Shown: piece by piece, positions 1-64,000 of the stretch
How the letters are laid out: the number at the start of each line of letters is the position of its first letter
How positions within the stretch are numbered: position 1 is the stretch's first letter
Source: an uncultured bacterium
Lineage (GTDB): Bacteria; Cyanobacteriota; Vampirovibrionia; Gastranaerophilales; Gastranaerophilaceae
Reading direction: 5' to 3'
DNA: 64,000 bases
Assembly (NCBI GenBank): GCA_902794035.1
Contig: CADBFN010000011.1
Location: 1-64,000 of the forward strand
Made by a program: the position numbers and the translations under genes
Notes under the pieces: generated by a model
What the model was told of the DNA's origin: nothing
Databases searched by the model: none
The model's input: only the letters and a program-made list of their open reading frames with translations

Positions 1-211
1 ATTCAGGGTAGATAATTCTTTTTTAAACAGAGTAGAAAACTTTTTACTGTTTGAGTTCTGAATTAATGTAGGTATGGTTATTGCCGCAACTACACCCACA
101 ATGCCAATTGTTATCATTAATTCTGCCAAAGTGAAGGCAAAATGCTTGTTATGAGAGGCTTTTACCCCCCCCCCCGAGGTTGAAACGCTTGCTATTACTG
201 CTTTTTAACAT
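1..211 (-). CDS. Prepilin-like protein, frameshifted at a poly-G tract, 3' part outside window
   Basis: Read on the minus strand, an ATG at 211 with a GAGAGGA ribosome site about ten bases upstream opens a short leader beginning MLKSSNSKRFNL. It runs into eleven consecutive G bases and then stops. After the tract, another frame encodes KASHNKHFAFTLAELMITIG and continues hydrophobically to the window edge. This is the class III (prepilin) signal: F at mature position 1, E at position 5, then a membrane helix, with Ala instead of Gly before the predicted cleavage site. Ten G bases would join the leader and pilin in one frame; with eleven they are out of phase. I see no ATG, GTG or TTG between the upstream stop and the tract in the pilin frame. 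Either the gene is phase-variable and OFF here, or the tract length is a sequencing error. The C-terminal part lies outside the window. Confidence 0.75.
165..175. repeat. Homopolymer tract of 11 C (G on the coding strand)
   Basis: This is an unbroken run of eleven C bases in an otherwise AT-rich sequence, lying between the start codon and the prepilin cleavage motif of the minus-strand pilin gene. I noticed no other G or C run of comparable length. Runs of this kind mutate by slipped-strand mispairing, and a change of one base would restore the pilin frame. Confidence 0.95.
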
Positions 212-361
212 ATTTTAATTATCCTCTCTATTTCTTAATTCACTATATTATATTATTTATATTTTTTACAGGTTTGTCAAGATGTTCATTTGTTAAAAGT
301 TTGACATGACACATATTCCTTGTAATAATAGAATAGATATATCAGAGACTTGGGATAGTTT

Positions 362-3300
362 ATGTACATAAAAAAGTTGGAGATAGATAATTTTAAATCA
401 TTTGCCAACAAAACCGAAATACCATTACTTGAAGGATTTACCTCAATTACGGGTCCAAACGGTTCAGGCAAAAGCAACATTATAGACAGTATAATGTTTG
501 CTCTTGGTTTGCGTACCGGAAGTGCCCTGCGTATTGAAAATTCTGCAGATTATATAACGGCTTTTAACAACCGCTCAGAAGCATTTGTAAAAGTAACCTT
601 TGGCGGGGTAAAAAATTATGATGAGCTTACCGTTGCCAGACGTATAAAAAAAGGTTCTCAGGGATATGTCAGCACATATTACCTCAATGATAAAACAGAA
701 ACACTTACAAACATAAAAGCCGTTTTGGAAGAATATAATGTCACTCCAAACAGTTACAATGTCGTAATGCAATATGACATAAATTCCATCATTAACACAA
801 CCTCAAAAACAAGGCGCGGAATGATTGATGAAATTGCAGGTATTGCAGATTTCGACAGACGCATAGATCAGGCAAAAAGCGAACTTGAAAAAGTAGAACA
901 AAGGGTTGAAGCCGCAACATTGATTCTGACAGAAGTCGCAGCTCAGCTTGAGCAACTTAAAGAAGAACGCGAAGTCGCAATAAAATATAAAAAATTACAA
1001 GACGAAAAACAAGGCCTGGAAGCGCAAATTGGAACTGTTAAATTTTTCGATTTAAAACGCAACCTTGAACTTGCCCACGAAAACATACTGAAAGCTAACA
1101 AAGATTTAAAAGAAAAAGAAAATGACTCAAAAGATATTGAAGAACGCATAAAACTTATTAATGAAAAATATGAAGAATTAAATAAAAAACTTCAGGAACA
1201 AGGCGAAGAAGAAAGAAATAAACTCAAAGATGAACAGAGCAATCTCAATGCACAAATTCAGTCTAAAAAAAGCGCTATAGATTACTCTCAAACTCAGATA
1301 CAAAAAGGGCTTCAATCCATTGAGAATTTTAAAAACGGAATTGAAAGTTACGAAAAAAATATTGAAAAAGAAAGACTTAACATAAAACTTGCCCACGATA
1401 AAGTCGGAATTATTGAAGGACAAATAAAAGAGAAAAAAGAAGAATTGGCTCAAAAGCTGAAAGATATTTCAGGTCTGAGTTCAACTGCAGATAAATATAT
1501 TCAGGAACGCAACGAAACATCTAAAAATCTGGATTTACTCAAAGATAAAGATAATGAATTGCTAAAAACATCTTTACCTAAAGAAAATGAATTAAAAAAC
1601 CTGAAAAAAGAAATCGAAGATGCAAAAGAATTTGTAACAAACGCAACTAAAAATAAAGAAGAATTCGGTGATAAAAAATCCTTAAAAGAACTTGAAGTTT
1701 CAAATCTGAAAAAAGAGATGGAAGAACTAAAAGAAGTACAGTCTTCAACAATGCAAAAGCTTGATGACATAAAAACAGAAATTGAGGATTATGATCATGA
1801 TGCCAGAGCCGCATACAGAAGATTTACTGAAATGGAAGCCCAGAAATCCGCATCATCAGGCAGCGGAACAACACTTCCTATATCAACAATTATGAATGCT
1901 AATTTTGAAGGAGTTCATGCACCCATTATGCAGTTAGGCAAAGTTGATGATGAATATTCAACCGCATTAAACATAGCATTTGGCGGACGTCTTGCTCATA
2001 TAGTTGTAGATGATACCCATGCCGCAAATGTAGCAATGGAGCATTTGCGTTCAACCCGCTCCGGGACTGCAACATTTATACCAATGAATAAGATAAGAAA
2101 AGCTCCGGGCAGACTAAACTTACCTAAGGACAACGGAGTAATTGATTTTGCAATAAATCTTGTTGATTTTGATGATATTTACATTGATGCATTTTTCTAT
2201 GCAGTAGGAGAAACACTGATTGTGGAAGACTCTCAAACTGCGGAAAAACTTATCGGCAAATATCGCATGGTTACATTAGACGGCAAATTATATGAAAAAT
2301 CCGCAGCCATAACAGGCGGTTATATAAAACAAGGATTACTCGGCTTTGGTAAGAATGATGATAAAGAACTTGAAAATGCGAAGAAAAAAGTAGAAGAATT
2401 ACAGAAAAAATATAATGACGCCTGTGCAAAACGCAAAGAATTAGAAGAAAAACTTGATAAAGTCAGAGCGTCATACTCAATTTCCCAAACAGAATATTCA
2501 AAATCAAAAATAGAACTCAATAACATGATTTCGCAGTTTGATAACAGTCAGGGATTATTAGAATCAAAGCAGAAATTTATTGAAGAAAATGAACCGAATA
2601 TTGAAAAATTGAATAAAGAGCTTGATAAGATTGAAGAAAAAAGAGTGGAATTATCAGACCAAATTCAAACAGCTCAGGACAGATTAACAGAACTTGACAA
2701 TCTTTTGGGAGATAAAGATTTAGCAGAATTAAAAGAAAAAACTCAGGGTATAGAAGATGACATAAGACATCTTCAGAATAATTTGCTAAATGTTAATAAT
2801 GAAATAAACGGATTTGACGGAAAAATTAAATTTAACGAACAACTAATTATTTCTAAAAAAGAAGATATTAAAAATATTACCCAGAATAATGAAACATTAA
2901 CCTCTGACATTGAAACTTACAAGAAAGAAATCACTCAGTTAGAGGAGCTATTAACCAGCCTATCTGATAAAATTAGTGTTATTGATAAAAAAATCGGAGC
3001 ACTTGTGCAGCAAAAAGAAGAAATTCACAGTAATTTGGTTGAACTTCAAACAAATAAAGCCGTCAAATTATCAGAAATTGAAAGAGTAAATGAGCAGATT
3101 GAATCATTTAAAGCAAGACGCAGAGAGCTTGAACCTCAGCTTCAGGAAGCAAAACAGTTACTCACAGACGGCGGAGTTGATATTGACAAGCTTGAACCGG
3201 TTCAAATATCAATAGAAGAATTAAATACGAAAATCCAAAGACTTGAAAAAAGAATGCAAGAGCTTGGCGATGTAAATATGCGCGCTATAACAAGCTACGA

Positions 3301-3859
3301 AGAAAAATCTCAAAGAAAACAAGAACTTGATGAACAAATACAAACACTTTCTACAGAGCGTTGTGCAATACTTGAAAAAATGAACGGCTTTGAAAAGCAG
3401 AAAAAAGAAGCATTTATGACAACATACACTGCAATTAATGAAAACTTCAAAGACATATATCATCAATTATCAGAAGGTGAAGGCAGGTTGATTCTTGAAA
3501 ACGAAAAAGATCCTTTAGCAGGCGGTATGACAATTGAAGCAAAACCGAGAGATAAAGTTACAAATAACAAACTGAGTGCCCTTTCCGGTGGCGAAAAAGC
3601 ACTTACGGCACTGGCTCTTGTATTTTCAATACAAAGATATTTGCCGGCACCGTTCTATGCGCTTGACGAAGTTGATGCAAGTTTAGATGCAATGAATGTT
3701 GAAAGAATTGCAGATATGATAAAGAAACAATCTGAAAATACACAATTCCTTGTAGTTACACACAAACCGCTTATGGTAGGAGCTGCACACAGAGTTGTCG
3801 GAGTAACTCAAAAGGAAAAAGGCAAAACTAAGGTAACAGGTGTACAAAATAATGGATAA
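362..3859 (+). CDS. smc: Chromosome segregation protein SMC
   Basis: SMC is the ATPase arm of the bacterial condensin complex, which compacts and segregates the chromosome. At 1165 residues it has normal length. Residues 31-39 are the Walker A motif GPNGSGKSN. A long charged coiled coil follows, then a hinge domain around residues 505-655, a second coiled coil, the LSGGEKAL signature near residue 1075 and the Walker B sequence YALDEVDASLD near residue 1100. The ATG at 362 has a GGGA element eight bases upstream. Its stop codon overlaps the scpA start by eight bases, so the condensin subunits appear translationally coupled. In many bacteria smc is separate from scpAB, so this arrangement is notable. 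Confidence 0.97.
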   Translation: MYIKKLEIDNFKSFANKTEIPLLEGFTSITGPNGSGKSNIIDSIMFALGLRTGSALRIENSADYITAFNNRSEAFVKVTFGGVKNYDELTVARRIKKGSQGYVSTYYLNDKTETLTNIKAVLEEYNVTPNSYNVVMQYDINSIINTTSKTRRGMIDEIAGIADFDRRIDQAKSELEKVEQRVEAATLILTEVAAQLEQLKEEREVAIKYKKLQDEKQGLEAQIGTVKFFDLKRNLELAHENILKANKDLKEKENDSKDIEERIKLINEKYEELNKKLQEQGEEERNKLKDEQSNLNAQIQSKKSAIDYSQTQIQKGLQSIENFKNGIESYEKNIEKERLNIKLAHDKVGIIEGQIKEKKEELAQKLKDISGLSSTADKYIQERNETSKNLDLLKDKDNELLKTSLPKENELKNLKKEIEDAKEFVTNATKNKEEFGDKKSLKELEVSNLKKEMEELKEVQSSTMQKLDDIKTEIEDYDHDARAAYRRFTEMEAQKSASSGSGTTLPISTIMNANFEGVHAPIMQLGKVDDEYSTALNIAFGGRLAHIVVDDTHAANVAMEHLRSTRSGTATFIPMNKIRKAPGRLNLPKDNGVIDFAINLVDFDDIYIDAFFYAVGETLIVEDSQTAEKLIGKYRMVTLDGKLYEKSAAITGGYIKQGLLGFGKNDDKELENAKKKVEELQKKYNDACAKRKELEEKLDKVRASYSISQTEYSKSKIELNNMISQFDNSQGLLESKQKFIEENEPNIEKLNKELDKIEEKRVELSDQIQTAQDRLTELDNLLGDKDLAELKEKTQGIEDDIRHLQNNLLNVNNEINGFDGKIKFNEQLIISKKEDIKNITQNNETLTSDIETYKKEITQLEELLTSLSDKISVIDKKIGALVQQKEEIHSNLVELQTNKAVKLSEIERVNEQIESFKARRRELEPQLQEAKQLLTDGGVDIDKLEPVQISIEELNTKIQRLEKRMQELGDVNMRAITSYEEKSQRKQELDEQIQTLSTERCAILEKMNGFEKQKKEAFMTTYTAINENFKDIYHQLSEGEGRLILENEKDPLAGGMTIEAKPRDKVTNNKLSALSGGEKALTALALVFSIQRYLPAPFYALDEVDASLDAMNVERIADMIKKQSENTQFLVVTHKPLMVGAAHRVVGVTQKEKGKTKVTGVQNNG

Positions 3860-4664
3860 TACAGTATTTAGCGGAGAAGATTTAGGAATATACGAAGGTT
3901 TAAGTACTCATGAGGCAAATGACGGGATTGGAATTCTTGTCGAAATGGCTAAATCAGGAAAAATTGACCCCTGGAATATAGATATTGTTGATGTTACAGA
4001 AAAATATCTTCAAAAAATGACTGAAATGAATTCCTTAAATCTGAAAGTTGCCAGCAGAACATTTTTATTTGCGGCAATATTGTGCAGAATGCAGTCAAAT
4101 GTCCTTGCAGGTTTAACTCTGGAAGAATTTCAGGATAATGAAGAACAGGAAATGATTTATGATGAAAACGGTTTGCCTGTTGATGATTATTTAAATGATG
4201 AAGATTTTATTCCTACAAACAATATTGTGAGATGGGATGAAGCACTAAAACGCAGAACAAGCGTCAGACTAAATCGCAACAGAGTCGTTACATTGAAAGA
4301 CCTCATTAAGCAGTTAGAATTTTATGAAAAAATTGAGGCTCGTGCGAACCTTAAAGATGCTCAACAAAGAGCAAGAAGACGTGTTCGTGATTTTTCAAGA
4401 ATGACCACCAATGACATAATAACCAACATGTCAAATGATGCGTTTATTGAAGAAGCTGTATTGAAACTAAAAGATAATATTGAACAGATTTTTCAAAATA
4501 AAGAAAAAGTAGAATTGTCAGATTTGTATATTCTTGGAATGGACAGAGTCACTTCATACATGGCATTATTGTTTTTAAGCAGAGATACAGATTATGATTT
4601 AGAACAAAAAGAATTTTATTCTGATTTATTTGTTGTCAAAGGAGGACAAAATGCAACAGCTTAA
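3852..4664 (+). CDS. scpA: Segregation and condensation protein A
   Basis: This is the kleisin subunit that bridges the two SMC heads and binds ScpB. The N-terminal part, with VEMAKSGKIDPWNIDIVDVT, is the typical ScpA beginning, and the C-terminal region ends in a winged-helix-like segment, giving 270 residues. I prefer the ATG at 3852, which overlaps the end of smc by eight bases. An in-frame GTG at 3840 would add four residues. An acidic linker near residues 90-120 is normal for kleisins. The gene overlaps scpB by 14 bases. Confidence 0.93.
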   Translation: MDNTVFSGEDLGIYEGLSTHEANDGIGILVEMAKSGKIDPWNIDIVDVTEKYLQKMTEMNSLNLKVASRTFLFAAILCRMQSNVLAGLTLEEFQDNEEQEMIYDENGLPVDDYLNDEDFIPTNNIVRWDEALKRRTSVRLNRNRVVTLKDLIKQLEFYEKIEARANLKDAQQRARRRVRDFSRMTTNDIITNMSNDAFIEEAVLKLKDNIEQIFQNKEKVELSDLYILGMDRVTSYMALLFLSRDTDYDLEQKEFYSDLFVVKGGQNATA

Positions 4665-5160
4665 ATCAAGAATAGAAGCAGTATTATTTTCAACAGGCAG
4701 AGCACTTACACTTGATGAAATTTGTGTTTTTGTTGATAAAGAACCGGAAGAAGTCGAAGAAGCTTTGCTTGAACTTATTATGGATTATTCCTCAAGAGAC
4801 GGTGCTTTGGAAATTGATGACGAAGACGGTTACATTTTACAGGTTAAACAAGATTATAGCGATATCGTAGAGAGAATTTGTCCTATTGATTTGTCTGCTG
4901 CTGTACTCAGAACATTATCAATAATTGCACTAAAAAAATCCATCAGACAATCAGAGCTTGTTAAACTTCGTTCTAACGCATATGAACATATTGCAGAACT
5001 TGTAGAAAAAGGACTTGTAACAAAACAAAAAGATAAGAACGGAAGAAGCATTAACATTAAGACAACTGCAAAATTTAAAGAATATTTTAAAATTACAGGT
5101 GATATAGATCAGCTTGCAGCTCAGATGGAGAAAGAAATTAATGATAAAAAAAATAATTAA
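4651..5160 (+). CDS. scpB: Segregation and condensation protein B
   Basis: ScpB is a dimer of winged-helix domains that binds the ScpA kleisin. The protein has 169 residues and begins MQQLKSRIEAVLFSTG, a typical ScpB start, with the conserved segment AAVLRTLSIIALKKSIRQSE in the second half. The ATG at 4651 is fixed by a GGAGG site at 4641-4645. The start lies inside the end of scpA and the stop lies inside the start of the next gene, so the three condensin genes and the protease-like gene look like one transcription unit. Confidence 0.93.
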   Translation: MQQLKSRIEAVLFSTGRALTLDEICVFVDKEPEEVEEALLELIMDYSSRDGALEIDDEDGYILQVKQDYSDIVERICPIDLSAAVLRTLSIIALKKSIRQSELVKLRSNAYEHIAELVEKGLVTKQKDKNGRSINIKTTAKFKEYFKITGDIDQLAAQMEKEINDKKNN

Positions 5161-6451
5161 TACGGTTCTTATTATTGGTTTATCAGTATTTTTTGGTTCG
5201 CTGTTATGGAATAATACATCACTTTGCAGCCCTTACTACTTTAACAAAGGCAGAGCCTTATACAATAACCGCCAATATGATTCTTCTATTAAATTTTTTG
5301 AACGTTCACTTCAGGCAAATCCTAAAAATTCATCAGCAAGATATTTTTATGCATTAGCCTTATCAAAGGCAACACCGACATACTCAAATCAACAAAGTCT
5401 ATACATGCTTGCAAATTCAAAAACCAAAGACAATGCTCAAAATTATGCAAAATCTCAGGTTTTTGCACTAAAAGAACGACTTACCGAAGGAATGGAAGAT
5501 AACTACATATACAGTGCAATAACAAATAAAGATATACTAAGATGGAATGTTGAATCATTCCCACTTAAAGTTTATATAGATAACGAATCTTCTCCCGGAA
5601 TTAAGTACACAGAAAGCATAAAAGACGCATTCATTCAATGGAGTAAGGCAAGCGGATTTTTACAATTCGCAGAAGTTTATACTCCGGAAGAAAGCAATAT
5701 AGAAATTAAATTCACCGATTATGCAGGACCTGAATGTACAAGCGCAAATTGCAAATATATTTTGGCGACAACAACAAACAAAACAGACAAATACAACAGA
5801 TTAACCAAAATGATTATAAATTTCTACAGAAATAATCCTTTTGGCGAAGAAAATTCAAGTACTCAAATATACAATACTGCATTGCACGAAATAGGTCATG
5901 CTCTCGGAATATCCGGTCATAGTGATAATCCGAATGATATTATGTACGGTAATAATAACAGAATCAGCCAATTTGCGTCATCTTTTGACGGAGAATCAAG
6001 AAACTATCTGTCTAAAAGAGATTTGAATACAATGGCACTTTTATACAGAATTGCTCCTACTGTATCAAACAGCAAAGGCTGGTACATTGAAAACTTATAC
6101 TATGCCCCGCTGATTATAGGTAATGAAGACGAAATATTGAAAAAGAAACTTGCCGAATATGAAAAATACATAGAACAATACCCAAACTATTGCGGAGGAT
6201 ACATAAATATTGCCTCAGTATATTCTAGTATGGGCAATAACAAAAAAGCTCAAAATAGTTTAGATAAAGCAGAAGAATTAGCAACAAATAATGATGAAAG
6301 ATACCTGATAAATTATAACAGAGCAGTTCTTTATTTTAACAGTCAGGATTATACATCAGCTCTTGCAAGTGCCAAAAAAGCCCAGACAATAAAGGATGAT
6401 GAAACAACAAAAAACCTCATTCAGGATATTGAATCCGCACTCAATCCCTAA
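5141..6451 (+). CDS. Membrane-anchored TPR protein with metzincin-type zinc protease domain
   Basis: From the ATG at 5141 (GGAG about ten bases upstream) the protein has 436 residues. A hydrophobic N-terminal segment (residues 5-25) is a signal peptide or anchor. A TPR-like region (about 28-75) follows. A protease domain carries H249-E250-x-x-H253-x-x-G256 with a further His at 260, and DIMY at 266-269 as the Met-turn. A second TPR region lies at about 330-430. The HEIGHALGISGH form, with the third His one place later than in textbook matrixins, is a variant I associate with cyanobacterial predicted zinc proteases. Substrate is unknown; location is probably the periplasm. The gene overlaps scpB by 20 bases. 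Confidence 0.82.
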   Translation: MIKKIINTVLIIGLSVFFGSLLWNNTSLCSPYYFNKGRALYNNRQYDSSIKFFERSLQANPKNSSARYFYALALSKATPTYSNQQSLYMLANSKTKDNAQNYAKSQVFALKERLTEGMEDNYIYSAITNKDILRWNVESFPLKVYIDNESSPGIKYTESIKDAFIQWSKASGFLQFAEVYTPEESNIEIKFTDYAGPECTSANCKYILATTTNKTDKYNRLTKMIINFYRNNPFGEENSSTQIYNTALHEIGHALGISGHSDNPNDIMYGNNNRISQFASSFDGESRNYLSKRDLNTMALLYRIAPTVSNSKGWYIENLYYAPLIIGNEDEILKKKLAEYEKYIEQYPNYCGGYINIASVYSSMGNNKKAQNSLDKAEELATNNDERYLINYNRAVLYFNSQDYTSALASAKKAQTIKDDETTKNLIQDIESALNP

Positions 6452-6502
6452 AAAATAATACAAAGATTTTGACCGACTAAAGATAAAACTTTTGCAATTT
6501 TT

Positions 6503-7762
6503 TTAATCGAATTTTTTAGATACAACAATAGCATTTGAAAGAGCGATACCTCCGGGTTGCGGCGGACTGTTTACAATTGCACCGTTTACATACATAACTG
6601 TCGAACCTCCGCCATCTAAATTTATAGCATTAACACAGCCAAGTGATTGCATAAAATGAGCAAGTTCACTCAGTGTTAAACCGATTGAACTGCCCTCTCT
6701 GCCATCAACGGCAACAAGAATTAAATTATTATCCCTTGTATAACCAATTGCACTTCTGGGATTTCTGCCACCGATTGCCAGTAATTTTTCTTCTGAAATA
6801 TCAACATAAACACTTCCGTTTTTGACAAGATAAGGTCCACCGCTTATCACATGCTTAACATTATCCCATTTTGGACTTAAACCTAATTCAAGATCAACAT
6901 ACTCTGCCCCAAACAAAGCTTTTAACTTATCTTTTGGCCCGACTAGCACACAACCGTCGGAAGGTATTGAAAGGGGATTTGCAGATGCTGCGATAATTTT
7001 ATTCCCTGAAATTTGTAACTGAACACCGTTTTTCGGAGATACGGGAGAATACTTTCCCCAATCCCTTGTATAAGCTATAACATAAGTCGAGAGCATTCGC
7101 GGTTGATTTATATTATCAATTTTAACGGATGTATTATTACCTTTTATTATACCATCAAACTCTACACGACTTACATCATAGCCATCTTCAAAAATACCTA
7201 AAGCAACACGATTATAAACAGGACCGGTATAAATTTTGCCATCAATAACTAATGTCCCTAACGGCAAACCTGACTGAGGTTTAAAAAATCCGCCGTTTAA
7301 CGCTACGACAGAATTTGTACGACCGGCCATTGTTCGTAAAGTAGTTTTGCTGTGCAAAGAATAATTTGAAGCCGTTTCCGGCCTTATTTCATAATCAGAT
7401 GCAAGTTTTTTATTAATCTCAACAACATTTATTTTTACAGGACGTCCTGCATAATATTTCACCATTTTTATATGCTTAATACCGTCTGCAACACTATTGA
7501 TTTTATACTCAGAATATTTAAGATTCATCTGATAATCAAAAACACGCTTTTGATAATCTGTATCAAATTCAGCTCTTAATTTTTCACCGTTTTTATAAAT
7601 TGAAGGATTAGAAATAACAGTATTTGCAATCAGGTCATTTGCATAAATCGGAGAATGAAGAGCAAATTGAGAAAATAATAAAGTAAGTAATATCAGCAAA
7701 GCCAAAATGAACTCGGCTGTCTTACCTGAAAGCTCTATACGATTCGAAGCTAGTGTATCCAT
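6503..7762 (-). CDS. Phosphodiester glycosidase (NAGPA-domain) family protein
   Basis: This 419-residue protein has one N-terminal transmembrane helix (about residues 15-37) and probably a periplasmic remainder. The C-terminal two thirds match the NAGPA/phosphodiester glycosidase family: VVALNGGFF, then PRSAIGYT, then VAVDGR, and INLDGGGSTVMYVNG near the end. Family members remove a sugar from a phosphodiester or are annotated as exopolysaccharide proteins. The substrate here is unknown, but a surface-polymer or LPS decoration role would fit the window. The ATG at 7762 follows a weak AGGTG site. A promoter and a structured leader of about 100 bases lie upstream. Confidence 0.85.
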   Translation of the reverse strand: MDTLASNRIELSGKTAEFILALLILLTLLFSQFALHSPIYANDLIANTVISNPSIYKNGEKLRAEFDTDYQKRVFDYQMNLKYSEYKINSVADGIKHIKMVKYYAGRPVKINVVEINKKLASDYEIRPETASNYSLHSKTTLRTMAGRTNSVVALNGGFFKPQSGLPLGTLVIDGKIYTGPVYNRVALGIFEDGYDVSRVEFDGIIKGNNTSVKIDNINQPRMLSTYVIAYTRDWGKYSPVSPKNGVQLQISGNKIIAASANPLSIPSDGCVLVGPKDKLKALFGAEYVDLELGLSPKWDNVKHVISGGPYLVKNGSVYVDISEEKLLAIGGRNPRSAIGYTRDNNLILVAVDGREGSSIGLTLSELAHFMQSLGCVNAINLDGGGSTVMYVNGAIVNSPPQPGGIALSNAIVVSKKFD

Positions 7763-7808
7763 TGTTGCACCTGTAATTAAAGAGTAACCGGATACCTTTT
7801 TTATTTAA

Positions 7809-7852
7809 GAGTGGTGTGGGGTATAACACTCATCGAAGACCTATTTGGGTCT
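7809..7852 (-). promoter_or_regulatory. Two-hairpin 5' leader of the phosphodiester glycosidase gene
   Basis: Between the predicted transcription start (about 7865) and the ATG at 7762 there are two adjacent hairpins. AGACC pairs with GGTCT at 7837-7852, and GAGTG pairs with CACTC at 7809-7831. The loops are purine- and C-rich, and no gene is present. The arrangement suggests a structured leader RNA. I could not match it to a known riboswitch consensus by eye. Confidence 0.4.
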
Positions 7853-7871
7853 ATAGGATTCTCCTACTACT

Positions 7872-7900
7872 ATTGTAACATATTTTAACATGTATCTCAA
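7872..7900 (-). promoter_or_regulatory. Sigma-70-type promoter for the phosphodiester glycosidase gene
   Basis: On the minus strand, TTGAGA (7895-7900) and TACAAT (7872-7877) are separated by exactly 17 bases. Transcription would start near 7865, leaving a leader of roughly 100 bases. Confidence 0.65.
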
Positions 7901-8029
7901 GTGGTTACAAGCCAATGAGAGCAATAATTTTACAAAACTAAATAGTGGCAAATGTACACTATATCTACATTGTAGAAAATACACTTAATAAATTGAACTG
8001 ATGGGGTATTTAAAGAAAAGGTTTTATGT

Positions 8030-8035
8030 TATAAT
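8030..8035 (+). promoter_or_regulatory. -10 box of the SRP RNA promoter
   Basis: A perfect TATAAT lies six bases before the first paired base of the SRP RNA (about 8041). I see no convincing -35 hexamer at the right distance; a TTGAAC at 7993 is too far away. Confidence 0.6.
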
Positions 8036-8040
8036 ATAAT

Positions 8041-8300
8041 CACCGTGCTCCATGGGGTGTTGCGAACTCTCGACCCGAAGCTTATGCGGGGTGCAGAGCC
8101 TGTTGTGAGGGTTTTGCAGGTGCATAGGAATTTAATTGAATCGTAGATAACAACTGTTATGATGGCGTAAAATTTCGAACCGTGTCAGGGGGGAAACTCA
8201 GCAGCACTAAGAAAATCTTTGCGGGTGTTGTAATCGTTGAAGGAGAGGACATTAAAGGAATATATACCTGAAAAATTCGATAGACAGTGGCACGGTTTTT
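8041..8300 (+). ncRNA. ffs: Signal recognition particle RNA, large bacterial type
   Basis: This is the RNA scaffold that binds Ffh and targets nascent membrane and secreted proteins. The 5' end ACCGTGC pairs with GCACGGT at the 3' end, which is followed by a run of T acting as terminator. The helix 8 / Ffh-binding region is at about 8187-8211: GTGTCAGG, then a GAAA-type loop, then AGCAGCACTAAG, closely resembling the conserved GTCAGG...AGCAGC core. The 3' stretch ATTCGATAGACAGTGGCACGG resembles the end of the Bacillus-type SRP RNA. The length of about 260 bases implies an Alu-like 5' domain rather than the short 4.5S form. Confidence 0.88.
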
Positions 8301-8372
8301 ATAGTTATTATAAATATTACAAATAAATTTTTATCTGCATTTACTAAAATATTTTTTTGAAAGGAGTTTACG

Positions 8373-8756
8373 ATGACAAAGAAATTGGAGCTTTATCGCT
8401 GCGAAATATGCGGAAACATTGTTCAGGTAATGCACGAATCAAACGGAGAACTCGTATGCTGCGGAAAACCGATGACATTACTGATTGCACACCCAAAAGA
8501 AGACGAGAAACAAGAAAAACATGTACCGGTATTTATAAATGATAATGAAATTCAGGTAGGTTCAATCCCGCATCCAATGAGCGAAGAACATCACATTGAA
8601 TTTATAGAAACGATTAGTGAAAACAAACAAGATGTGAAAATTCACTTTTTGAATATTAATGATGAACCAAAAATGGAAATTAATTCAAATAATAATTATA
8701 ATTTGGCTATTGAATACTGCAATTTGCATGGTTTGTGGGAAAATAACAAAGAATAA
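8373..8756 (+). CDS. dfx: Desulfoferrodoxin (superoxide reductase)
   Basis: The enzyme reduces superoxide to hydrogen peroxide in the cytoplasm of anaerobes without producing oxygen. The 127 residues show both iron sites. Center I ligands are C10, C13, C29 and C30 in a desulforedoxin-like domain. Center II ligands fit H50, H67, H73, C116 and H119. Length is normal for the two-iron class. The ATG at 8373 has an AAGGAG site eight to ten bases upstream. The gene lies downstream of the SRP RNA and is followed by two hairpins, so it is probably monocistronic. Confidence 0.95.
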   Translation: MTKKLELYRCEICGNIVQVMHESNGELVCCGKPMTLLIAHPKEDEKQEKHVPVFINDNEIQVGSIPHPMSEEHHIEFIETISENKQDVKIHFLNINDEPKMEINSNNNYNLAIEYCNLHGLWENNKE

Positions 8757-8761
8757 AAGGA

Positions 8762-8782
8762 AAGGGACAATTTTTGTCCCTT
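8762..8782 (+). terminator. Hairpin after desulfoferrodoxin
   Basis: AAGGGACAA pairs perfectly with TTGTCCCTT around a three-base loop just after the stop codon. No long T run follows, so this may protect the 3' end or act with the second hairpin at 8817. Confidence 0.5.
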
Positions 8783-8816
8783 CAAAATATACAGTTGTGG
8801 TTAAATAAATAAGGTT

Positions 8817-8840
8817 TGTTAGGATTACCTAACATTTTTT
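8817..8840 (+). terminator. Rho-independent terminator after desulfoferrodoxin
   Basis: TGTTAGG and CCTAACA form a perfect seven-pair stem with an ATTA loop, followed directly by six T bases on the plus strand. Confidence 0.8.
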
Positions 8841-8850
8841 ATAAAAAATT

Positions 8851-9837
8851 TTATTGTTTTTTATCTGTTTTATTACTATTACGATACCCTATTCCTGCTC
8901 TGTAGCCGGAAACAGAATATAATAAAGGCAAAGATGGCTCTATCCACTTTAATCCGGATAATAAAGATATTGTTGCTATATCATCTGAATGAAGACTCAA
9001 ATCGAGCAATTCAGGAGTTCTTACATCATTTTTATTATTGTCTTTTGAGATAAGAGGATTTATGACTTTTTTACCAATATAATTTGCTATAAAACTTCCT
9101 CCGATAACACCTGTCAAAAGAATTCCTGAAAGCATACCAAGACAACGTGCGGCCTTAGACCTGATATTAAACTTTTCAAGAACCCCTAATGCAGCACCGG
9201 CACCTATATTACACAAAAAGATATTGGCAAGATATTGATAAACACCCTCTTTCAGTTTATTTGGAACTTTATCTTTCCATTTTTTTTCAGTGATTTTATC
9301 TCCGATAACACCACCTGTTATCCCGCCTGCGACAGGAATTGCTCCATACAAAGACAACCAGCCGATTTCTCTGAATATATCTTTTGAAGAAATATTGTCA
9401 GGCGGAGGTATAAGTTTATTTGCAATGTCAGCATGTTCTTTGTCCTTAAACAATAATTTTATTTCTTTTAAAGAGAGAATATCAGTCTTTGCCTTTTCTA
9501 ACACATCTTTAAGTTTTTCGCCAACTTTATTATTTTTCAGATAATCATCAACTATTTCAGTATTCATTTTCTTTATCTGCGACAAACTTTTTGAAGCCGC
9601 ACGTCCTGTAACATAAGCGGCAATTTTTGGAGCCATAACAGCAGAAATAGCAGTAGCAGCAAGGGTTGTACCAATCTTAATAGCATTTTTTTTGCGTTCA
9701 TCTCTAGGGGACTCTTTTACAGCATTTGCAAAAACAGCTGCCGAACCCAATGTAAGCATTGCAGGAACATTTTTATTTATTTTTGCTGTTAATAAAGGTT
9801 GATCTAAATATTTTCCAATTGCTGATACTGAGGGCAT
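8851..9837 (-). CDS. Unknown membrane protein coupled to a DtxR-family regulator
   Basis: I do not recognise a family in this 328-residue protein. It has glycine- and alanine-rich hydrophobic segments near residues 25-40, 52-75, 160-185, 205-220 and 232-255, separated by a charged, partly helical region (about 85-150), and a basic tail. It looks like a multi-span inner-membrane protein. Its ATG overlaps the stop of the regulator gene in a TAATG junction, so the two are probably co-translated. A metal-linked role is conceivable from context only; I see no transporter motif. Confidence 0.7.
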   Translation of the reverse strand: MPSVSAIGKYLDQPLLTAKINKNVPAMLTLGSAAVFANAVKESPRDERKKNAIKIGTTLAATAISAVMAPKIAAYVTGRAASKSLSQIKKMNTEIVDDYLKNNKVGEKLKDVLEKAKTDILSLKEIKLLFKDKEHADIANKLIPPPDNISSKDIFREIGWLSLYGAIPVAGGITGGVIGDKITEKKWKDKVPNKLKEGVYQYLANIFLCNIGAGAALGVLEKFNIRSKAARCLGMLSGILLTGVIGGSFIANYIGKKVINPLISKDNNKNDVRTPELLDLSLHSDDIATISLLSGLKWIEPSLPLLYSVSGYRAGIGYRNSNKTDKKQ

Positions 9838-10259
9838 TACTTTTCACTTTCTTCAATGTAAATTTCTAATATCTTTTTGTGTTTTCTGAAAAATTTTGAA
9901 AACTTTTCCATTCGGCTTAATATATTTTCTGATATGATGTGTTCAATTTTACAGGCATTATCACCTGCTTCCTGAGATGAAACATTTAATACATCTTCAA
10001 AAAACTCTTTTAATATATGGTGCTTTGAATAAACTCTCTGAGCTTCGCTTTCACCTTGTTTTGTCAGAGAAATTGATTCATAACTGTTATATTTAATCAA
10101 GCCCTTACTCACAAGTTTTGCCAAAGCTTCTGAAACAGAAGCTCTTGAAACTGACAATTTTCTTGCCAAATCCGCACCTTTTAAGTTTTCATTATTTATA
10201 GAAGATATATAAATTGCTTCTATATAATCCTCTAAACCTGATGAAAGGGTATTAGTCAT
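9837..10259 (-). CDS. DtxR/MntR-family metal-dependent transcriptional regulator
   Basis: This 140-residue protein is the MntR-like short form without an SH3 domain. An N-terminal winged helix-turn-helix (LARKLSVSRASVSEALAKLV) is followed by the metal-binding dimerisation domain. Likely metal ligands are visible: D11 and E14 in EDYIEAIY, the His pair in YSKHH, and the Cys-x-x-Glu-His in ACKIEH. Such proteins repress metal uptake or activate efflux when manganese or iron is high. The start at 10259 is supported by GGAGG twelve bases upstream; an upstream in-frame ATG at 10304 lacks such support. The stop overlaps the following membrane gene. Confidence 0.88.
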   Translation of the reverse strand: MTNTLSSGLEDYIEAIYISSINNENLKGADLARKLSVSRASVSEALAKLVSKGLIKYNSYESISLTKQGESEAQRVYSKHHILKEFFEDVLNVSSQEAGDNACKIEHIISENILSRMEKFSKFFRKHKKILEIYIEESEK

Positions 10260-10336
10260 GAGATAAATTCCTCCGGCAAAAATATTGTAAGGTAAACCTA
10301 ACACATTGTCAAGAAGATTATTTTACAATGTAAAAA

Positions 10337-11041
10337 CTAAATCAACTTTGCAATTCTCAAACTAAATATATCTTCAATATTTAGACGATTCAGAATGTCA
10401 GATATCAATATTTGCGGCTCTAAATTTTCAAAATTCGGATAATGAGGTAATGATCCCAAAATTTTTACACCTGTAAATTCCTTTATAAGGTGAGGAAAAT
10501 ATTTGATTTCGATATCCTCAGAACTTATATCATAATCATTTATAACAACGCCCATAAGATTTATATTATTTGCTCTTATATAATTAATTCCTGATATAAC
10601 TTCTCCAATATCAGATAATAAAGGATTTACTACAAGAATTAAAGGCATTACAAATTGCTCAATCAAACTAATTTCCGTTATTTTATCATCTATAGGAGAA
10701 TAAATGCTGTTACAACCTTCTACAATATGACAATCGGTCATCATTATATTATTTTTGTACTCATGCATAATCTTCATAATATCAATTTGCTTGATACCTT
10801 CTTTATAAGCTCCTACCAAGGGACAGGATATGCTTTGAAATTTATATGAAGTAAAGGTTTTTATATTTTTATCAATACGATTTAAAAAATCGGCATCATC
10901 ATTTAGCAAATTTGAGCCGGTCTGAATCGGTTTAAAATAACTTGTCGCATAAGAAAGACTTTGCATAGTACCTGCCAAACCCGCAGACAAAAGAGTTTTT
11001 CCTGTTCCTTTTTTTAATCCGGCTATATAAACACTTAACAT
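10337..11041 (-). CDS. bioD: Dethiobiotin synthetase
   Basis: BioD catalyses ATP-dependent carboxylation and ring closure of 7,8-diaminopelargonate to dethiobiotin. The 234-residue protein has the P-loop GLKKGTGKT near residue 8, the substrate lysine motif YFKPIQTG near 35-42, and VEGCNSIYSPI, matching the family VEGAGG...P segment. The Gly-rich part is less perfect than in E. coli BioD (GCNS instead of GAGG), so affinity or function could differ. No other biotin gene is visible in the window. It lies 12 bases downstream of the recombinase gene. Confidence 0.85.
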   Translation of the reverse strand: MLSVYIAGLKKGTGKTLLSAGLAGTMQSLSYATSYFKPIQTGSNLLNDDADFLNRIDKNIKTFTSYKFQSISCPLVGAYKEGIKQIDIMKIMHEYKNNIMMTDCHIVEGCNSIYSPIDDKITEISLIEQFVMPLILVVNPLLSDIGEVISGINYIRANNINLMGVVINDYDISSEDIEIKYFPHLIKEFTGVKILGSLPHYPNFENLEPQILISDILNRLNIEDIFSLRIAKLI

Positions 11042-11053
11042 AAACTCATAATA

Positions 11054-11926
11054 TCACGAGTTGTTATTGATTGCAAAATAAACTTCTTTTAACCGCTTTT
11101 TGGTAATATGCGTATAAAGTTGAGTAGTTGAAACATCACTATGCCCGAGCAATTCCTGTACAACACGCAAATCTGCCCCGTTTTCAAGCAAATGAGTTGC
11201 AAAAGAATGACGTAGTGTATGCGGAGATATATGCTTATGTATTTTTTCACCCAACGATCTTACAAAATTATATACATCCTGTCTTGTTAAAAATTTTCCT
11301 GAGTCTTTTATAAAAAGTCTTTTTGTATTTAAACCATATTTAGAAATTATTTTATCTCTCTGTACAAGATATTTATTTATTGCACTTTTTGCACTTTTTC
11401 CAAACGGAATCAAACGTTCCTTTGAACCTTTACCAACACATTTTATGTATTTTGATTTTGTATCAATATCAGATATTTTAAGATTAACAAGCTCACTTAC
11501 ACGCAAGCCGCAATCATACAAAAGCTCTACAATAAGATTATCTTCAGCGTTCATATCAAAATGAAATATCTCTTTAATTTCCTGCAATGTAACAACCTTA
11601 GGAAGACGCTTTGGCAATTTCGGTTGTTCTAAATATGTAGCAGGATTATTTTTTATAAACTCATTACCATAAAGCCACTTGAAAAATCCGCGCAAAGACG
11701 CAATCTTTCGGACAACTGTTCTTGGGTTCATATTATCCTGCCTTAAACTTAACACATACGAATTTAATAAATTTCGGGAAACTGAATCAGGTTCATGAAT
11801 CCCTGATTTTACACAATAATCAATAAACAATAGCAAGTCACTTCTGTAGGCACTTATTGTATTATCACTAAGTCCTTTTTCTACAGAAATAAATTCCAGA
11901 TATTCACTTAAAAATTGTACGTCCAT
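11054..11926 (-). CDS. Tyrosine recombinase XerC/XerD-like
   Basis: Xer recombinases resolve chromosome dimers at the dif site near the terminus. The 290-residue protein has the N-terminal SAM-like DNA-binding domain (residues 1-90) and the catalytic domain with all expected residues: R142, K166, H236, R239, H262 and the nucleophile Y271. Length is typical of housekeeping Xer rather than of phage integrases, and no mobile genes are adjacent. I cannot decide between XerC and XerD. I saw no convincing dif site in the window. Confidence 0.92.
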   Translation of the reverse strand: MDVQFLSEYLEFISVEKGLSDNTISAYRSDLLLFIDYCVKSGIHEPDSVSRNLLNSYVLSLRQDNMNPRTVVRKIASLRGFFKWLYGNEFIKNNPATYLEQPKLPKRLPKVVTLQEIKEIFHFDMNAEDNLIVELLYDCGLRVSELVNLKISDIDTKSKYIKCVGKGSKERLIPFGKSAKSAINKYLVQRDKIISKYGLNTKRLFIKDSGKFLTRQDVYNFVRSLGEKIHKHISPHTLRHSFATHLLENGADLRVVQELLGHSDVSTTQLYTHITKKRLKEVYFAINNNS

Positions 11927-11957
11927 ACTTTATCTTTTCAAAATACAGTAATATATA

Positions 11958-12983
11958 TTATGAATTTGAAGCTATATTTGCAAGTTTATAAAGGAAATCG
12001 TCTTTTGTACTGTTTTTAAACCCTTCAGGTATAAAATTACGTTTAAATCTTTCAATTGCATACCTGTCTGTCATGCCTGATATATAATCAACAACAACTC
12101 TTTGCGCCTTGTCAGGAGGACAAATATCTTTTATCATATCCATATATAGATAATACAATTCTCTGACAACATGACGAGCTTTACTTTCTTCAAGCTTTGC
12201 AGGGGACTCTATATAAACATTTTCAAACATCCAGGTACGAAGTTTTGTAGTATATTCCCACCCTTCTTCACTCATAGCAACTTCTGGCTTGCCAATTGAA
12301 TTATAAACAATTTCAGTTATCATTTTATTTAATCTGTCGCTTTGATTTGAAGAGAAATATTTAATACAATCTTTTGGAAGATCGTTTTCGGAAATTACAC
12401 CCGCTCTTATTGAATCTTCTATATCATGATTTATATAAGCGATTTTATCTGCAAGCTGAACGGCTTTTGCTTCAAGAGTCAAAGGTTTAAAGCCCCAACT
12501 GTGTGTTCTTATACCGTCAATGGTTTCCTGACATAAATTTAGATTTTCCAAAACTTCAACAACACGAACGCTTTGAAGGTTATGAAAAAATCCGCCATCT
12601 ACAAGTTCGTTCAAAACACCTTCTCCACAATGACCAAAAGGGGTATGACCTAAATCGTGTCCCAAAGCAATAGCTTCTGTCAAATCTTCATTAAGACTCA
12701 AACTGCGTGCAAGAGTTCTTGCGATTTGAGAGACTTCCAACGTGTGAGTCAGTCTTGTTCTGAAATGATCATCAAATGGCGATAAAAACACCTGCGTTTT
12801 ATGTTTTAAACGCCTGAATGCCTTTGAATGAAGAATTCTGTCCCTGTCACGCTGAAAATCAGTTCGTAATTCATCTTTTTCTTCAGAAACTTTACGGCCT
12901 TTTGATTCTGCGACTTTGGTTGCAAATTCACTCAAAAACTGAAATTCTCGCTGCTCTAAATTATATCTTATACTTTCTGTCAT
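11958..12983 (-). CDS. dgt: Deoxyguanosinetriphosphate triphosphohydrolase-like protein (dNTPase)
   Basis: This HD-domain enzyme hydrolyses dNTPs to nucleoside and tripolyphosphate. The 341 residues carry SKAFRRLKHKTQVF, the metal-binding RLTHTLEVSQIAR, and ALGHDLGHTPFGHCGE with the HD pair. Downstream, the family segment LADKIAYINHDIEDS is intact. It is the shorter class common outside enterobacteria. The ATG at 12983 is preceded by GTGAGG at good spacing; an in-frame GTG at 12995 lies inside that ribosome site and is less likely. Confidence 0.92.
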   Translation of the reverse strand: MTESIRYNLEQREFQFLSEFATKVAESKGRKVSEEKDELRTDFQRDRDRILHSKAFRRLKHKTQVFLSPFDDHFRTRLTHTLEVSQIARTLARSLSLNEDLTEAIALGHDLGHTPFGHCGEGVLNELVDGGFFHNLQSVRVVEVLENLNLCQETIDGIRTHSWGFKPLTLEAKAVQLADKIAYINHDIEDSIRAGVISENDLPKDCIKYFSSNQSDRLNKMITEIVYNSIGKPEVAMSEEGWEYTTKLRTWMFENVYIESPAKLEESKARHVVRELYYLYMDMIKDICPPDKAQRVVVDYISGMTDRYAIERFKRNFIPEGFKNSTKDDFLYKLANIASNS

Positions 12984-13049
12984 AACAAACCTCACTTTAA
13001 CATATTTTAAATAAATTAAAGACGCTTGTTATCATTTTTTTAGAGTATT

Positions 13050-14765
13050 TTATCCGTTTGAATCAGATAAATTATCCTGCGGTTGTATATATTCGCCGTT
13101 CTTTTTTAAATAATTAACATAGAGGCTATTAGCGATATTGCCAAGTCGGTTTGCAACAATAGAAGACAAAGATGCAAATAATAAAGATTTTGAACCTGCA
13201 AACAATCTTGCATTACCATATAATGAAACACCTATACCAATCAGTGCCGGAATCCCGTATTTTAAATTTATTTCAACTCTTTCCTGTTTGTTATCGGATT
13301 TACCAAGATAATAGGCTAATGTACCCAAACCGGTCAAAACCGTAAGAATATCTGTTGGAGCACTACCCATCGTAAGATCTCTTGATTTATTTATAAAATC
13401 TTCTGTTTCGAGCTTTATTGATTTATCAAGAGAGCTTACCGTTTTTTCAAAAGATTTTACAATTTTATTATATTTATTTTCCGGCAGTAATACTTTATAA
13501 ACATCCAATATATCCTGAACTTTACCCTGTTTGTAATTTATAAACAAACTTTTTAAATTATCAAAATGAGAAATCATTGTTTTTGAAGCCGGCAAACCAT
13601 TATTAACAGAATTCAGTAACGAATTTAAATCATCAAAATCTTTAATCATTTCATCATAATCAATTTTACCGCCTTTAGAGAATGTTTTAAAATTATTTCT
13701 GATTTTGTTAAGAAGAATTAAAGCTTCTTTGTCCGAAACTCTCAGAAAAGAAGATATTTTCATAATACTGTTGTCAGCAGATTTATATAAATCATAAGGA
13801 TTGTAAGAAATTGATTGCCTTATTCCGTTTATCTGATTTTGAATCTGTAGTTTATTTGGCAGCATCTTTGCCTCTGCGACAAAGGTTTTTAAAGTATCTT
13901 TTGACAAGAACCATAATGGTCCTTTTGCTTCGAATGATTGTTCGAGTTCCTTGGTAAATTTTTTAATTTTCAGATAACGGGAACGTCTTACCGTATCACC
14001 AAAATTATCATTAAACAACGCATCAATATCCTGTCCGGCATTTCTTACAAAATCAAGCCATTCCTGCTTTGACTTTGAAACACCATTAATTGCAATTTGT
14101 TCAGATAAATTTGAAGATTTTGATAAATCGCTGAATATTTCCTGATTTAAAGATTTTAAATTCGCAAACTTCTTGGAAGTACCGCTATATGAAATTGAAA
14201 GTGTCTTTAAACCAAGCTTTTCAAACATATTTGTAATACCTTCGTGAATTTTGCGGGTAAACTTCCAATTATTATTTCCGCCATACATTAATTTTTTAAA
14301 CGTAAAATCCTTTATTGTCGTAAAATTATTCACAGCTTCGGCTTTCCCTAATATTGAGTCGATTTTACCTAATAAGAATTCATAATGAGAAGTTCCGCTC
14401 ATATTGGCAAGTTTTGTTTTTTGAATTTTTCGTTCCAAAATATCTCTTAATTTCTGAAATCCTTTTGCTGCACCCTTTGGACCTCCCTGTAAAAGAATAA
14501 ATATTGTTGCAGCAGCAAGGAGAGTAGCACTTGCAATTGACCAGCCTATAATTTTTAAATTTTTAGTTTTCCTCGCTTCATCAGGATTTAATATGATTGT
14601 TTCAGGCAAAATTGAACCCAAAATACTTTCTTCCTTGGCAGATTGCTTTGCAGTATTCCCAATCCAATAATCCGCATTTGATGTGCGGTTAGAAACTTTA
14701 CCAAACGGGTTAGGTTTGGGTTGGTTATAACTGTTTACTGATTCAATCATAACACTTGCCTTCAT
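13050..14765 (-). CDS. Large unknown membrane protein
   Basis: I do not recognise a family. The 571 residues begin with a polar tail (residues 1-70, containing NPFGK, a weak relative of the F-x-G peptide seen elsewhere). A transmembrane helix follows near 72-92, then a long helical, lysine-rich soluble region (about 95-460) and two or three hydrophobic segments near the C-terminus (about 465-545). This plan, a polar N-tail with a large helical middle and membrane segments, resembles the tandem pair at 53797-57234, although I see no clear residue-level alignment. It lies downstream of lpxB with a 48-base gap, so it may be transcribed with the envelope operon. Confidence 0.7.
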   Translation of the reverse strand: MKASVMIESVNSYNQPKPNPFGKVSNRTSNADYWIGNTAKQSAKEESILGSILPETIILNPDEARKTKNLKIIGWSIASATLLAAATIFILLQGGPKGAAKGFQKLRDILERKIQKTKLANMSGTSHYEFLLGKIDSILGKAEAVNNFTTIKDFTFKKLMYGGNNNWKFTRKIHEGITNMFEKLGLKTLSISYSGTSKKFANLKSLNQEIFSDLSKSSNLSEQIAINGVSKSKQEWLDFVRNAGQDIDALFNDNFGDTVRRSRYLKIKKFTKELEQSFEAKGPLWFLSKDTLKTFVAEAKMLPNKLQIQNQINGIRQSISYNPYDLYKSADNSIMKISSFLRVSDKEALILLNKIRNNFKTFSKGGKIDYDEMIKDFDDLNSLLNSVNNGLPASKTMISHFDNLKSLFINYKQGKVQDILDVYKVLLPENKYNKIVKSFEKTVSSLDKSIKLETEDFINKSRDLTMGSAPTDILTVLTGLGTLAYYLGKSDNKQERVEINLKYGIPALIGIGVSLYGNARLFAGSKSLLFASLSSIVANRLGNIANSLYVNYLKKNGEYIQPQDNLSDSNG

Positions 14766-14813
14766 TTATATTAAAACGAAAGCTAAAAATAATTGCTAGA
14801 TATTGAAGTTATA

Positions 14814-15941
14814 TTAAGGAAATAACTCCATATCAATAACTTTTGCCGCCTCTAATGCAGAGTTTTTATTTGATAACAATTTTGATACATTACCTAATTC
14901 ACTAATCATTATTAATCTTTTAGTCGTATCATACAAAATATCTTCTAAGTTTTGTGCAATTAATTCCGCCTTTGCATCTTTAACAATTAACTCCGGCAAA
15001 ATAAATTTATTGGCAATAATATTAGGCAAAGAAACTTTATCTATACATCTAACCAAAAGATATATCCAATAGAAAAATTTAGGAGCGTTGTACGCTATAA
15101 CCATAGGAGTCTGATACAAGCAAGCCTCAAGCGCAACCGTTCCGGAGGCAAGTATTAATGCATCTGATACGCTAAGCAAAGCCTGATTATCTCCTTTGAT
15201 AATTTTTAAATCACTATTACCCAAATATTTATCAAATACTTTATCTGAAATATTTGGAGCTTGCGAAATACAAAACTGCAAATCAGGATGTTTTTTTTGC
15301 AATATATCTACAGCTTTCAGAAATATTTTCATCAGATATTTTAGCTCAAAAATCCTCGATCCCGGGAATACTGAAACTAATTTTTTCCCCATATCTAAAT
15401 TATATTTTTCAAAAAAACCTTTTTTATATGCAGGCGGCTGCAGACCATATACAAGAGGATGACCGCAATAATGAACATCTATGCCATAACTTTTGTACAA
15501 TGGTTCTTCAAACGGGAATATACATAATACCTTATCAATATATTTTTTAATTTTTTTAATTCTGTACTGCCTGCTTGCCCATATCTGAGGCGGGATATAA
15601 TAAAATATTTTTATGCCCGCTTTTTTCAGAAATTTTGCAATTGACAAATTAAATCCGCCGTAATCAACAAGCAAAACCAAGTCAGGTTTATAATCTTCGG
15701 TGAGATATTTTACTAATTTTTTTCCCAACATATAATGATGCCATATAATTTGAGGAGATAAACCGACTGCGGACAGATTCCTGATATGCTCATAAAGTTT
15801 TACACCCTGAGCTTTTAAATTATCACCGCCAATCCCCTCAATAACATAATCTTTACTGATTTGCCTCAACATTTTAACAACATTTGAAGCATGAATTTCA
15901 CCAGAATATTCCCCTGTAATAACAAAAATCTTTTTTTTCAT
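14814..15941 (-). CDS. lpxB: Lipid-A-disaccharide synthase
   Basis: LpxB joins UDP-2,3-diacylglucosamine and lipid X to form the disaccharide core of lipid A at the inner membrane. The 375-residue protein has the family start TGEYSGEIHASNVVK, GIGGDNLKAQGV, the membrane-associated segment YYIPPQIWASRQYR, FPGSR and SGTVALEA. The start lies two bases after the lpxI stop, consistent with coupling. LpxI, which makes one of its substrates, is immediately upstream. Confidence 0.95.
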   Translation of the reverse strand: MKKKIFVITGEYSGEIHASNVVKMLRQISKDYVIEGIGGDNLKAQGVKLYEHIRNLSAVGLSPQIIWHHYMLGKKLVKYLTEDYKPDLVLLVDYGGFNLSIAKFLKKAGIKIFYYIPPQIWASRQYRIKKIKKYIDKVLCIFPFEEPLYKSYGIDVHYCGHPLVYGLQPPAYKKGFFEKYNLDMGKKLVSVFPGSRIFELKYLMKIFLKAVDILQKKHPDLQFCISQAPNISDKVFDKYLGNSDLKIIKGDNQALLSVSDALILASGTVALEACLYQTPMVIAYNAPKFFYWIYLLVRCIDKVSLPNIIANKFILPELIVKDAKAELIAQNLEDILYDTTKRLIMISELGNVSKLLSNKNSALEAAKVIDMELFP

Positions 15942-15943
15942 AT

Positions 15944-16762
15944 CTACACTGCCATTATAACTATGTTATGTCTATTTGCATATTCAATAACTTTTTCCTG
16001 ATCGACAATAATTGTTTCATTAGCTTCCACCGCAATAAGACTTGCATTTTTTCTGTTCATACCTTTTAAGGTTCTCATACCGATTGCAGGAATATCAAAT
16101 CTTTTATCCTGATTTGGTTTTGATACTTTAACAACAACCGCACCTTTTTTAGCTAATTTTGCGCCTCTTTTGATACAGGCATCTGTTCCTTCCAAAGCCT
16201 CAACTGCCATAATCATCTTATCTTTTATAACTACAGATTGACCTACATCAAGTCTGCCCATTTCTTTAGCAAGCCAGAAACCGTAATTTACATCATCCAT
16301 TTGTTCTTTAGTTGGTTTTATATTACCTAAAACCCCTGCAGGTATCATCAGGTTTTTAATAAAAATAGTCTGATCTAATACTTCGATACCAATTTGTTTT
16401 AATTGATCGACAATCATTAACATAACCTGATCGTCATTTAATCTTACAGCAGCTTTAATAAATTCCACCGCACGACTGTCAAACTTATTCAGTTGGAGTA
16501 ATACTTTTTTATGCACTTTTCCTAAAAAAGTTAATTGCTTAATACCTTCTTCTTTTAAAATTGATTCGATTTTATTTACCTCACCCGGGTGGCAGGAATA
16601 AATTTTAGAACAATATTTTTTTAATTCATTATAATTATCCCCCGCAAGAGAAATACAAACGACTTCAAAACCGTTTTCTTTTGCATGTTGTGCCATCTTA
16701 ACAGGCAAGGTGCCATCACCTGCAATTAAACCCTGTTTATTTTCTAATACAATATTACTCAC
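15944..16762 (-). CDS. lpxI: UDP-2,3-diacylglucosamine pyrophosphatase LpxI
   Basis: LpxI hydrolyses UDP-2,3-diacylglucosamine to lipid X, replacing LpxH in several lineages. From the GTG at 16762 the protein has 272 residues. The N-terminal domain starts with GLIAGDGTLPVKMAQHA and the C-terminal catalytic domain contains VVIKDKMIMAVEALEGTDAC and FDIPAIGMRTL, typical of LpxI (formerly DUF1009). I prefer GTG at 16762 because GAGG lies seven bases upstream; the in-frame TTG at 16768 almost touches that site. The gene is 25 bases after the aldolase gene. Confidence 0.93.
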   Translation of the reverse strand: MSNIVLENKQGLIAGDGTLPVKMAQHAKENGFEVVCISLAGDNYNELKKYCSKIYSCHPGEVNKIESILKEEGIKQLTFLGKVHKKVLLQLNKFDSRAVEFIKAAVRLNDDQVMLMIVDQLKQIGIEVLDQTIFIKNLMIPAGVLGNIKPTKEQMDDVNYGFWLAKEMGRLDVGQSVVIKDKMIMAVEALEGTDACIKRGAKLAKKGAVVVKVSKPNQDKRFDIPAIGMRTLKGMNRKNASLIAVEANETIIVDQEKVIEYANRHNIVIMAV

Positions 16763-16787
16763 AATCAATCCTCTTTTACTATTATTG

Positions 16788-17405
16788 CTATCTTAACGAA
16801 TAAATATCTTCAACTTGTCTGTCTGATAATATTTTAGCACCTCCAAGAAATTTTGAAAGTATAAATGTCTTTGCATAAGCTTCACAAAGCTCAATATTCA
16901 AATAAGCTTCTTTTAAATCCCTGCCTGCAGAAATTACACCATGATTTTTCATCAGTATAACATTATATTTTTCAAAATATAATGAAGTTTTTTCAACCAA
17001 TTCAAAAGAACCCGGTAATGCATAATCAGCACACGGTATTTCATCAAACATAAAAACTATTTCAGGCAAAATTTTATCATTTAACGAAAGCCCGCAAGCT
17101 GCAAGAGATGTCAGATAAGGGCTGTGAAAATGGCAAATTGCACCGATATCTTTTCTTTTTTTATAAAATTCGATATGCAAAAATTTTTCACTTGACGCCT
17201 TTTTATTACCTTCAACCAAATTGCCGTTAAAATCAATTATGCTCAAATCATCTTCACTTAAAAATGAATTTGCGGAACCTGAAGAAGTTATAATAATATC
17301 ATTTCCGCAGCGAACAGAAATATTCCCTGAAATTCCCGGGGTTAAACATCTGTCCCCGGCAATTTTACCAAATTTTATAATATCAGTCTTGATCAATTCA
17401 TGCAT
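16788..17405 (-). CDS. Class II aldolase/adducin family protein
   Basis: This 205-residue cytoplasmic metalloenzyme resembles L-fuculose-phosphate aldolase and related sugar-phosphate aldolases or epimerases. Zinc ligands are visible: the His pair in CHFHSPYL and the His in MKNHGVISAG. The likely catalytic Glu is in SSEKFLHIEFY. The phosphate-binding loop GNISVR with SSGS is present. The exact substrate cannot be read from sequence. Its start overlaps the lptD stop in a TAATG junction, so it is part of the LPS operon, which is an unusual position for such an enzyme. Confidence 0.85.
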   Translation of the reverse strand: MHELIKTDIIKFGKIAGDRCLTPGISGNISVRCGNDIIITSSGSANSFLSEDDLSIIDFNGNLVEGNKKASSEKFLHIEFYKKRKDIGAICHFHSPYLTSLAACGLSLNDKILPEIVFMFDEIPCADYALPGSFELVEKTSLYFEKYNVILMKNHGVISAGRDLKEAYLNIELCEAYAKTFILSKFLGGAKILSDRQVEDIYSLR

Positions 17406-19645
17406 TAATCAATCCTTTCTCTGTCAGGATCTTCTAACTCTATTACCTGAGCATACTGAAGAACACCTTTATTTACTGGAGATTTTCTAAAGGACATCAA
17501 ACCTTTTTCATTTTCACCAGCATCAACAGCAGGTAAAAATTCTACAGGATCTTCCGGATTCTCTTTTTTCCCCAATCTTTCCGGATTTTTAATAATCATC
17601 TTATCATAAGTAACTGTAGTACCTTTCGGATTAAACGCAACATTTACTCCAAAATATGTACGTTCTCTTGTAAAATCATAACCCAGTACCAGTTTCAAAT
17701 CATCAGGTCCTAAAGATACCAAAAACGCATTTTCCTGAAAATGTTTGCCATTAGGAGAATCATTTGCAATATTAATATGTGTCTGCCATGCAACAGTAAT
17801 ATATCTGTTGATTCTGAGGGCTTCAACTAACCTAAAACTGCTTGAACCATATCTGTATGCATCATAATGAGGCATAGGTGTATGATCCTGATAACCGGTA
17901 ATATAATAACTTGCATCCTGTATCCAATTTTTGTATTGAACACGCAAGTTTGGACCTGCACTTGCAACAAACTGAGTATCGCCATTCCCGTATAAAGAAG
18001 CTGCACCCTGCATTGTTAAACCTGCCCTGACTCTTACACGCTTATCAATATTTTCATACCTGTACAAAGTTTGCTGAATTTGAGCCATATACTTTGTTCT
18101 TGTTGTTGAAAAATTTCTATTATTATTAAATTTTTCACCATTCGTATTCGTATCATCATCTTTCATAAAACCAAAACTTGCTCTGTGAGCAAAGGTCATA
18201 TCCATATTTTTACCAAGAAAATCTCTATGTGGAAATGTCTTGTTATAAACAAGTTCTGCTAAATATTTAGGCATTCTTCCGCCATGGAACCATTCATCCA
18301 TATATGAGTTATATCCATATTGCAAATATAAATCATCATCTAATTTTTGACGTCCGTTTAATATAAAATTCTCTGTTGATGTTCCGTAACTGACAAAGGT
18401 TCTGTTGTTAGTATTTACATATTTAACTAATCCGCCGATACCAAATTTATTTCTGTAATTTACATAAGGTACAACTTTTATTACAGAACTGAATGGCCCG
18501 CTAAAAGCAAAACCAGGTCCTAAGTACATACCGGATTTTCTTTCAGAACCTAACTCAAAATTATTCGCTTCAAAATAATCTCTTTCTTTATTTGTATAAA
18601 CTGTCAAAGAAGGCCATTTGAAAAAATATTTCCCGTTATGACCGATTTTAATGTCTTTTGCTTTTATAACATCATGATTTTTTTTAGCATTAATTTCTAA
18701 TTTAGAAACTTTTATATCAATAGCATGTTCAGGAGATCCAAAGAATAACGACTTTGCTCCTTCATCCAAAATCATATCGTCCAGATTTGGACCAATCCTT
18801 GAAGATAGACGATGAATAGAAGAGTTATCAGAATATAGTGTACCTTTATCAAATATCAATAGACCATCTTTTTGCATAGCATGACGTGCCGTTAAATTTA
18901 AAGATGAAAAATCTGAAGTAATATTATCGGCATCAATAGTTTCCTCGTTCATATTTACTTCCAGATAATCGGTAAAGGTTTTATTTCCGTCTTTTATTAC
19001 GACAACGTTTCCGTTAGCTTTTAAGATATTTCCCTGATCATCATAAGTCATCACATCCGCAATTACTTTTGTTTGCTGCGATGGTAAAAACAATACAGGT
19101 CTGCCCGTTGCTACCATTTCACCGGTCTTATCATCATATGCAATATTTGAAGCATCCAACTGCAATTGTTTTTCAACCTGCTCTTCATTGACAGAACCCT
19201 CAAGCGAAACCGTATCTGATGTTTCAATATTAGCAACATTGTCAATAGTAGTCATTAAGTCGCTTTTATCTTCTACTGCCTGATCAATATTATCTGTATC
19301 GGAAGATACATTTTTATTTTTTTTCATCCAAAACCACTGCCTTGAAGAACCACTCTCAGAATTACTTTTTGCAACACTACGTCTGTATTTGTTTGTTGCT
19401 CTGATACGCAATTGTTTGAACAACGGCATACTGTCAAAATTTTCATATCGTTTCGGCTCGTTATAATTTAAAGCACCTTCCATTCCAAATGAGCTCATGT
19501 CATTAAAAGTATGCATTATATCCGTAACGGAGGATTGGAATATTACATCTTCATTTGGCACCACAGGATTATTTTCTTCCTGTGCAAAAACAGCAGATGA
19601 AGCAAGTGACAATATTAAAGCTATTATAAATATATATTTTTTCAA
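17405..19645 (-). CDS. lptD: LptD-like LPS-assembly outer membrane protein
   Basis: LptD is the outer-membrane barrel that inserts LPS into the outer leaflet. The 746 residues begin with a signal peptide ending near AVFA. A low-complexity region follows, then an OstA/LptA-like jellyroll (about 160-300: LDASNIAYDDKTGEMVATG, IADVMTYDDQGNILKANGNV), then a long beta-rich barrel with alternating aromatic residues. No cysteine occurs anywhere, so the disulfides known from E. coli LptD cannot form. The start is a TTG at 19645 with GAGGG about ten bases upstream; the ATG slightly upstream terminates at once. Its operon partners LpxI and LpxB support an LPS role. Confidence 0.85.
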   Translation of the reverse strand: MKKYIFIIALILSLASSAVFAQEENNPVVPNEDVIFQSSVTDIMHTFNDMSSFGMEGALNYNEPKRYENFDSMPLFKQLRIRATNKYRRSVAKSNSESGSSRQWFWMKKNKNVSSDTDNIDQAVEDKSDLMTTIDNVANIETSDTVSLEGSVNEEQVEKQLQLDASNIAYDDKTGEMVATGRPVLFLPSQQTKVIADVMTYDDQGNILKANGNVVVIKDGNKTFTDYLEVNMNEETIDADNITSDFSSLNLTARHAMQKDGLLIFDKGTLYSDNSSIHRLSSRIGPNLDDMILDEGAKSLFFGSPEHAIDIKVSKLEINAKKNHDVIKAKDIKIGHNGKYFFKWPSLTVYTNKERDYFEANNFELGSERKSGMYLGPGFAFSGPFSSVIKVVPYVNYRNKFGIGGLVKYVNTNNRTFVSYGTSTENFILNGRQKLDDDLYLQYGYNSYMDEWFHGGRMPKYLAELVYNKTFPHRDFLGKNMDMTFAHRASFGFMKDDDTNTNGEKFNNNRNFSTTRTKYMAQIQQTLYRYENIDKRVRVRAGLTMQGAASLYGNGDTQFVASAGPNLRVQYKNWIQDASYYITGYQDHTPMPHYDAYRYGSSSFRLVEALRINRYITVAWQTHINIANDSPNGKHFQENAFLVSLGPDDLKLVLGYDFTRERTYFGVNVAFNPKGTTVTYDKMIIKNPERLGKKENPEDPVEFLPAVDAGENEKGLMSFRKSPVNKGVLQYAQVIELEDPDRERID

Positions 19646-19656
19646 TTATTTATCCC

Positions 19657-20832
19657 TCATTTTACATAACTTAACGGATTTACAGGTTTACCATTTACAC
19701 GAACCTCAAAATGGCAATGCGGTCCCGTACTATAACCTGTTGATCCTTCTCTACCGACAGTCTGGCCTTTTTTAACCATTTGTCCGTTTGAAACACTTAT
19801 TGAAGACATGTGTGCATACAATGTAGTTATAGGCTTACCATTTACTACACCATGATCTAATATTACAACTTTACCGTATCCGCCATACCAGCCTGAGTAT
19901 ATAACTTTTCCGTCATTTGAAGCTCTTATTGCTCCGCCGTTTGGGCCTCCTATATCAATACCAGAATGATAAATACGGCTTTTAAATATAGGGTGAATTC
20001 TATAACCGAATTGAGAAGTAATAGGCCCTGAAATTGGTCTTATAAAACCTGTTGAAGTAATTTTGACCTGAGAAGATGACCCTACATTATTTTTAGCAAG
20101 TTTAGATATCATAGCCTGAATATTAGCTGATTGTCTTGATAATTCTTTTTCTGTACGTTCATAATATGCTTTGTCTTTTTTTAATCTCTCAATCATAGAC
20201 TTGTTGGCAGCAATAGAATTTTGAATAGATGTACGCTGACTGTTTATCTCTCTGATAGAAGATTCAATCATTCTTTTTTGACTTTCAACCTGAGCTTTTA
20301 ATGCGGCAATATGAGATGCTTTTGCTCTTATATTTTGAATTCGTCTGTAATCTTCCATTATTATAATTTTTTCAAAATAAAAAATATCTAAAAGACTATT
20401 AACATCTCTGGCATACATAATCGACTCAAACATTCCGGTTCTTTGATGCATGAAAACCTGACGAATTCTGGCCTTCATTTCTGCATCAAGTTTTTGGAAT
20501 TCTGCCATAGCAATATTTAACTGAACCTCCATAGAGGATAAATTAGCAACCAAATTATTATATCGAATTGTATTTTGCTGCAGCTTGGTATGAGCAACTT
20601 CTAAACGCTGCTGGTTTGTGCTTAATTTATTCTGTTCTCGTCTTAACTTTAAATCAGCATTTCTTTTTTGTTGTTGCAGATAATTGCGTTTATTATTAGT
20701 TTGTTTTAATTTTTGTTTTAGCTGGGCAGAAGATTGTGATGGCGCACTATAAACAGGAGTTACCGAAAATCCGATAAAACCAGTAATTATCAAGCACACA
20801 AATATATATTTAAAAATATTTTTAATCTTCAT
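19657..20832 (-). CDS. M23 metallopeptidase, EnvC/NlpD-like murein hydrolase activator or endopeptidase
   Basis: The 391 residues have a signal peptide (about 1-30), a long coiled coil (about 33-245) and a C-terminal LytM/M23 domain (about 265-391). The zinc site looks complete: His and Asp in YHSGIDIGG and the H-x-H in GPHCHFEV, so the domain may be catalytically active, unlike E. coli EnvC. It acts on periplasmic peptidoglycan, probably at division. Its start lies six bases after the stop of a 36-residue peptide gene, with only a weak ribosome site inside that gene's end, suggesting translational coupling. Confidence 0.92.
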   Translation of the reverse strand: MKIKNIFKYIFVCLIITGFIGFSVTPVYSAPSQSSAQLKQKLKQTNNKRNYLQQQKRNADLKLRREQNKLSTNQQRLEVAHTKLQQNTIRYNNLVANLSSMEVQLNIAMAEFQKLDAEMKARIRQVFMHQRTGMFESIMYARDVNSLLDIFYFEKIIIMEDYRRIQNIRAKASHIAALKAQVESQKRMIESSIREINSQRTSIQNSIAANKSMIERLKKDKAYYERTEKELSRQSANIQAMISKLAKNNVGSSSQVKITSTGFIRPISGPITSQFGYRIHPIFKSRIYHSGIDIGGPNGGAIRASNDGKVIYSGWYGGYGKVVILDHGVVNGKPITTLYAHMSSISVSNGQMVKKGQTVGREGSTGYSTGPHCHFEVRVNGKPVNPLSYVK

Positions 20833-20838
20833 ACCTAA

Positions 20839-20949
20839 CTATTTCATCATAGATATTGCCATAAATAACATTGAACCAAAAGTCCATAATAAGAAACAAG
20901 TTCCCATCACTATTATAAAGGCTTTTTGATGTTTTCTGAAAAATTCCAT
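20839..20949 (-). CDS. Small single-span membrane protein (36 residues)
   Basis: The minus strand has an ATG at 20949 preceded by AGGGGAG at ideal spacing, and encodes MEFFRKHQKAFIIVMGTCFL followed by a second hydrophobic part ending AISMMK and a TAG stop. A short basic N-terminus and one helix of about 23 residues predict an inner-membrane miniprotein. It sits directly upstream of the M23 peptidase gene with a six-base gap. The strong ribosome site and tight spacing make it a credible gene; I know no homolog. Confidence 0.6.
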   Translation of the reverse strand: MEFFRKHQKAFIIVMGTCFLLWTFGSMLFMAISMMK

Positions 20950-21033
20950 AATTTCTCCCCTGTTAAAAATATTTTACTATCAATATATGTAATATGCAAG
21001 AAACTTACACTAAAAAATATAGATATATTAAGA

Positions 21034-21870
21034 CTAAAATAAGTTTTCAAACATATTAAAAATTTCATCAGAATTAAGAATTTTACAGGCCTTGTCATTC
21101 AAAATAACCTGCAAAAGCTTCATATCAGAAAAAGACATATCCCTGAAATCCGGTAAATCTATCTGTTCAGGGTTTTTCAGCATCTTTCTGTCTTTTTGCT
21201 TTTCTTCCAAAATACTATCCCCAACGTACAAAAGCTGCTGTTTTGAAAATTCGCATCTGACTTTTGGAGCGAAACCAAAAACTTCAACCATATCATCAGA
21301 AACGCCATAAGTACTTTCAAAAGTTGAACCCTGACTCAAAATATCCATTGAAAAATTTAAAATGCACCTATTATTTATCCAACCTAAAATTTCAACAGTA
21401 TATTCAACATTCATTCCCATATACTCTGTTTTTAACTTTTCCTTATAAGGTGTACACATTAATAAACCGTTTTCTTTTTGAGGTAAATGCTGAGGTCTTT
21501 GACCAAATTCGAGCTTTGGTTGTTCTTCAAATAAAGGTTTATTGTTTGATTTTGAATAAATATTATCTGCTTTTTGCTTTTCGAATTCAAATGATTGTTC
21601 TGAAAAATGTTCCTTTTTATCCTGAATAAAATCTTTTTTAGAATTGATATTGTTATTATCAGAGGTAAAACGAAATTCAGGATTTAGAGGAGGTTTTGCA
21701 TTATCATCAGCTTTGGGCGGGGTTTTATTGGATTCTGAATTTTTAGTAACTTCTGTGCTGACCTGAGACGGTTCAACTTTTCTTTGGGTTACAACCGCAG
21801 AATTAAAAATTTTGTATGTAAAAAATATAATTACAGCAAGCAAAAATATAATTAAAAAATTTCTTTTCAT
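21034..21870 (-). CDS. Unknown membrane-anchored protein
   Basis: No family is recognised. The 278 residues start with a signal-anchor (MKRNFLIIFLLAVIIFFTYK). A polar, proline- and asparagine-rich linker (about 30-130) and a folded C-terminal domain (about 135-278) follow, with four cysteines (CTPYKEK, NRCILNF, VRCEFS, KACKIL). The domain begins with TPYKEKLKTEYMGMNVEYTV and ends in a helical region. It is first in the minus-strand run that leads to the M23 peptidase and LPS genes, so an envelope role is likely. It starts 35 bases downstream of the serine dehydratase alpha stop. Confidence 0.7.
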   Translation of the reverse strand: MKRNFLIIFLLAVIIFFTYKIFNSAVVTQRKVEPSQVSTEVTKNSESNKTPPKADDNAKPPLNPEFRFTSDNNNINSKKDFIQDKKEHFSEQSFEFEKQKADNIYSKSNNKPLFEEQPKLEFGQRPQHLPQKENGLLMCTPYKEKLKTEYMGMNVEYTVEILGWINNRCILNFSMDILSQGSTFESTYGVSDDMVEVFGFAPKVRCEFSKQQLLYVGDSILEEKQKDRKMLKNPEQIDLPDFRDMSFSDMKLLQVILNDKACKILNSDEIFNMFENLF

Positions 21871-21905
21871 AAAATTAAACCCTGCTAATAAAATTTGCCT
21901 TGATT

Positions 21906-22787
21906 TTATTTCCCAAATATATTTTCTTTTATTTTAAGCCCTGTTTTTGTCGTAGCCAATCCTGCCTGAGAACTTTCTTTAAGCATTGGAGACATCAAAG
22001 CTCCTGTCTGAGCCATTGAATCGACGACCTCATCAAAAGGTATTTTTGATTCTATGCCTGACAATGCAAGTTCGACCGCCGTAACAGCATGAATTGCCAA
22101 AAACGGGTTACGTTTTACGCAAGGGACCTCAACAAGTCCCGCAACAGGGTCACAGGTCAAACCTAATAAATTTTTCAAAGCCAATGCCGATGCATTCAAT
22201 ATTTGCTTAACCGTACCACCCCTTAACTGACAGACAGCGGCTGCTGCCATTGCACTTGCCGTTCCGCACTCTGCCTGACAACCTGCAACTGCACCTGCTA
22301 AAGCTACTTTTACAGAAATAATTCTGCCTATTTCACCCGCAGTAATCAATGCACTTATCTGATTGTTTTCAGAATAATTATACTCTCTGCTTACACCAAC
22401 CAAGACGGCAGGCAATATTCCGCAGGAGCCTGCAGTAGGACAGGCAACAATAGTACCCATTCTTATATTTTCTTCACTTGTTGCAAGAGCATATTCAATA
22501 ATTTTTTCAAATAACTTACCAAACATAGCAGATTCGTTTTTATATCTTTGCTGCAATTTAAAGCAATCATCTCCGCACATCCCGCTAAGTGAAAGTTCCT
22601 TTGAATTTAAACCGGAATCAATGGCTTCCTTCATTGCAAAAAGACTTCTGAGAGCAAAAGCTCTGACCTGCTCTACAGATATATCTTCAGAGGCACCCAT
22701 AGCTTCCTGTGCGACTTCATAAATTTGTTTATTTGTTGATATACAAACGTTATACAATTGTTCAAAGGTACTTATATTTATATCCAT
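21906..22787 (-). CDS. sdaAA: L-serine dehydratase, iron-sulfur-dependent, alpha subunit
   Basis: With the beta subunit this enzyme deaminates L-serine to pyruvate and ammonia using an oxygen-sensitive 4Fe-4S cluster. The 293 residues carry CPTAGSCGILPA, GCQAECGTASAMA and LTCDPVAGLVEVPCVKRN, which supply the cluster cysteines. The ATG at 22787 follows GGGA at good spacing. An in-frame ATG at 22811 would overlap the beta gene by 20 bases and lacks a ribosome site of its own. Two-subunit forms are typical of Firmicutes and other anaerobes. Confidence 0.94.
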   Translation of the reverse strand: MDINISTFEQLYNVCISTNKQIYEVAQEAMGASEDISVEQVRAFALRSLFAMKEAIDSGLNSKELSLSGMCGDDCFKLQQRYKNESAMFGKLFEKIIEYALATSEENIRMGTIVACPTAGSCGILPAVLVGVSREYNYSENNQISALITAGEIGRIISVKVALAGAVAGCQAECGTASAMAAAAVCQLRGGTVKQILNASALALKNLLGLTCDPVAGLVEVPCVKRNPFLAIHAVTAVELALSGIESKIPFDEVVDSMAQTGALMSPMLKESSQAGLATTKTGLKIKENIFGK

Positions 22788-22791
22788 ATCA

Positions 22792-23457
22792 TTATCCCAA
22801 TTTTTCCACATAAGTTACAAAATAAATATCATCCATTTTTTCAATACTTTGAACAATATCTGCATCTAAATTCCCATCTATACAAATAATCATAGAGGCA
22901 TCCTGTCCTTTTGCATTTCTGTCACAGGATAAAGATGCAATATTAATATTTGCACACTGAAGATGAGAAGTAACGGAAGATATCATTCCCGGTTTGTCCT
23001 TATAAACCAAAATTAACGTATTATAATTTCCGGATAAAGATACATTAAAATCATTGATTTTTGTAATCAATATTTCGCCGGCACCGACGGAATCTCCGGA
23101 GATTTTCATATTATAATCTCCATACAGCTCAATATCAACAGAGTTTGGGTGACGTCTGAAATTATCATAATACTCAAATTTATAATCTATATTTTCAGAT
23201 ATTTCATTGTTAAATATGTCTTTGATTCTGCGGTCATCAACCTTCAAACCGAGAATACCGCTTAAAAGACCTTTATCCGTACCATGTCCTTTACCTGTAT
23301 GGGCGTAAGAATTATACAGTTTAAAAACGACCTTATGAGGAACTTTTTTGTAAATATTTCTTGCAAGCAAACCCAATCTTACTGCCCCTGCGGTGTGTGA
23401 GCTTGACGGTCCTGCCATTACAGGCGAAATTATGTCAAATAGCGTCGATTTTTTCAT
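22792..23457 (-). CDS. sdaAB: L-serine dehydratase, iron-sulfur-dependent, beta subunit
   Basis: This is the regulatory/small subunit of the two-part serine dehydratase. The 221 residues start with the family motif FDIISPVMAGPSSSHTAGAV and contain HGTDKGL and a C-terminal ACT-like domain (about 148-221: NTLILVYKDKPGMISSVTSH). It is encoded three bases after the pseudopilin-like gene and a few bases before the alpha subunit, so both subunits are coupled. Confidence 0.94.
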   Translation of the reverse strand: MKKSTLFDIISPVMAGPSSSHTAGAVRLGLLARNIYKKVPHKVVFKLYNSYAHTGKGHGTDKGLLSGILGLKVDDRRIKDIFNNEISENIDYKFEYYDNFRRHPNSVDIELYGDYNMKISGDSVGAGEILITKINDFNVSLSGNYNTLILVYKDKPGMISSVTSHLQCANINIASLSCDRNAKGQDASMIICIDGNLDADIVQSIEKMDDIYFVTYVEKLG

Positions 23458-23460
23458 ATA

Positions 23461-23676
23461 TTATTCCAATACGTTTTTTAATTTTTCGTCATTTAGATTT
23501 TTTACTTTTTGTATATCGTCAATTTTTGAATCTATAATCTGCTGTTTGTTATTTAATTCTTTTCTTTCATTTACATAGGACTTTACAGGACTTTGCCCTT
23601 TTGAAAATGTAAAAACAAGAACACACAGAACGACAATAACAATCAATAATTCTAATGCAGATAATCCTTTTTTCAT
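23461..23676 (-). CDS. Small pseudopilin-like protein
   Basis: The 71-residue protein begins MKKGLSALELLIVIVVLCVL, which reads as a class III prepilin leader: cleavage after G4, Glu at mature position 5, then a hydrophobic helix. A short charged coiled-coil tail (about 35-71) follows. It is much shorter than major pilins and could be a minor pseudopilin of a type II/IV system or simply a single-span protein. It lies between a small membrane protein gene and the serine dehydratase genes, with two- to three-base gaps. Confidence 0.7.
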   Translation of the reverse strand: MKKGLSALELLIVIVVLCVLVFTFSKGQSPVKSYVNERKELNNKQQIIDSKIDDIQKVKNLNDEKLKNVLE

Positions 23677-23678
23677 AT

Positions 23679-23975
23679 CTACCTCAGACGATTTTTTGCA
23701 ATATACATCATTACCGCTTCATCTTTATCGGTTGGAGTTCTTAGCGAATCTTTTCTCAGATTAAAGTCTTTAATTTGTTCATCAACAAAAAACTTGTTAT
23801 ATATTGATAAACCAATATACAAAATAAGAGAAAAAGCAACAACTCCACCCATAGCAAGACCGAATTTTGTCGCTATAACATTCGCTTCAGGTGTAAGCTT
23901 TACGGCATAAGAGGGTATGGCGGTATAAAATACCGTCATCACCGCAAGTAATATTTTATGTAAATTATTCTTCAT
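23679..23975 (-). CDS. Small secreted/membrane protein of unknown function
   Basis: The 98 residues have a signal peptide (MKNNLHKILLAVMTVFYTAI, cleavage likely after SYA). A second hydrophobic helix lies near residues 40-62, and a charged tail ends YIAKNRLR. No family is recognised. Its ATG overlaps the end of the RNase E/G gene by 11 bases and has an AAGG element upstream, so it is co-transcribed and probably coupled. Confidence 0.7.
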   Translation of the reverse strand: MKNNLHKILLAVMTVFYTAIPSYAVKLTPEANVIATKFGLAMGGVVAFSLILYIGLSIYNKFFVDEQIKDFNLRKDSLRTPTDKDEAVMMYIAKNRLR

Positions 23976-25755
23976 TATCTGCCTTTTTCTTTGTTGTTTT
24001 GCTTTTTTTAGATGCGCCTCTGTTTGGACGTTTTTTAGGTTTTTCTTCCTTTACTTTTTCTTCTTTTACTTCTGCAGGAGTTTCAGCAATAACTTCCGTT
24101 GCTTGCTCAGTTTTTGTTTTCTTAGAAGTTTTACGCCCTCTTGTTTTCTTCTTTTCTTCAACTGGAGCAGTTACGACTTCTGCAGAAGTATCCTGAGTGG
24201 CTTCAGTTTCAGCTTTTACTTCAACATCTTTTTGAAGATTATCAGATTCCTGTTCTTTTTTGTTTTTATTAAAACGATTTTTTCTGTTACGTTTGTTATT
24301 TTCTTTTTTTATTGTTTCTTCAGAAGCGACAACCGAAGGTTCCGTTTCGATTGCAGGGCGTTCTATAACTTCTTCTGTTGCAGAATTTTCTGCAGAAATA
24401 TCTTCCTGCTGTTTATTGTTTTTATTAAATCTGTTATTCTTTTTAAAAGCTCCTGAAGGTAATTTAACTTTTGCGGCTTTTGCTCTGTATTCACCTTCCG
24501 CAACAGGTGTTGCAAAGTTAAAGTCTATAACAGAACACCCTGAACCCTGACAATGAGGACATTTTTTGGTAAATATTTCAGCAAGTGATTGTCCCTGTCT
24601 GTGGCGTGTCAGTTCGACAAGTCCCAAATCAGATAATTGACCGACCTGAGGTTTTGCCTTATCAGCTTCAAGAGCAATTTCCAATTCTTCGAGCATCGCC
24701 AGTTTATCCGCACGACTTGTCATATCAATAAAATCGACTATAACCATTCCGCCGATATTTCTTAATCTTAACTGACGTGCAATTTCATGTACCGCCTCGA
24801 TATTTGTTTTAAGTATTGTTTCATCCTGAGTTGCTGAACTTACAAATTTCCCGCTGTTTACATCAATAACGGTTAAGGCTTCAGTCTGCTGAATAAACAA
24901 ATAACCGCCTGAAGGCATGTTTACTTTAACATTTAAAGCTGCCTTAATTTCTTTATGAATATCCATTGCGATAAGTAAAGGCTCATTACCTTTATAAAGA
25001 GTAACTTTAACTCCTTTATTTATGTGCCAGTTTTGCAATATATTCTGAACTCTGTTCAAAGCAAACGGAGTATCTACAACGATTTCACTTACATCTTCAG
25101 TGCATGCTTCTCTTATAACTTTGTATAACAAATCCTGATCTCTGTAGATTAAACTTGGAGCATCAAGGGTTTCAGACGAAGTTATAATATTATTCCATTT
25201 TTCCAAGAGAATTTCCAAATCTTCCTGAATATCGGCTTCAGATTGACCTTCAGCTTCAGTTCTGATAATAACACCCACACCTACAGGTTTGATAAGATTA
25301 ACTATAGCTTTAAGTCTTGCTCTTTCTCTTGAATTTTCAATTTTTTTAGAAACACTTACTCCCGGTTCATAAGGCATCAATACTAAAAATCTGCCCGGAA
25401 GACTGATTTCAGTCGTAACTCTTGGACCTTTATGTCCAGTTGGCTCTTTGACTACCTGAACTACAAGCTTTTGTTTAGGAGAAAGTTTTTCTTTTAATGT
25501 ACCTTTGCCCATAACATCTTCAGCATGTAAAAAGCCCATCTTATCAGTACCGACATTTACAAATGCCGCATCAATACTAGGCAAAATATTATCTACACTG
25601 GCAAGATAAACATCACCTAATAAAACATCACCTCTCTGAATAAAAAAGTCAGTAACCTTTTTGTTTTCTAACAAAGCAGCGATATTATCTCTCTCTGCAA
25701 TAACAATCTTTTTTTCAATAACCTGATTTTGTTTTTGGTTGTTTCTGTTGTTCAT
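23965..25755 (-). CDS. rng: Ribonuclease E/G
   Basis: This endoribonuclease processes rRNA and degrades mRNA. The 596 residues show an S1 domain near the N-terminus (GDVLLGDVYLASVDNI, AAFVNVGTDKMGFLH). The catalytic acidic residues are in DVNSGKF and VIVDFIDM, and the zinc-link CPHCQGSG comes after the catalytic core. A long lysine/glutamate-rich unstructured tail (about 430-596) probably binds RNA or partner proteins. The ATG at 25755 has a strong GAAGGAAAG site; an in-frame ATG at 25782 would overlap the upstream gene by 11 bases. Confidence 0.94.
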   Translation of the reverse strand: MNNRNNQKQNQVIEKKIVIAERDNIAALLENKKVTDFFIQRGDVLLGDVYLASVDNILPSIDAAFVNVGTDKMGFLHAEDVMGKGTLKEKLSPKQKLVVQVVKEPTGHKGPRVTTEISLPGRFLVLMPYEPGVSVSKKIENSRERARLKAIVNLIKPVGVGVIIRTEAEGQSEADIQEDLEILLEKWNNIITSSETLDAPSLIYRDQDLLYKVIREACTEDVSEIVVDTPFALNRVQNILQNWHINKGVKVTLYKGNEPLLIAMDIHKEIKAALNVKVNMPSGGYLFIQQTEALTVIDVNSGKFVSSATQDETILKTNIEAVHEIARQLRLRNIGGMVIVDFIDMTSRADKLAMLEELEIALEADKAKPQVGQLSDLGLVELTRHRQGQSLAEIFTKKCPHCQGSGCSVIDFNFATPVAEGEYRAKAAKVKLPSGAFKKNNRFNKNNKQQEDISAENSATEEVIERPAIETEPSVVASEETIKKENNKRNRKNRFNKNKKEQESDNLQKDVEVKAETEATQDTSAEVVTAPVEEKKKTRGRKTSKKTKTEQATEVIAETPAEVKEEKVKEEKPKKRPNRGASKKSKTTKKKADNEE

Positions 25756-25771
25756 AAAATCTTTCCTTCTA

Positions 25772-28300
25772 TCATAACTCATGCAGGCTTTCCGTCAGGA
25801 ATTTTGTCCTTTTTATATCAAATATAACCCCCGGAGCAATAATATTCATAAGTACATCAGCTCTCAACGGCGGTATATTTGTACTTTTACCTGCCTTTAA
25901 TACTATAAACAGACTTCCGCTTTCAAATCTGTATTCGCCGATTGAATGCCTGTAGTCTATTTTTTTATCTAAACCTTTTTTCGTTTTTTTGTCTATTAAA
26001 ATTTCATCAGACTCCAAAACTCTGAGAGTATTATACACAAATTGACCAAAATCGTAAACATCTTTGTCAAAAATCTTTACCTGATATTCAGCCCAATACA
26101 CTTCTTCTTCGATAGCAGGAGCAGATGCAGGGATTTGTTCAATACATACAATTTCAGAACCTTCGGGCAAAACTTTTTGAACCTCTGATTTTACATAATC
26201 AACAGATGCATTTTCCCACAAACATAAATCAACAAGCTCCGTTTCGCTCTCACAGAAAAGCGGTAATGCTATACCCATAGAGACCTTCATCTTGGGATTA
26301 TAACCGTATGAATATGCAACTTTGAGATTTGTTCTTTGCATAGCTTTTAAGAACGTATTTTGCCAGTCAAGATGCGAAAAATAGCGTAAAATACCGGTTT
26401 TGGTAAGTTTTATTCTGTATTTAAACACTTCTTTAATATCTTTTTGATCAATATCTTCAATATGCCTTTTCGGAGCTGATGCAAGCTGTTGGGCCTTATC
26501 AGATGCCACAAAATTCTCTGCCATAACCTTATGAGTATTAAAATTCTTACATACTCCGCAATTTACACACTGCGTCTGACATGTCGGTACAACATGCTCA
26601 GAATTTTCATCGACTTCATAGGCTTTTTTATACTCATCAATCAACCATTGCTTATTCAATCCCACATTTATGAAATCCCAAGGCAGCGGTTTATTCAAGT
26701 CATATTGTTTTTGTGCAAGCTGCTCAAGATTCAGCCCGCATTCCTGTGCGGTTTCATTCCACATCTTCCAGCTGAAATTCTCACCCCATGATGCAAGATA
26801 AGAGCCTTTTTTATAAAGTGCTTCTATATATTTGCAAAGAGAATCATCTCCCCTTGTCAAAACAGCTTCAAGTAAAGACAAATATTTGTCACTGTAGTTT
26901 ATTTTGACACATTTAACTTTTTTCATTCGTTCCATCAGATAATCAATATGCGCTTTAACTTCGTCTAAAGGCATCTGAGGACACCATTGGAATGGTGTAA
27001 ACGGCTTCGGAACGAAAATAGATAAAGTACAAGTAAGTTCAAGAGTGTGATTTAACCCTTTTTCTTTTTTTATAAGTTTTGATTTATACCTCAAACCTGA
27101 CAAAAGATTTGCCATTTCGTCCATATCTTCAATTGTTTCAGTTGGCAAACCACATATAAAATAAAGTTTCACACGACTCCAGCCATTTTCGTACAAGGTC
27201 AGAACCGCATTTTCAATTTGTTCTTTTGTTATATTTTTCTTTATAACATCACGAAGTCTTTGGCTTCCTGCTTCAGGTGCAAGAGTCATGGTCGATTTGC
27301 GGACACTTTGAACAAGATTTGCCAATTCAAGATTAAAACCGTCAATTCTCTGACTTGGCAAAGTTACTGACACTTTTTTTTCATTAAAATCAACACTCAA
27401 TTCTTTTATTACTTCATTTATATTTGCGTAATCATTTGATGACAATGAAAGCAACGAATATTCTTCATATCCGGTATTTTCAACAAGTTTTTTGGAAATA
27501 TCAATTATGTCCTGAGCACTTCGTTCCCTTATCGGCAAAGTTACATGCCCCGGTTGGCAAAAACGACACATTCTGCCGCACCCTCTGCGAATTTCCACAA
27601 CTGCCCTGTCCTGAACTGAAGATGAAAATGGTATAGGATAAGATGTTAATGCAGTTTCTTTTTTTAGTTGCGCGATACGCTTATCAACCTTGTCATTTAC
27701 CCCCTTTGCCCAACGCCCGTTTTTGGGATCTTCACAAAGCCTTCTAATCCTTTCGTCCCTTGGCAATCCTTTGGTTTCTTCAAGGATTTTGCATATTTCA
27801 ATAATTGTATCTTCACCGTCACCTATCGTAAATACATCAATAAAATCAGACATTGGTAAAGGATTAAATGTACAAGGACCGCCTGCTATAATTATCGGGT
27901 CATCATCAGTTCTATCCTCATTTTTGTATGGAATCCCTGCCATTTCAAGCATTTTTAATACTGTGGGGTATGCCATCTCATATTGCAGCGAAAATCCCAC
28001 CGCATCAAAATCCTTCAAAGGTCGCTTTGATTCAAGCGCATATAAAGGATCTGGTGTAAAATCTTTTTCAGGAGCATAAACCCTGTCACACATATAATCA
28101 GGTTCTTTGTTTACAAGTTCATAGAGGACTCTGACCCCTAAATTTGAAATTCCGATTTCATATTTATCAGGAAAAGCCATCGCAATACGAACTTTTGCGC
28201 AGTCAAAATCTTTATTGTGCGATAAAAATTCGCCCCCTACATACTGGTAAGGCTTAAAACATTTATACAAACTTTCATTATATTTCGTAAAAAAACACAT
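25772..28300 (-). CDS. B12-binding-type radical SAM protein fused to DUF2344 (TIGR03960/TIGR03936 type)
   Basis: The 842 residues contain an N-terminal B12-binding-like region (about 30-180), a radical SAM core with the C-x3-C-x2-C cluster motif in GCGRMCRFCQPG near residue 240, a cysteine-rich linker (CQTQCVNCGVC near 575) and a C-terminal DUF2344 domain (about 615-842, starting YRIKLTKTGILRYFSH). Proteins of this architecture are repeatedly found next to RNase E/G, as here, with the two genes 16 bases apart. The modification they make is not established to my knowledge. The start ATG has GAGGGG about twelve bases upstream. Confidence 0.9.
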   Translation of the reverse strand: MCFFTKYNESLYKCFKPYQYVGGEFLSHNKDFDCAKVRIAMAFPDKYEIGISNLGVRVLYELVNKEPDYMCDRVYAPEKDFTPDPLYALESKRPLKDFDAVGFSLQYEMAYPTVLKMLEMAGIPYKNEDRTDDDPIIIAGGPCTFNPLPMSDFIDVFTIGDGEDTIIEICKILEETKGLPRDERIRRLCEDPKNGRWAKGVNDKVDKRIAQLKKETALTSYPIPFSSSVQDRAVVEIRRGCGRMCRFCQPGHVTLPIRERSAQDIIDISKKLVENTGYEEYSLLSLSSNDYANINEVIKELSVDFNEKKVSVTLPSQRIDGFNLELANLVQSVRKSTMTLAPEAGSQRLRDVIKKNITKEQIENAVLTLYENGWSRVKLYFICGLPTETIEDMDEMANLLSGLRYKSKLIKKEKGLNHTLELTCTLSIFVPKPFTPFQWCPQMPLDEVKAHIDYLMERMKKVKCVKINYSDKYLSLLEAVLTRGDDSLCKYIEALYKKGSYLASWGENFSWKMWNETAQECGLNLEQLAQKQYDLNKPLPWDFINVGLNKQWLIDEYKKAYEVDENSEHVVPTCQTQCVNCGVCKNFNTHKVMAENFVASDKAQQLASAPKRHIEDIDQKDIKEVFKYRIKLTKTGILRYFSHLDWQNTFLKAMQRTNLKVAYSYGYNPKMKVSMGIALPLFCESETELVDLCLWENASVDYVKSEVQKVLPEGSEIVCIEQIPASAPAIEEEVYWAEYQVKIFDKDVYDFGQFVYNTLRVLESDEILIDKKTKKGLDKKIDYRHSIGEYRFESGSLFIVLKAGKSTNIPPLRADVLMNIIAPGVIFDIKRTKFLTESLHEL

Positions 28301-28324
28301 TGGGTATAAAAACCCCTCTCCTGC

Positions 28325-28346
28325 CCTCTCCCCATAAGGGGCGAGG
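28325..28346. repeat. GC-rich hairpin between two minus-strand genes
   Basis: CCTC-T-CCCC-ATAA-GGGG-C-GAGG forms an eight-pair stem with one internal mismatch and a four-base loop. It is flanked by another CCCCTCTCC tract. In this AT-rich context it stands out. It lies in the leader of the radical SAM gene on the minus strand and could attenuate transcription or be a fragment of a dispersed palindromic repeat. Confidence 0.45.
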
Positions 28347-28351
28347 AAATA

Positions 28352-28699
28352 TCAAACTATCTCATTCGGAAAATATTTATTTATCTCTATTATTGTACCA
28401 TCTAAAGTATTTTCTTCAAATGATTTCATAAATTTAAACAAATCTTCATTAGGCACGTCATAAGAATATAAAATTACTTCACCTTCAATTTCGCGCATTA
28501 CAGTAACCATATAATGGCATTGAGAAGCATACTTCAACAGAAAATCTTTACGGAATTTTTTGCCGTTTGAATCTTTTTTAACCTTAACATAACTAAATCC
28601 CGCATAATATTTAATCTGCTTCTGTTCATCTTTTGATAATTTATTTTTACTGTGAGTAGAAAATAAATTAATAACTTTTTTATTTATTTCTTCTGACAC
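28352..28699 (-). CDS. Small unknown protein
   Basis: No family is recognised. The most likely start is the GTG at 28699 with GGAGGG five bases upstream, giving 115 residues; a TTG at 28711 lies inside that ribosome site. The protein is soluble, lysine-rich in the first half (VKVKKDSNGKKFRKDFLL) and acidic near the end. It may be the first gene of the RNase E/G run, because only a hairpin of about 50 bases separates it from the radical SAM gene. Confidence 0.65.
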   Translation of the reverse strand: MSEEINKKVINLFSTHSKNKLSKDEQKQIKYYAGFSYVKVKKDSNGKKFRKDFLLKYASQCHYMVTVMREIEGEVILYSYDVPNEDLFKFMKSFEENTLDGTIIEINKYFPNEIV

Positions 28700-28741
28700 A
28701 AATCCCTCCAACCATATTAAACAACATGTTTTTAATATTGG

Positions 28742-29044
28742 CTATTTGTTAAGATTTTTCATAAACTTTTGCACTTTTAATGCAGTTTGACGGCGAATAT
28801 CTTCAGGACAAAGTCTTAAATATTCTATTGCATGCGATACCTTGATATTTTTATCATACCAGCGGCGCATGATGTAATTATACTGATCTTCAAGACTCAT
28901 ATTCGGGAGTTCAACATCTTTTAACAAATCATCAATAATATATTCTGCGCACCTGACCTGATTTTCCTCAGACATCTTTTCCATATCATTGATTGTTTTA
29001 CTAACGACTGCATCAGCATCGTACCAGCGTTTGAACATGTTCAT
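28742..29044 (-). CDS. Small unknown protein with an internal two-fold repeat
   Basis: The 100-residue protein consists of two similar helical units. FKRWYDADAVVSKTINDM (residues 4-21) corresponds to MRRWYDKNIKVSHAIEYL (about 59-76), with matching E..R and hydrophobic positions after each. Both start with R-W-Y-D and continue V-S-x-x-I. No family is recognised. The ATG has a strong AAGGAG site. It may share a transcript with the following small gene. Confidence 0.7.
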   Translation of the reverse strand: MNMFKRWYDADAVVSKTINDMEKMSEENQVRCAEYIIDDLLKDVELPNMSLEDQYNYIMRRWYDKNIKVSHAIEYLRLCPEDIRRQTALKVQKFMKNLNK

Positions 29045-29087
29045 GGATTTTCTCCTTTATTAAAATAATATATTAAGTTATTTTATG

Positions 29088-29175
29088 TAAATTGTGAATT
29101 GACCTTTACAAAGTAGATATTTGCTAATGCGCACCAGCACCGATAATAACTATTCACTATTCACAACTCACGATT
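29088..29175. repeat. Intergenic palindromic repeat, copy 1
   Basis: The stretch contains AGCACCGATAATAACTATTC (from 29136) and then ATTCAC-type repeats. The same segment with one mismatch occurs at 30433-30454. TTGTGAAT at 29092 pairs with ATTCACAA at 29159. No coding capacity is seen. The 29045-29317 gap otherwise holds only AT-rich promoter-like sequence. Confidence 0.6.
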
Positions 29176-29317
29176 CACACTAAATCACACAGACTTATTT
29201 TACTACTATCTTGACTGATTGTTAAGAATATTTAACCAAATTTTTGATAAAAAGTAAATTATTTTACTAAAAAATACTTTATATAAATGTAAAGGTTATA
29301 AGTAGGTTATAAATTTT

Positions 29318-29698
29318 ATGGACAATAGTATTTTATATGGTTTAAGAAATCCTGCAATGACAGATGATATAGGAATGTCTATGATTGAAAGACAATTTCC
29401 GACAACCATCAGTTCAACAAATTATATTCCTGCTGACGGCACAGTTCCAAAATTTAATAACGGACAATTAAACGCAGATACTTATCAAAGCAAAAAAGAA
29501 AAAGAATACGGAATTATCAAAAAAGTTTTAATTGGTCTTGGAGTTGCCGCTCTTGGCATATTTGGATTTAAAAAAGGTGCCAAATATGTAAAGCAGGGAT
29601 TAAGCTATATAAAAAATAATGCAGGTTCGTGGTGGAACACATGTAAAAATTCGGTAATAAACATTTTTTCAAAAATAAAAACAAAAATTTCCCCGTAA
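29318..29698 (+). CDS. Small unknown single-span membrane protein
   Basis: The 126 residues have a polar N-terminal region (about 1-60), a glycine-rich transmembrane segment (about 66-84: IIKKVLIGLGVAALGIFGF) and a basic C-terminal tail ending in KIKTKISP. No family is recognised. The ribosome site is weak. A clear terminator follows, so it is likely a single-gene unit between two repeat copies. Confidence 0.6.
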   Translation: MDNSILYGLRNPAMTDDIGMSMIERQFPTTISSTNYIPADGTVPKFNNGQLNADTYQSKKEKEYGIIKKVLIGLGVAALGIFGFKKGAKYVKQGLSYIKNNAGSWWNTCKNSVINIFSKIKTKISP

Positions 29699-29728
29699 TA
29701 GAAAATAAATAATAGTGTGATTTTAGTA

Positions 29729-29757
29729 GGTAGAATTAAAATTCTACCTTTCTTTTT
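29729..29757 (+). terminator. Rho-independent terminator after the small membrane protein gene
   Basis: GGTAGAATT pairs perfectly with AATTCTACC across a two-base loop and is followed by a T-rich run on the plus strand. Confidence 0.8.
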
Positions 29758-29777
29758 GTTTATGTTAAAATAAAATC

Positions 29778-29845
29778 GTCATTCTGAGCGAATGTTATGA
29801 GATTCTTCGGGTGAAGCCATCAGAATGACACAAGCGAAGAATCTC
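29778..29845. repeat. Interleaved inverted-repeat element upstream of yajQ
   Basis: Two perfect inverted repeats are interleaved. GTCATTCTGA (29778-29787) pairs with TCAGAATGAC (29820-29829), and GAGATTCTTCG (29799-29809) pairs with CGAAGAATCTC (29835-29845). The order A-B-A'-B' would give a pseudoknot in RNA or alternative hairpins. It resembles dispersed palindromic elements known from other genomes and lies just before the yajQ ribosome site. Confidence 0.7.
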
Positions 29846-29868
29846 CTTAATAATAAGAGGGTAATATT

Positions 29869-30369
29869 ATGGCTAAAGATTGCAGTTTTGATATCGTATC
29901 GGAATACGACAAACAGGAAGTTGTTAATGCGGTAGAGCAGGTAAAAAAAGAACTTGCTTCACGCTTTGATTTTAAAAACTCAAAATCAACAGTTGAACTC
30001 GAAGAAGGAAAAGCAATTACAATCACAACAGAAGACGAGATGAAACTGCGCAACATCAATGACATTTTGCAGTCAAAATTTTCAAAACGTAATCTTAGTT
30101 TAAAAATATTAGATCCTCAAAAAATCGAAAACGCCTTAGGCGGAAATGTTCGTCAGGTTGTAAATCTTAAAAAAGGTTTAACTCAAGAACTTGCAAAAAA
30201 GATTACGAATGATATTAAAAACACAAAATTAAAAGTTCAGGCATCTATTCAGGGCGAACAAATCAGAGTTTCAGGCAAAAGCAGAGATGATTTGCAGGCA
30301 GTTATACAAATGATTCGCCAGAATGAAGACAGCTACAATACACCTTTGCAATTCACTAATTACAGATAA
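29869..30369 (+). CDS. yajQ: YajQ family nucleotide-binding protein
   Basis: YajQ-family proteins have two ferredoxin-like domains; some members bind cyclic di-GMP and act as regulators. The 166 residues begin CSFDIVSEYDKQEVVNAVEQ and contain the family segments SRFDFKNSKS, RQVVNLKKGL and the ending GKSRDDLQAVIQMIR. Length is normal. The ATG has GAGGG about nine bases upstream. It is followed by a palindromic repeat and then tyrS. Confidence 0.93.
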   Translation: MAKDCSFDIVSEYDKQEVVNAVEQVKKELASRFDFKNSKSTVELEEGKAITITTEDEMKLRNINDILQSKFSKRNLSLKILDPQKIENALGGNVRQVVNLKKGLTQELAKKITNDIKNTKLKVQASIQGEQIRVSGKSRDDLQAVIQMIRQNEDSYNTPLQFTNYR

Positions 30370-30374
30370 TAGAA

Positions 30375-30461
30375 GTGAATGGTGAATAGTAAATGGTTCT
30401 TTACGGATTTTGTAATGTATAAAATGTGCTTTAGCACCGATAATGACTATTCACGATTCAC
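30375..30461. repeat. Intergenic palindromic repeat, copy 2
   Basis: GTGAATGGTGAATAGT (30375-30390) is an inverted repeat, with one mismatch, of ACTATTCACGATTCAC (30446-30461). The loop includes AGCACCGATAATGACTATTC, which copy 1 at 29136 shares with one mismatch. The element separates yajQ from tyrS and looks like a miniature non-autonomous repeat. Confidence 0.65.
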
Positions 30462-30526
30462 GACTCACTTTTCACATAATAGAATATAGGTTGGCATTAC
30501 TATGTCGACAAAGGAGAAATAACACA

Positions 30527-31753
30527 ATGACAACAGAAATAAGACAAGAATTTATAGATCAGGCAATGTATATAGCAAGGAATGCCGAAGTATTACCGGG
30601 CGGAGTAGAAGAACTTGCAGCAAAATTACAACACGCAAGTGATACAAATACTCCTTTAAGAGTAAAACTTGGCATGGATCCGACAAGACCTGACCTGCAT
30701 TTAGGTCATACGGTCGTAATGCGGAAATTAAAAGAATTTCAGGCTTTAGGACATAAAATTGTGCTTTTGGTCGGCGGTGCAACCGCTATGATAGGGGACC
30801 CGTCAGGCAAATCCGAAACAAGACCTGCGCTTACAAAAGAACAGGTTGAAGAAAACGCAAAAACATACTTTGAACAAATGGCTAAGGTTCTTGATGTTTC
30901 AAAAGCGGAAGTCGTTAATAACGCCGATTGGTTACATCCGATGAAATTTACTGAACTTCTTGCACTTGCAGGAAAAGTAACCGTTGCACAAATGATGACA
31001 AGAGATGATTTTGCAAAGCGTTATGCAGAAGGTAAACCGATTTCTATTGTTGAATTTTATTATCCTTTAATGCAGGCTTATGATTCGGTTGCGATTGATG
31101 CGGATATTGAATTAGGGGGAACTGACCAGAGATTCAATACTTTGTTAGGTCGTGATATTCAGAGTGCTTACGGCAAAAAATACCCTCAACTTGTTGTACT
31201 TTTACCGCTTTTGGAAGGTACAGACGGGGTTATTAAGATGTCAAAAACTTATCCTGAACACTGCATATCTCTAACCGACAGTGCAAAAGATATGTTTGGT
31301 AAGTTGATGAGTATTCCTGACAATATGATTACAAGATACTTTAGTTTATTGACAGATACTTCTAAAGAAGATTTGGAACGCTATGACAGAGAAATTTCAG
31401 ACGGTTCAATCAACCCTCGTAATTTAAAAATGCAGCTTGCACACATGATAACCGAAGAATATCATGGCAAAGACGGTGCTGACAAAGCGCAGGAAGATTT
31501 TATCAATGTTGTTTCAAATAAAGGTATCCCTGACGATATAGCGCAAGTCAAAGTTGAAAACGGCAAAAGTATTTTAGATTTAATTGTTGAACTCGGTTTT
31601 ACATCAAGTAAAGGGGAAGCAAAACGTTTAATTGCGGGCGGCGGAGTAAAAATTGACGGCGAAAAAATTGCCGATATGGGCTATACCGTTGAATTTGACG
31701 AAAGTGTAGTATTACAGGCAGGGAAACGCAAATTTGCGAAACTGGTGCACTAA
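30527..31753 (+). CDS. tyrS: Tyrosyl-tRNA synthetase
   Basis: TyrRS charges tRNA-Tyr. The 408 residues include the class I signature HLGH at 58-61, the KMSKT loop at 237-241 and a C-terminal S4 RNA-binding domain (about 340-408, with [19 protein letters not shown]). The variant of the signature and the sequence [12 protein letters not shown] suggest the TyrZ-like subclass. The ATG at 30527 is fixed by AAGGAG about ten bases upstream; an earlier in-frame start at 30443 would translate the repeat element and is rejected. Its stop overlaps the cysE start in TAATG. Confidence 0.95.
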
Positions 31754-32391
31754 TGTTTGAAACAATAAAACGAGGTTTTTCAAAAGTCAAAGAGGATATA
31801 CAGGTAATTTATGATAATGACCCTGCGGCAAGGAATTTGGCAGAAGTCATACTTTGTTATCCGGGGTTGCACGCAATTATTGCATACAGACTTGCGCATA
31901 AGTTTCACAAATGGGGATTAAAACTGCTTGCCCGAATGATTTCGTATTTAACAAGAATTATAACTGGGATTGAAATTCATCCTGCGGCGCAAATCGGCAG
32001 AAGATTTTTTATTGACCACGGCGAAGGTGTTGTAATCGGAGAAACGACAATTATCGGCGATGACGTTTTGCTCTATCAGCAGGTAACTCTAGGCGGAACA
32101 GGAAATGACAGCGGTAAACGCCACCCAACAATAGGAAATCATGTTATTATCGGGGCCGGTGCAAAAGTTTTAGGTGATATTATAATTGCAGACCATGTGC
32201 GAATAGGTGCAGGCTCTGTTGTAATACAAGATGTTCCGTCACATTCAACGGTTGTCGGAGTTCCGGGCAGAATTGTCCAGAGAGCAACCATTGACGAAGA
32301 CGGAAATCTTATGCACAATAAAATTCCTGACCCTGTAAAAACAGAAATTGATAATATTAAAGCTGAAATAGAAAATTTAAAGAATAAATAA
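31753..32391 (+). CDS. cysE: Serine O-acetyltransferase
   Basis: CysE acetylates serine with acetyl-CoA, the first step of cysteine synthesis. The 212 residues have the N-terminal helical region with DPAARN and LAHKF, and a left-handed beta-helix of hexapeptide repeats (about 75-180) containing [13 protein letters not shown] and VTLGGTG. Length matches the shorter cysE form. It is coupled to tyrS by a one-base overlap, which is an unusual pairing. Confidence 0.94.
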
Positions 32392-32448
32392 TTTTTTGTT
32401 TGTGATAGAATAAAATTGATTAATATACATTTATATGGAGAGAAGGAT

Positions 32449-33783
32449 ATGCTAAATTTTATTCACGCAAACGGAATGCTTATATCCGGCTTAATACTTT
32501 TGATTGCATACATTTTTATTGCAAGCGAAAAAATTCAGAAATCAGTAGTTGCACTTGCCGGAGCAGCTCTTACAATGTTATTGGGACTTATTCCGTTTGA
32601 AACTCACTTTGATAAAAGCACAAATATTTTAATAAAAGGGGTATTTCAACATGTAGATTTTCAGGTAATCTTTTTGCTTATCGGCATGATGATTATTGTT
32701 CATATATCAAGCAGAAGCGGAGTATTTAAGTGGCTTGCACTTGAATTATTACATCTGACAAAAGGGCATCCTAAAACTGTTTTATTCTCTCTTGCGGCAT
32801 TTACCGCCATTGCTTCGGCTTTTTTGGATAATGTTACAACAGTTGTACTTATGATGCCGATTACATTTGTAATTGCAAAAGAATTTGACACCGATCCGGT
32901 ACCGTTTTTGATAACTGAAGTTTTGGCATCAAATATCGGAGGTACCGCAACACTAATTGGTGATCCGCCAAATATTATTATCGGAACCAGAGCAGGTTTA
33001 AGCTTTATGGATTTTGTAATGGAGCTTACTCCTGTTGTTACAACAATATTTTTAGTTTCAGTCGGAGTTTTGATCTGGTTGTTCAGAAAAGGTTTAAAAG
33101 CTACTCCTGAAACTATGCAGAGAATTGCAACAATAGATAACACAAAAACAATAACAGACAAAAAACTTATGATACGTTCTGTTGCTACAATTTTACTTGT
33201 AATTTTGGGTTTTGTTACACACGATGTAACCCATATTCCTGCATTTGTGTTTGCAGTTTCAGGTGCGGCATTCTTATTATTATTTGAGAAACCTAAAGAA
33301 ATTTACCGTGATGTAGAATGGCTTACAATCTTTTTCTTTGTCGGTTTATTCATAATTATCGGCGGATTTGAAGCAAATGGCGGCATAAAATTCCTTGCAG
33401 ACGGCTTAATTACCCTAACAGGCGGAAGTTTAAAGGCAGCAACAATGGTAATCTTATGGGCTTCAGGGATATTATCGGGGATTATTGATAATATTCCATA
33501 TACCGCAACAATGGCTCCATTGATCTCAGAACTTATCAATCCTGCAAATCCGCATGCCATTACAGGACACACACACGCACTATGGTGGGCATTATCTTTA
33601 GGCGCATGTCTTGGAGGTAATTTGACTATAATCGGTGCAGCTGCAAATGTTTTGGTTAGTGAAACCGCAGCATCAAAAGGACATAAAATATCCTTTTTAA
33701 GATTTATGAAATACGGAGCTTTAGTAACATTTATATCTCTTGTAATAAGCTCTGCATACTTATATTTCAGATTTTTGCACTAA
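32449..33783 (+). CDS. ArsB/NhaD ion transporter superfamily membrane protein
   Basis: The 444 residues contain about eleven to twelve transmembrane segments. Family signatures are ASAFLDNVTTVVLMMPITF and IGGTATLIGDPPNIIIGT in the first half and GIIDNIPYTATMAPLI with NLTIIGAAANVL in the second, an inverted-repeat fold typical of NhaD-type Na/H antiporters and ArsB/anion permeases. Substrate is uncertain; the conserved aspartates favour a cation/proton antiporter. The ATG at 32449 has GGAG nine bases upstream. A strong bidirectional hairpin follows. Confidence 0.88.
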   Translation: MLNFIHANGMLISGLILLIAYIFIASEKIQKSVVALAGAALTMLLGLIPFETHFDKSTNILIKGVFQHVDFQVIFLLIGMMIIVHISSRSGVFKWLALELLHLTKGHPKTVLFSLAAFTAIASAFLDNVTTVVLMMPITFVIAKEFDTDPVPFLITEVLASNIGGTATLIGDPPNIIIGTRAGLSFMDFVMELTPVVTTIFLVSVGVLIWLFRKGLKATPETMQRIATIDNTKTITDKKLMIRSVATILLVILGFVTHDVTHIPAFVFAVSGAAFLLLFEKPKEIYRDVEWLTIFFFVGLFIIIGGFEANGGIKFLADGLITLTGGSLKAATMVILWASGILSGIIDNIPYTATMAPLISELINPANPHAITGHTHALWWALSLGACLGGNLTIIGAAANVLVSETAASKGHKISFLRFMKYGALVTFISLVISSAYLYFRFLH

Positions 33784-33799
33784 AAAATATAACAAGTTT

Positions 33800-33836
33800 G
33801 CGATACTGAGTCTAAAGACTTGGTATCGCCTTATTT
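33800..33836. terminator. Bidirectional terminator between convergent genes
   Basis: GCGATAC and GTATCGC form the base of a 13-pair stem (33800-33829, with two G-T pairs) and a TAAA loop, followed by TTATTTT on the plus strand. It lies between the transporter gene and the convergent gatD gene. Confidence 0.8.
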
Positions 33837-33851
33837 TAAAATCAGTCGGTT

Positions 33852-34583
33852 TTAGTACATTTTTCCGACAACACTGTAATGCGCATCAAATTCGAACTTG
33901 TCATCAAGCGGGGATAGTTTTATTTTTTCGCCGTAGCGTTTTTCAAGAGCAAGAGAAATCAGATAATCAGCAAAATGCGGATTTTTAGGCAATAAAGAGC
34001 CATGCAGATAAGTACCAAAAACATTTTTGTATCTTCCGCCCTCAAAACCATCTTTCCCATTGTTGCCGTTGCCGACTTTAACATTTCCTAACGGCTTTGA
34101 TTCACCTTCAAGATAGGTTAAACCGCTGTGGTTTTCAAATCCGACAAGTGTTCTCGGGGTTAAGAACTCGGTTTCAACTGTAACATTACCGATAAATCTT
34201 TTGTTCCCTGCGACAGTATAAGCATCCATAAGAGATAAACCCTTAAGTTTATCTTTTCCATGCGGCTGATAGTAATGGCCAAACAGTTGATATCCGCCGC
34301 AAATTCCTAAAAATACAGCACCGTCATCTCTTTGAGAAAGCAGATTTTCTTTATGTGAATAGAGTTCTTCCACAACTTCTTCCTGCTGCTTATCCTGACC
34401 TCCGCCGATAAAATACAAATCATGCGAACCTATATTATCACCGATATTTATTTCTTCAAAATCAACATCTATACCACGCCACTGACAACGTTTTGTTAAA
34501 GTTATAATATTTCCCAAATCGCCGTATAAATTTAACAGTTTCGGATATAAATGAGCAATTGAAATTTTTAATTTATCATTCAT
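33852..34583 (-). CDS. gatD: GatD-like glutamine amidotransferase (lipid II isoglutaminyl synthase subunit)
   Basis: GatD supplies ammonia to MurT for amidation of the peptidoglycan D-glutamate. The 243 residues have the class I amidotransferase nucleophile C95 in FLGICGGYQLFG, the family motifs YFIGGGQDKQQ and GFENHSG, and a C-terminal TYLHGSLLPKNP with the catalytic His. The usual partner murT is not adjacent in this window. The ATG at 34583 has no ribosome site; a TATAAT box lies exactly six bases upstream, implying a leaderless mRNA. An earlier in-frame ATG at 34601 lies within the promoter. Confidence 0.85.
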   Translation of the reverse strand: MNDKLKISIAHLYPKLLNLYGDLGNIITLTKRCQWRGIDVDFEEINIGDNIGSHDLYFIGGGQDKQQEEVVEELYSHKENLLSQRDDGAVFLGICGGYQLFGHYYQPHGKDKLKGLSLMDAYTVAGNKRFIGNVTVETEFLTPRTLVGFENHSGLTYLEGESKPLGNVKVGNGNNGKDGFEGGRYKNVFGTYLHGSLLPKNPHFADYLISLALEKRYGEKIKLSPLDDKFEFDAHYSVVGKMY

Positions 34584-34589
34584 AGTTGA

Positions 34590-34595
34590 ATTATA
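34590..34595 (-). promoter_or_regulatory. -10 box of gatD, consistent with a leaderless transcript
   Basis: TATAAT on the minus strand is separated from the gatD ATG by six bases, so transcription should start at or next to the A of the ATG. No Shine-Dalgarno sequence is possible. Confidence 0.55.
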
Positions 34596-34726
34596 CAACA
34601 AAATATGCGATTTTTTGTTATAAAAATTTTTAACAAAAATTATGTAAAATTTTTGTAATATTAGTCAAATTTATGTCAAAAATAATTTTTGAGGATAGTT
34701 ATAATTGACGTTAAGGAGTCCTTTTC

Positions 34727-37700
34727 GTGAAAGTAAATTTAAATTTAAATCAATCAGAAAACAATAGCCGCATCAGTTTTACAGGTTACAAATGGGTAAA
34801 AGACGAACATGGTTTCAAAAATTTTGAAACGAGTTATGTTTATGATGAAACAAAACAAGATTGCTTTTTGGAAGTATTTACCCTTGATCATGATGAATTT
34901 AATAATTATTTTATAAAATCTGCCGCTAAAACCCGCAACGGCGGTTACCGGATAAAAATGAACCCGGGGGCAAATAAAATCAACCTTACAAAAACATTTG
35001 GTATTCTACCCGATGACGCATTTGCTTATCACTATATTGTAAGAGATCACGATGGCGGAGAAGAAGTTACAGAAATAGATGCAGGCGACAGCATTAAAGA
35101 AAACGGAGTATCATACAATATTGTAACTCAAAATGGTTCTTCTGTATCAAAAGGCGGTTCAATGAAACTTGTAAATATCGACACTCAAAATGTCGGTATC
35201 GTATATGACGAACATGGAAAATGGAAATTAAACAAAGAACTTGAACAACGCGGTCTTGACGCAGTAAAAACACTTACAAATGTTTATGGCGGTACCGCAG
35301 CAGGATTAGAAAAAGATATTGAAGAAGGCAAATTTGACGGATATTCAAGAATCATATCATTACCGGTATTTACGAGAGAAAATTTTACATCTCACAAATA
35401 CTGGATTGAAAACATTTTTCAGCCTTGCAATGACTTGATGAACATAAATAATTACAACTCATTACAACAAAAAATGTTTGCACACGATTTGAATTTTGTT
35501 TCAGACGGAGCTTTTGTTAATGAAGGCTTAATGGGAACACATTTTTCCAACGTATTGAAATACGGAGAAGATTCCCCATATTTCAGATGGTTCAGAGCAA
35601 GCAATCTGAAAGATGCTCCTTTGTCTTTAGGGGTATTTCCTAAACGTACCGAAAATGTATCCTGGAAACTTGTAAACTCTCCGATAATTTACGTTCAGGA
35701 CACATCAGGACAAGTAGAAGAAATCATCAACCCTAAATTTGATAAAAACAGACCTACATATATTCAGTTCTTTGACAAAAGATTAGTAACGGAAGAAGAA
35801 AGAAAAGACCCTGAATTAATTATAAAAACATATTCAAAATTAAATACCAAAGATGTGTATGATTTACATACTCATGACGATTCAGTTTTCCCATACTATT
35901 TTGAAGTTAACCCAAAAACAATTGCAGGCAATGTAAAACGCTTCAATCAGCATAATTCATATTTATCTAAAGACGAAAAACTTAAATTTGACGGATATGA
36001 AGCCGCAAGAATAATGTCAAAAAATGAAAATTTTGTCGTTGATGGAAAATTTGAAAGCGGTTTTGAAACATGGGATGCCAACCCAGATATTGCAAAATTA
36101 AATTTTGTACTATCAAATAATGATTTAAAATCATTAAAGAATTTACCAAACAAGGAAGCATTGCGTGAAGAAGCGAAAATACGACAGGCAAACTGTCAGG
36201 TTCAGGACTATACTGTAGAAGGCGGTAAATACTGGACAAGAAAAACAAATGATATATTAAGATTAAATATTGCCCAGAAATTGAATGCAGCAGATGCACA
36301 AAATCCTGCGTCAGAATACAAAAAAATCACAGGGTTAGCTGATGGCAAAAACTTCCCTAAATCTGTTAAAGCTCAGATTTTTGAAGATGATGTAAAAAAT
36401 GTACTAAGCGGTTTATACAAAGTAACAAGAAAATTATCAAATGAAGATAAAAACGGACAAATTCTTGAGCAACTGATGAATATGCCGCTTGAATCAATCG
36501 AATACGGCACAAATCTTGTTGGTGTTTTGGGCTCACCATTGATAACAAAAAGAGCAAACACCGAAGAAGAAATAGGTGTTCCAAGATACGATATTTATAA
36601 ACAAGGCAACCCTAACCTGCCAAAAGAATATGCAAAATCTTATAACGAAATGGATAACATTTACAAAAACGAAATGTCAGATTTCGCCATAAAAGTTTTA
36701 GACAATGTAAATGATAAATTATCAAAAGACAACAAATTATTTGAAGGCGATAAAGTTACAGAATTTGGTCAATACGTACTACCGATTATCGTTCCTCAAA
36801 TAGGGAAATATGCTATTGTAAAAGCTCTTTCACCTCAAATTAGCACCCAATACAATAAGAAAACAGGTGAATTGAGCTACGATTACAATGCAATGCTAAA
36901 CACTCATATTGAATCGTTAGATCTGCCTAAAGCGGGCTCCCCACAGGATGAAGCAATGCTCGTTTTAGAAAAGATGAAAAAAGGGATTATAAATATTTCT
37001 TCGAAAGATGAAGATTTAATTACAAAAAGCATATTGGCAACAATTAAAAACACAAACGCAAACAGCTTTAAACTTGCAGATTTGATAATCGACAAAACTC
37101 AGGCAGGATTGGACTGGAGAATTGACGCAACAAAAGATATTGCAGACATTGATGCCCTGAGAACTCACAAACAACCTTTTGAAGATATTTGGAATGATGT
37201 TAATAATTTCTGGAAAAAATTTGCACAAGGCATATATTCTGAAAATCCTAATTCATATATAGTTGCAGAAATTACAGACGAAGACAGTTTGTTTGATGAT
37301 GCCTACGGGAAAAAATCACCGACATTTCCTTCAAAAACTGATATATTGCCAAAATTTTTACGCAATACGGGAATAACTGCAAATGCGCAATATTCAAAAT
37401 TTTTCTATGACATAGTTAAATTATATTCACGCTCTTTTGAGGATGCAAAAACGATGGATGGAGTGCCAGATGAAAATACATTTGAACTGGCAAACCATCT
37501 AAAATCTACCTTAATGTCTGAAAGCGGTTCACTATTAAAAGCATTCTCTTTACCAGCAATTAATTTTGCATATACATTTATAGGCAACCACGATAAACCG
37601 AGAGCATTACATTGTGCGGCATTAGATATGGACATGTTCTACAGTGATTTAACATTTGTTGAAGATAAAAAGCACAGAATGGATGCTTACAGACTAATCA

Positions 37701-38875
37701 AAGACAAATCATTAGATCACGTTACAGATGAAGAAGTACTACATTACAATTTTGATAATATTTCTCCAAAAGCAGTTGCAATGGGCATGACTCTAAGAAA
37801 AGGACTTATTGACACTTTAAAAGAACACCAAAATCATATGAATGCTGAAGAATTTGACAGGAATTTTAAAGCAATAAGCAAATCTGTTGCAGATTTAAGT
37901 TCCGGCAAATTCGGGAATATCAGATTTGACGGAGATTCCTTCGGAGTTAAACCTATAGACTTCAACATTAAAAAAGTTTTAGAACAAGCAAGAAATCAAT
38001 ATGGATTCAAACTTTCCGATAAAACAATAGAAAAGAATTTTGAAAATGAAGCATTTGAAGCCATTATGAAGCCGGCAATGACAAAAGTTCTTGCAATGAT
38101 GCAAATTCTTACTGCTCTTCCGGGAATGCCAACACTATATGACGGAGACGATTTGGGTGCAACAGGATATGATACCGAAAAGAAAAACGTATATCTGCAA
38201 GGCAGACAAAGAGTTCATAATGAATGGGCAACAGAAGGCAATCCAAGATATAAAGAATTTATCAAAAAATATAAAGATAAAATGGATAAAATAATGGCAA
38301 TCAGAAAAAATCCTAATTGCGCAGCATTAAATAACGGAGCACCTCAGGTACTTCCGATGCAGTATGGCTACAATCCGTTTGGCGGAGACGAAAACAGATA
38401 TAATGTCCCGGCAGTATTACAACAAAGCACTGACGGCCGTATGACAATTTCATTATTCAATCTGCACAGAAACGTAAACAGCAAAAGACCTCATTACGAT
38501 AATGAACAGCCGCTTGATACAAAATGTATAAAACTTCCTCAAATTGAATTAAATCAACAAGACGGAGTAAAAATGAACGGTACAATGGGCATTGGGATTA
38601 AAGGTTTGAGAAATGAAATAGAATTTTACAACGCAAATGATCCTGATGATAAATACTATGTGAATGTTGAGGGCGATCATTATTTTATAAGACGCGGAAA
38701 AGACAACGGTCAGATCACCCTGAACGAACCGACCTTAGTTTTGTACAGTAATCCGCAAAAAGCTCCGCTTTCTTTCACAGGACAATATCATATTAAGAAA
38801 AGTGTTCATGATGTTACAAGAGCTTATAGCGCAAAAGATAATACCTGCGGGAAACAAATCTGTTTGTGTAAATAA
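34727..38875 (+). CDS. Giant GH13-like (alpha-amylase superfamily) protein with terminal F-T-G peptides
   Basis: This 1382-residue protein shows the alpha-amylase superfamily landmarks in order. A beta-rich N-terminal domain (about 30-165) precedes HDLNFVSDGAFVNEG (253-267, near region I). WRIDATKDI follows with the nucleophile at D800, then VAEITD with the acid at E848, then GNHDKPR with D956, then LPGMPTLYDGDDLG near 1131-1144. The catalytic barrel is interrupted by an insertion of roughly 500 residues between regions I and II. ISFTG occurs at 16-20 and LSFTG at 1348-1352. No signal peptide is seen. It probably acts on alpha-glucans; the exact reaction is unknown. The GTG start is supported by AAGGAG eight bases upstream. 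Confidence 0.8.
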   Translation: MKVNLNLNQSENNSRISFTGYKWVKDEHGFKNFETSYVYDETKQDCFLEVFTLDHDEFNNYFIKSAAKTRNGGYRIKMNPGANKINLTKTFGILPDDAFAYHYIVRDHDGGEEVTEIDAGDSIKENGVSYNIVTQNGSSVSKGGSMKLVNIDTQNVGIVYDEHGKWKLNKELEQRGLDAVKTLTNVYGGTAAGLEKDIEEGKFDGYSRIISLPVFTRENFTSHKYWIENIFQPCNDLMNINNYNSLQQKMFAHDLNFVSDGAFVNEGLMGTHFSNVLKYGEDSPYFRWFRASNLKDAPLSLGVFPKRTENVSWKLVNSPIIYVQDTSGQVEEIINPKFDKNRPTYIQFFDKRLVTEEERKDPELIIKTYSKLNTKDVYDLHTHDDSVFPYYFEVNPKTIAGNVKRFNQHNSYLSKDEKLKFDGYEAARIMSKNENFVVDGKFESGFETWDANPDIAKLNFVLSNNDLKSLKNLPNKEALREEAKIRQANCQVQDYTVEGGKYWTRKTNDILRLNIAQKLNAADAQNPASEYKKITGLADGKNFPKSVKAQIFEDDVKNVLSGLYKVTRKLSNEDKNGQILEQLMNMPLESIEYGTNLVGVLGSPLITKRANTEEEIGVPRYDIYKQGNPNLPKEYAKSYNEMDNIYKNEMSDFAIKVLDNVNDKLSKDNKLFEGDKVTEFGQYVLPIIVPQIGKYAIVKALSPQISTQYNKKTGELSYDYNAMLNTHIESLDLPKAGSPQDEAMLVLEKMKKGIINISSKDEDLITKSILATIKNTNANSFKLADLIIDKTQAGLDWRIDATKDIADIDALRTHKQPFEDIWNDVNNFWKKFAQGIYSENPNSYIVAEITDEDSLFDDAYGKKSPTFPSKTDILPKFLRNTGITANAQYSKFFYDIVKLYSRSFEDAKTMDGVPDENTFELANHLKSTLMSESGSLLKAFSLPAINFAYTFIGNHDKPRALHCAALDMDMFYSDLTFVEDKKHRMDAYRLIKDKSLDHVTDEEVLHYNFDNISPKAVAMGMTLRKGLIDTLKEHQNHMNAEEFDRNFKAISKSVADLSSGKFGNIRFDGDSFGVKPIDFNIKKVLEQARNQYGFKLSDKTIEKNFENEAFEAIMKPAMTKVLAMMQILTALPGMPTLYDGDDLGATGYDTEKKNVYLQGRQRVHNEWATEGNPRYKEFIKKYKDKMDKIMAIRKNPNCAALNNGAPQVLPMQYGYNPFGGDENRYNVPAVLQQSTDGRMTISLFNLHRNVNSKRPHYDNEQPLDTKCIKLPQIELNQQDGVKMNGTMGIGIKGLRNEIEFYNANDPDDKYYVNVEGDHYFIRRGKDNGQITLNEPTLVLYSNPQKAPLSFTGQYHIKKSVHDVTRAYSAKDNTCGKQICLCK

Positions 38876-38896
38876 TTTTTTATTTCATAAAAACAA

Positions 38897-38905
38897 TGAT
38901 ATAAT
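38897..38905 (+). promoter_or_regulatory. Extended -10 promoter of metF, leaderless
   Basis: TGATATAAT contains an extended -10 element (TGnTATAAT), and its last base lies six bases before the metF ATG. No ribosome site is present. Confidence 0.6.
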
Positions 38906-38911
38906 TGATTT

Positions 38912-39772
38912 ATGGATCTTTCAGAAATATATCAAAGCAAACCACAGGACGTCTTAGGTAATTTTTCGCCAAAAATTTCGTTTGAAATATTTCCGCCCAA
39001 AAACGGAGATATTTCTGATTTATTTGAGCGATTAAGAATTTTAAAAAAATATAATCCTGTATTAATATCGCTTACATATGGAGCAAGCGGAGGTTTTAAC
39101 AGATTTTCCTATGACGATTTGAAAAGCATAAGAGATTTGGAATTTAATTTAATGCCTCATTTTACCTGTGTTTCAATGATTAAAGATGAAATTGAAAAGC
39201 ATATTACAACTGTCGAAAATCTGGGAATTGAAAACATTCTTGCATTAAGAGGAGATATTCCTGATTATATAGAAACAAACGAGCTCGATTTCTCTCACGC
39301 AAATGAGCTTGTGGAATTTATACAGGCAAAAACGACATTATCAATAGGAGTTGCAGGTTATCCTGAAGGGCATATAGAAAGTCAAACTCTTAAAGATGAT
39401 ATCAAATATTTAAAAAAGAAGATTGATGCAGGCGCAAGTGCAATATTTACCCAGTTGTTTTTTGATAACAATAAATTATATAAATACATAGAAAATGTTG
39501 AAAAAACAGGTGTAAAAGCCCCAATAATTGCAGGGATTATGCCAATCCGGAGTTTAAAACAAATTCAAAAAATGACATCAATGGCAAAAGTAACAATCCC
39601 TCAAAAATTAGCTGAAAAATTAGAAAAATACCCAAATGATACATTAAAAATCGGAACAGAATTTGCGATTAATCAATGCCAAAATCTTATAGAAAATAAT
39701 GTTAATTCATTACATTTTTTCACATTAAACCACAGCGATCAGGTTAGTGAAATTTTAGATAATATTTTATAA
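38912..39772 (+). CDS. metF: Methylenetetrahydrofolate reductase
   Basis: MetF reduces 5,10-methylene-THF to 5-methyl-THF for methionine synthesis. The 286 residues have the family pattern SFEIFPPK near the N-terminus, LTYGASGG, then NILALRGD and FTQLFFDN with GIMPI in the second half, all part of the FAD-containing barrel. Length is typical of the bacterial enzyme. The gene appears to start without a leader. Confidence 0.94.
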   Translation: MDLSEIYQSKPQDVLGNFSPKISFEIFPPKNGDISDLFERLRILKKYNPVLISLTYGASGGFNRFSYDDLKSIRDLEFNLMPHFTCVSMIKDEIEKHITTVENLGIENILALRGDIPDYIETNELDFSHANELVEFIQAKTTLSIGVAGYPEGHIESQTLKDDIKYLKKKIDAGASAIFTQLFFDNNKLYKYIENVEKTGVKAPIIAGIMPIRSLKQIQKMTSMAKVTIPQKLAEKLEKYPNDTLKIGTEFAINQCQNLIENNVNSLHFFTLNHSDQVSEILDNIL

Positions 39773-39790
39773 ACAAAAAAGGAGAAAAAT

Positions 39791-40444
39791 ATGGAAGAAT
39801 TAAATAAATACATTGAACATACGTTATTAAAACAAGATGCAGTCAAAAACGATTTAATAAAACTTTTTGAGGAAGCAAAAGAAAACAATTTTCTTGGCGT
39901 ATGTATCAATCCCTGTTATGTAAGCTTAGCAAAAGAATATTTAAAAAATACGGATATAAAAATAGTTACGGTCATAGGCTTTCCGCTCGGAGCGAATACG
40001 ACAGAAGTAAAAGTTTTTGAAACTCAAAAAGCGATTTGTGATGGCGCAGATGAGATTGATATGGTTATAAACGGAACAAAACTAAAAGATGATGATAAAG
40101 ATTATATTGTTAAAGAAATTCAGGCAATAAAAAAAGCCTGCAACGGACATAATTTAAAAGTAATTATTGAAACAGACTTGCTAAATAAAGATGAAATAAT
40201 AAGAGCCTGCCAGTATTCAATTCTTGGCGGAGCAGATTTTGTCAAAACTTCGACAGGGTTTGTCAAAGGCGGAGTCGGAGCGAAGGAAGAAGATGTTGAG
40301 CTTATGTATAATACCGTTAAAGATGCAGGTTTAAAAGTCAAAGCTTCAGGCGGGATAAGAGATAAAGAAACGGCATTGAAAATGATTCAGGCAGGAGCAG
40401 TAAGACTTGGCACAAGTTCCGGGGTAAAAATTGTCAATAGCTAA
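39791..40444 (+). CDS. deoC: Deoxyribose-phosphate aldolase
   Basis: DeoC cleaves 2-deoxyribose-5-phosphate to glyceraldehyde-3-phosphate and acetaldehyde. The 217 residues include the Schiff-base lysine K152 in DFVKTSTGF, the catalytic D90 in DEIDMVIN and K184 in VKASGGIR. The ATG has AAGGAG at good spacing. It follows metF by 18 bases, so the two may be co-transcribed. It converges on tyrA with a three-base gap. Confidence 0.96.
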   Translation: MEELNKYIEHTLLKQDAVKNDLIKLFEEAKENNFLGVCINPCYVSLAKEYLKNTDIKIVTVIGFPLGANTTEVKVFETQKAICDGADEIDMVINGTKLKDDDKDYIVKEIQAIKKACNGHNLKVIIETDLLNKDEIIRACQYSILGGADFVKTSTGFVKGGVGAKEEDVELMYNTVKDAGLKVKASGGIRDKETALKMIQAGAVRLGTSSGVKIVNS

Positions 40445-40447
40445 AAT

Positions 40448-41203
40448 TTACTGAAACATAGTATTACGCTTTGATTTTATTTGTTCAATTTGAGAGATAT
40501 AATTGTCTTTTGTAAGTTCTCCAATCGATTTGTACAATTCCAGTAAAGATTTTTCAATATTATCAGCATTCATATTAATCATATCATTTGCCATTTCGGT
40601 ATTTGAAAGAGCAAGCCTTGTCATATCACGAAATCCTGAGGAAGCAATTTTAAGTGCGAGTTCATTATCCTGAGCCGTTTTAAATATTGCCTGAGAAATA
40701 AGCATAGGCATATGAGAGATCAATGCAACTGCTCTGTCATGTTCTTCTGCAGTCGCATAAACAGGTACAGCGCCCATTTTTTTTATGACTTCAACAAATA
40801 CTTTAGGGACATCGGAACATGCAGAAGTAATCACCCATTTTGCACCTTTAAACAAACCCTCAAAGGAATTTTCAAAACCTTTATGTTCTGTTCCTGCCAT
40901 AGGATGAGAAGGTATAAAATTATAAGAATATTTTTTCATACTGACAAATCTTTTCAGAGAACAAACATCCGTAACGATAGTATCTTTTTGTAAAAAATTT
41001 TCCAATTTATCCAAAATAGCAAGAGTTTTGTTCATTGCACTACAGACAAAAACAATGTCGCAATTTTTTAAAACCTCATAACCTGAATAAATGTTTTCAC
41101 CCTTTTGAGATTGGGAAACCCCAACCACGTCATAATTTAAACTAATTAAATCTTTAAAAATTGAACCGCCAATTAAACCTAAACCAACAACACCTATTTT
41201 CAT
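40448..41203 (-). CDS. tyrA: Prephenate/arogenate dehydrogenase
   Basis: The enzyme makes the tyrosine precursor by NAD(P)-dependent oxidative decarboxylation. From the ATG at 41203 (AAGG nine bases upstream) the 251 residues start with the Rossmann motif GVVGLGLIGGS. Further family features are VTDVCSLK, FIPSHPMAGTEHKG with the active-site His, and a helical C-terminal domain. No ACT domain is present, so tyrosine feedback, if any, must differ from long forms. An earlier in-frame start at 41251 lacks support. Confidence 0.93.
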   Translation of the reverse strand: MKIGVVGLGLIGGSIFKDLISLNYDVVGVSQSQKGENIYSGYEVLKNCDIVFVCSAMNKTLAILDKLENFLQKDTIVTDVCSLKRFVSMKKYSYNFIPSHPMAGTEHKGFENSFEGLFKGAKWVITSACSDVPKVFVEVIKKMGAVPVYATAEEHDRAVALISHMPMLISQAIFKTAQDNELALKIASSGFRDMTRLALSNTEMANDMINMNADNIEKSLLELYKSIGELTKDNYISQIEQIKSKRNTMFQ

Positions 41204-41306
41204 ATTTTTATACCTTACAAATATTCTTTCAATAACTTTATTATAATACATATTTTCAAAATTACAGTCAAACGAATTGATATTTTTTACTATATATTGA
41301 AAATTC

Positions 41307-41335
41307 TTGACAATAAAAATTTGTCATTTTATCAT
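41307..41335 (+). promoter_or_regulatory. Promoter of the DUF2023-like gene, with an embedded inverted repeat
   Basis: TTGACA (41307-41312) and TATCAT (41330-41335) are 17 bases apart. TGACAA overlapping the -35 box pairs with TTGTCA in the spacer, an inverted repeat that could be an operator. Confidence 0.6.
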
Positions 41336-41367
41336 AAATTATCAGATTTACACTTAGGGAGATAACT

Positions 41368-41838
41368 ATGAGAATTTCAGCAATTGCACAGTACAATTAT
41401 TTTACTGCATCGAACAATATTAAAAACAAACAGACTTTTTTCGGTTCAAAAGCTGAAGGACTTACTGCTGAACAAATAGAAGAATTTAATGATCTGAGAG
41501 TTTTTAATCACCATATCTATGAATATAAAAAAGGAATAAGAAGCCTGATTTTGACAACAGAAAAAGCAAAACACCGACAAGCAATTGAAGAAAAACTACA
41601 AAAAAATGAAATTCCTTATTTGATACATGAACATAAAAACAAAGAACTGATTAATGTATTTTTTGGAGATGAACCCTGCATTAATGTAATCCGCACATTC
41701 AACCCTCGCCTGAACAAATTAAATGCAGAACAGGATTTTATCTTGGGCGTTTTGCTTGGATATGACAAAGTAGCTCAATGCAACAGATATATGAATATAA
41801 AATCCGGACGAATAAAACTCGGACCAACAGAAGAATAA
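41368..41838 (+). CDS. DUF2023-like protein with an N-terminal F-F-G peptide
   Basis: Residues from about 43 to the end match my memory of the small DUF2023 family: VFNHHIYEYKKGIRSLILTT, then NVFFGDEPCINVIR, then FILGVLLGYDKVAQCNRYM. The function of the family is unknown. The first 40 residues are an extra tail with TFFGSK at 23-28, resembling the F-T-G peptide in other proteins of this window. The 156-residue reading frame starts at an ATG with AGGGAG upstream and has its own promoter. Confidence 0.75.
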   Translation: MRISAIAQYNYFTASNNIKNKQTFFGSKAEGLTAEQIEEFNDLRVFNHHIYEYKKGIRSLILTTEKAKHRQAIEEKLQKNEIPYLIHEHKNKELINVFFGDEPCINVIRTFNPRLNKLNAEQDFILGVLLGYDKVAQCNRYMNIKSGRIKLGPTEE

Positions 41839-41903
41839 AAATTAAACTTAAAACAAATTAATATATTATTTTTTTGCGGTTTTGTTCTTGATAATCTTTA
41901 AAT

Positions 41904-44900
41904 ATGGCTGATGAAATGCAATATGTACCACTCCATCTTCACACAGAATATTCACTATTGGATGGAGCTATAAGAATAGGAGATTTGTGCAAATTCTGCA
42001 AAGAGCACAATATGCCCGGTGTTGCCGTAACCGATCACGGGGTAATGTATGGGGCAATGGATTTGTACATAGAAGCTGACAAAATAAATGCAAAAGAAAA
42101 AGAGAAAATGCAGCAGGATCCTGAGTATCATGCGCAATTATTCAATCCGATTATCGGTCAGGAATTTTATGTTCATGATGGAGATATATCCGAGCGTAAT
42201 GCAGCTCATAACCCTCGTTATCACTTAATTTTGCTGGCAAAAAATAATACGGGATATAAAAATCTTGTAAAATTATCTTCTATTGCGCATATTGACGGAT
42301 TTTACGTTAAGCCAAGAATAAATTTTGAATTATTAGAAAAATATCACGAAGGATTAATCTGCTGTAGCGCCTGCTTAGCAGGTGAAGTTATCCAAAATCT
42401 ATTAAAAACTGATTATGAAGGGGCTAAAGCAGTTGCAAAAAAATATCAGGATTTGTTTGGGCAAGATTACTATATTGAGCTTCAGGATCACGGTCTTGAC
42501 GAGCAAAAAAGAACAAATCCGGAACTTATAAGACTTGCAAAAGAACTTGGCATAAAAATGATAATAACAAACGATTCGCATTATCTGAAAAAAGAGGATG
42601 CAGATTGGCACGACACATTGTTGTGCATGCAGACAAAATCTTCAAAAACAGACCCGAACCGATTTCATTTCCCCAATAATGAATTTTACGTCAAAACCGT
42701 TGATGAACTTCGTGAAGCCTTTCGCTGGTTAGATGGGGAAACTTTTAACGAATGTATTAAAAATACGGTAGATATATGCAAAAAATGTTCTATCACAGTA
42801 GAATGGAAAGCTCCGCTTCCTGATTTCCCTGTTCCTGAAGGATTTACAACAGATACATATCTTGAATCTCTTGTTACTCAGGGTATGAAGCGTAAATATA
42901 GTGCGGACAAAATCACAAAAGAACTGCAGGACAGAGCAAAATACGAGCTGGGTATAATTCAAAAAATGGGATTTAGCGCATATTTTCTCATCACTTGGGA
43001 TTTTATACACTACGCAAAAACCCACGATATACCTGTCGGCCCGGGCAGAGGTTCAGCAGCAGGTTCACTTGTAGCTTATTGTTTAGACATTACAGATTTG
43101 GACCCGATAGAACACCATTTGTTGTTTGAAAGATTCTTAAATCCTGAAAGATTCTCCATGCCTGATATTGATACAGATTTTTGTATTGATAAACGAGGGG
43201 AGGTTATCAACTATGTTGTCGAAAAATATGGCGCAGATAAAGTTTGTCAGATTATAACTTTTAATACCCTTGCAGCAAGAAACGCAATGAAAAGTGTTGC
43301 AAGAGTATTTGATATACCTTATGCAAGAAGTAAGGAATTATCTGATTTAATTTCGGGCGATCCCGGAGCAAAGATTTCAGATGCACTGCAGGAAGGTATG
43401 GTATTAAAACGTCTTTATGACAGTGATGAAGAAGTTAAAAAGCTTGTAGATACTGCATTACATGTTGAAGGTTTGAAAAATGCCACAGGTATGCACGCAG
43501 CAGGTGTCATAATTTCATATAAGCCACTTAATGAAATTGTACCTGTTCAGCACGGTAAAGACGGAGTCGTTGTAACGCAATATCACAGAGAAATCCTTGA
43601 AAAAATGAAACTTTTGAAAATGGATTTCTTGGGATTGCGTAACCTTACAATGATTTCAAAAACGGTTAAACTTATAAAAAAATGCCAAAATATTGATGTC
43701 GATATTAACCATATACCGCTTGATGATAAACCGACTTACGATATGCTTATCCGCGGTGAAACAGTTGGTGTATTCCAGCTTGAATCTCAGGGAATGACTA
43801 ATCTGGTAAAAAAATTACAGCCTGACGTATTTGAAGATTTGGGAGCATTAGTTGCCCTATTCAGACCGGGACCTTTGGGTTCAGGTATGGTTGATGAATT
43901 TGTCGACAGAAAACATGGCAGAAAGGCAATTACTTACCCACACCCAAGATTAGAACCTGTATTAAAAGATACATACGGTACAATGGTTTATCAAGAACAA
44001 ATTATGCAAATCTTCCAGGTTATGGCAGATTATTCTTTAGGTCAGGCAGACCAGGTACGCCGTATGATGGGTCACAAAGACCCTGCAGCAATGGCTGCAC
44101 AGGAAGGCAAACTGATTGAAGGTTCTGCCAAATACGGGATGAAACCTGAAGATGCAAAAGTTTTATTTGAACAAATTCAAAACTTTGCAGCATACTGCTT
44201 TAACCGTGCACACTCATCAGCATACGCTTTTGTCGCATATCAGACTGCATATTTAAAATGTCATTATCCGGTTGAATATTTGTCGGAATTGCTGACAAGT
44301 GTTGGCGGAGATCAGGAAAAAACACAAAGCTATATTGAAGAAGCATTAAAATACGGAATAAAAGTTCTGCCTCCTGATATTAACAAATCCTTCTCAGAAT
44401 ACGCTCCTGACGGGCACAATATCCGTTTTGGACTTGCATCAATCAAACAAGTCGGAGAAGGAGTTGTTGATGAAATCATAAAAGAAAGAGAAGAAAATGG
44501 TGATTATACATCTATATATGATTTCATAAAAAGAGTTGATGTAAAATGTGCCAATAAACGTACATTAGAAGGCTTAATTAAAGCAGGAGCATTTTCTTCC
44601 ATAGAAAAAAGCCGTAAACAACTAATGGAAAATATAGATTATATTGTTTCAACTGCTTCAAAAGAAGCCAAAGAAAAAGAATCAGGGCAGGCAAGCCTTT
44701 TTGATATGCTTGGCGACAGCATATCGGCTGATAATGCAAAATTTAACCTTGGCGGTTCGGATGAAGAATATGATGCAAGACAGATTCAGATATTTGAAAA
44801 GGAATTTTTAGGTTTTTACGTTACAAGCCATCCGCTTTCCACAATAAGAGAAAAATTACCGTTTTTAATGACTCACAAAATATCACAAATTCCTGATATT

Positions 44901-45419
44901 GAAAACGATAAACCTGTAACAATTTGCGGTCTTGTAACTGCAACAAGACAAATTCCACAAAAATCGGATCCTACAAAATTTATAAGATTTGTCACTATAG
45001 AAGATTTAACAGGGAAAATTGATACACTTGCATTCAATTCAAAAATTGCCGAATACGGTGACCTGATGCAAAATGAACAAAGGATAATTGTTTCAGGAAG
45101 AGTCAGCAGAAGAAGCGAAGATGAACCGCCGATAATACTTGTTGATACCGTTAAGCCTGTAGATAATACAAATATCGTTACGGTTGAGCTTAAAGATGAA
45201 TTTAAATACGAAGAAATAATGCTTTTAAAACAAATGTTATGCAAATATAAAGGCTCTGACCCTGTTATGTTCAAAATGTCTGATTTAACAGGAGAATCAA
45301 AGATTTTAACATCTTCTATGTTTTGGGTAAATACAACTAATGAACTTGTAAATACAATAAACAAGGGATTTGGTGACAGAGTTGAAGTAAGCATCAAATC
45401 AATGGATAAAAAATGGTAG
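41904..45419 (+). CDS. dnaE: DNA polymerase III alpha subunit
   Basis: DnaE is the replicative polymerase. The 1171 residues contain an N-terminal PHP domain (PLHLHTEYSLLDGA), the polymerase core with GPGRGSAAGS and the catalytic acidic cluster D421, D423 and D425 in MPDIDTDF, the helix-hairpin-helix region and a C-terminal OB fold (about 985-1060). The gene is contiguous with no intein, unlike the split dnaE of many photosynthetic cyanobacteria. A GATAAT lies eight bases before the ATG and no ribosome site is visible, so it may also be leaderless. Confidence 0.96.
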   Translation: MADEMQYVPLHLHTEYSLLDGAIRIGDLCKFCKEHNMPGVAVTDHGVMYGAMDLYIEADKINAKEKEKMQQDPEYHAQLFNPIIGQEFYVHDGDISERNAAHNPRYHLILLAKNNTGYKNLVKLSSIAHIDGFYVKPRINFELLEKYHEGLICCSACLAGEVIQNLLKTDYEGAKAVAKKYQDLFGQDYYIELQDHGLDEQKRTNPELIRLAKELGIKMIITNDSHYLKKEDADWHDTLLCMQTKSSKTDPNRFHFPNNEFYVKTVDELREAFRWLDGETFNECIKNTVDICKKCSITVEWKAPLPDFPVPEGFTTDTYLESLVTQGMKRKYSADKITKELQDRAKYELGIIQKMGFSAYFLITWDFIHYAKTHDIPVGPGRGSAAGSLVAYCLDITDLDPIEHHLLFERFLNPERFSMPDIDTDFCIDKRGEVINYVVEKYGADKVCQIITFNTLAARNAMKSVARVFDIPYARSKELSDLISGDPGAKISDALQEGMVLKRLYDSDEEVKKLVDTALHVEGLKNATGMHAAGVIISYKPLNEIVPVQHGKDGVVVTQYHREILEKMKLLKMDFLGLRNLTMISKTVKLIKKCQNIDVDINHIPLDDKPTYDMLIRGETVGVFQLESQGMTNLVKKLQPDVFEDLGALVALFRPGPLGSGMVDEFVDRKHGRKAITYPHPRLEPVLKDTYGTMVYQEQIMQIFQVMADYSLGQADQVRRMMGHKDPAAMAAQEGKLIEGSAKYGMKPEDAKVLFEQIQNFAAYCFNRAHSSAYAFVAYQTAYLKCHYPVEYLSELLTSVGGDQEKTQSYIEEALKYGIKVLPPDINKSFSEYAPDGHNIRFGLASIKQVGEGVVDEIIKEREENGDYTSIYDFIKRVDVKCANKRTLEGLIKAGAFSSIEKSRKQLMENIDYIVSTASKEAKEKESGQASLFDMLGDSISADNAKFNLGGSDEEYDARQIQIFEKEFLGFYVTSHPLSTIREKLPFLMTHKISQIPDIENDKPVTICGLVTATRQIPQKSDPTKFIRFVTIEDLTGKIDTLAFNSKIAEYGDLMQNEQRIIVSGRVSRRSEDEPPIILVDTVKPVDNTNIVTVELKDEFKYEEIMLLKQMLCKYKGSDPVMFKMSDLTGESKILTSSMFWVNTTNELVNTINKGFGDRVEVSIKSMDKKW

Positions 45420-45446
45420 AATAAAATCCTCCCCTCTTGACAGGCA

Positions 45447-45455
45447 TGCTATAAT
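45447..45455 (+). promoter_or_regulatory. Extended -10 promoter of the TolC-type gene, leaderless
   Basis: TGCTATAAT is an extended -10 element whose last base lies six bases before the ATG at 45462. No ribosome site lies between. Confidence 0.6.
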
Positions 45456-45461
45456 TAATAT

Positions 45462-46964
45462 ATGAACATAAAGAAATTATTATGTTCGGCACTGGTAATA
45501 ACATTTTTATTAGCCGGAAATAGCGTAAATGCAATACACGAGCACGATGAAGAAGAGCTCCTTCTTAATCCGACAATAGAACTGAAAAACGGTACTGTTC
45601 TTAATATTATAGATTGCGTTGCACTGGCTTTTAAAAACAGTCCGAAAATAAGACGTGAAAAATATAATTTGGATATAGCAAAAAGCAATTTGGGAATAGC
45701 AAAATCACAATATTTCCCAACTCTTGGAGCTGGTGTAGGATTTACTTATCAAAGAAATTCTGACGGCATTTATTACGATAAAAGATACCGCGACCTGCCT
45801 TGGGTCGGCGTTAGTGTAAGTCAGCTGATATATAACTTCGGCAAAACAACTGCTTTTATTAAAATGGAAGAATTTAATAAAATAGCTGCCGAATATGAAT
45901 TTATGGACAGCCTTTGCTATACATTATTTGATATTAAAGCGAAATATTATAATCTTTTGCAGGCAAAAGCACTTTTAAATGTTGCAAAAAATAATGTCGA
46001 TATAAATGAAAAGTTTTTAGAAATAGCCAAAACGAAAACTGAACCTGATATTGCAACTGCAGAATTGAATTTGAGTGAAGCAAAAATAAAATATATTGAA
46101 GCCGAAAATACATATAACAATGCAAAATATGATTTGAGTAATGCAATGTATATTGATTCTCAGCCGGATTATGAAATAGAAAACACCCCGACATTTACAT
46201 ATAATGATGATTTCGCATACAATTCAAAACAGCATGTTGAGGTTAAACCTTTTGAAGCCTACGTTTTTCCGTTTAAGATGAGTGATGCGCTTGATATCGC
46301 CTACAAAAGCAGTCCGGATTTACAGGTTTTAATCAATACAAAATACGCAATGGAACAATCTCTGAAATATGTAAAAAGAACATATTTACCTGATTTAACT
46401 GCTGATGTCGGATACGGCTTAAATCATACAAATTTTACTAATAATAACAGTCTGACAATAGGCGTAAACCTGACAACAAATGTCAATTTAATGGAATTAA
46501 AACACAGCATTAAAGGTGCAGATGCACAGGTTCATCTTGCTGATAACGAAATTAATTTATTCAAAAAAGACTTACAATATGAACTTCTTCGTGCTTTTAA
46601 TAATGTCGATAGAGCAAAGAAACAAGTACCAACCGCAAGAACAGAGGTCGAACAATCTTTAAAAAATCTTGAGATTGTAGAAAAGAAATATCGCTCTGAT
46701 GTGCTAAATTATGTCGCACTACAAGATGCCAGAAAAGATTATATAAGAGCATTAGACAGTTATATAAAAAGTGTTTATAATTACAACATAGCTCTCATTC
46801 AGGTTGAAATGGCTATGCATTATCATTTGGTTGATATTCATCATAAATCGGAACATGCTATGCACTATCACAGCTCCGAACTTATTGAGCACCTGAATAA
46901 AGCACTTGAATGCGACGAAAAGGAAGTTAGCAGAAAAAAGACAGGCAGAAATAAAAAGAAATAA
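45462..46964 (+). CDS. TolC-family outer membrane channel protein
   Basis: The 500 residues have a signal peptide (about 1-24, ending VNA) and the two-fold repeated coiled-coil/beta-barrel plan of TolC. The first repeat begins IDCVALAFKNSPKIRREKYN and the second SDALDIAYKSSPDLQVLI. The fingerprint SVSQLIYNFGKT is typical of outer membrane efflux proteins. The mature N-terminus (HEHDEEE) and the C-terminal tail (HYHLVDIHHKSEHAMHYH) are histidine-rich, which may indicate metal binding. No inner-membrane pump or adaptor gene is adjacent. Confidence 0.9.
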   Translation: MNIKKLLCSALVITFLLAGNSVNAIHEHDEEELLLNPTIELKNGTVLNIIDCVALAFKNSPKIRREKYNLDIAKSNLGIAKSQYFPTLGAGVGFTYQRNSDGIYYDKRYRDLPWVGVSVSQLIYNFGKTTAFIKMEEFNKIAAEYEFMDSLCYTLFDIKAKYYNLLQAKALLNVAKNNVDINEKFLEIAKTKTEPDIATAELNLSEAKIKYIEAENTYNNAKYDLSNAMYIDSQPDYEIENTPTFTYNDDFAYNSKQHVEVKPFEAYVFPFKMSDALDIAYKSSPDLQVLINTKYAMEQSLKYVKRTYLPDLTADVGYGLNHTNFTNNNSLTIGVNLTTNVNLMELKHSIKGADAQVHLADNEINLFKKDLQYELLRAFNNVDRAKKQVPTARTEVEQSLKNLEIVEKKYRSDVLNYVALQDARKDYIRALDSYIKSVYNYNIALIQVEMAMHYHLVDIHHKSEHAMHYHSSELIEHLNKALECDEKEVSRKKTGRNKKK

Positions 46965-46970
46965 CTGTAA

Positions 46971-48317
46971 TTATTTTTCTTCTGCTGCTGAAACTTCTTC
47001 ATTTTTAACCAGTAATATTTTAATAATTCTGGCGCCATCAATTTCTGAAACAGTAAATGTAAAATTACCGTATTCAACTCTGTCGCCGACTTTTGCAATA
47101 CGTTCAAGCTGTTTTACAACCAATCCTGCGACAGTATCAACATCTTCAACTTCTAAATCTTCTTCAGGAATATCAAAGAATTTTGCAAGTTCGTCAAGAC
47201 GCATAGTGCCTGCGACTTCAAAAACTTTCGGTCTTATTTCTTTTATATCTTTTTCTTCATCAATATCAAACTCATCCTGTACATCCCCAAATATTTCTTC
47301 CAACACATCTTCAAGAGTTATAAGACCTGAAGTTCCGCCAAATTCATCCACAACAATAGCCATTTGCGCACGTTGTTTTTTAAATAAAATTACAAGTTTG
47401 TCTAAAGTGATAGTTTCAGGGACAAGCGGTATTTTACGCTGGAATTTTTCAATCGGACAAGATTCATTTTTTAAAGACAACATAAATAAATCTTTTACAT
47501 GAACAAAACCTGTTATATGGTCAATATCGCCGTCATAAACAGGATATCGTGTGTATTGATTTTCTGTTGCAATTTGATTTAACTCATCCATCGGGGTATC
47601 TAAAGAAACACAAACCATATCGGTTCGTGGAGTCATAACCTCATGAGCGGTTAAATCCGAAAACTGAAGAACATTATGGAACATATCTTTTTCAGTTTCA
47701 TTCAATACACCTTCGTCATAACTGTTTTCAACATACATGTCCAAATCATCAATAGTATGAACAGTTTTTAAAGAAGGATTGACAGGAATTTTCAAAGTTT
47801 TGAGTATTCCGTTACAAGTCTTATTCAAAAGCCATACAAACGGTTTTGACAAAGTCATAAAAACATCCATCGGCTTTGCGACCAAAAGTGATATTTTTTC
47901 AGGATACTGCAATGCAATACATTTTGGCACCTGTTCTCCTACAAGTACATGCAAAAAAGTAATTAAAACAAAAGCAAGCACTGCAACAACAATTTGTGCG
48001 ATATAAGCATCAGAAGCAGGAACAGACTGTAATACAGGGGCAAGCATTTTTTCAATTGTCGGCGAACCAAACCAACCAATACCGATACTTGCAATCGTCA
48101 CACCTACCTGAACCGCAGCGATAAAAAAATTTACATCTTCCAATGCTTTTAAGGCCAATTTTGCATCAACATTTCCATCTTTATTTAATTGCTCAATTCT
48201 GTTTTTCCTTGCTCTGACTATAGCAAACTCTGCCCCAACAAAAAAGGCATTTACAAATAATAACAAAAATACTATAACCCAATTAAAAACAATAGTATTT
48301 ATACCTGAATCATCCAT
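46971..48317 (-). CDS. CNNM/CorC-type (hemolysin C family) transporter protein
   Basis: The 448 residues consist of a DUF21 membrane domain with three to four helices (about 5-195), two CBS domains (about 220-340, including TPRTDMVCVSLDTPMDELNQ) and a C-terminal CorC_HlyC domain (about 355-440). Related proteins are implicated in magnesium or cobalt export; the name hemolysin is historical. The ATG has GAGGA upstream. It converges on the TolC-type gene with a six-base gap. Confidence 0.92.
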   Translation of the reverse strand: MDDSGINTIVFNWVIVFLLLFVNAFFVGAEFAIVRARKNRIEQLNKDGNVDAKLALKALEDVNFFIAAVQVGVTIASIGIGWFGSPTIEKMLAPVLQSVPASDAYIAQIVVAVLAFVLITFLHVLVGEQVPKCIALQYPEKISLLVAKPMDVFMTLSKPFVWLLNKTCNGILKTLKIPVNPSLKTVHTIDDLDMYVENSYDEGVLNETEKDMFHNVLQFSDLTAHEVMTPRTDMVCVSLDTPMDELNQIATENQYTRYPVYDGDIDHITGFVHVKDLFMLSLKNESCPIEKFQRKIPLVPETITLDKLVILFKKQRAQMAIVVDEFGGTSGLITLEDVLEEIFGDVQDEFDIDEEKDIKEIRPKVFEVAGTMRLDELAKFFDIPEEDLEVEDVDTVAGLVVKQLERIAKVGDRVEYGNFTFTVSEIDGARIIKILLVKNEEVSAAEEK

Positions 48318-48404
48318 TATTTTTCTTTTTATCCTCTAAGACTTAATTATATTACCTGCATAAGAAAAATGCAAGGGGATAAGTCATTAAATTCTTACAA
48401 GTAT

Positions 48405-48430
48405 AGCTTGCTTTATAAACTAAGCAAGTT
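48405..48430. terminator. Possible hairpin terminator
   Basis: AGCTTGCTT and AAGCAAGTT form about nine pairs (one G-T) with an eight-base loop, between two minus-strand genes. On the minus strand it lies after the YjbQ stop and is not followed by a long T run, so its role is uncertain. Confidence 0.35.
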
Positions 48431-48459
48431 TAAAAGACAGCTTTTATATCATACTTACC

Positions 48460-48876
48460 TTAATACACTATTTGCACATTAACTTTTCTTGCTCTTGCTT
48501 TGTTATCAAAGTCTATCAGCACAACCTGCTGCCATTGTCCCAGTTGAAGAACGCCATCAATGAGCGGTACATAAGTCGAATTCCCAACAATGGATGCTCT
48601 TATATGAGAATAGCCGTTACCGTCATGCCACATTTCATCATGATGATAATCTTTATTTGTCGGTACAAGTTTTTCCATTACTTCGGGGAAATCTACCAAT
48701 AACCCGGGTTCAAATTCAATATTTGTAATTGAAACAGTACTGCCTTGTGCATATACATAAATTACCGCATTCTGCAAACCGTGATTATATACAACATTTC
48801 TGATTTGAGGAGTCAAATCAATTATATCAGTGTTGCCTTTTGTATGTACAGTAAAAACTTCATTTATTATTGCCAT
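48460..48876 (-). CDS. YjbQ family (UPF0047) protein
   Basis: The 138 residues belong to the small trimeric YjbQ family, some members of which have been linked to thiamin-phosphate synthase activity. Visible features are the HNLQN-like segment YNHGLQNAVIYV, the charged His region HHDEMWHDGNGYSHI, and GQWQQVVLIDFD at the end. The ATG at 48876 has GGGGA ten bases upstream; the longer frame beginning at 48948 runs through the intergenic region and is unlikely. Confidence 0.9.
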   Translation of the reverse strand: MAIINEVFTVHTKGNTDIIDLTPQIRNVVYNHGLQNAVIYVYAQGSTVSITNIEFEPGLLVDFPEVMEKLVPTNKDYHHDEMWHDGNGYSHIRASIVGNSTYVPLIDGVLQLGQWQQVVLIDFDNKARARKVNVQIVY

Positions 48877-49008
48877 AATAATATCCCCAAAAATATTCCT
48901 ATATTTTACAAGGGACAAGAAAAATTTGCAAATATTACTTAAGAACATAAGGCAATGCGAATTTTAAACATAAAGATAATAATTATAAAAAACAGAAAGG
49001 AGCATTAT

Positions 49009-49218
49009 ATGAATATTGTAAGAACTATCGCATACATACTTGTTATTATCGGTGCAATAAACTGGGGACTAATCGGGATACTTGATTTTGATTTAGTTGC
49101 ATTTTTATTTGGTGAAATGACAATTTTTGCAAGAATTATTTACGGACTGGTCGGAATTTCAGGTTTAATAGTTTTATTTACAAGTTATAGAGATACTTTT
49201 AACAATGATAATTATTAA
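49009..49218 (+). CDS. DUF378-like small membrane protein
   Basis: The 69 residues have two transmembrane helices (IAYILVIIGAINWGLIGIL and IYGLVGISGLIVLF) separated by the conserved FDLVAFLFG segment, as in the DUF378/YuzA family of unknown function. The ATG at 49009 is fixed by AAAGGAG about eight bases upstream; an in-frame start at 48955 lies before it. It diverges from the YjbQ gene. Confidence 0.88.
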   Translation: MNIVRTIAYILVIIGAINWGLIGILDFDLVAFLFGEMTIFARIIYGLVGISGLIVLFTSYRDTFNNDNY

Positions 49219-49235
49219 AAAATAATCTTATTATC

Positions 49236-49713
49236 GTTCATTTCTTTTCTTTTGTTTGCGAGGCAAAAGAAAAGAAATGAACCAAAGAAAAGAAAACTTC
49301 GCTGATTACAATACCGCCTTCGGCGGCATAAGACCTTCGGCGGCATAAGACCGCTTGCGCGGGAACATGTGTTTTTGCCTTTCAGGCAAAAATCTCTTAG
49401 CACGGCTAAGGACAACGCCGTGCGCTTGATAAGTTTTTATCATAGGCGCCGTTGTCTTAGGCGCCTGATTGATTTTTGTTCGTAAGAACAAAAACGTAAG
49501 TACTATTTGTACTTATATCTTATGAGCGGTGCAATGCCTTTTGGCATTGCAGTGGTATCGCGTGTTTTTCTTTTCGGTTCACTTTTCTTTCTTGGTTGTT
49601 CGCCTTTTATGTGACTTCGTGCCCTGCTTGTCTTGCTTATCGCAAGCCAACACCGGCACTACGCACTCAGCTCACAATCCGCTTTTGCATCGCAATCAAA
49701 AAGAAAAGTGAAC
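49236..49713. repeat. Non-coding hairpin-cluster element
   Basis: This stretch of about 480 bases has no credible gene and differs from its surroundings in being rich in GC palindromes. It opens with a 19-base perfect inverted repeat, GTTCATTTCTTTTCTTTTG (49236-49254) against 49264-49282. Successive hairpins are TTTTTGCCT (49372-49392), CACGGC (49401-49422), AGGCGCC (49444-49466), TTTTTGTTC (49473-49494), AAGTAC (49498-49514) and GCAATGCC (49531-49550). It ends with GTTCACTTTTCTTT (49577-49590), inverted perfectly at 49700-49713. The two ends are themselves imperfect inverted repeats of each other. Confidence 0.75.
49317..49350. repeat. Two tandem 17-base direct repeats
   Basis: CCTTCGGCGGCATAAGA occurs twice back to back at 49317-49333 and 49334-49350, inside the hairpin-cluster element. 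Two copies only, so this is not a CRISPR array. Confidence 0.85.
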
Positions 49714-49803
49714 AATAAGTGATGAATTATAACCTAGTGCCGATAATATTGTTTATGGGATTTATTGTCTTGTAGATACAACAATAACGATTTGGCCAGG
49801 CAA

Positions 49804-49831
49804 TTACAGGATAAGTTTAATATTATATACA
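49804..49831 (+). promoter_or_regulatory. Possible promoter of the response regulator gene
   Basis: TTACAG (49804-49809) and TATACA (49826-49831) are 16 bases apart. The transcript would begin near 49838 and contain the hairpin at 49856-49894. Both boxes are imperfect. Confidence 0.4.
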
Positions 49832-49855
49832 TTTGTTACATATTTCACTGCTTTG

Positions 49856-49894
49856 AAAAATTATGCTATATTGTTTATGTATAGCATAATTTTT
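49856..49894 (+). promoter_or_regulatory. 15-pair hairpin immediately upstream of the response regulator start
   Basis: AAAAATTATGCTATA (49856-49870) is perfectly inverted at 49880-49894 with a nine-base loop, and the right arm ends in a T run. The AGGGTG ribosome site follows within two bases. As RNA it has the form of an intrinsic terminator in a leader; as DNA it could be an operator. Confidence 0.6.
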
Positions 49895-49906
49895 TAGGGT
49901 GAATAT

Positions 49907-50281
49907 ATGCAAAAAATTCTTATTGTTGATGATGAACAAGATATTGTAGATAGTTTAAAATTTGTTCTTGAAGGATGCAATTACACTTGCTATTGCGCAT
50001 ATAACGGGGAAGACGGGCTAAAACTTGCAAGAGAAATCATGCCTGATTTAATAATATTAGATGTAATGATGCCAAGAATAAACGGTTATAAAATCAGCCG
50101 ATTATTGAAGTTTGATAAAAAATACAAAGATATCCCTATATTAATGATTACTGCACGCTCTCAGGAAGAAGATAAACTTATCGGAGAAGAAACAGGCGTT
50201 GATGAATATATTACAAAACCGTTTGATTTAGACGAAGTTTTAAAAATCGTTCAAAAATATTTAGGAGCTGAAGTCAAATAA
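49907..50281 (+). CDS. Response regulator receiver-domain protein (CheY-like)
   Basis: The 124 residues are a stand-alone receiver domain. The acidic pocket is VDDEQD (Asp 8-10), the phosphoacceptor Asp is in LIILDVMMPRINGYK, and the conserved Thr and Lys occur in MITARS and ITKPFD. No output domain is attached. The next gene follows after one base, encoding a PilB/GspE-like protein, so the regulator may control that protein or a pilus-related process. Confidence 0.93.
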   Translation: MQKILIVDDEQDIVDSLKFVLEGCNYTCYCAYNGEDGLKLAREIMPDLIILDVMMPRINGYKISRLLKFDKKYKDIPILMITARSQEEDKLIGEETGVDEYITKPFDLDEVLKIVQKYLGAEVK

Positions 50282-50282
50282 T

Positions 50283-51665
50283 ATGCCTGCAATTACAAAT
50301 AAAACTCTTGAAACACTCAAATATGACCTTGTAAGAGAAGGTTTAGTCAGCTATGAAGTAGTTGAGCAGGCGCAGGAGATTGCAAACGCAAGAAGTATCA
50401 ATATCGGTCAGGCTCTGATTGACTCAGGTTTTATAACTGAAGACCAACTTATAAAATTTCTTGAAACAAAACTGCATACACCGTTTGTAAATCTTGACGA
50501 TTATGAACCTGATAAAAAATGTCTTAAATATATAAGTTTTACAGATGCAAGACGATACAAAATAATTCCGTTATTTAAGATTGAAAACACTTTGACCGTT
50601 GCAATGTCCGATCCGCGCAACTTGTTTGCTATAGACAAAATTATGGAAAGTGCAGAATGCGAAATTGATCCTGTTTTGGCAAATGAAGATTCTATCTTAA
50701 ATAAAATTGATGAATATTATAAAATTGATGTTTCAGTCGGAAATATATCTACAGGTTTTAATGGCGGATATGACTGGCAGGAAGAACTTCACAAAGAAGA
50801 TTTGAGCGATAATCATATCCAAAAAATTATAAGAGCCATACTCAAACAGGCAATATTAGAAGATATTCACGAAGTAATATTTCAGGGCGATGACGAAGGA
50901 CTTGGAGTAAACTTTAAAAAACAAGGCGAAATGCTGAATAAAGGATACATCCCAAGTGTTTTAATATCATCATTTATTGCTAAATTAAAAACAGTATCGG
51001 AGCTGGATTCTTCAGTTTCAGAAGTCCCGCAATTAGGTAAATTGTGCTTTAAAGTAGATGATATATATGTTATGGCAAGTGTTTCCACATTCCCGACAAT
51101 AATGGGAGAAAGAATTTTCTTAAAAATCTACAAGCCGCCTAAAACACTTGATAAAATAGTAACCTCAAAACAAGATCTTTCAGAGATAAGAAATAGTTTA
51201 AATATTCCGGGAATAATTCTTGTATGCGGTTCATCTTTAAGCGGTAAAACCCATGTAATCTATTCATTACTGCAGGAAGCTGCAAAAACGACCTCTAAAA
51301 ACATTATGACACTTGAAAGTATTGCAAAATACGAACTTTCAGGAGTCAATCAGTGCGAATTTAATGAAAATGTAGGCTTTAATATGGACAAAGCTACCCG
51401 CTTTATTACATTCCAAAATCCTGATATTATCTATCTTGAAGGTATAAAGTCAAAAGCCTCGTTTGATTATTTTTCAAGTCTTGTTTATGACGGAAAAACA
51501 ATTATTATGGAATTTCTTGCCAATAATATGGAAGATTTACGCAACAAAATGGCATTTTCAGATTTTGATACTTTAAAATCAATCATTACAACAATGATAT
51601 TTATACACTCAAAAAATAGCATTGAAGTGTTTGATAAAAATAATCTGCAAAAGTATCTTGGCTAG
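50283..51665 (+). CDS. Degenerate PilB/GspE-like type II/IV secretion ATPase homolog
   Basis: The 460 residues have an N-terminal MshEN-like domain (about 10-80: INIGQALIDSGFITEDQL), a linker, and a GspE-like ATPase region (about 170-455). Walker A is recognisable as GSSLSGKTH. Other key parts deviate: Walker B reads PDIIYLEGIKS instead of the usual PDIIMVGEIRD, the TLHTN-type His box is replaced by GKTIIMEFLANNMEDL, and no CxxC zinc motif is present. The MshEN motif also lacks the usual R and Q that contact cyclic di-GMP. It may be a non-motor, regulatory relative of a pilus ATPase. Confidence 0.8.
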   Translation: MPAITNKTLETLKYDLVREGLVSYEVVEQAQEIANARSINIGQALIDSGFITEDQLIKFLETKLHTPFVNLDDYEPDKKCLKYISFTDARRYKIIPLFKIENTLTVAMSDPRNLFAIDKIMESAECEIDPVLANEDSILNKIDEYYKIDVSVGNISTGFNGGYDWQEELHKEDLSDNHIQKIIRAILKQAILEDIHEVIFQGDDEGLGVNFKKQGEMLNKGYIPSVLISSFIAKLKTVSELDSSVSEVPQLGKLCFKVDDIYVMASVSTFPTIMGERIFLKIYKPPKTLDKIVTSKQDLSEIRNSLNIPGIILVCGSSLSGKTHVIYSLLQEAAKTTSKNIMTLESIAKYELSGVNQCEFNENVGFNMDKATRFITFQNPDIIYLEGIKSKASFDYFSSLVYDGKTIIMEFLANNMEDLRNKMAFSDFDTLKSIITTMIFIHSKNSIEVFDKNNLQKYLG

Positions 51666-52337
51666 TTATCTGACATTTAAAAATTTATGTACCTGCGGGA
51701 TTAATCTTACATTTTGGTATAAATTTAAAAACTTATCAAGTATTTCCTCACAAAAACAATTATCAACAGAAATACTATTTTCATCCATTTTAGGCTGCAA
51801 TATCAACTCAATTCCATACTTTTGTCCTAACTGACAACATCTTTTTATTTCAGATTCAGTTATATTGCTATCAAAAACAATTTTTGCAAAAGTATAAACG
51901 CCCGCACAACTTTGCAAAAACCTGTCATGCAATTCAAAAGTATCTTTACCTGTCGCACTTGGCAATTTTATATCAGCAGAAATTATATCGATTTTATCCT
52001 TAATTTTCATAAACTGCTCAGACAAAGTCGCATTTGTTTCAAGATATATTTTGATTTTTGGAAGCAAATTCGTAAATTCATTAATAAAATCTGCATTTAA
52101 AAGAGGCTCTCCGCCTGTTAAAGATATCGAATGAATTTTATTAAGATCAAAGTCTGAATTTATTTTTGTAAACAAATCCTTTGGATCGTATAAAGCTGAA
52201 CCACTTATATCAAAATCAGTATCACAGTAATCGCAATCAAGATTACATCCGCAAAAGCGTATAAATAACTGTTTGTAACCGACTACAGGTCCTTCCCCTT
52301 GTATCGACTCAAAAATCTCTTTTATTCTAGCTTCCAT
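51666..52337 (-). CDS. queE: 7-carboxy-7-deazaguanine synthase
   Basis: QueE is a radical SAM enzyme in queuosine (or deazaguanine DNA) biosynthesis. The 223 residues begin with IFESIQGEGPVVGYKQLFIR, and the cluster cysteines C31, C35 and C38 are in CGCNLDCDYC. The family segment LTGGEPLLN follows. Its start overlaps the DnaJ-like gene end by 11 bases, and its stop abuts the convergent PilB-like gene. No other queuosine genes are in the window. Confidence 0.93.
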   Translation of the reverse strand: MEARIKEIFESIQGEGPVVGYKQLFIRFCGCNLDCDYCDTDFDISGSALYDPKDLFTKINSDFDLNKIHSISLTGGEPLLNADFINEFTNLLPKIKIYLETNATLSEQFMKIKDKIDIISADIKLPSATGKDTFELHDRFLQSCAGVYTFAKIVFDSNITESEIKRCCQLGQKYGIELILQPKMDENSISVDNCFCEEILDKFLNLYQNVRLIPQVHKFLNVR

Positions 52338-53415
52338 ATCCGAAATTTTTCCTCACATTTACTGATGAAATATTTTTTAACTGCTCATAAAGCTTTACTT
52401 CATCATCCGACAAATCCTGAGGAATTTCAATAGTAACGGTAACAATTAAATCACCGATTTTGCCATTTTTCTTCAACCCTTGTTTTGCAAGTCTGAACTT
52501 TTGACCTGAAGTCGTATTTTTAGGCAATTTCAGTTTTATGGTTCCGTCAAATGCAGGTATGGTAATTTCTTCACCCAGCGCAGCTTCAAACGGAGTTATA
52601 GGGACATTATAATAAATATTTAACTTATCAAAATGAACCTGAGTTTTAATTTCTACACGAATTTTTACATAAACATCCCCGTTTGGACCTCCGTTTTTAC
52701 CTGAAGCCCCTGCACCTTTCAAACGGAGTTTTGCACCATCTTTTACCCCTTTAGGGATTGTTAATTTAATTTTTTTTGTATCTGTGATAACACCTTTACC
52801 GCCGCACTCACTACATTTGTCTCCATTTGTAAATTTATGTCCGAAACATTTTTCACAAGTCACTGTTGTTCGGATATTCAGAATACGCTGAGATCCTGTC
52901 ATTACTTCATCAGGAGAAATAGTAATATCTGTTGTAATATCCTGTCCTTTTTGAGGCTTTTTGTTATTTCTTTCTTGTCTGTGTTTTTTGAATCTGGCAC
53001 ACCAATATCTAAAAGCCATTAAAGGTGAAATTCGTTTTTTATTTTTTTTATTATCAGTTTTTGCGTTTTTATTTTCATCATTATATCTTGTTTTACTGAT
53101 ATCCTGCGCATTACATGATTTGATATCACGGTTGTCAGATTTTGTAGATTTTCTTGGCTCTGGGCATTCACTTTGCGGGAAAGTCGTTTTAAAAATACCG
53201 TTTATAATATCGTATTGATGACGTTTGGATTCATCAGAAAGGGTTTCATAAGCAATAGTTATCTGTTTAAATAAATCTATAGCCTCAGGAGATTTATTTA
53301 CATCAGGATGATATTTACGGGCTAATTTTCTGTATGCGGATTTTATTTCCGCATTATCAGCACTAGCAGAAACTTCCAAAATATCATAGTAACTTTTTAC
53401 ACCATTAAACGCCAT
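52327..53415 (-). CDS. DnaJ-like co-chaperone with a reduced zinc domain
   Basis: The 362 residues have an N-terminal J domain (about 6-75, with HPD in YHPDVN), a basic low-complexity linker (about 80-165) instead of a G/F region, a short cysteine region and the two-lobed C-terminal substrate domain. The cysteine region holds only two C-x-x-C units (CEKC and CSECGGKG), where canonical DnaJ has four, so at most one zinc site can form. It would stimulate DnaK. It is not next to dnaK or grpE, so it may be a secondary J protein. Confidence 0.88.
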   Translation of the reverse strand: MAFNGVKSYYDILEVSASADNAEIKSAYRKLARKYHPDVNKSPEAIDLFKQITIAYETLSDESKRHQYDIINGIFKTTFPQSECPEPRKSTKSDNRDIKSCNAQDISKTRYNDENKNAKTDNKKNKKRISPLMAFRYWCARFKKHRQERNNKKPQKGQDITTDITISPDEVMTGSQRILNIRTTVTCEKCFGHKFTNGDKCSECGGKGVITDTKKIKLTIPKGVKDGAKLRLKGAGASGKNGGPNGDVYVKIRVEIKTQVHFDKLNIYYNVPITPFEAALGEEITIPAFDGTIKLKLPKNTTSGQKFRLAKQGLKKNGKIGDLIVTVTIEIPQDLSDDEVKLYEQLKNISSVNVRKNFGYGS

Positions 53416-53796
53416 ACTATGTATTTAATGATAATTAAATAAAAATCAACATAACCAAAAGGATTAAGTCATGCTATTTATCATATTAAACAAATTTTTT
53501 ATATAATTCCCCGTATTTTTTAGGATTAATATCAACTTCTTAACAAAATTTTACAAAATATTCTAACAGATTTTTTGATAAAAACAGTGATTTTTTGAAA
53601 AAAATAAGTGTTTTTTTTACTTTTTAGACAAAAAATTATTTTAAAATGTCTTATTTTTAGAAAATTATGCAAAAATTCATCTTTACATTAACTTTATATT
53701 TGAGTTATAACAGGCAATTTTTATTTTGCTCTGCTTTTAATTAATATGTACTTTGGTTATAATTAGAAGGCAGTTCAGTAGTAAAACAAGCAATAT
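53416..53796. other. 381-base AT-rich intergenic region
   Basis: No gene is seen. It lies between divergent genes. A TATAAT at 53758-53763 is a likely -10 box for the tandem pair downstream, giving a leader of about 27 bases. AGACA and TGTCT flank an A/T stretch near 53627-53652, and AAAAATAAG near 53600 pairs with CTTATTTTT near 53650; these may be operator or structured-leader elements, but the base composition makes chance matches likely. Confidence 0.5.
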
Positions 53797-55533
53797 ATGA
53801 TAAATAAAGTTGATTTAGGTAGTGTAAACAATAGAAATATAGCCCCTCAAGACCGAAAAAAGGCCGGCAATAAAGCACAATCACCGGCATTTACAGGCTT
53901 GGGAGATATTGTATTGAAAACAATTCAAACATGTGAAGCAAATCCAATGATAAATGTTTCATTTTTGGATTTGACAACTGCCATATTGCCTAGAACCATC
54001 GCTGAAACATTTATTGGATCTAAGAAAAAAGACGAAAACGGAGAAACTCAAAAAAGACATTTAAACATTTTTGGCGGTTTTGAAGCCTTTCGTCGTGAAG
54101 CTTCCGGTTTAATAATAAATTGCCTGATTCCTAGTTTTATTGTTATAGGAGTTGCCAAACTGCTTAACAGACCTGTAATGGGGGGCTTCAAAAATTCTGA
54201 TTTGACAAAATCCTGGGCTAACAGTGAAGCAATAGACAGCATAAATAAATATTTTACCTCAGCTCAGGGCAAAGATACTGAAGAAAAAATTTATAACACT
54301 TTGAAATCAATGACTCAGGATTTGCATGGCGTAGATGGTGAAAGTGAAAAAGCATTCAAAGAATTCTTTGCAAATGATAAAGAATTTGAACAAGTACTTA
54401 AAAAGACTGCTAATAATATACTTACAGGCAACAAAGAAGAAATTGTTTCATCTAACAAATTTGTCAGAGGCTTTAAAAAATTCTTTGGAATTAAATCATA
54501 CAAAAATTATACTGATGATTTATATACATATATCGTTAATAAAACAGGAATTGCTGAAAATATTAGATTTAGCGAACAAAAAGGATATTCTACAAGCAGC
54601 CTGAAGCATTTACTTGACAGCAGCAGCGATATTTTAAGAGGAACAGTTAAAGAAAACCTGACTGCAGGCAGCTCTGAATACGGCAAATATTTAAGCAAAG
54701 CTAAAAAACTTGTTAATGCAAAGAGTGCAATTGGTTTGTTAGGTTTAATTATACCTTTGGCAATCTCTGCTCAACCGATCAATCGCTGGATTACGCACAA
54801 ATTATCGGGTAAAGCAGGAGCTCCGATATATAATGACGACAAAGACAGACACCTTACACCGGAAGAACAAAGAAAACTTACGGCTGAAAAATTCTTTGCG
54901 GTTCCTTTGATGTGGGCAGTAGCAGGATTATCAATGTTGTTAGACAGACCAAGCTTAAAGATGTTCCAGTTCAAAAATATTTTCCCTACAATGGATCAGG
55001 CAAGAATAATTTCAGCGGCAACATTCTCAAGCAGAATAGCGGCTTCTGAAGATTCGAACGAATTAAAAGAAAATACCATAAGAGATATTGCAACATTCTC
55101 AAGCTTCTATTTCTTAGGAGATTACGCAGCAAAAGCAATTGCAACATTTATTCAAAAGAAAACAGGAATAACATTAATTAATAAATTAAAAGAATCAGAT
55201 CCTAATGCTAATATCTTCCAAAAGGCTTGGCATTGGGCTAAACACACAACAATGAAATCATCTGATGAACTTAATGCAATAAAAGATGAAGCATTAAGAA
55301 GCAGAAGTAAAAATCTCAGAGCATTATGCCACGCGGGTAATATTGCATTCTCATTGTTATCACTTGGCTTATTTATCCCGTTATATACAAGAACCCAAAC
55401 TAATAAAAAGCAAAAAGAACTTGCCCAAAAAGAAGCAAAGGCATTAGCCGCTTCTGAAGAATTTAAAGGTAATCCATCAAATTCTCCGGCATTTAAAGCT
55501 TTTTCATTAGACAAAACAACAAAGGCAGCTTAG
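53797..55533 (+). CDS. F-T-G-peptide membrane protein, first of a tandem paralog pair
   Basis: No named family is recognised. The 578 residues have a polar N-terminal tail with SPAFTG at 29-34, an early segment LPRTIAETFIG, and hydrophobic segments near 105-125, 310-330, 365-385 and 520-545. A large helical middle region is variable. It is clearly paralogous to the next protein: PRTIAETF/PRTATDF, FRREASG/ARRESMG, SAQPINRWITHKLSG/STQPINMWLTKRKTG and ATFSSRIAASEDSNELKE/ATIASRFLAARNENELKE. The ATG has only a weak ribosome site. Location is probably the inner membrane. Confidence 0.75.
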   Translation: MINKVDLGSVNNRNIAPQDRKKAGNKAQSPAFTGLGDIVLKTIQTCEANPMINVSFLDLTTAILPRTIAETFIGSKKKDENGETQKRHLNIFGGFEAFRREASGLIINCLIPSFIVIGVAKLLNRPVMGGFKNSDLTKSWANSEAIDSINKYFTSAQGKDTEEKIYNTLKSMTQDLHGVDGESEKAFKEFFANDKEFEQVLKKTANNILTGNKEEIVSSNKFVRGFKKFFGIKSYKNYTDDLYTYIVNKTGIAENIRFSEQKGYSTSSLKHLLDSSSDILRGTVKENLTAGSSEYGKYLSKAKKLVNAKSAIGLLGLIIPLAISAQPINRWITHKLSGKAGAPIYNDDKDRHLTPEEQRKLTAEKFFAVPLMWAVAGLSMLLDRPSLKMFQFKNIFPTMDQARIISAATFSSRIAASEDSNELKENTIRDIATFSSFYFLGDYAAKAIATFIQKKTGITLINKLKESDPNANIFQKAWHWAKHTTMKSSDELNAIKDEALRSRSKNLRALCHAGNIAFSLLSLGLFIPLYTRTQTNKKQKELAQKEAKALAASEEFKGNPSNSPAFKAFSLDKTTKAA

Positions 55534-57234
55534 ATGAAAATAGAAAACAATTACAGACAACAGTTTAATAATGTACAACAAAGACCTGCAAAAACAGCAA
55601 GTCAAAATACTAATGCAAAAAATCCTAATTTTACAGGATTATCCCCTATAGAATTCCTTAGATTTTTAGACACTAACCAGGCCTGGGGTGCGAACTTTGT
55701 TGATTTTGGGTTTATGGTAATGCCAAGAACCGCAACAGACTTTACCAGAGGAGCAGATGCAGGTTGGGAAACTGCCCGCCGTGAAAGTATGGGTACCATA
55801 AATGATTCCTCTGTAGGTTTGTATGGAACTTTAGCCGGTCTGGCATTGGCTATGGGTTTAAATAAAGCATATAATTTAGGTGATAGAGATTTAAAAGTAT
55901 CATCCATCTTTGCAGATTCAGAAACAATAGATATGATGGGCAAAATCTGGCACGATAAAGATTTGGCTCAGAATACAACCGACCCGCTGCAGACAAGAAT
56001 TAAAAAGACTCTTGGCAATTATGAAGTTTTCAAAGACGGTCAGTGGGTCAAATTTAAGGAAGAAGATATTGAAAAAGCTTCTAAAATTTTGGCAAGAGAA
56101 GTCAAAAACAATGAGCATCTTCCAAAAGAAGCTGCGTACGAAGTTCAAAAGATTTTGACTTCTTCAAACAGCCTTGAAAATAATTTCAGAATAGTTGCAA
56201 ATGCAGGAGAAAAGGTTCACTCATCTCGTTATACTATTTCATCTATTGTAGAAAATACCTACAAATTATCAAAAATATTCTCAAAAGAAAAAGTTGTTGA
56301 AGCATTTAATCAGGCTACAGAAATTGGTTCAAACAAATTCTTAAAAGCCCTGAAATCAATGAATATGAAACGTTCTATTCTTGGAGTACTTATCGCAACA
56401 ATTGTAGGTTGTTCTACTCAGCCAATTAATATGTGGCTTACAAAACGCAAAACAGGTTCAGATAACTTTGTTGGTGGCGGCAAAAAAGATAATTCCATCA
56501 AATTCAAGATAGAAAAAGGTTTGACTGCTGCATTATTTGGTGCTGGAGTAATAGCAACCATCGGGAATCCAAAAAATCTGTTGAAAAATCTTCAGTTCAA
56601 AGGGTTTACTCCAACAATCAATCAGTTAAAATTTATTTATGGTGCAACAATAGCATCAAGATTCCTTGCTGCCCGTAACGAAAATGAGCTTAAAGAAGCC
56701 GCAACGAAAGATGTATTAGGCTTTGTAAACTGGCTGATACTTGGTAATTTCGTTCAAAAACTTGTTGCTCAAAGCTTTGATAAATCACTGATTAAACAGG
56801 AAAAACAAGGCGGAATATTAAATTGGATTACATCTTCTTCTTTAAAAACAAGAGATGAAGTTCTTCATGGCGCACTTGGTGAAAAAGCATTCAAAAACGG
56901 TAAAGCTTTAAGCTTTAAGGAAATGGTTAAAGCATTAGGCGATAACAAAGCAGCTAAAAAGCAATTGAGAATATTAACAATTGCTCAGTTGGCAGGTTAT
57001 GCTTATTCAGGACTTGTTCTTGGTTTGGGTATTCCTAAATTAAATATTTTCCTGACAAAACGCAGAATGGCAAAACAAGAAGCCAAAGCCGCAGAAGCGA
57101 TGAAAAATAACCCGCAAACAGAAGACAATATGCTTACACCGGAAAACAGAGAATTTTTAAATCAAAAGAACTTTACCGGCAAAAGCGCATTTTCAAAAGT
57201 TAAAGAATTAAAAGATTCTGAGCAGGCTGCTTAA
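55534..57234 (+). CDS. F-T-G-peptide membrane protein, second of a tandem paralog pair
   Basis: The 566 residues share the architecture and several blocks with the preceding protein, and the ATG directly follows its stop codon. NPNFTG occurs at 30-35 and KNFTGK near the C-terminus (547-549 for F-T-G), so the peptide is present at both ends. Conserved blocks in both paralogs include TQPINMWLTKRKTG and the pair PTINQLKFIYGATIASRF. Hydrophobic segments lie near 95-112, 285-300, 325-345, 395-415 and 485-510. Function is unknown. Confidence 0.75.
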   Translation: MKIENNYRQQFNNVQQRPAKTASQNTNAKNPNFTGLSPIEFLRFLDTNQAWGANFVDFGFMVMPRTATDFTRGADAGWETARRESMGTINDSSVGLYGTLAGLALAMGLNKAYNLGDRDLKVSSIFADSETIDMMGKIWHDKDLAQNTTDPLQTRIKKTLGNYEVFKDGQWVKFKEEDIEKASKILAREVKNNEHLPKEAAYEVQKILTSSNSLENNFRIVANAGEKVHSSRYTISSIVENTYKLSKIFSKEKVVEAFNQATEIGSNKFLKALKSMNMKRSILGVLIATIVGCSTQPINMWLTKRKTGSDNFVGGGKKDNSIKFKIEKGLTAALFGAGVIATIGNPKNLLKNLQFKGFTPTINQLKFIYGATIASRFLAARNENELKEAATKDVLGFVNWLILGNFVQKLVAQSFDKSLIKQEKQGGILNWITSSSLKTRDEVLHGALGEKAFKNGKALSFKEMVKALGDNKAAKKQLRILTIAQLAGYAYSGLVLGLGIPKLNIFLTKRRMAKQEAKAAEAMKNNPQTEDNMLTPENREFLNQKNFTGKSAFSKVKELKDSEQAA

Positions 57235-57240
57235 AGTTCG

Positions 57241-59028
57241 TTAAATCTTAAACTGCATTTCATACAGAGTTTTATACTCGCCTTCTGGAATTTGCATTAA
57301 TTCTTCATGAGTCCCTAATTCTGTCAGATAACCATTATTTATAACGGCTATTCTGTCTGCATTTTGAATTGTTGATAATCTGTGCGCAATTACAAATACT
57401 GTTCTGTCCTTCATCAAATTATCAATAGCCTGCTGAACAATATGTTCAGCCTGATTATCAAGAGCCGAAGTAGCTTCATCAAGCACAAGTATCGGAGCAT
57501 TTTTCAAAAACGCACGGGCTATACCGATTCGTTGTTTTTGACCACCGGATAAAAGCATTCCCCGCTCACCGATTTGAGTATCCAGACCTTTTTCAAGCGA
57601 ATTTACAAACTCATCTAAATAGGATTCTTTAACAGCTTTTTCTATTTCCTCATCTGTTGCATTCAGATTTCCAAGTGCAATATTTTCTTTTATTGTACCT
57701 TCAAACAAAAAATTATCCTGAAAAACAACCGCCACATTTTGCCTTAGGGAATCAACTTTTATAGAATTAATCGATATACCATCAAAAGTTAAATCCCCGT
57801 TTTTGACATTATAAAAACGCGGTAAAAGATTTACCAATGTTGTTTTTCCGCCACCTGAATTACCGACAATTGCAATCGTTTCACCCTTTTTAACTTCTAA
57901 CGATATTCCATTTAGAACACGTTTGCCTTTTACATAAGAAAATTTAATATTTTTGAATTCTATTTTATCTTTAAAATCAGGAAAATCTACTACATTTTCG
58001 CCATCTTTTATCGCAGGAATTTTTTCTAATTTTGAAACGACTCTTTCCATTGCGCACAGACAAGTTGAGATATTTTTAGCATTATTGCCTAAGCCCTTAA
58101 TCGGATTATATAACATAATTAATGCTGTTATAAAAGACACAAACTGCCCCGGAGTAAGTTGATTTTTAGCTATAAAATAACTTCCTAATCCGATAACAAG
58201 AGCAATTCCTACAGAAACTATTATATGCATAAATGGCGACAACCACGCTACATGACGGGTAATTTTCATTTTCAGACCAAAAACAACTTCAACAAGTTTA
58301 TTAAACTGAGATTGTTTCAAATCATACAAATTATATCCTGATATAACTTTATGCCCTGAAAAAGCCTCATTATATGTTGTTAAAACTTTTGCATTTTCAC
58401 CTTCCGATAAATTATAAACATCTTTTATTGCAGACTTAATTTTCATAAGCGGAACCATCGCGCACCCCAAAACAAATACCGCAATTAAAGCTAACTGCCA
58501 CGAATTGTAAAACAACACACATATCAATGATAAGGAAGAAAAGAATCTTGAAATACAGGTTTTTATATTTGTAAGCAAACCACTGCAGGATTTTTCAGCG
58601 TCATTATTATACGCTTTCAATATTTTACCTGAAGATTGTTTTTCAAAAAATCCCGGAGCCTGACGCATCAACTTTGAATACAGAGCAGATTTTAAATCAT
58701 TTGTTACTTTCCCTCCAACCCAGTCATTCATATAAGTTGCGACATAATTTAAAGAGCCCTGAATAGAAGTAAAAATAACGATAAATACAGGCAAATACCA
58801 CGCAAGCTTCATTTGACGATCCATCATAACAACATCCATATATGGTTTTAGAGCAAGCGCAATTACAGCATCAAGCGCACCAATAGGAACAGCCAAACCA
58901 AGAGCAAGAATTGTCCTTTTCAGGTAAGGTTTGAAATAGGGCAAAATTACGGATAAACAATGATAATTTTCATTATCGCCATATTTTTTATCTAATTTAT
59001 TTTTTATATTTTCAAATAATTTATACAT
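57241..59028 (-). CDS. msbA: MsbA-like lipid A/LPS flippase ABC transporter
   Basis: The 595 residues form a half-transporter: six transmembrane helices (about 35-320) and an ATPase domain (about 355-595). The ATPase has Walker A GNSGGGKTT, a Q-loop in VAVVFQDN, the signature LSGGQKQR, Walker B ILVLDEATSALD and the H-loop AHRLS. MsbA flips lipid A-core across the inner membrane. The neighbouring polymer genes and the LPS operon elsewhere in the window support this, but a polysaccharide- or lipid-linked substrate remains possible. Confidence 0.88.
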   Translation of the reverse strand: MYKLFENIKNKLDKKYGDNENYHCLSVILPYFKPYLKRTILALGLAVPIGALDAVIALALKPYMDVVMMDRQMKLAWYLPVFIVIFTSIQGSLNYVATYMNDWVGGKVTNDLKSALYSKLMRQAPGFFEKQSSGKILKAYNNDAEKSCSGLLTNIKTCISRFFSSLSLICVLFYNSWQLALIAVFVLGCAMVPLMKIKSAIKDVYNLSEGENAKVLTTYNEAFSGHKVISGYNLYDLKQSQFNKLVEVVFGLKMKITRHVAWLSPFMHIIVSVGIALVIGLGSYFIAKNQLTPGQFVSFITALIMLYNPIKGLGNNAKNISTCLCAMERVVSKLEKIPAIKDGENVVDFPDFKDKIEFKNIKFSYVKGKRVLNGISLEVKKGETIAIVGNSGGGKTTLVNLLPRFYNVKNGDLTFDGISINSIKVDSLRQNVAVVFQDNFLFEGTIKENIALGNLNATDEEIEKAVKESYLDEFVNSLEKGLDTQIGERGMLLSGGQKQRIGIARAFLKNAPILVLDEATSALDNQAEHIVQQAIDNLMKDRTVFVIAHRLSTIQNADRIAVINNGYLTELGTHEELMQIPEGEYKTLYEMQFKI

Positions 59029-59054
59029 AAGACAAAATCAAACCTTTAATAAAT

Positions 59055-60125
59055 TTATTTTATAAGCTGCTTCAACAATCCGGTACATGGTTTTTCAACA
59101 AAATGATAAGTCAAAATACCAGCAAAAATTATAGTTATTATTATAACAGATATTGTACAATAAGGATGAAATTTGACAAAATCAGCATTATTCTGCCATA
59201 AAGCACCCAACAAAATTTTGCCGGCGACAGAGTGTATTACATAAAACGAATACTGATATTTACCCAATTTAACCCACAAATTTTTATCTGTAAGTTTTGA
59301 TATTATTCCCTGTTTTAAAGAAAACAAAAACAACAACAATGCAAATGCAATAACAAAAAATATACAATTATACTGTTTATGCGGGAAAATTAACCACCAG
59401 ACAATAAATCCCAATAACGCAATTTCAGACAAATTAATTAAAATTTTATACACTGATGACAAAATTCTGCCACAGAATTTTTTATATAAAAAACCAACCA
59501 GACACCCAAAACCAATTCCACCTATAGCGCGCAGAAAACCGACATTAAAAATTAAATAATTTTTATGCGGGGATGAAAAACTACCCTGTTGTAAATACTC
59601 CAAAATTCCATAAGATACCAGCGGCAGAAATATATACAAAAATTTTCGAACTTTGGCATTTTTAATATTTGATATACAAAAATAAACCAGCAAACCTGAA
59701 AATAAAGCTGATGTAAACCACAATACAGGAGTTGTCCCATGAGCAAAGCAATAACCAAAATTATTCATTAACAAAACAACAAGTATATCATCCCAAAAAC
59801 GAAGCTTTATAACATGCCATAAAGACGCAATTATACAAATTAAAACGGCAAAAAGTATTACAGGGGACAATCTTATATATTTTTTTACTATAAAATCTTT
59901 AATTGACTGATTTTTAAATGTATATATGAATAAAAAACCTGCTATTAAAAAGAAACCTTCAACAGAATTATTTGACTGAATCAATGTATCGTGAAAAAAT
60001 TTCAACTGCGGGACATCAGGGAAATTTTTCATCAGCGACCAACTGCCATAAGCGGTAGTATGCAATAGTATAATTACTGAAATTAAGAAAACACGCAAAA
60101 ACTCAATATTTTTCAATTTTTCCAT
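59055..60125 (-). CDS. Acyltransferase 3 family membrane protein
   Basis: The 356 residues have about ten transmembrane helices and the acyltransferase 3 landmarks: the N-terminal RVFLISVIILLHTTAYGSW with the catalytic-type His, an internal GFLFIYTFKN segment, and YSFYVIHS near the C-terminus. Such proteins O-acetylate or succinylate surface sugars. Its position between msbA and an epimerase suggests modification of a surface polymer. It lies two bases after the epimerase stop. Confidence 0.88.
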   Translation of the reverse strand: MEKLKNIEFLRVFLISVIILLHTTAYGSWSLMKNFPDVPQLKFFHDTLIQSNNSVEGFFLIAGFLFIYTFKNQSIKDFIVKKYIRLSPVILFAVLICIIASLWHVIKLRFWDDILVVLLMNNFGYCFAHGTTPVLWFTSALFSGLLVYFCISNIKNAKVRKFLYIFLPLVSYGILEYLQQGSFSSPHKNYLIFNVGFLRAIGGIGFGCLVGFLYKKFCGRILSSVYKILINLSEIALLGFIVWWLIFPHKQYNCIFFVIAFALLLFLFSLKQGIISKLTDKNLWVKLGKYQYSFYVIHSVAGKILLGALWQNNADFVKFHPYCTISVIIITIIFAGILTYHFVEKPCTGLLKQLIK

Positions 60126-60127
60126 TA

Positions 60128-61129
60128 TTAATTTTCCTGCATAGACTTTATAGTGCGTTCAAACATTTCTTTTAAATCTACTTTTGCACTCCAGCCTAAA
60201 CTTTCAAGCTTATTTGTATCAAGACAAATTTTTACCGTAGGATTAAAACCACGATTTATATCGTCAATTTCAAAAACAACTTTTGTATCATTATTTTCAA
60301 GAGATTTTGCCATATCCGCAATCGTTATATAAGTATTTTTATTTGCAACGTTATAAGCATTGGCTACTGCCCCTTTAGTCAATATTGTAAATATCGCACA
60401 AACAGCATCTGTCGTATAACAATAATTTCTTGCAGTTTCACCTTTTGTATGAAGAATAATATTTTCTTTATTTATAACACTTTTAACAAACTGTGCAAAA
60501 ACACGATTATCGTTTTTATCAACACCTGCACCAAAAGTCTGTGCAAGTCTTGCGATTTTGACAGGAACATTATATTCACTACAATATGAAATACACAATG
60601 TTTCAGTTATTTTTTTTCCTTCGGAATAACTGCTTCTTGCAGATAAAATATCTATATACCCGTAATCTGTTTCAGATGTATTTTCATTTTCAGGAACACC
60701 GTAAACTTCTAAAGATGATAGATATAACATCGCCTGTAATTTTGGCTGAGTTTTTGCAAAATCAAGAACATTTTTTGTCCCGTTTATTGCTGTAATTATC
60801 GTTTCAACAGGTTTATTGACAAAATCTGATGATGAAGTTACGCTCGCGCCATGAATAATATAATCGACATTTTCATCTAAATTTATTTTACTGTTTATAT
60901 CCTGAACAAGGAACTTTAAATTGTTATTTTCGCCAAGAACACGAAGCCCCTTTTCTTTGTTTCTGACTAACGCAATAACCTTAGTATTAAAACCTGATTC
61001 TAAAAGACTTTTTACGCATAATTTCCCAATCAGTCCGGTTGCTCCGGTCACAAGAACTGTTTTATTCATAAAAAGAGACATCTCAAAGTTTTTTATAATA
61101 TTATTTACATCTTCATTTAAAATACTCAT
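60128..61129 (-). CDS. NAD-dependent epimerase/dehydratase (extended SDR)
   Basis: The 333 residues show the Rossmann motif VLVTGATGLIGKL near residue 25, IIHGASVTSS, and the Y-x-x-x-K pair in SSYSEGKKITE. It probably acts on a nucleotide sugar, but the substrate is not readable. The ATG at 61129 lies one base after the cytidylyltransferase stop, with a GGGAAAGAG ribosome site inside that gene; an upstream TTG is less likely. Confidence 0.88.
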   Translation of the reverse strand: MSILNEDVNNIIKNFEMSLFMNKTVLVTGATGLIGKLCVKSLLESGFNTKVIALVRNKEKGLRVLGENNNLKFLVQDINSKINLDENVDYIIHGASVTSSSDFVNKPVETIITAINGTKNVLDFAKTQPKLQAMLYLSSLEVYGVPENENTSETDYGYIDILSARSSYSEGKKITETLCISYCSEYNVPVKIARLAQTFGAGVDKNDNRVFAQFVKSVINKENIILHTKGETARNYCYTTDAVCAIFTILTKGAVANAYNVANKNTYITIADMAKSLENNDTKVVFEIDDINRGFNPTVKICLDTNKLESLGWSAKVDLKEMFERTIKSMQEN

Positions 61130-61130
61130 T

Positions 61131-61874
61131 TTACTCTTTCCCGTCAATTCCTAAAGCTTCCAGATCTTCTCTGTAACGAATTAAAGCTCTTAGGATGTAC
61201 AAATCTTCAATAGTCGTAATCTTAATATTACCTCTGTTGCCTTTTATCATATACGTTTCTTTGCCCAAAGTTTTGAATAAAGTACAAGAATCCACTATAT
61301 CAACATAATCAGGATTCGTTTTTCGAGTAATTTCATGAGCTTCCACTATCTCTCCCAACCTGAAACTTTGCGGAGCCTGAGCAGAATAAGTATTTTTACG
61401 ATAAGGAACATGTTTTGGATTTATACCATTCTCACTAATCAAAATCGTTTCAAAACAAGAAGTTGAAGTTATGGCATTACCATTTTTTAAAGCACAATTT
61501 ATATTTTCTGTTATTACTTCAGGTGTAATATTAGGTCTTACGCCATCATGAATTAACACTATAGAATCATCAGGGTTTTGGCTTTGGGCAAGTTTAAGAG
61601 CATTATATATGGACTCTTGTCCGGTTGCCCCACCTTTTACAATACCTGAGGTTTTGGTTATATAATAATGCTGAATCAACTCCTGCATATAATCGTAATA
61701 ATCCGGATGTATTGCGATATAAATTTTATCAATTTGCGGATGCTCCTGAAACAACTCAAGCGTATGAATTATTATAGGTTTATTGTGAATTTTCAAAAAC
61801 TGCTTAGGAGTAGAATCCTGTCCGCTTTTTAATCTTTGTCCCGTTCCACCTGCAAATATTACAGCTATATTCAT
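61131..61874 (-). CDS. IspD/TarI-type cytidylyltransferase
   Basis: The 247 residues have the CTP-binding signature AVIFAGGTGQRL with PKQFLKIHNKPII, and downstream VLIHDGVRPN, YSAQAPQSFR and VDSCTLFK. Both IspD (methylerythritol cytidylyltransferase) and TarI (ribitol-5-phosphate cytidylyltransferase) fit. The neighbours (CDP-glycerol-type transferase, LicD, epimerase) make TarI-like activation of a polyol phosphate for a surface polymer the better guess. It is transcribed between the transferase and epimerase genes with gaps of one or two bases. Confidence 0.85.
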   Translation of the reverse strand: MNIAVIFAGGTGQRLKSGQDSTPKQFLKIHNKPIIIHTLELFQEHPQIDKIYIAIHPDYYDYMQELIQHYYITKTSGIVKGGATGQESIYNALKLAQSQNPDDSIVLIHDGVRPNITPEVITENINCALKNGNAITSTSCFETILISENGINPKHVPYRKNTYSAQAPQSFRLGEIVEAHEITRKTNPDYVDIVDSCTLFKTLGKETYMIKGNRGNIKITTIEDLYILRALIRYREDLEALGIDGKE

Positions 61875-61876
61875 AT

Positions 61877-63127
61877 TTATTTCCTCATAATTTCTTCAAT
61901 TAAATCTACTGTTCTTTCTGATGCATGTCCGTCTTCTATACATCCCTTTTCACTTATAAATGCAGCCACATCAGCTTTATATTTTTCATTATCAAATGAT
62001 TTTATATTACTTATTAAACTCATATTATTATCTGCGATAGGAAATGGTGTACTTTCCAACGGATAATAAAAACCTCTGTCAGTATTGAATTTTTCTATAT
62101 CAGTTGCGAATATAAACGCAGGCTTATAACTTAACATAAAATCAAAAATACAGCTTGAATAATCTGATATAGCACAATCGGCACTTACTAAAAGTTCCTG
62201 AATATCAGGATAAAACGTACCGTCAATGACCCTTGAATTAGCTTCAGGTACAACTTTTGAATCGAATTTTTTGGCTCTTGGATGCAATCTTGAGATACAA
62301 ACCCACTCGGAACCAAATTTTTGTTCTAAATTGTCTAATATGTCATCATAAGCAAGCTTATAGCATTCTATATTTCCATCATCTCTGAATGACGGAACAT
62401 ATAATAATATTTTTTTATTTTTAGGAATCTCAAAAAAATCATACACCTTATTTTTAATATCTGAATTTTCTTTAAAGAAAATGTCATTTCTCGGATGTCC
62501 AAACTGTTTAATATCATTATCAAACCATAAAGCGTGCCTGAAAATATTATTTTCGAATTCACTGTTTGTAAGAAGAAAATCCCACATTGATGAATCCAAT
62601 TTTGAACGTTCAACCCAATCCTGTTTATATTCGGCAGTAAAAGCATCTACATCAGCATCGAGTTTTTTTATACCCAACGAACCATGCCAGGTCTGAATAA
62701 AATATTGTCCTTCTTTTTTTGTCAAACCCTTTTTTATAAAATAATTTTTTCTCTGGTTGTCAATCCATAATTTTGCACCGGCAAGTTCTTTTAATGCAAG
62801 TTTTGTACCATATCCGACAAGCCTTACTTCTTTTGGGAAACATCCGCTTTCTTCTTCTTTTTTAACATTTCGTACAAGCCAGACAATATCGTAATTTTTA
62901 TTACGTTTTAACAATTCTTCGGTTATATATTTCGGATTGCAGCCATAACTTCCCCCATTAAAATTGTCTATTACAATCTTATTAGGATCGATCGGCATAT
63001 CAGCACAAAACTTTTTATAATATCCTGAACGATCAATTCTTATTGGGATACCCAAAAACATAATTAATTTATCAGTCCCTGAATTTGTCAAAGAAAATAA
63101 ATACTCTCTGGGACGTAATTTAGCCAT
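61877..63127 (-). CDS. CDP-glycerol/ribitol phosphotransferase family protein (TagB/TagF-like)
   Basis: The 416 residues contain the family blocks QTWHGSLGIKKLD, LLTNSEFENNIF, GHPRND, YVPSFRDDG, HPRAKKF and ISDYSSCIFDF, which belong to teichoic-acid glycerol- or ribitol-phosphate transferases. In a diderm cell this probably adds polyol phosphate to LPS or a capsule. The ATG overlaps the licD stop by eight bases and has an AGGGGGG ribosome site. Confidence 0.9.
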   Translation of the reverse strand: MAKLRPREYLFSLTNSGTDKLIMFLGIPIRIDRSGYYKKFCADMPIDPNKIVIDNFNGGSYGCNPKYITEELLKRNKNYDIVWLVRNVKKEEESGCFPKEVRLVGYGTKLALKELAGAKLWIDNQRKNYFIKKGLTKKEGQYFIQTWHGSLGIKKLDADVDAFTAEYKQDWVERSKLDSSMWDFLLTNSEFENNIFRHALWFDNDIKQFGHPRNDIFFKENSDIKNKVYDFFEIPKNKKILLYVPSFRDDGNIECYKLAYDDILDNLEQKFGSEWVCISRLHPRAKKFDSKVVPEANSRVIDGTFYPDIQELLVSADCAISDYSSCIFDFMLSYKPAFIFATDIEKFNTDRGFYYPLESTPFPIADNNMSLISNIKSFDNEKYKADVAAFISEKGCIEDGHASERTVDLIEEIMRK

Positions 63128-64000
63128 TTATGCCCCCCTTTGCTAATTTGATGATTTCAGCACGCTCCAGATCAGTAAAACTTTCTTCATCTGTATGATG
63201 AGGACAGATACTTTTAGGGAATTTCATATAATCGCCGTAAATATTACTCAGCATAAAATCAGTATCCGCAGGACAATTAAACATGTATCCTTCAAACTCA
63301 ATTTTCTTTAACGGAAATATCTGTCTGTAATCATAAATCCAGTTGTGCCACCTGTGAGGAAAATCCAATCCCCAATGGATAGAAGGTCTGAGACGCTCAT
63401 CGACCTCAATTTTCTCATTTATTACATCCTCAGTTAAATGCTTAATTTTTTTTACTAATTTCTCAGTATCTTTAATTTTAAACAGAGATAAACTCAACAT
63501 TCTTCTGTATCTGCGAACTTTTTTATTTAGTTTTATTTTATCTTTGCCTCTGGCATTCGTATAATAAAAATCGTGAGGGAAAATATCAATAAAAGCCTGT
63601 TTTATCTTGCGATGTTTTATTTTTAATATACAGGTTGCAGGTGCATTTTTATCACGCCACAATTCGCAGTATAAATCAGGGTTTGTAGTACATGCATTGA
63701 ATATCGACGGGAATTTATCATAATCTTCGCGAATCATATCGACATCTACATCATCATCCCAGGGAATAAAACCTTTGTGTCTTTTGGCACCAAGCAAAGT
63801 TCCTCCGCTTAACCAATAACGAAGATTATGCGAAGTACAAATTCTGTCAAATTCCTTTAGTATAGAAAATAATGCCAGTTGATAATCTCTCAAAAAACCT
63901 TCTGCAGGCGGGATTTTTGTTATATCTTTATATTTTTTATAATTTACTTTGACTCGTTTTTTATTTGAAGATTTTAAGATACGGATTCTGATACCGCAAA
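63120..64000 (-). CDS. licD: LicD family phosphotransferase, 5' end outside window
   Basis: LicD-type enzymes transfer phosphocholine or related phosphoalcohols to surface glycans. The visible part has LRYWLSGGTLLGAKRHKGFI followed by PWDDDVDVDM, the metal/nucleotide site, and the C-terminal segment LSNIYGDYMKFP. The reading frame continues upstream without a stop to base 64000, encoding a basic stretch before LRDYQLALFSILKEFD; this block normally lies near the start of LicD proteins, so the true start is at or beyond the window edge. It is the first visible gene of the minus-strand polymer cluster. Confidence 0.88.
   Translation of the reverse strand, partial: CGIRIRILKSSNKKRVKVNYKKYKDITKIPPAEGFLRDYQLALFSILKEFDRICTSHNLRYWLSGGTLLGAKRHKGFIPWDDDVDVDMIREDYDKFPSIFNACTTNPDLYCELWRDKNAPATCILKIKHRKIKQAFIDIFPHDFYYTNARGKDKIKLNKKVRRYRRMLSLSLFKIKDTEKLVKKIKHLTEDVINEKIEVDERLRPSIHWGLDFPHRWHNWIYDYRQIFPLKKIEFEGYMFNCPADTDFMLSNIYGDYMKFPKSICPHHTDEESFTDLERAEIIKLAKGGING

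Follow-up and report, generated by a model that had tools for sequence, protein, structure and literature searches.

A candidate poly-G phase switch in the leader of a type IV prepilin family that is also a predicted retroelement target in Gastranaerophilales

We found an 11-base poly-G tract in the leader of a prepilin gene from an uncultured member of the Gastranaerophilaceae. This tract is probably a slipped-strand contingency locus, in a pilin family that is also a target of a diversity-generating retroelement (DGR). The whole stretch of DNA analyzed here, referred to as the window, comprises positions 1 to 64000 of the 68345-base contig 11 (C11) of a 1.79 Mb assembly in 47 contigs (G000), and its tract is probably an on/off switch in one member of the family. 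Our reading draws on gene anatomy, length variation among copies, frame bias, purifying selection, and adenine-specific divergence between template and variable repeats.

Anatomy and reading frames of the window gene

Window positions 165-175 read as 11 C on the plus strand and hence as G11 on the minus strand, which codes for the gene. The window has no other run of at least eight G or C, in agreement with the initial annotation, which had noticed no other long G/C homopolymer. On the minus strand, a predicted sigma-70-like promoter (280-252; TTGACA at 280-275, a 17-base spacer, and AATAAT at 257-252) is followed by a ribosome-binding site (AGAGAGGAT, 229-221), an ATG start codon (211-209), a 12-codon leader segment (ATGTTAAAAAGCAGTAATAGCAAGCGTTTCAACCTC, 176-211) that is homologous across the paralogous cassettes, the tract itself, and the remaining prepilin gene (1-164), which is ended by the contig start and retains about 45 mature N-terminal residues. 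The homology to the paralogues begins approximately at the promoter-like element. The tract lies, as first described, between a start codon with a ribosome site and a prepilin motif (FTLAE, 135-121). This motif had been called textbook; FTLAE is present, but Ala takes the place of Gly just ahead of the cleavage site (HFA-FTLAE).

Translation confirmed the two frames proposed for the gene. With 11 G, the leader reads MLKSSNSKRFNLGGGGKSLS-stop and translation ends after 20 residues; with 10 G, it reads MLKSSNSKRFNLGGGVKASHNKHFA-FTLAELMITIGIVGVVAA... and stays open as far as the contig end, the segment downstream of the tract being ...KASHNKHFA-FTLAELMITIGIVGVVAA; with 12 G, a stop follows immediately past the tract. 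That is, 10 or 13 G give a single open frame and 11 or 12 G an early stop, and the proposed switch would be OFF at the present 11 and ON at 10 or 13. A slippable tract is sited here where one unit shifts the frame between a full-length and a truncated product. A start codon for the pilin downstream of the tract was also considered and rejected: no ATG, GTG, or TTG occurs in the proper frame ahead of the motif, and at 11 G the pilin frame has no usable start, as had been claimed. In a shuffle control of the window, the mean was 0.16 matches against 4 observed, and 1 of 100 shuffles got to 4.

In the paralogue on contig C2, written with a leader of the window type, the prepilin motif and the hydrophobic helix after it matched PF07963 above the cut-off. 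The genome also encodes a prepilin peptidase (PF06750, E=1.4e-34) and a PilB-type assembly ATPase (PF00437, four matches over the cut-off). By motif, peptidase, and ATPase, the family is predicted to consist of type IV prepilins. One T2SSE/PilB-type ATPase domain match (PF00437, 91 bits) is found within the window, at 50805-51452 on the plus strand.

During type IV pilin processing, the prepilin peptidase cuts off the leader, and therefore the glycine count encoded by the tract should be absent from the mature pilin. Several copies carry RHSERSEES-type repeat elements of up to about 77 residues between tract and motif, and the ~77-residue insert of C17 is open in frame. Such REP-like insertions were observed at L032, L034, L035, L038, L041, L070, and L077 (contigs C4, C12, C17, C33, C38, C13, and C28, respectively). 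They fall in the leader portion predicted to be removed, and those of C17 and C28 are open in frame to the motif.

The poly-G cassette family, its frames, and selection

The genome contains 14 G runs of at least 9, against 0.3-0.6 expected from base or dinucleotide composition; this excess rules out chance or an isolated curiosity. Without exception, these runs belong to prepilin genes that are paralogues and share one promoter-leader-tract cassette. The pure tracts measure 12, 11, 9, 11, 10, 10, 11, 15, 14, 12, 11, 13, 11, and 11, and three of them (10, 10, and 13) are in frame. Across 17 cassette copies, one of which has a different leader, leader and spacer differ essentially by substitutions alone and the pure tract ranges from 9 to 15; such length variation among close copies with conserved flanks is a hallmark of repeat-based phase-variable genes. 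Three more cassettes have an interrupted tract (C6, C7, and C13) and one has lost the run (C28). Because the C7 (GGGTGGGGG, interrupted) and C28 copies read in frame with the tract broken or lost, we consider the leader start to be the real one. C6 and C13 retain G8, and C6 was scored out of frame. In every copy read, the gene is equipped with a promoter-like element, a ribosome site, and a start codon of its own. The genome has 37 pilin-like matches in total, and further pilins have no tract and short leaders.

Among 46 genomes of the genus, poly-G counts range from 0 to 56; several relatives share the same arrangement, contrary to the refuting case named in the initial annotation (relatives in which the tract is absent), although many others are without the tract. 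Some 40 tracts were read out in G007, almost all in divergent prepilins with a common leader. The cassette is alike within one genome and different between species. Tract counts in related genomes had been suggested as a check on switching, and one pair of orthologous loci was indeed G10 OFF in one genome and G11 ON in the other, at 80% identity; a second pair has G11 and G12 at 86% identity, and a further pair G10 in both. The slipped-strand ON/OFF reading first given to the tract thus gains support from length differences among near-identical paralogues and among orthologues.

We scanned one genome per species, as a sample and not a census, for the pattern of G9, a spacer, and a prepilin motif. 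At least 119 matches were obtained, and among those listed nearly all were Gastranaerophilales or other Melainabacteria records; the few listed elsewhere (Treponema, Cognaticolwellia, and a 'Coriobacteriales' MAG) may be of chance origin. A phage origin was rejected, with no tract-prepilin pattern match in viral contigs, and no related plasmid records were found for one neighbouring stretch.

Poly-G was also noticed in genes other than pilins. A second family comprises ORFs of roughly 500 aa or longer that resemble secreted proteins and start TLKALSIAALAGM after G9-G10 (L127, L158 (G007), L091 (G011), and L096 (G029)); Pfam gave no match for the two tested, L158 and L091. Three further runs lie in or near other surface-function genes, for a Chlamydia-PMP-repeat protein (L121:1643, G007), a family 2 glycosyltransferase (L102, G032), and a hexapeptide transferase (L139, G060), and therefore the phasome extends to other surface functions. 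At G007:C62:333087-333192, two G12 runs are split by NN, a scaffold gap inside a tract that is probably an assembly break at the homopolymer.

We then compared the frames of start, tract, and motif in 178 genes with a clear ribosome site, from 49 genomes across the order. Nineteen were in frame and 159 out of frame, against 36.4 (sd 3.7) expected in frame when tract lengths were permuted within genomes and 65.3 (sd 6.3) when permuted across genomes, although genes within one genome are related and these statistics are not fully independent. With one gene picked per genome, about 5.5 of 49 were in frame (p=0.0007), and the OFF bias persisted. Genes that are ON at 10 are mostly at 11 (51 vs 10), and genes that are ON at 11 are mostly at 10 (48 vs 5), which indicates that a single slip would suffice to turn almost every OFF gene ON. 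This contrast gave a Fisher p=2e-16, and p=3e-6 after removal of three contributing genomes, G007, CALUVV, and CAG:439. The usual consensus state is OFF.

The OFF genes stay full-length: by phase, the median ORF lengths are 232, 242.5, and 234 aa. They evolve under purifying selection, as seen, for example, in an OFF-copy comparison with dN 0.015 and dS 0.42; pN/pS between copies ranged from 0.05 to 0.46. Pseudogene decay was ruled out for the family by the low dN/dS between OFF copies. One G007 tract is interrupted (G6-A-G4) yet out of frame, and a lock in the OFF state is therefore possible for some members. Slipped-strand phase variation with OFF as the predominant state fits the frame and length data best, since the OFF bias, the intact selected ORFs, and the length differences between orthologues match reversible switching with rare ON.

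The preference for the out-of-frame state and the purifying selection on genes that are OFF could also be produced by programmed slippage of RNA polymerase or the ribosome, in which a conserved tract length yields a fixed small share of full-length product and nothing switches. Tract length is indeed almost constant across the loci of several genomes (in one MAG, all 13 loci have G10), which is more uniform than fast free slippage suggests, unless its equilibrium is tight. We nevertheless regard programmed slippage as unlikely: the two out-of-frame classes are about equal in size (81 and 78) and no direction of slippage is conserved, 19 of the scored genes read in frame, and lengths run from 9 to 15 among near-identical copies of one genome.

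It is quite improbable that the OFF copies are a silent library of recombination donors to a few expressed pilins, like gonococcal pilS. The copies are similar enough to break the assembly, and the likeness of cassettes within a genome, together with their difference between species, suggests gene conversion; but each copy read has its own expression signals, the roughly 40 copies of G007 encode divergent pilins, and the tract alone keeps the copies silent. A single-run G-quadruplex as in gonococcal pilE was also set aside, because one G run alone cannot form one.

Errors of assembly or consensus, with wrong homopolymer lengths and a true sequence that is in frame, were considered since assemblies give one consensus per locus and each of the 14 tracts of the genome faces outward no more than 800 bases from a contig end. 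These positions are explained by near-identical pilin bodies that break the assembly, and several contig ends share exact 40-97 base overlaps in pilin-body repeats. Local error does not account for many lengths at 14 loci here and in 178 scored genes of 49 genomes, for the same pattern in tracts inside long contigs of G007 and G035, or for a length bias tied to the frame of each gene, and we find this explanation barely credible.

The retroelement and the tips of the same pilins

The paralogue C-termini end ...SGLGSSWxxLWSGxExSxxxAYxRxF...RAVCVGDLK, and because of this shared pattern (...RAVCVGDLK) we suspected a DGR target. The sole RVT_1 gene of the genome (C30:707-1855, minus strand, 382 aa) lies directly upstream of a G15 pilin and carries the motifs LPIGNLTSQ and YVDD, which we take to mark this reverse transcriptase (RT) as DGR-type; its profile matches were to general RT models only. 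On C18, the 3' part of a pilin with a variable repeat (434-573) comes first, and after it an AAC-rich template repeat (1214-1354) and an Avd gene (NF033474, E=8.6e-17, 61 bits, under the model cut-off of 80). The ends of C30 and C18 overlap by 22 bases, and RT, pilin, template, and Avd may be contiguous across this join. The genome has a single RT, a single Avd gene, and a single template repeat, together with 13 variable repeats, each of them at the 3' end of a pilin gene.

In 11 variable repeats with >80% identity to the template, changes were found at 186 of 429 template A positions and at 27 of 1107 other bases (OR 31, p ~1e-87). The repeat of C20 has 19 A changes and 0 others, and that of C22 has 15 and 0. 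The same pilin family is, on this pattern, the predicted target of the DGR.

Three side observations belong here. A variable repeat at a pilin 3' end lies just past the window, at the other end of its contig (C11:68118-68257). The RT-adjacent pilin (L037:543-600, C30) begins with a longer leader of another sequence (ATGAGAAAACAAAAACCCGAAAACGC...), and its tract, G15, exceeds all the others. Another DGR in the genus (L336, G008:C75) has the order variable protein, Avd, template, RT; its variable protein ends FWSSAEIIANYAYAVNLYN..GLCIGD, and a G8 run lies near the start of its frame.

Single ORFs with tract, pilin, and C-type-lectin tip were found in five genomes (G000, G004, G035, CALUTI, and CALVER). 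In G000, a GGGAG8 tract and a variable repeat are on one contig (C6, at 51 kb), and C13, with an interrupted tract, joins C29 through 97 bases. C24 (G11) and the end of C30 (G14) overlap only the C6 start and the C19 end, both with variable repeats, and C43 (G11) joins a C-terminus on C2 without one. Among the assembly contigs, no contig-end overlap identifies the other half of the window gene; since all nine leftover 3' halves found in G000 carry a variable repeat, this gene probably carries one at its 3' end too. One contig of G004 contains an RT (84% identical) and, directly after it, a G10 out-of-frame pilin whose C-terminus has the repeat, while the template repeat and Avd are on another contig end. 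The ORFs of G035, CALUTI, and CALVER combine G9-G12, pilin, and lectin-like tip, and no RT like that of C30 was found in G035.

An AlphaFold2 model of the CALUTI poly-G pilin was of modest quality (pLDDT 69, four sequences). Structural alignment matched residues 180-333 of the model to C-type-lectin structures (best Z 8.8), and almost every row listed was of that fold. Foldseek alone gave nothing below E 0.3 on this model, and Pfam found no lectin family on the pilin tips. By the homologous CALUTI pilin, the model points to a C-type-lectin fold for the DGR target.

Proposed mechanism and relation to known systems

We propose that slippage in living cells would gain or lose one G and so join or separate the frames of leader and pilin. 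The prepilin peptidase would remove the leader, leaving the mature pilin unaltered by glycine number and repeat insertions. Each genome would hold dispersed switches, only a minority of which are ON at a given moment, and a cell would show few pilins. In the G000 species, the DGR, if currently active, would also rewrite the C-terminal C-type-lectin domain of many such pilins, perhaps including the tip of the window copy. We see about an even chance that the two form a two-tier surface diversification, in which a poly-G lottery picks a few of 15-50 pilins and the RT rewrites at least 13 lectin tips, including those of OFF copies, so that new tips are built silent and shown after a one-base slip.

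Most of what is known about poly-G contingency switches comes from Campylobacter, Helicobacter, and Neisseria; for DGRs, the familiar examples are from phages and a range of bacteria. DGRs of Bacteroides act on type V pilus tip adhesins; a retroelement there diversifies the pilus adhesin of a gut bacterium, as is predicted here, but those are type V pili that are not known to have a poly-G switch, whereas ours are predicted type IV prepilins whose leader contains the proposed frame switch.

Campylobacter phasomes comprise up to 81 phase-variable genes per strain, with coding-strand poly-G in ORFs and a narrow length peak (9-10 there, 10-11 here) (PMC6321876). The tracts in Campylobacter serve many gene families, in a text without 'pilin' (PMC6321876), whereas those described here serve mainly one dispersed prepilin family; also unlike in Campylobacter, the present tract sits in a leader segment predicted to be removed, and there is a strong frame bias to OFF. 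In Neisseria, the opa paralogues are likewise dispersed and individually switched by repeats, pilC has a homopolymer within the reading frame, and 23 of 607 pilS alleles carry repeats (PMC5953494). Neisseria pilins vary by recombination of silent copies into pilE (PMC5953494), whereas here a promoter-like element, a start, and a G switch belong to each copy that was read, and the tips appear to be edited by a retroelement.

Cyanobacterial DGRs resemble the present one in RT, template repeat, C-type-lectin targets, and dispersed paralogous targets, but their targets are tied to signalling and regulation (PMC7517822), whereas here they are pilins. Vallota-Eastman et al. 2020 (PMC7517822) do not mention pili, pilin, or Melainabacteria, nor do Roux et al. 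2021 (PMC8144416) mention pilin or Melainabacteria. The link between DGRs and pilins as such is already known, because Yan et al. 2019 (PMC6642488) connected 'putative pilin structures' with DGR-type DUF1566 domains. In the open-access literature, none of the papers listed pairs poly-G or phase variation with Melainabacteria, and we found none with both DGRs and Melainabacteria; matches to 'DGR' with 'type IV pil' were off the point by title and abstract. The literature searched contained no coupling of a poly-G switch and a DGR within a single pilin family; this combination appears to be new, its parts being known.

The breaks of the assembly at pilin genes are explained by this family, and automated annotation may call many such pilins pseudogenes or misplace their starts. 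The cell appears to have two separate ways to change its surface. This points to heavy investment in surface variation by a non-photosynthetic order of cyanobacteria from animal guts that has received little study, and these pilins are candidates for host, phage, or prey recognition.
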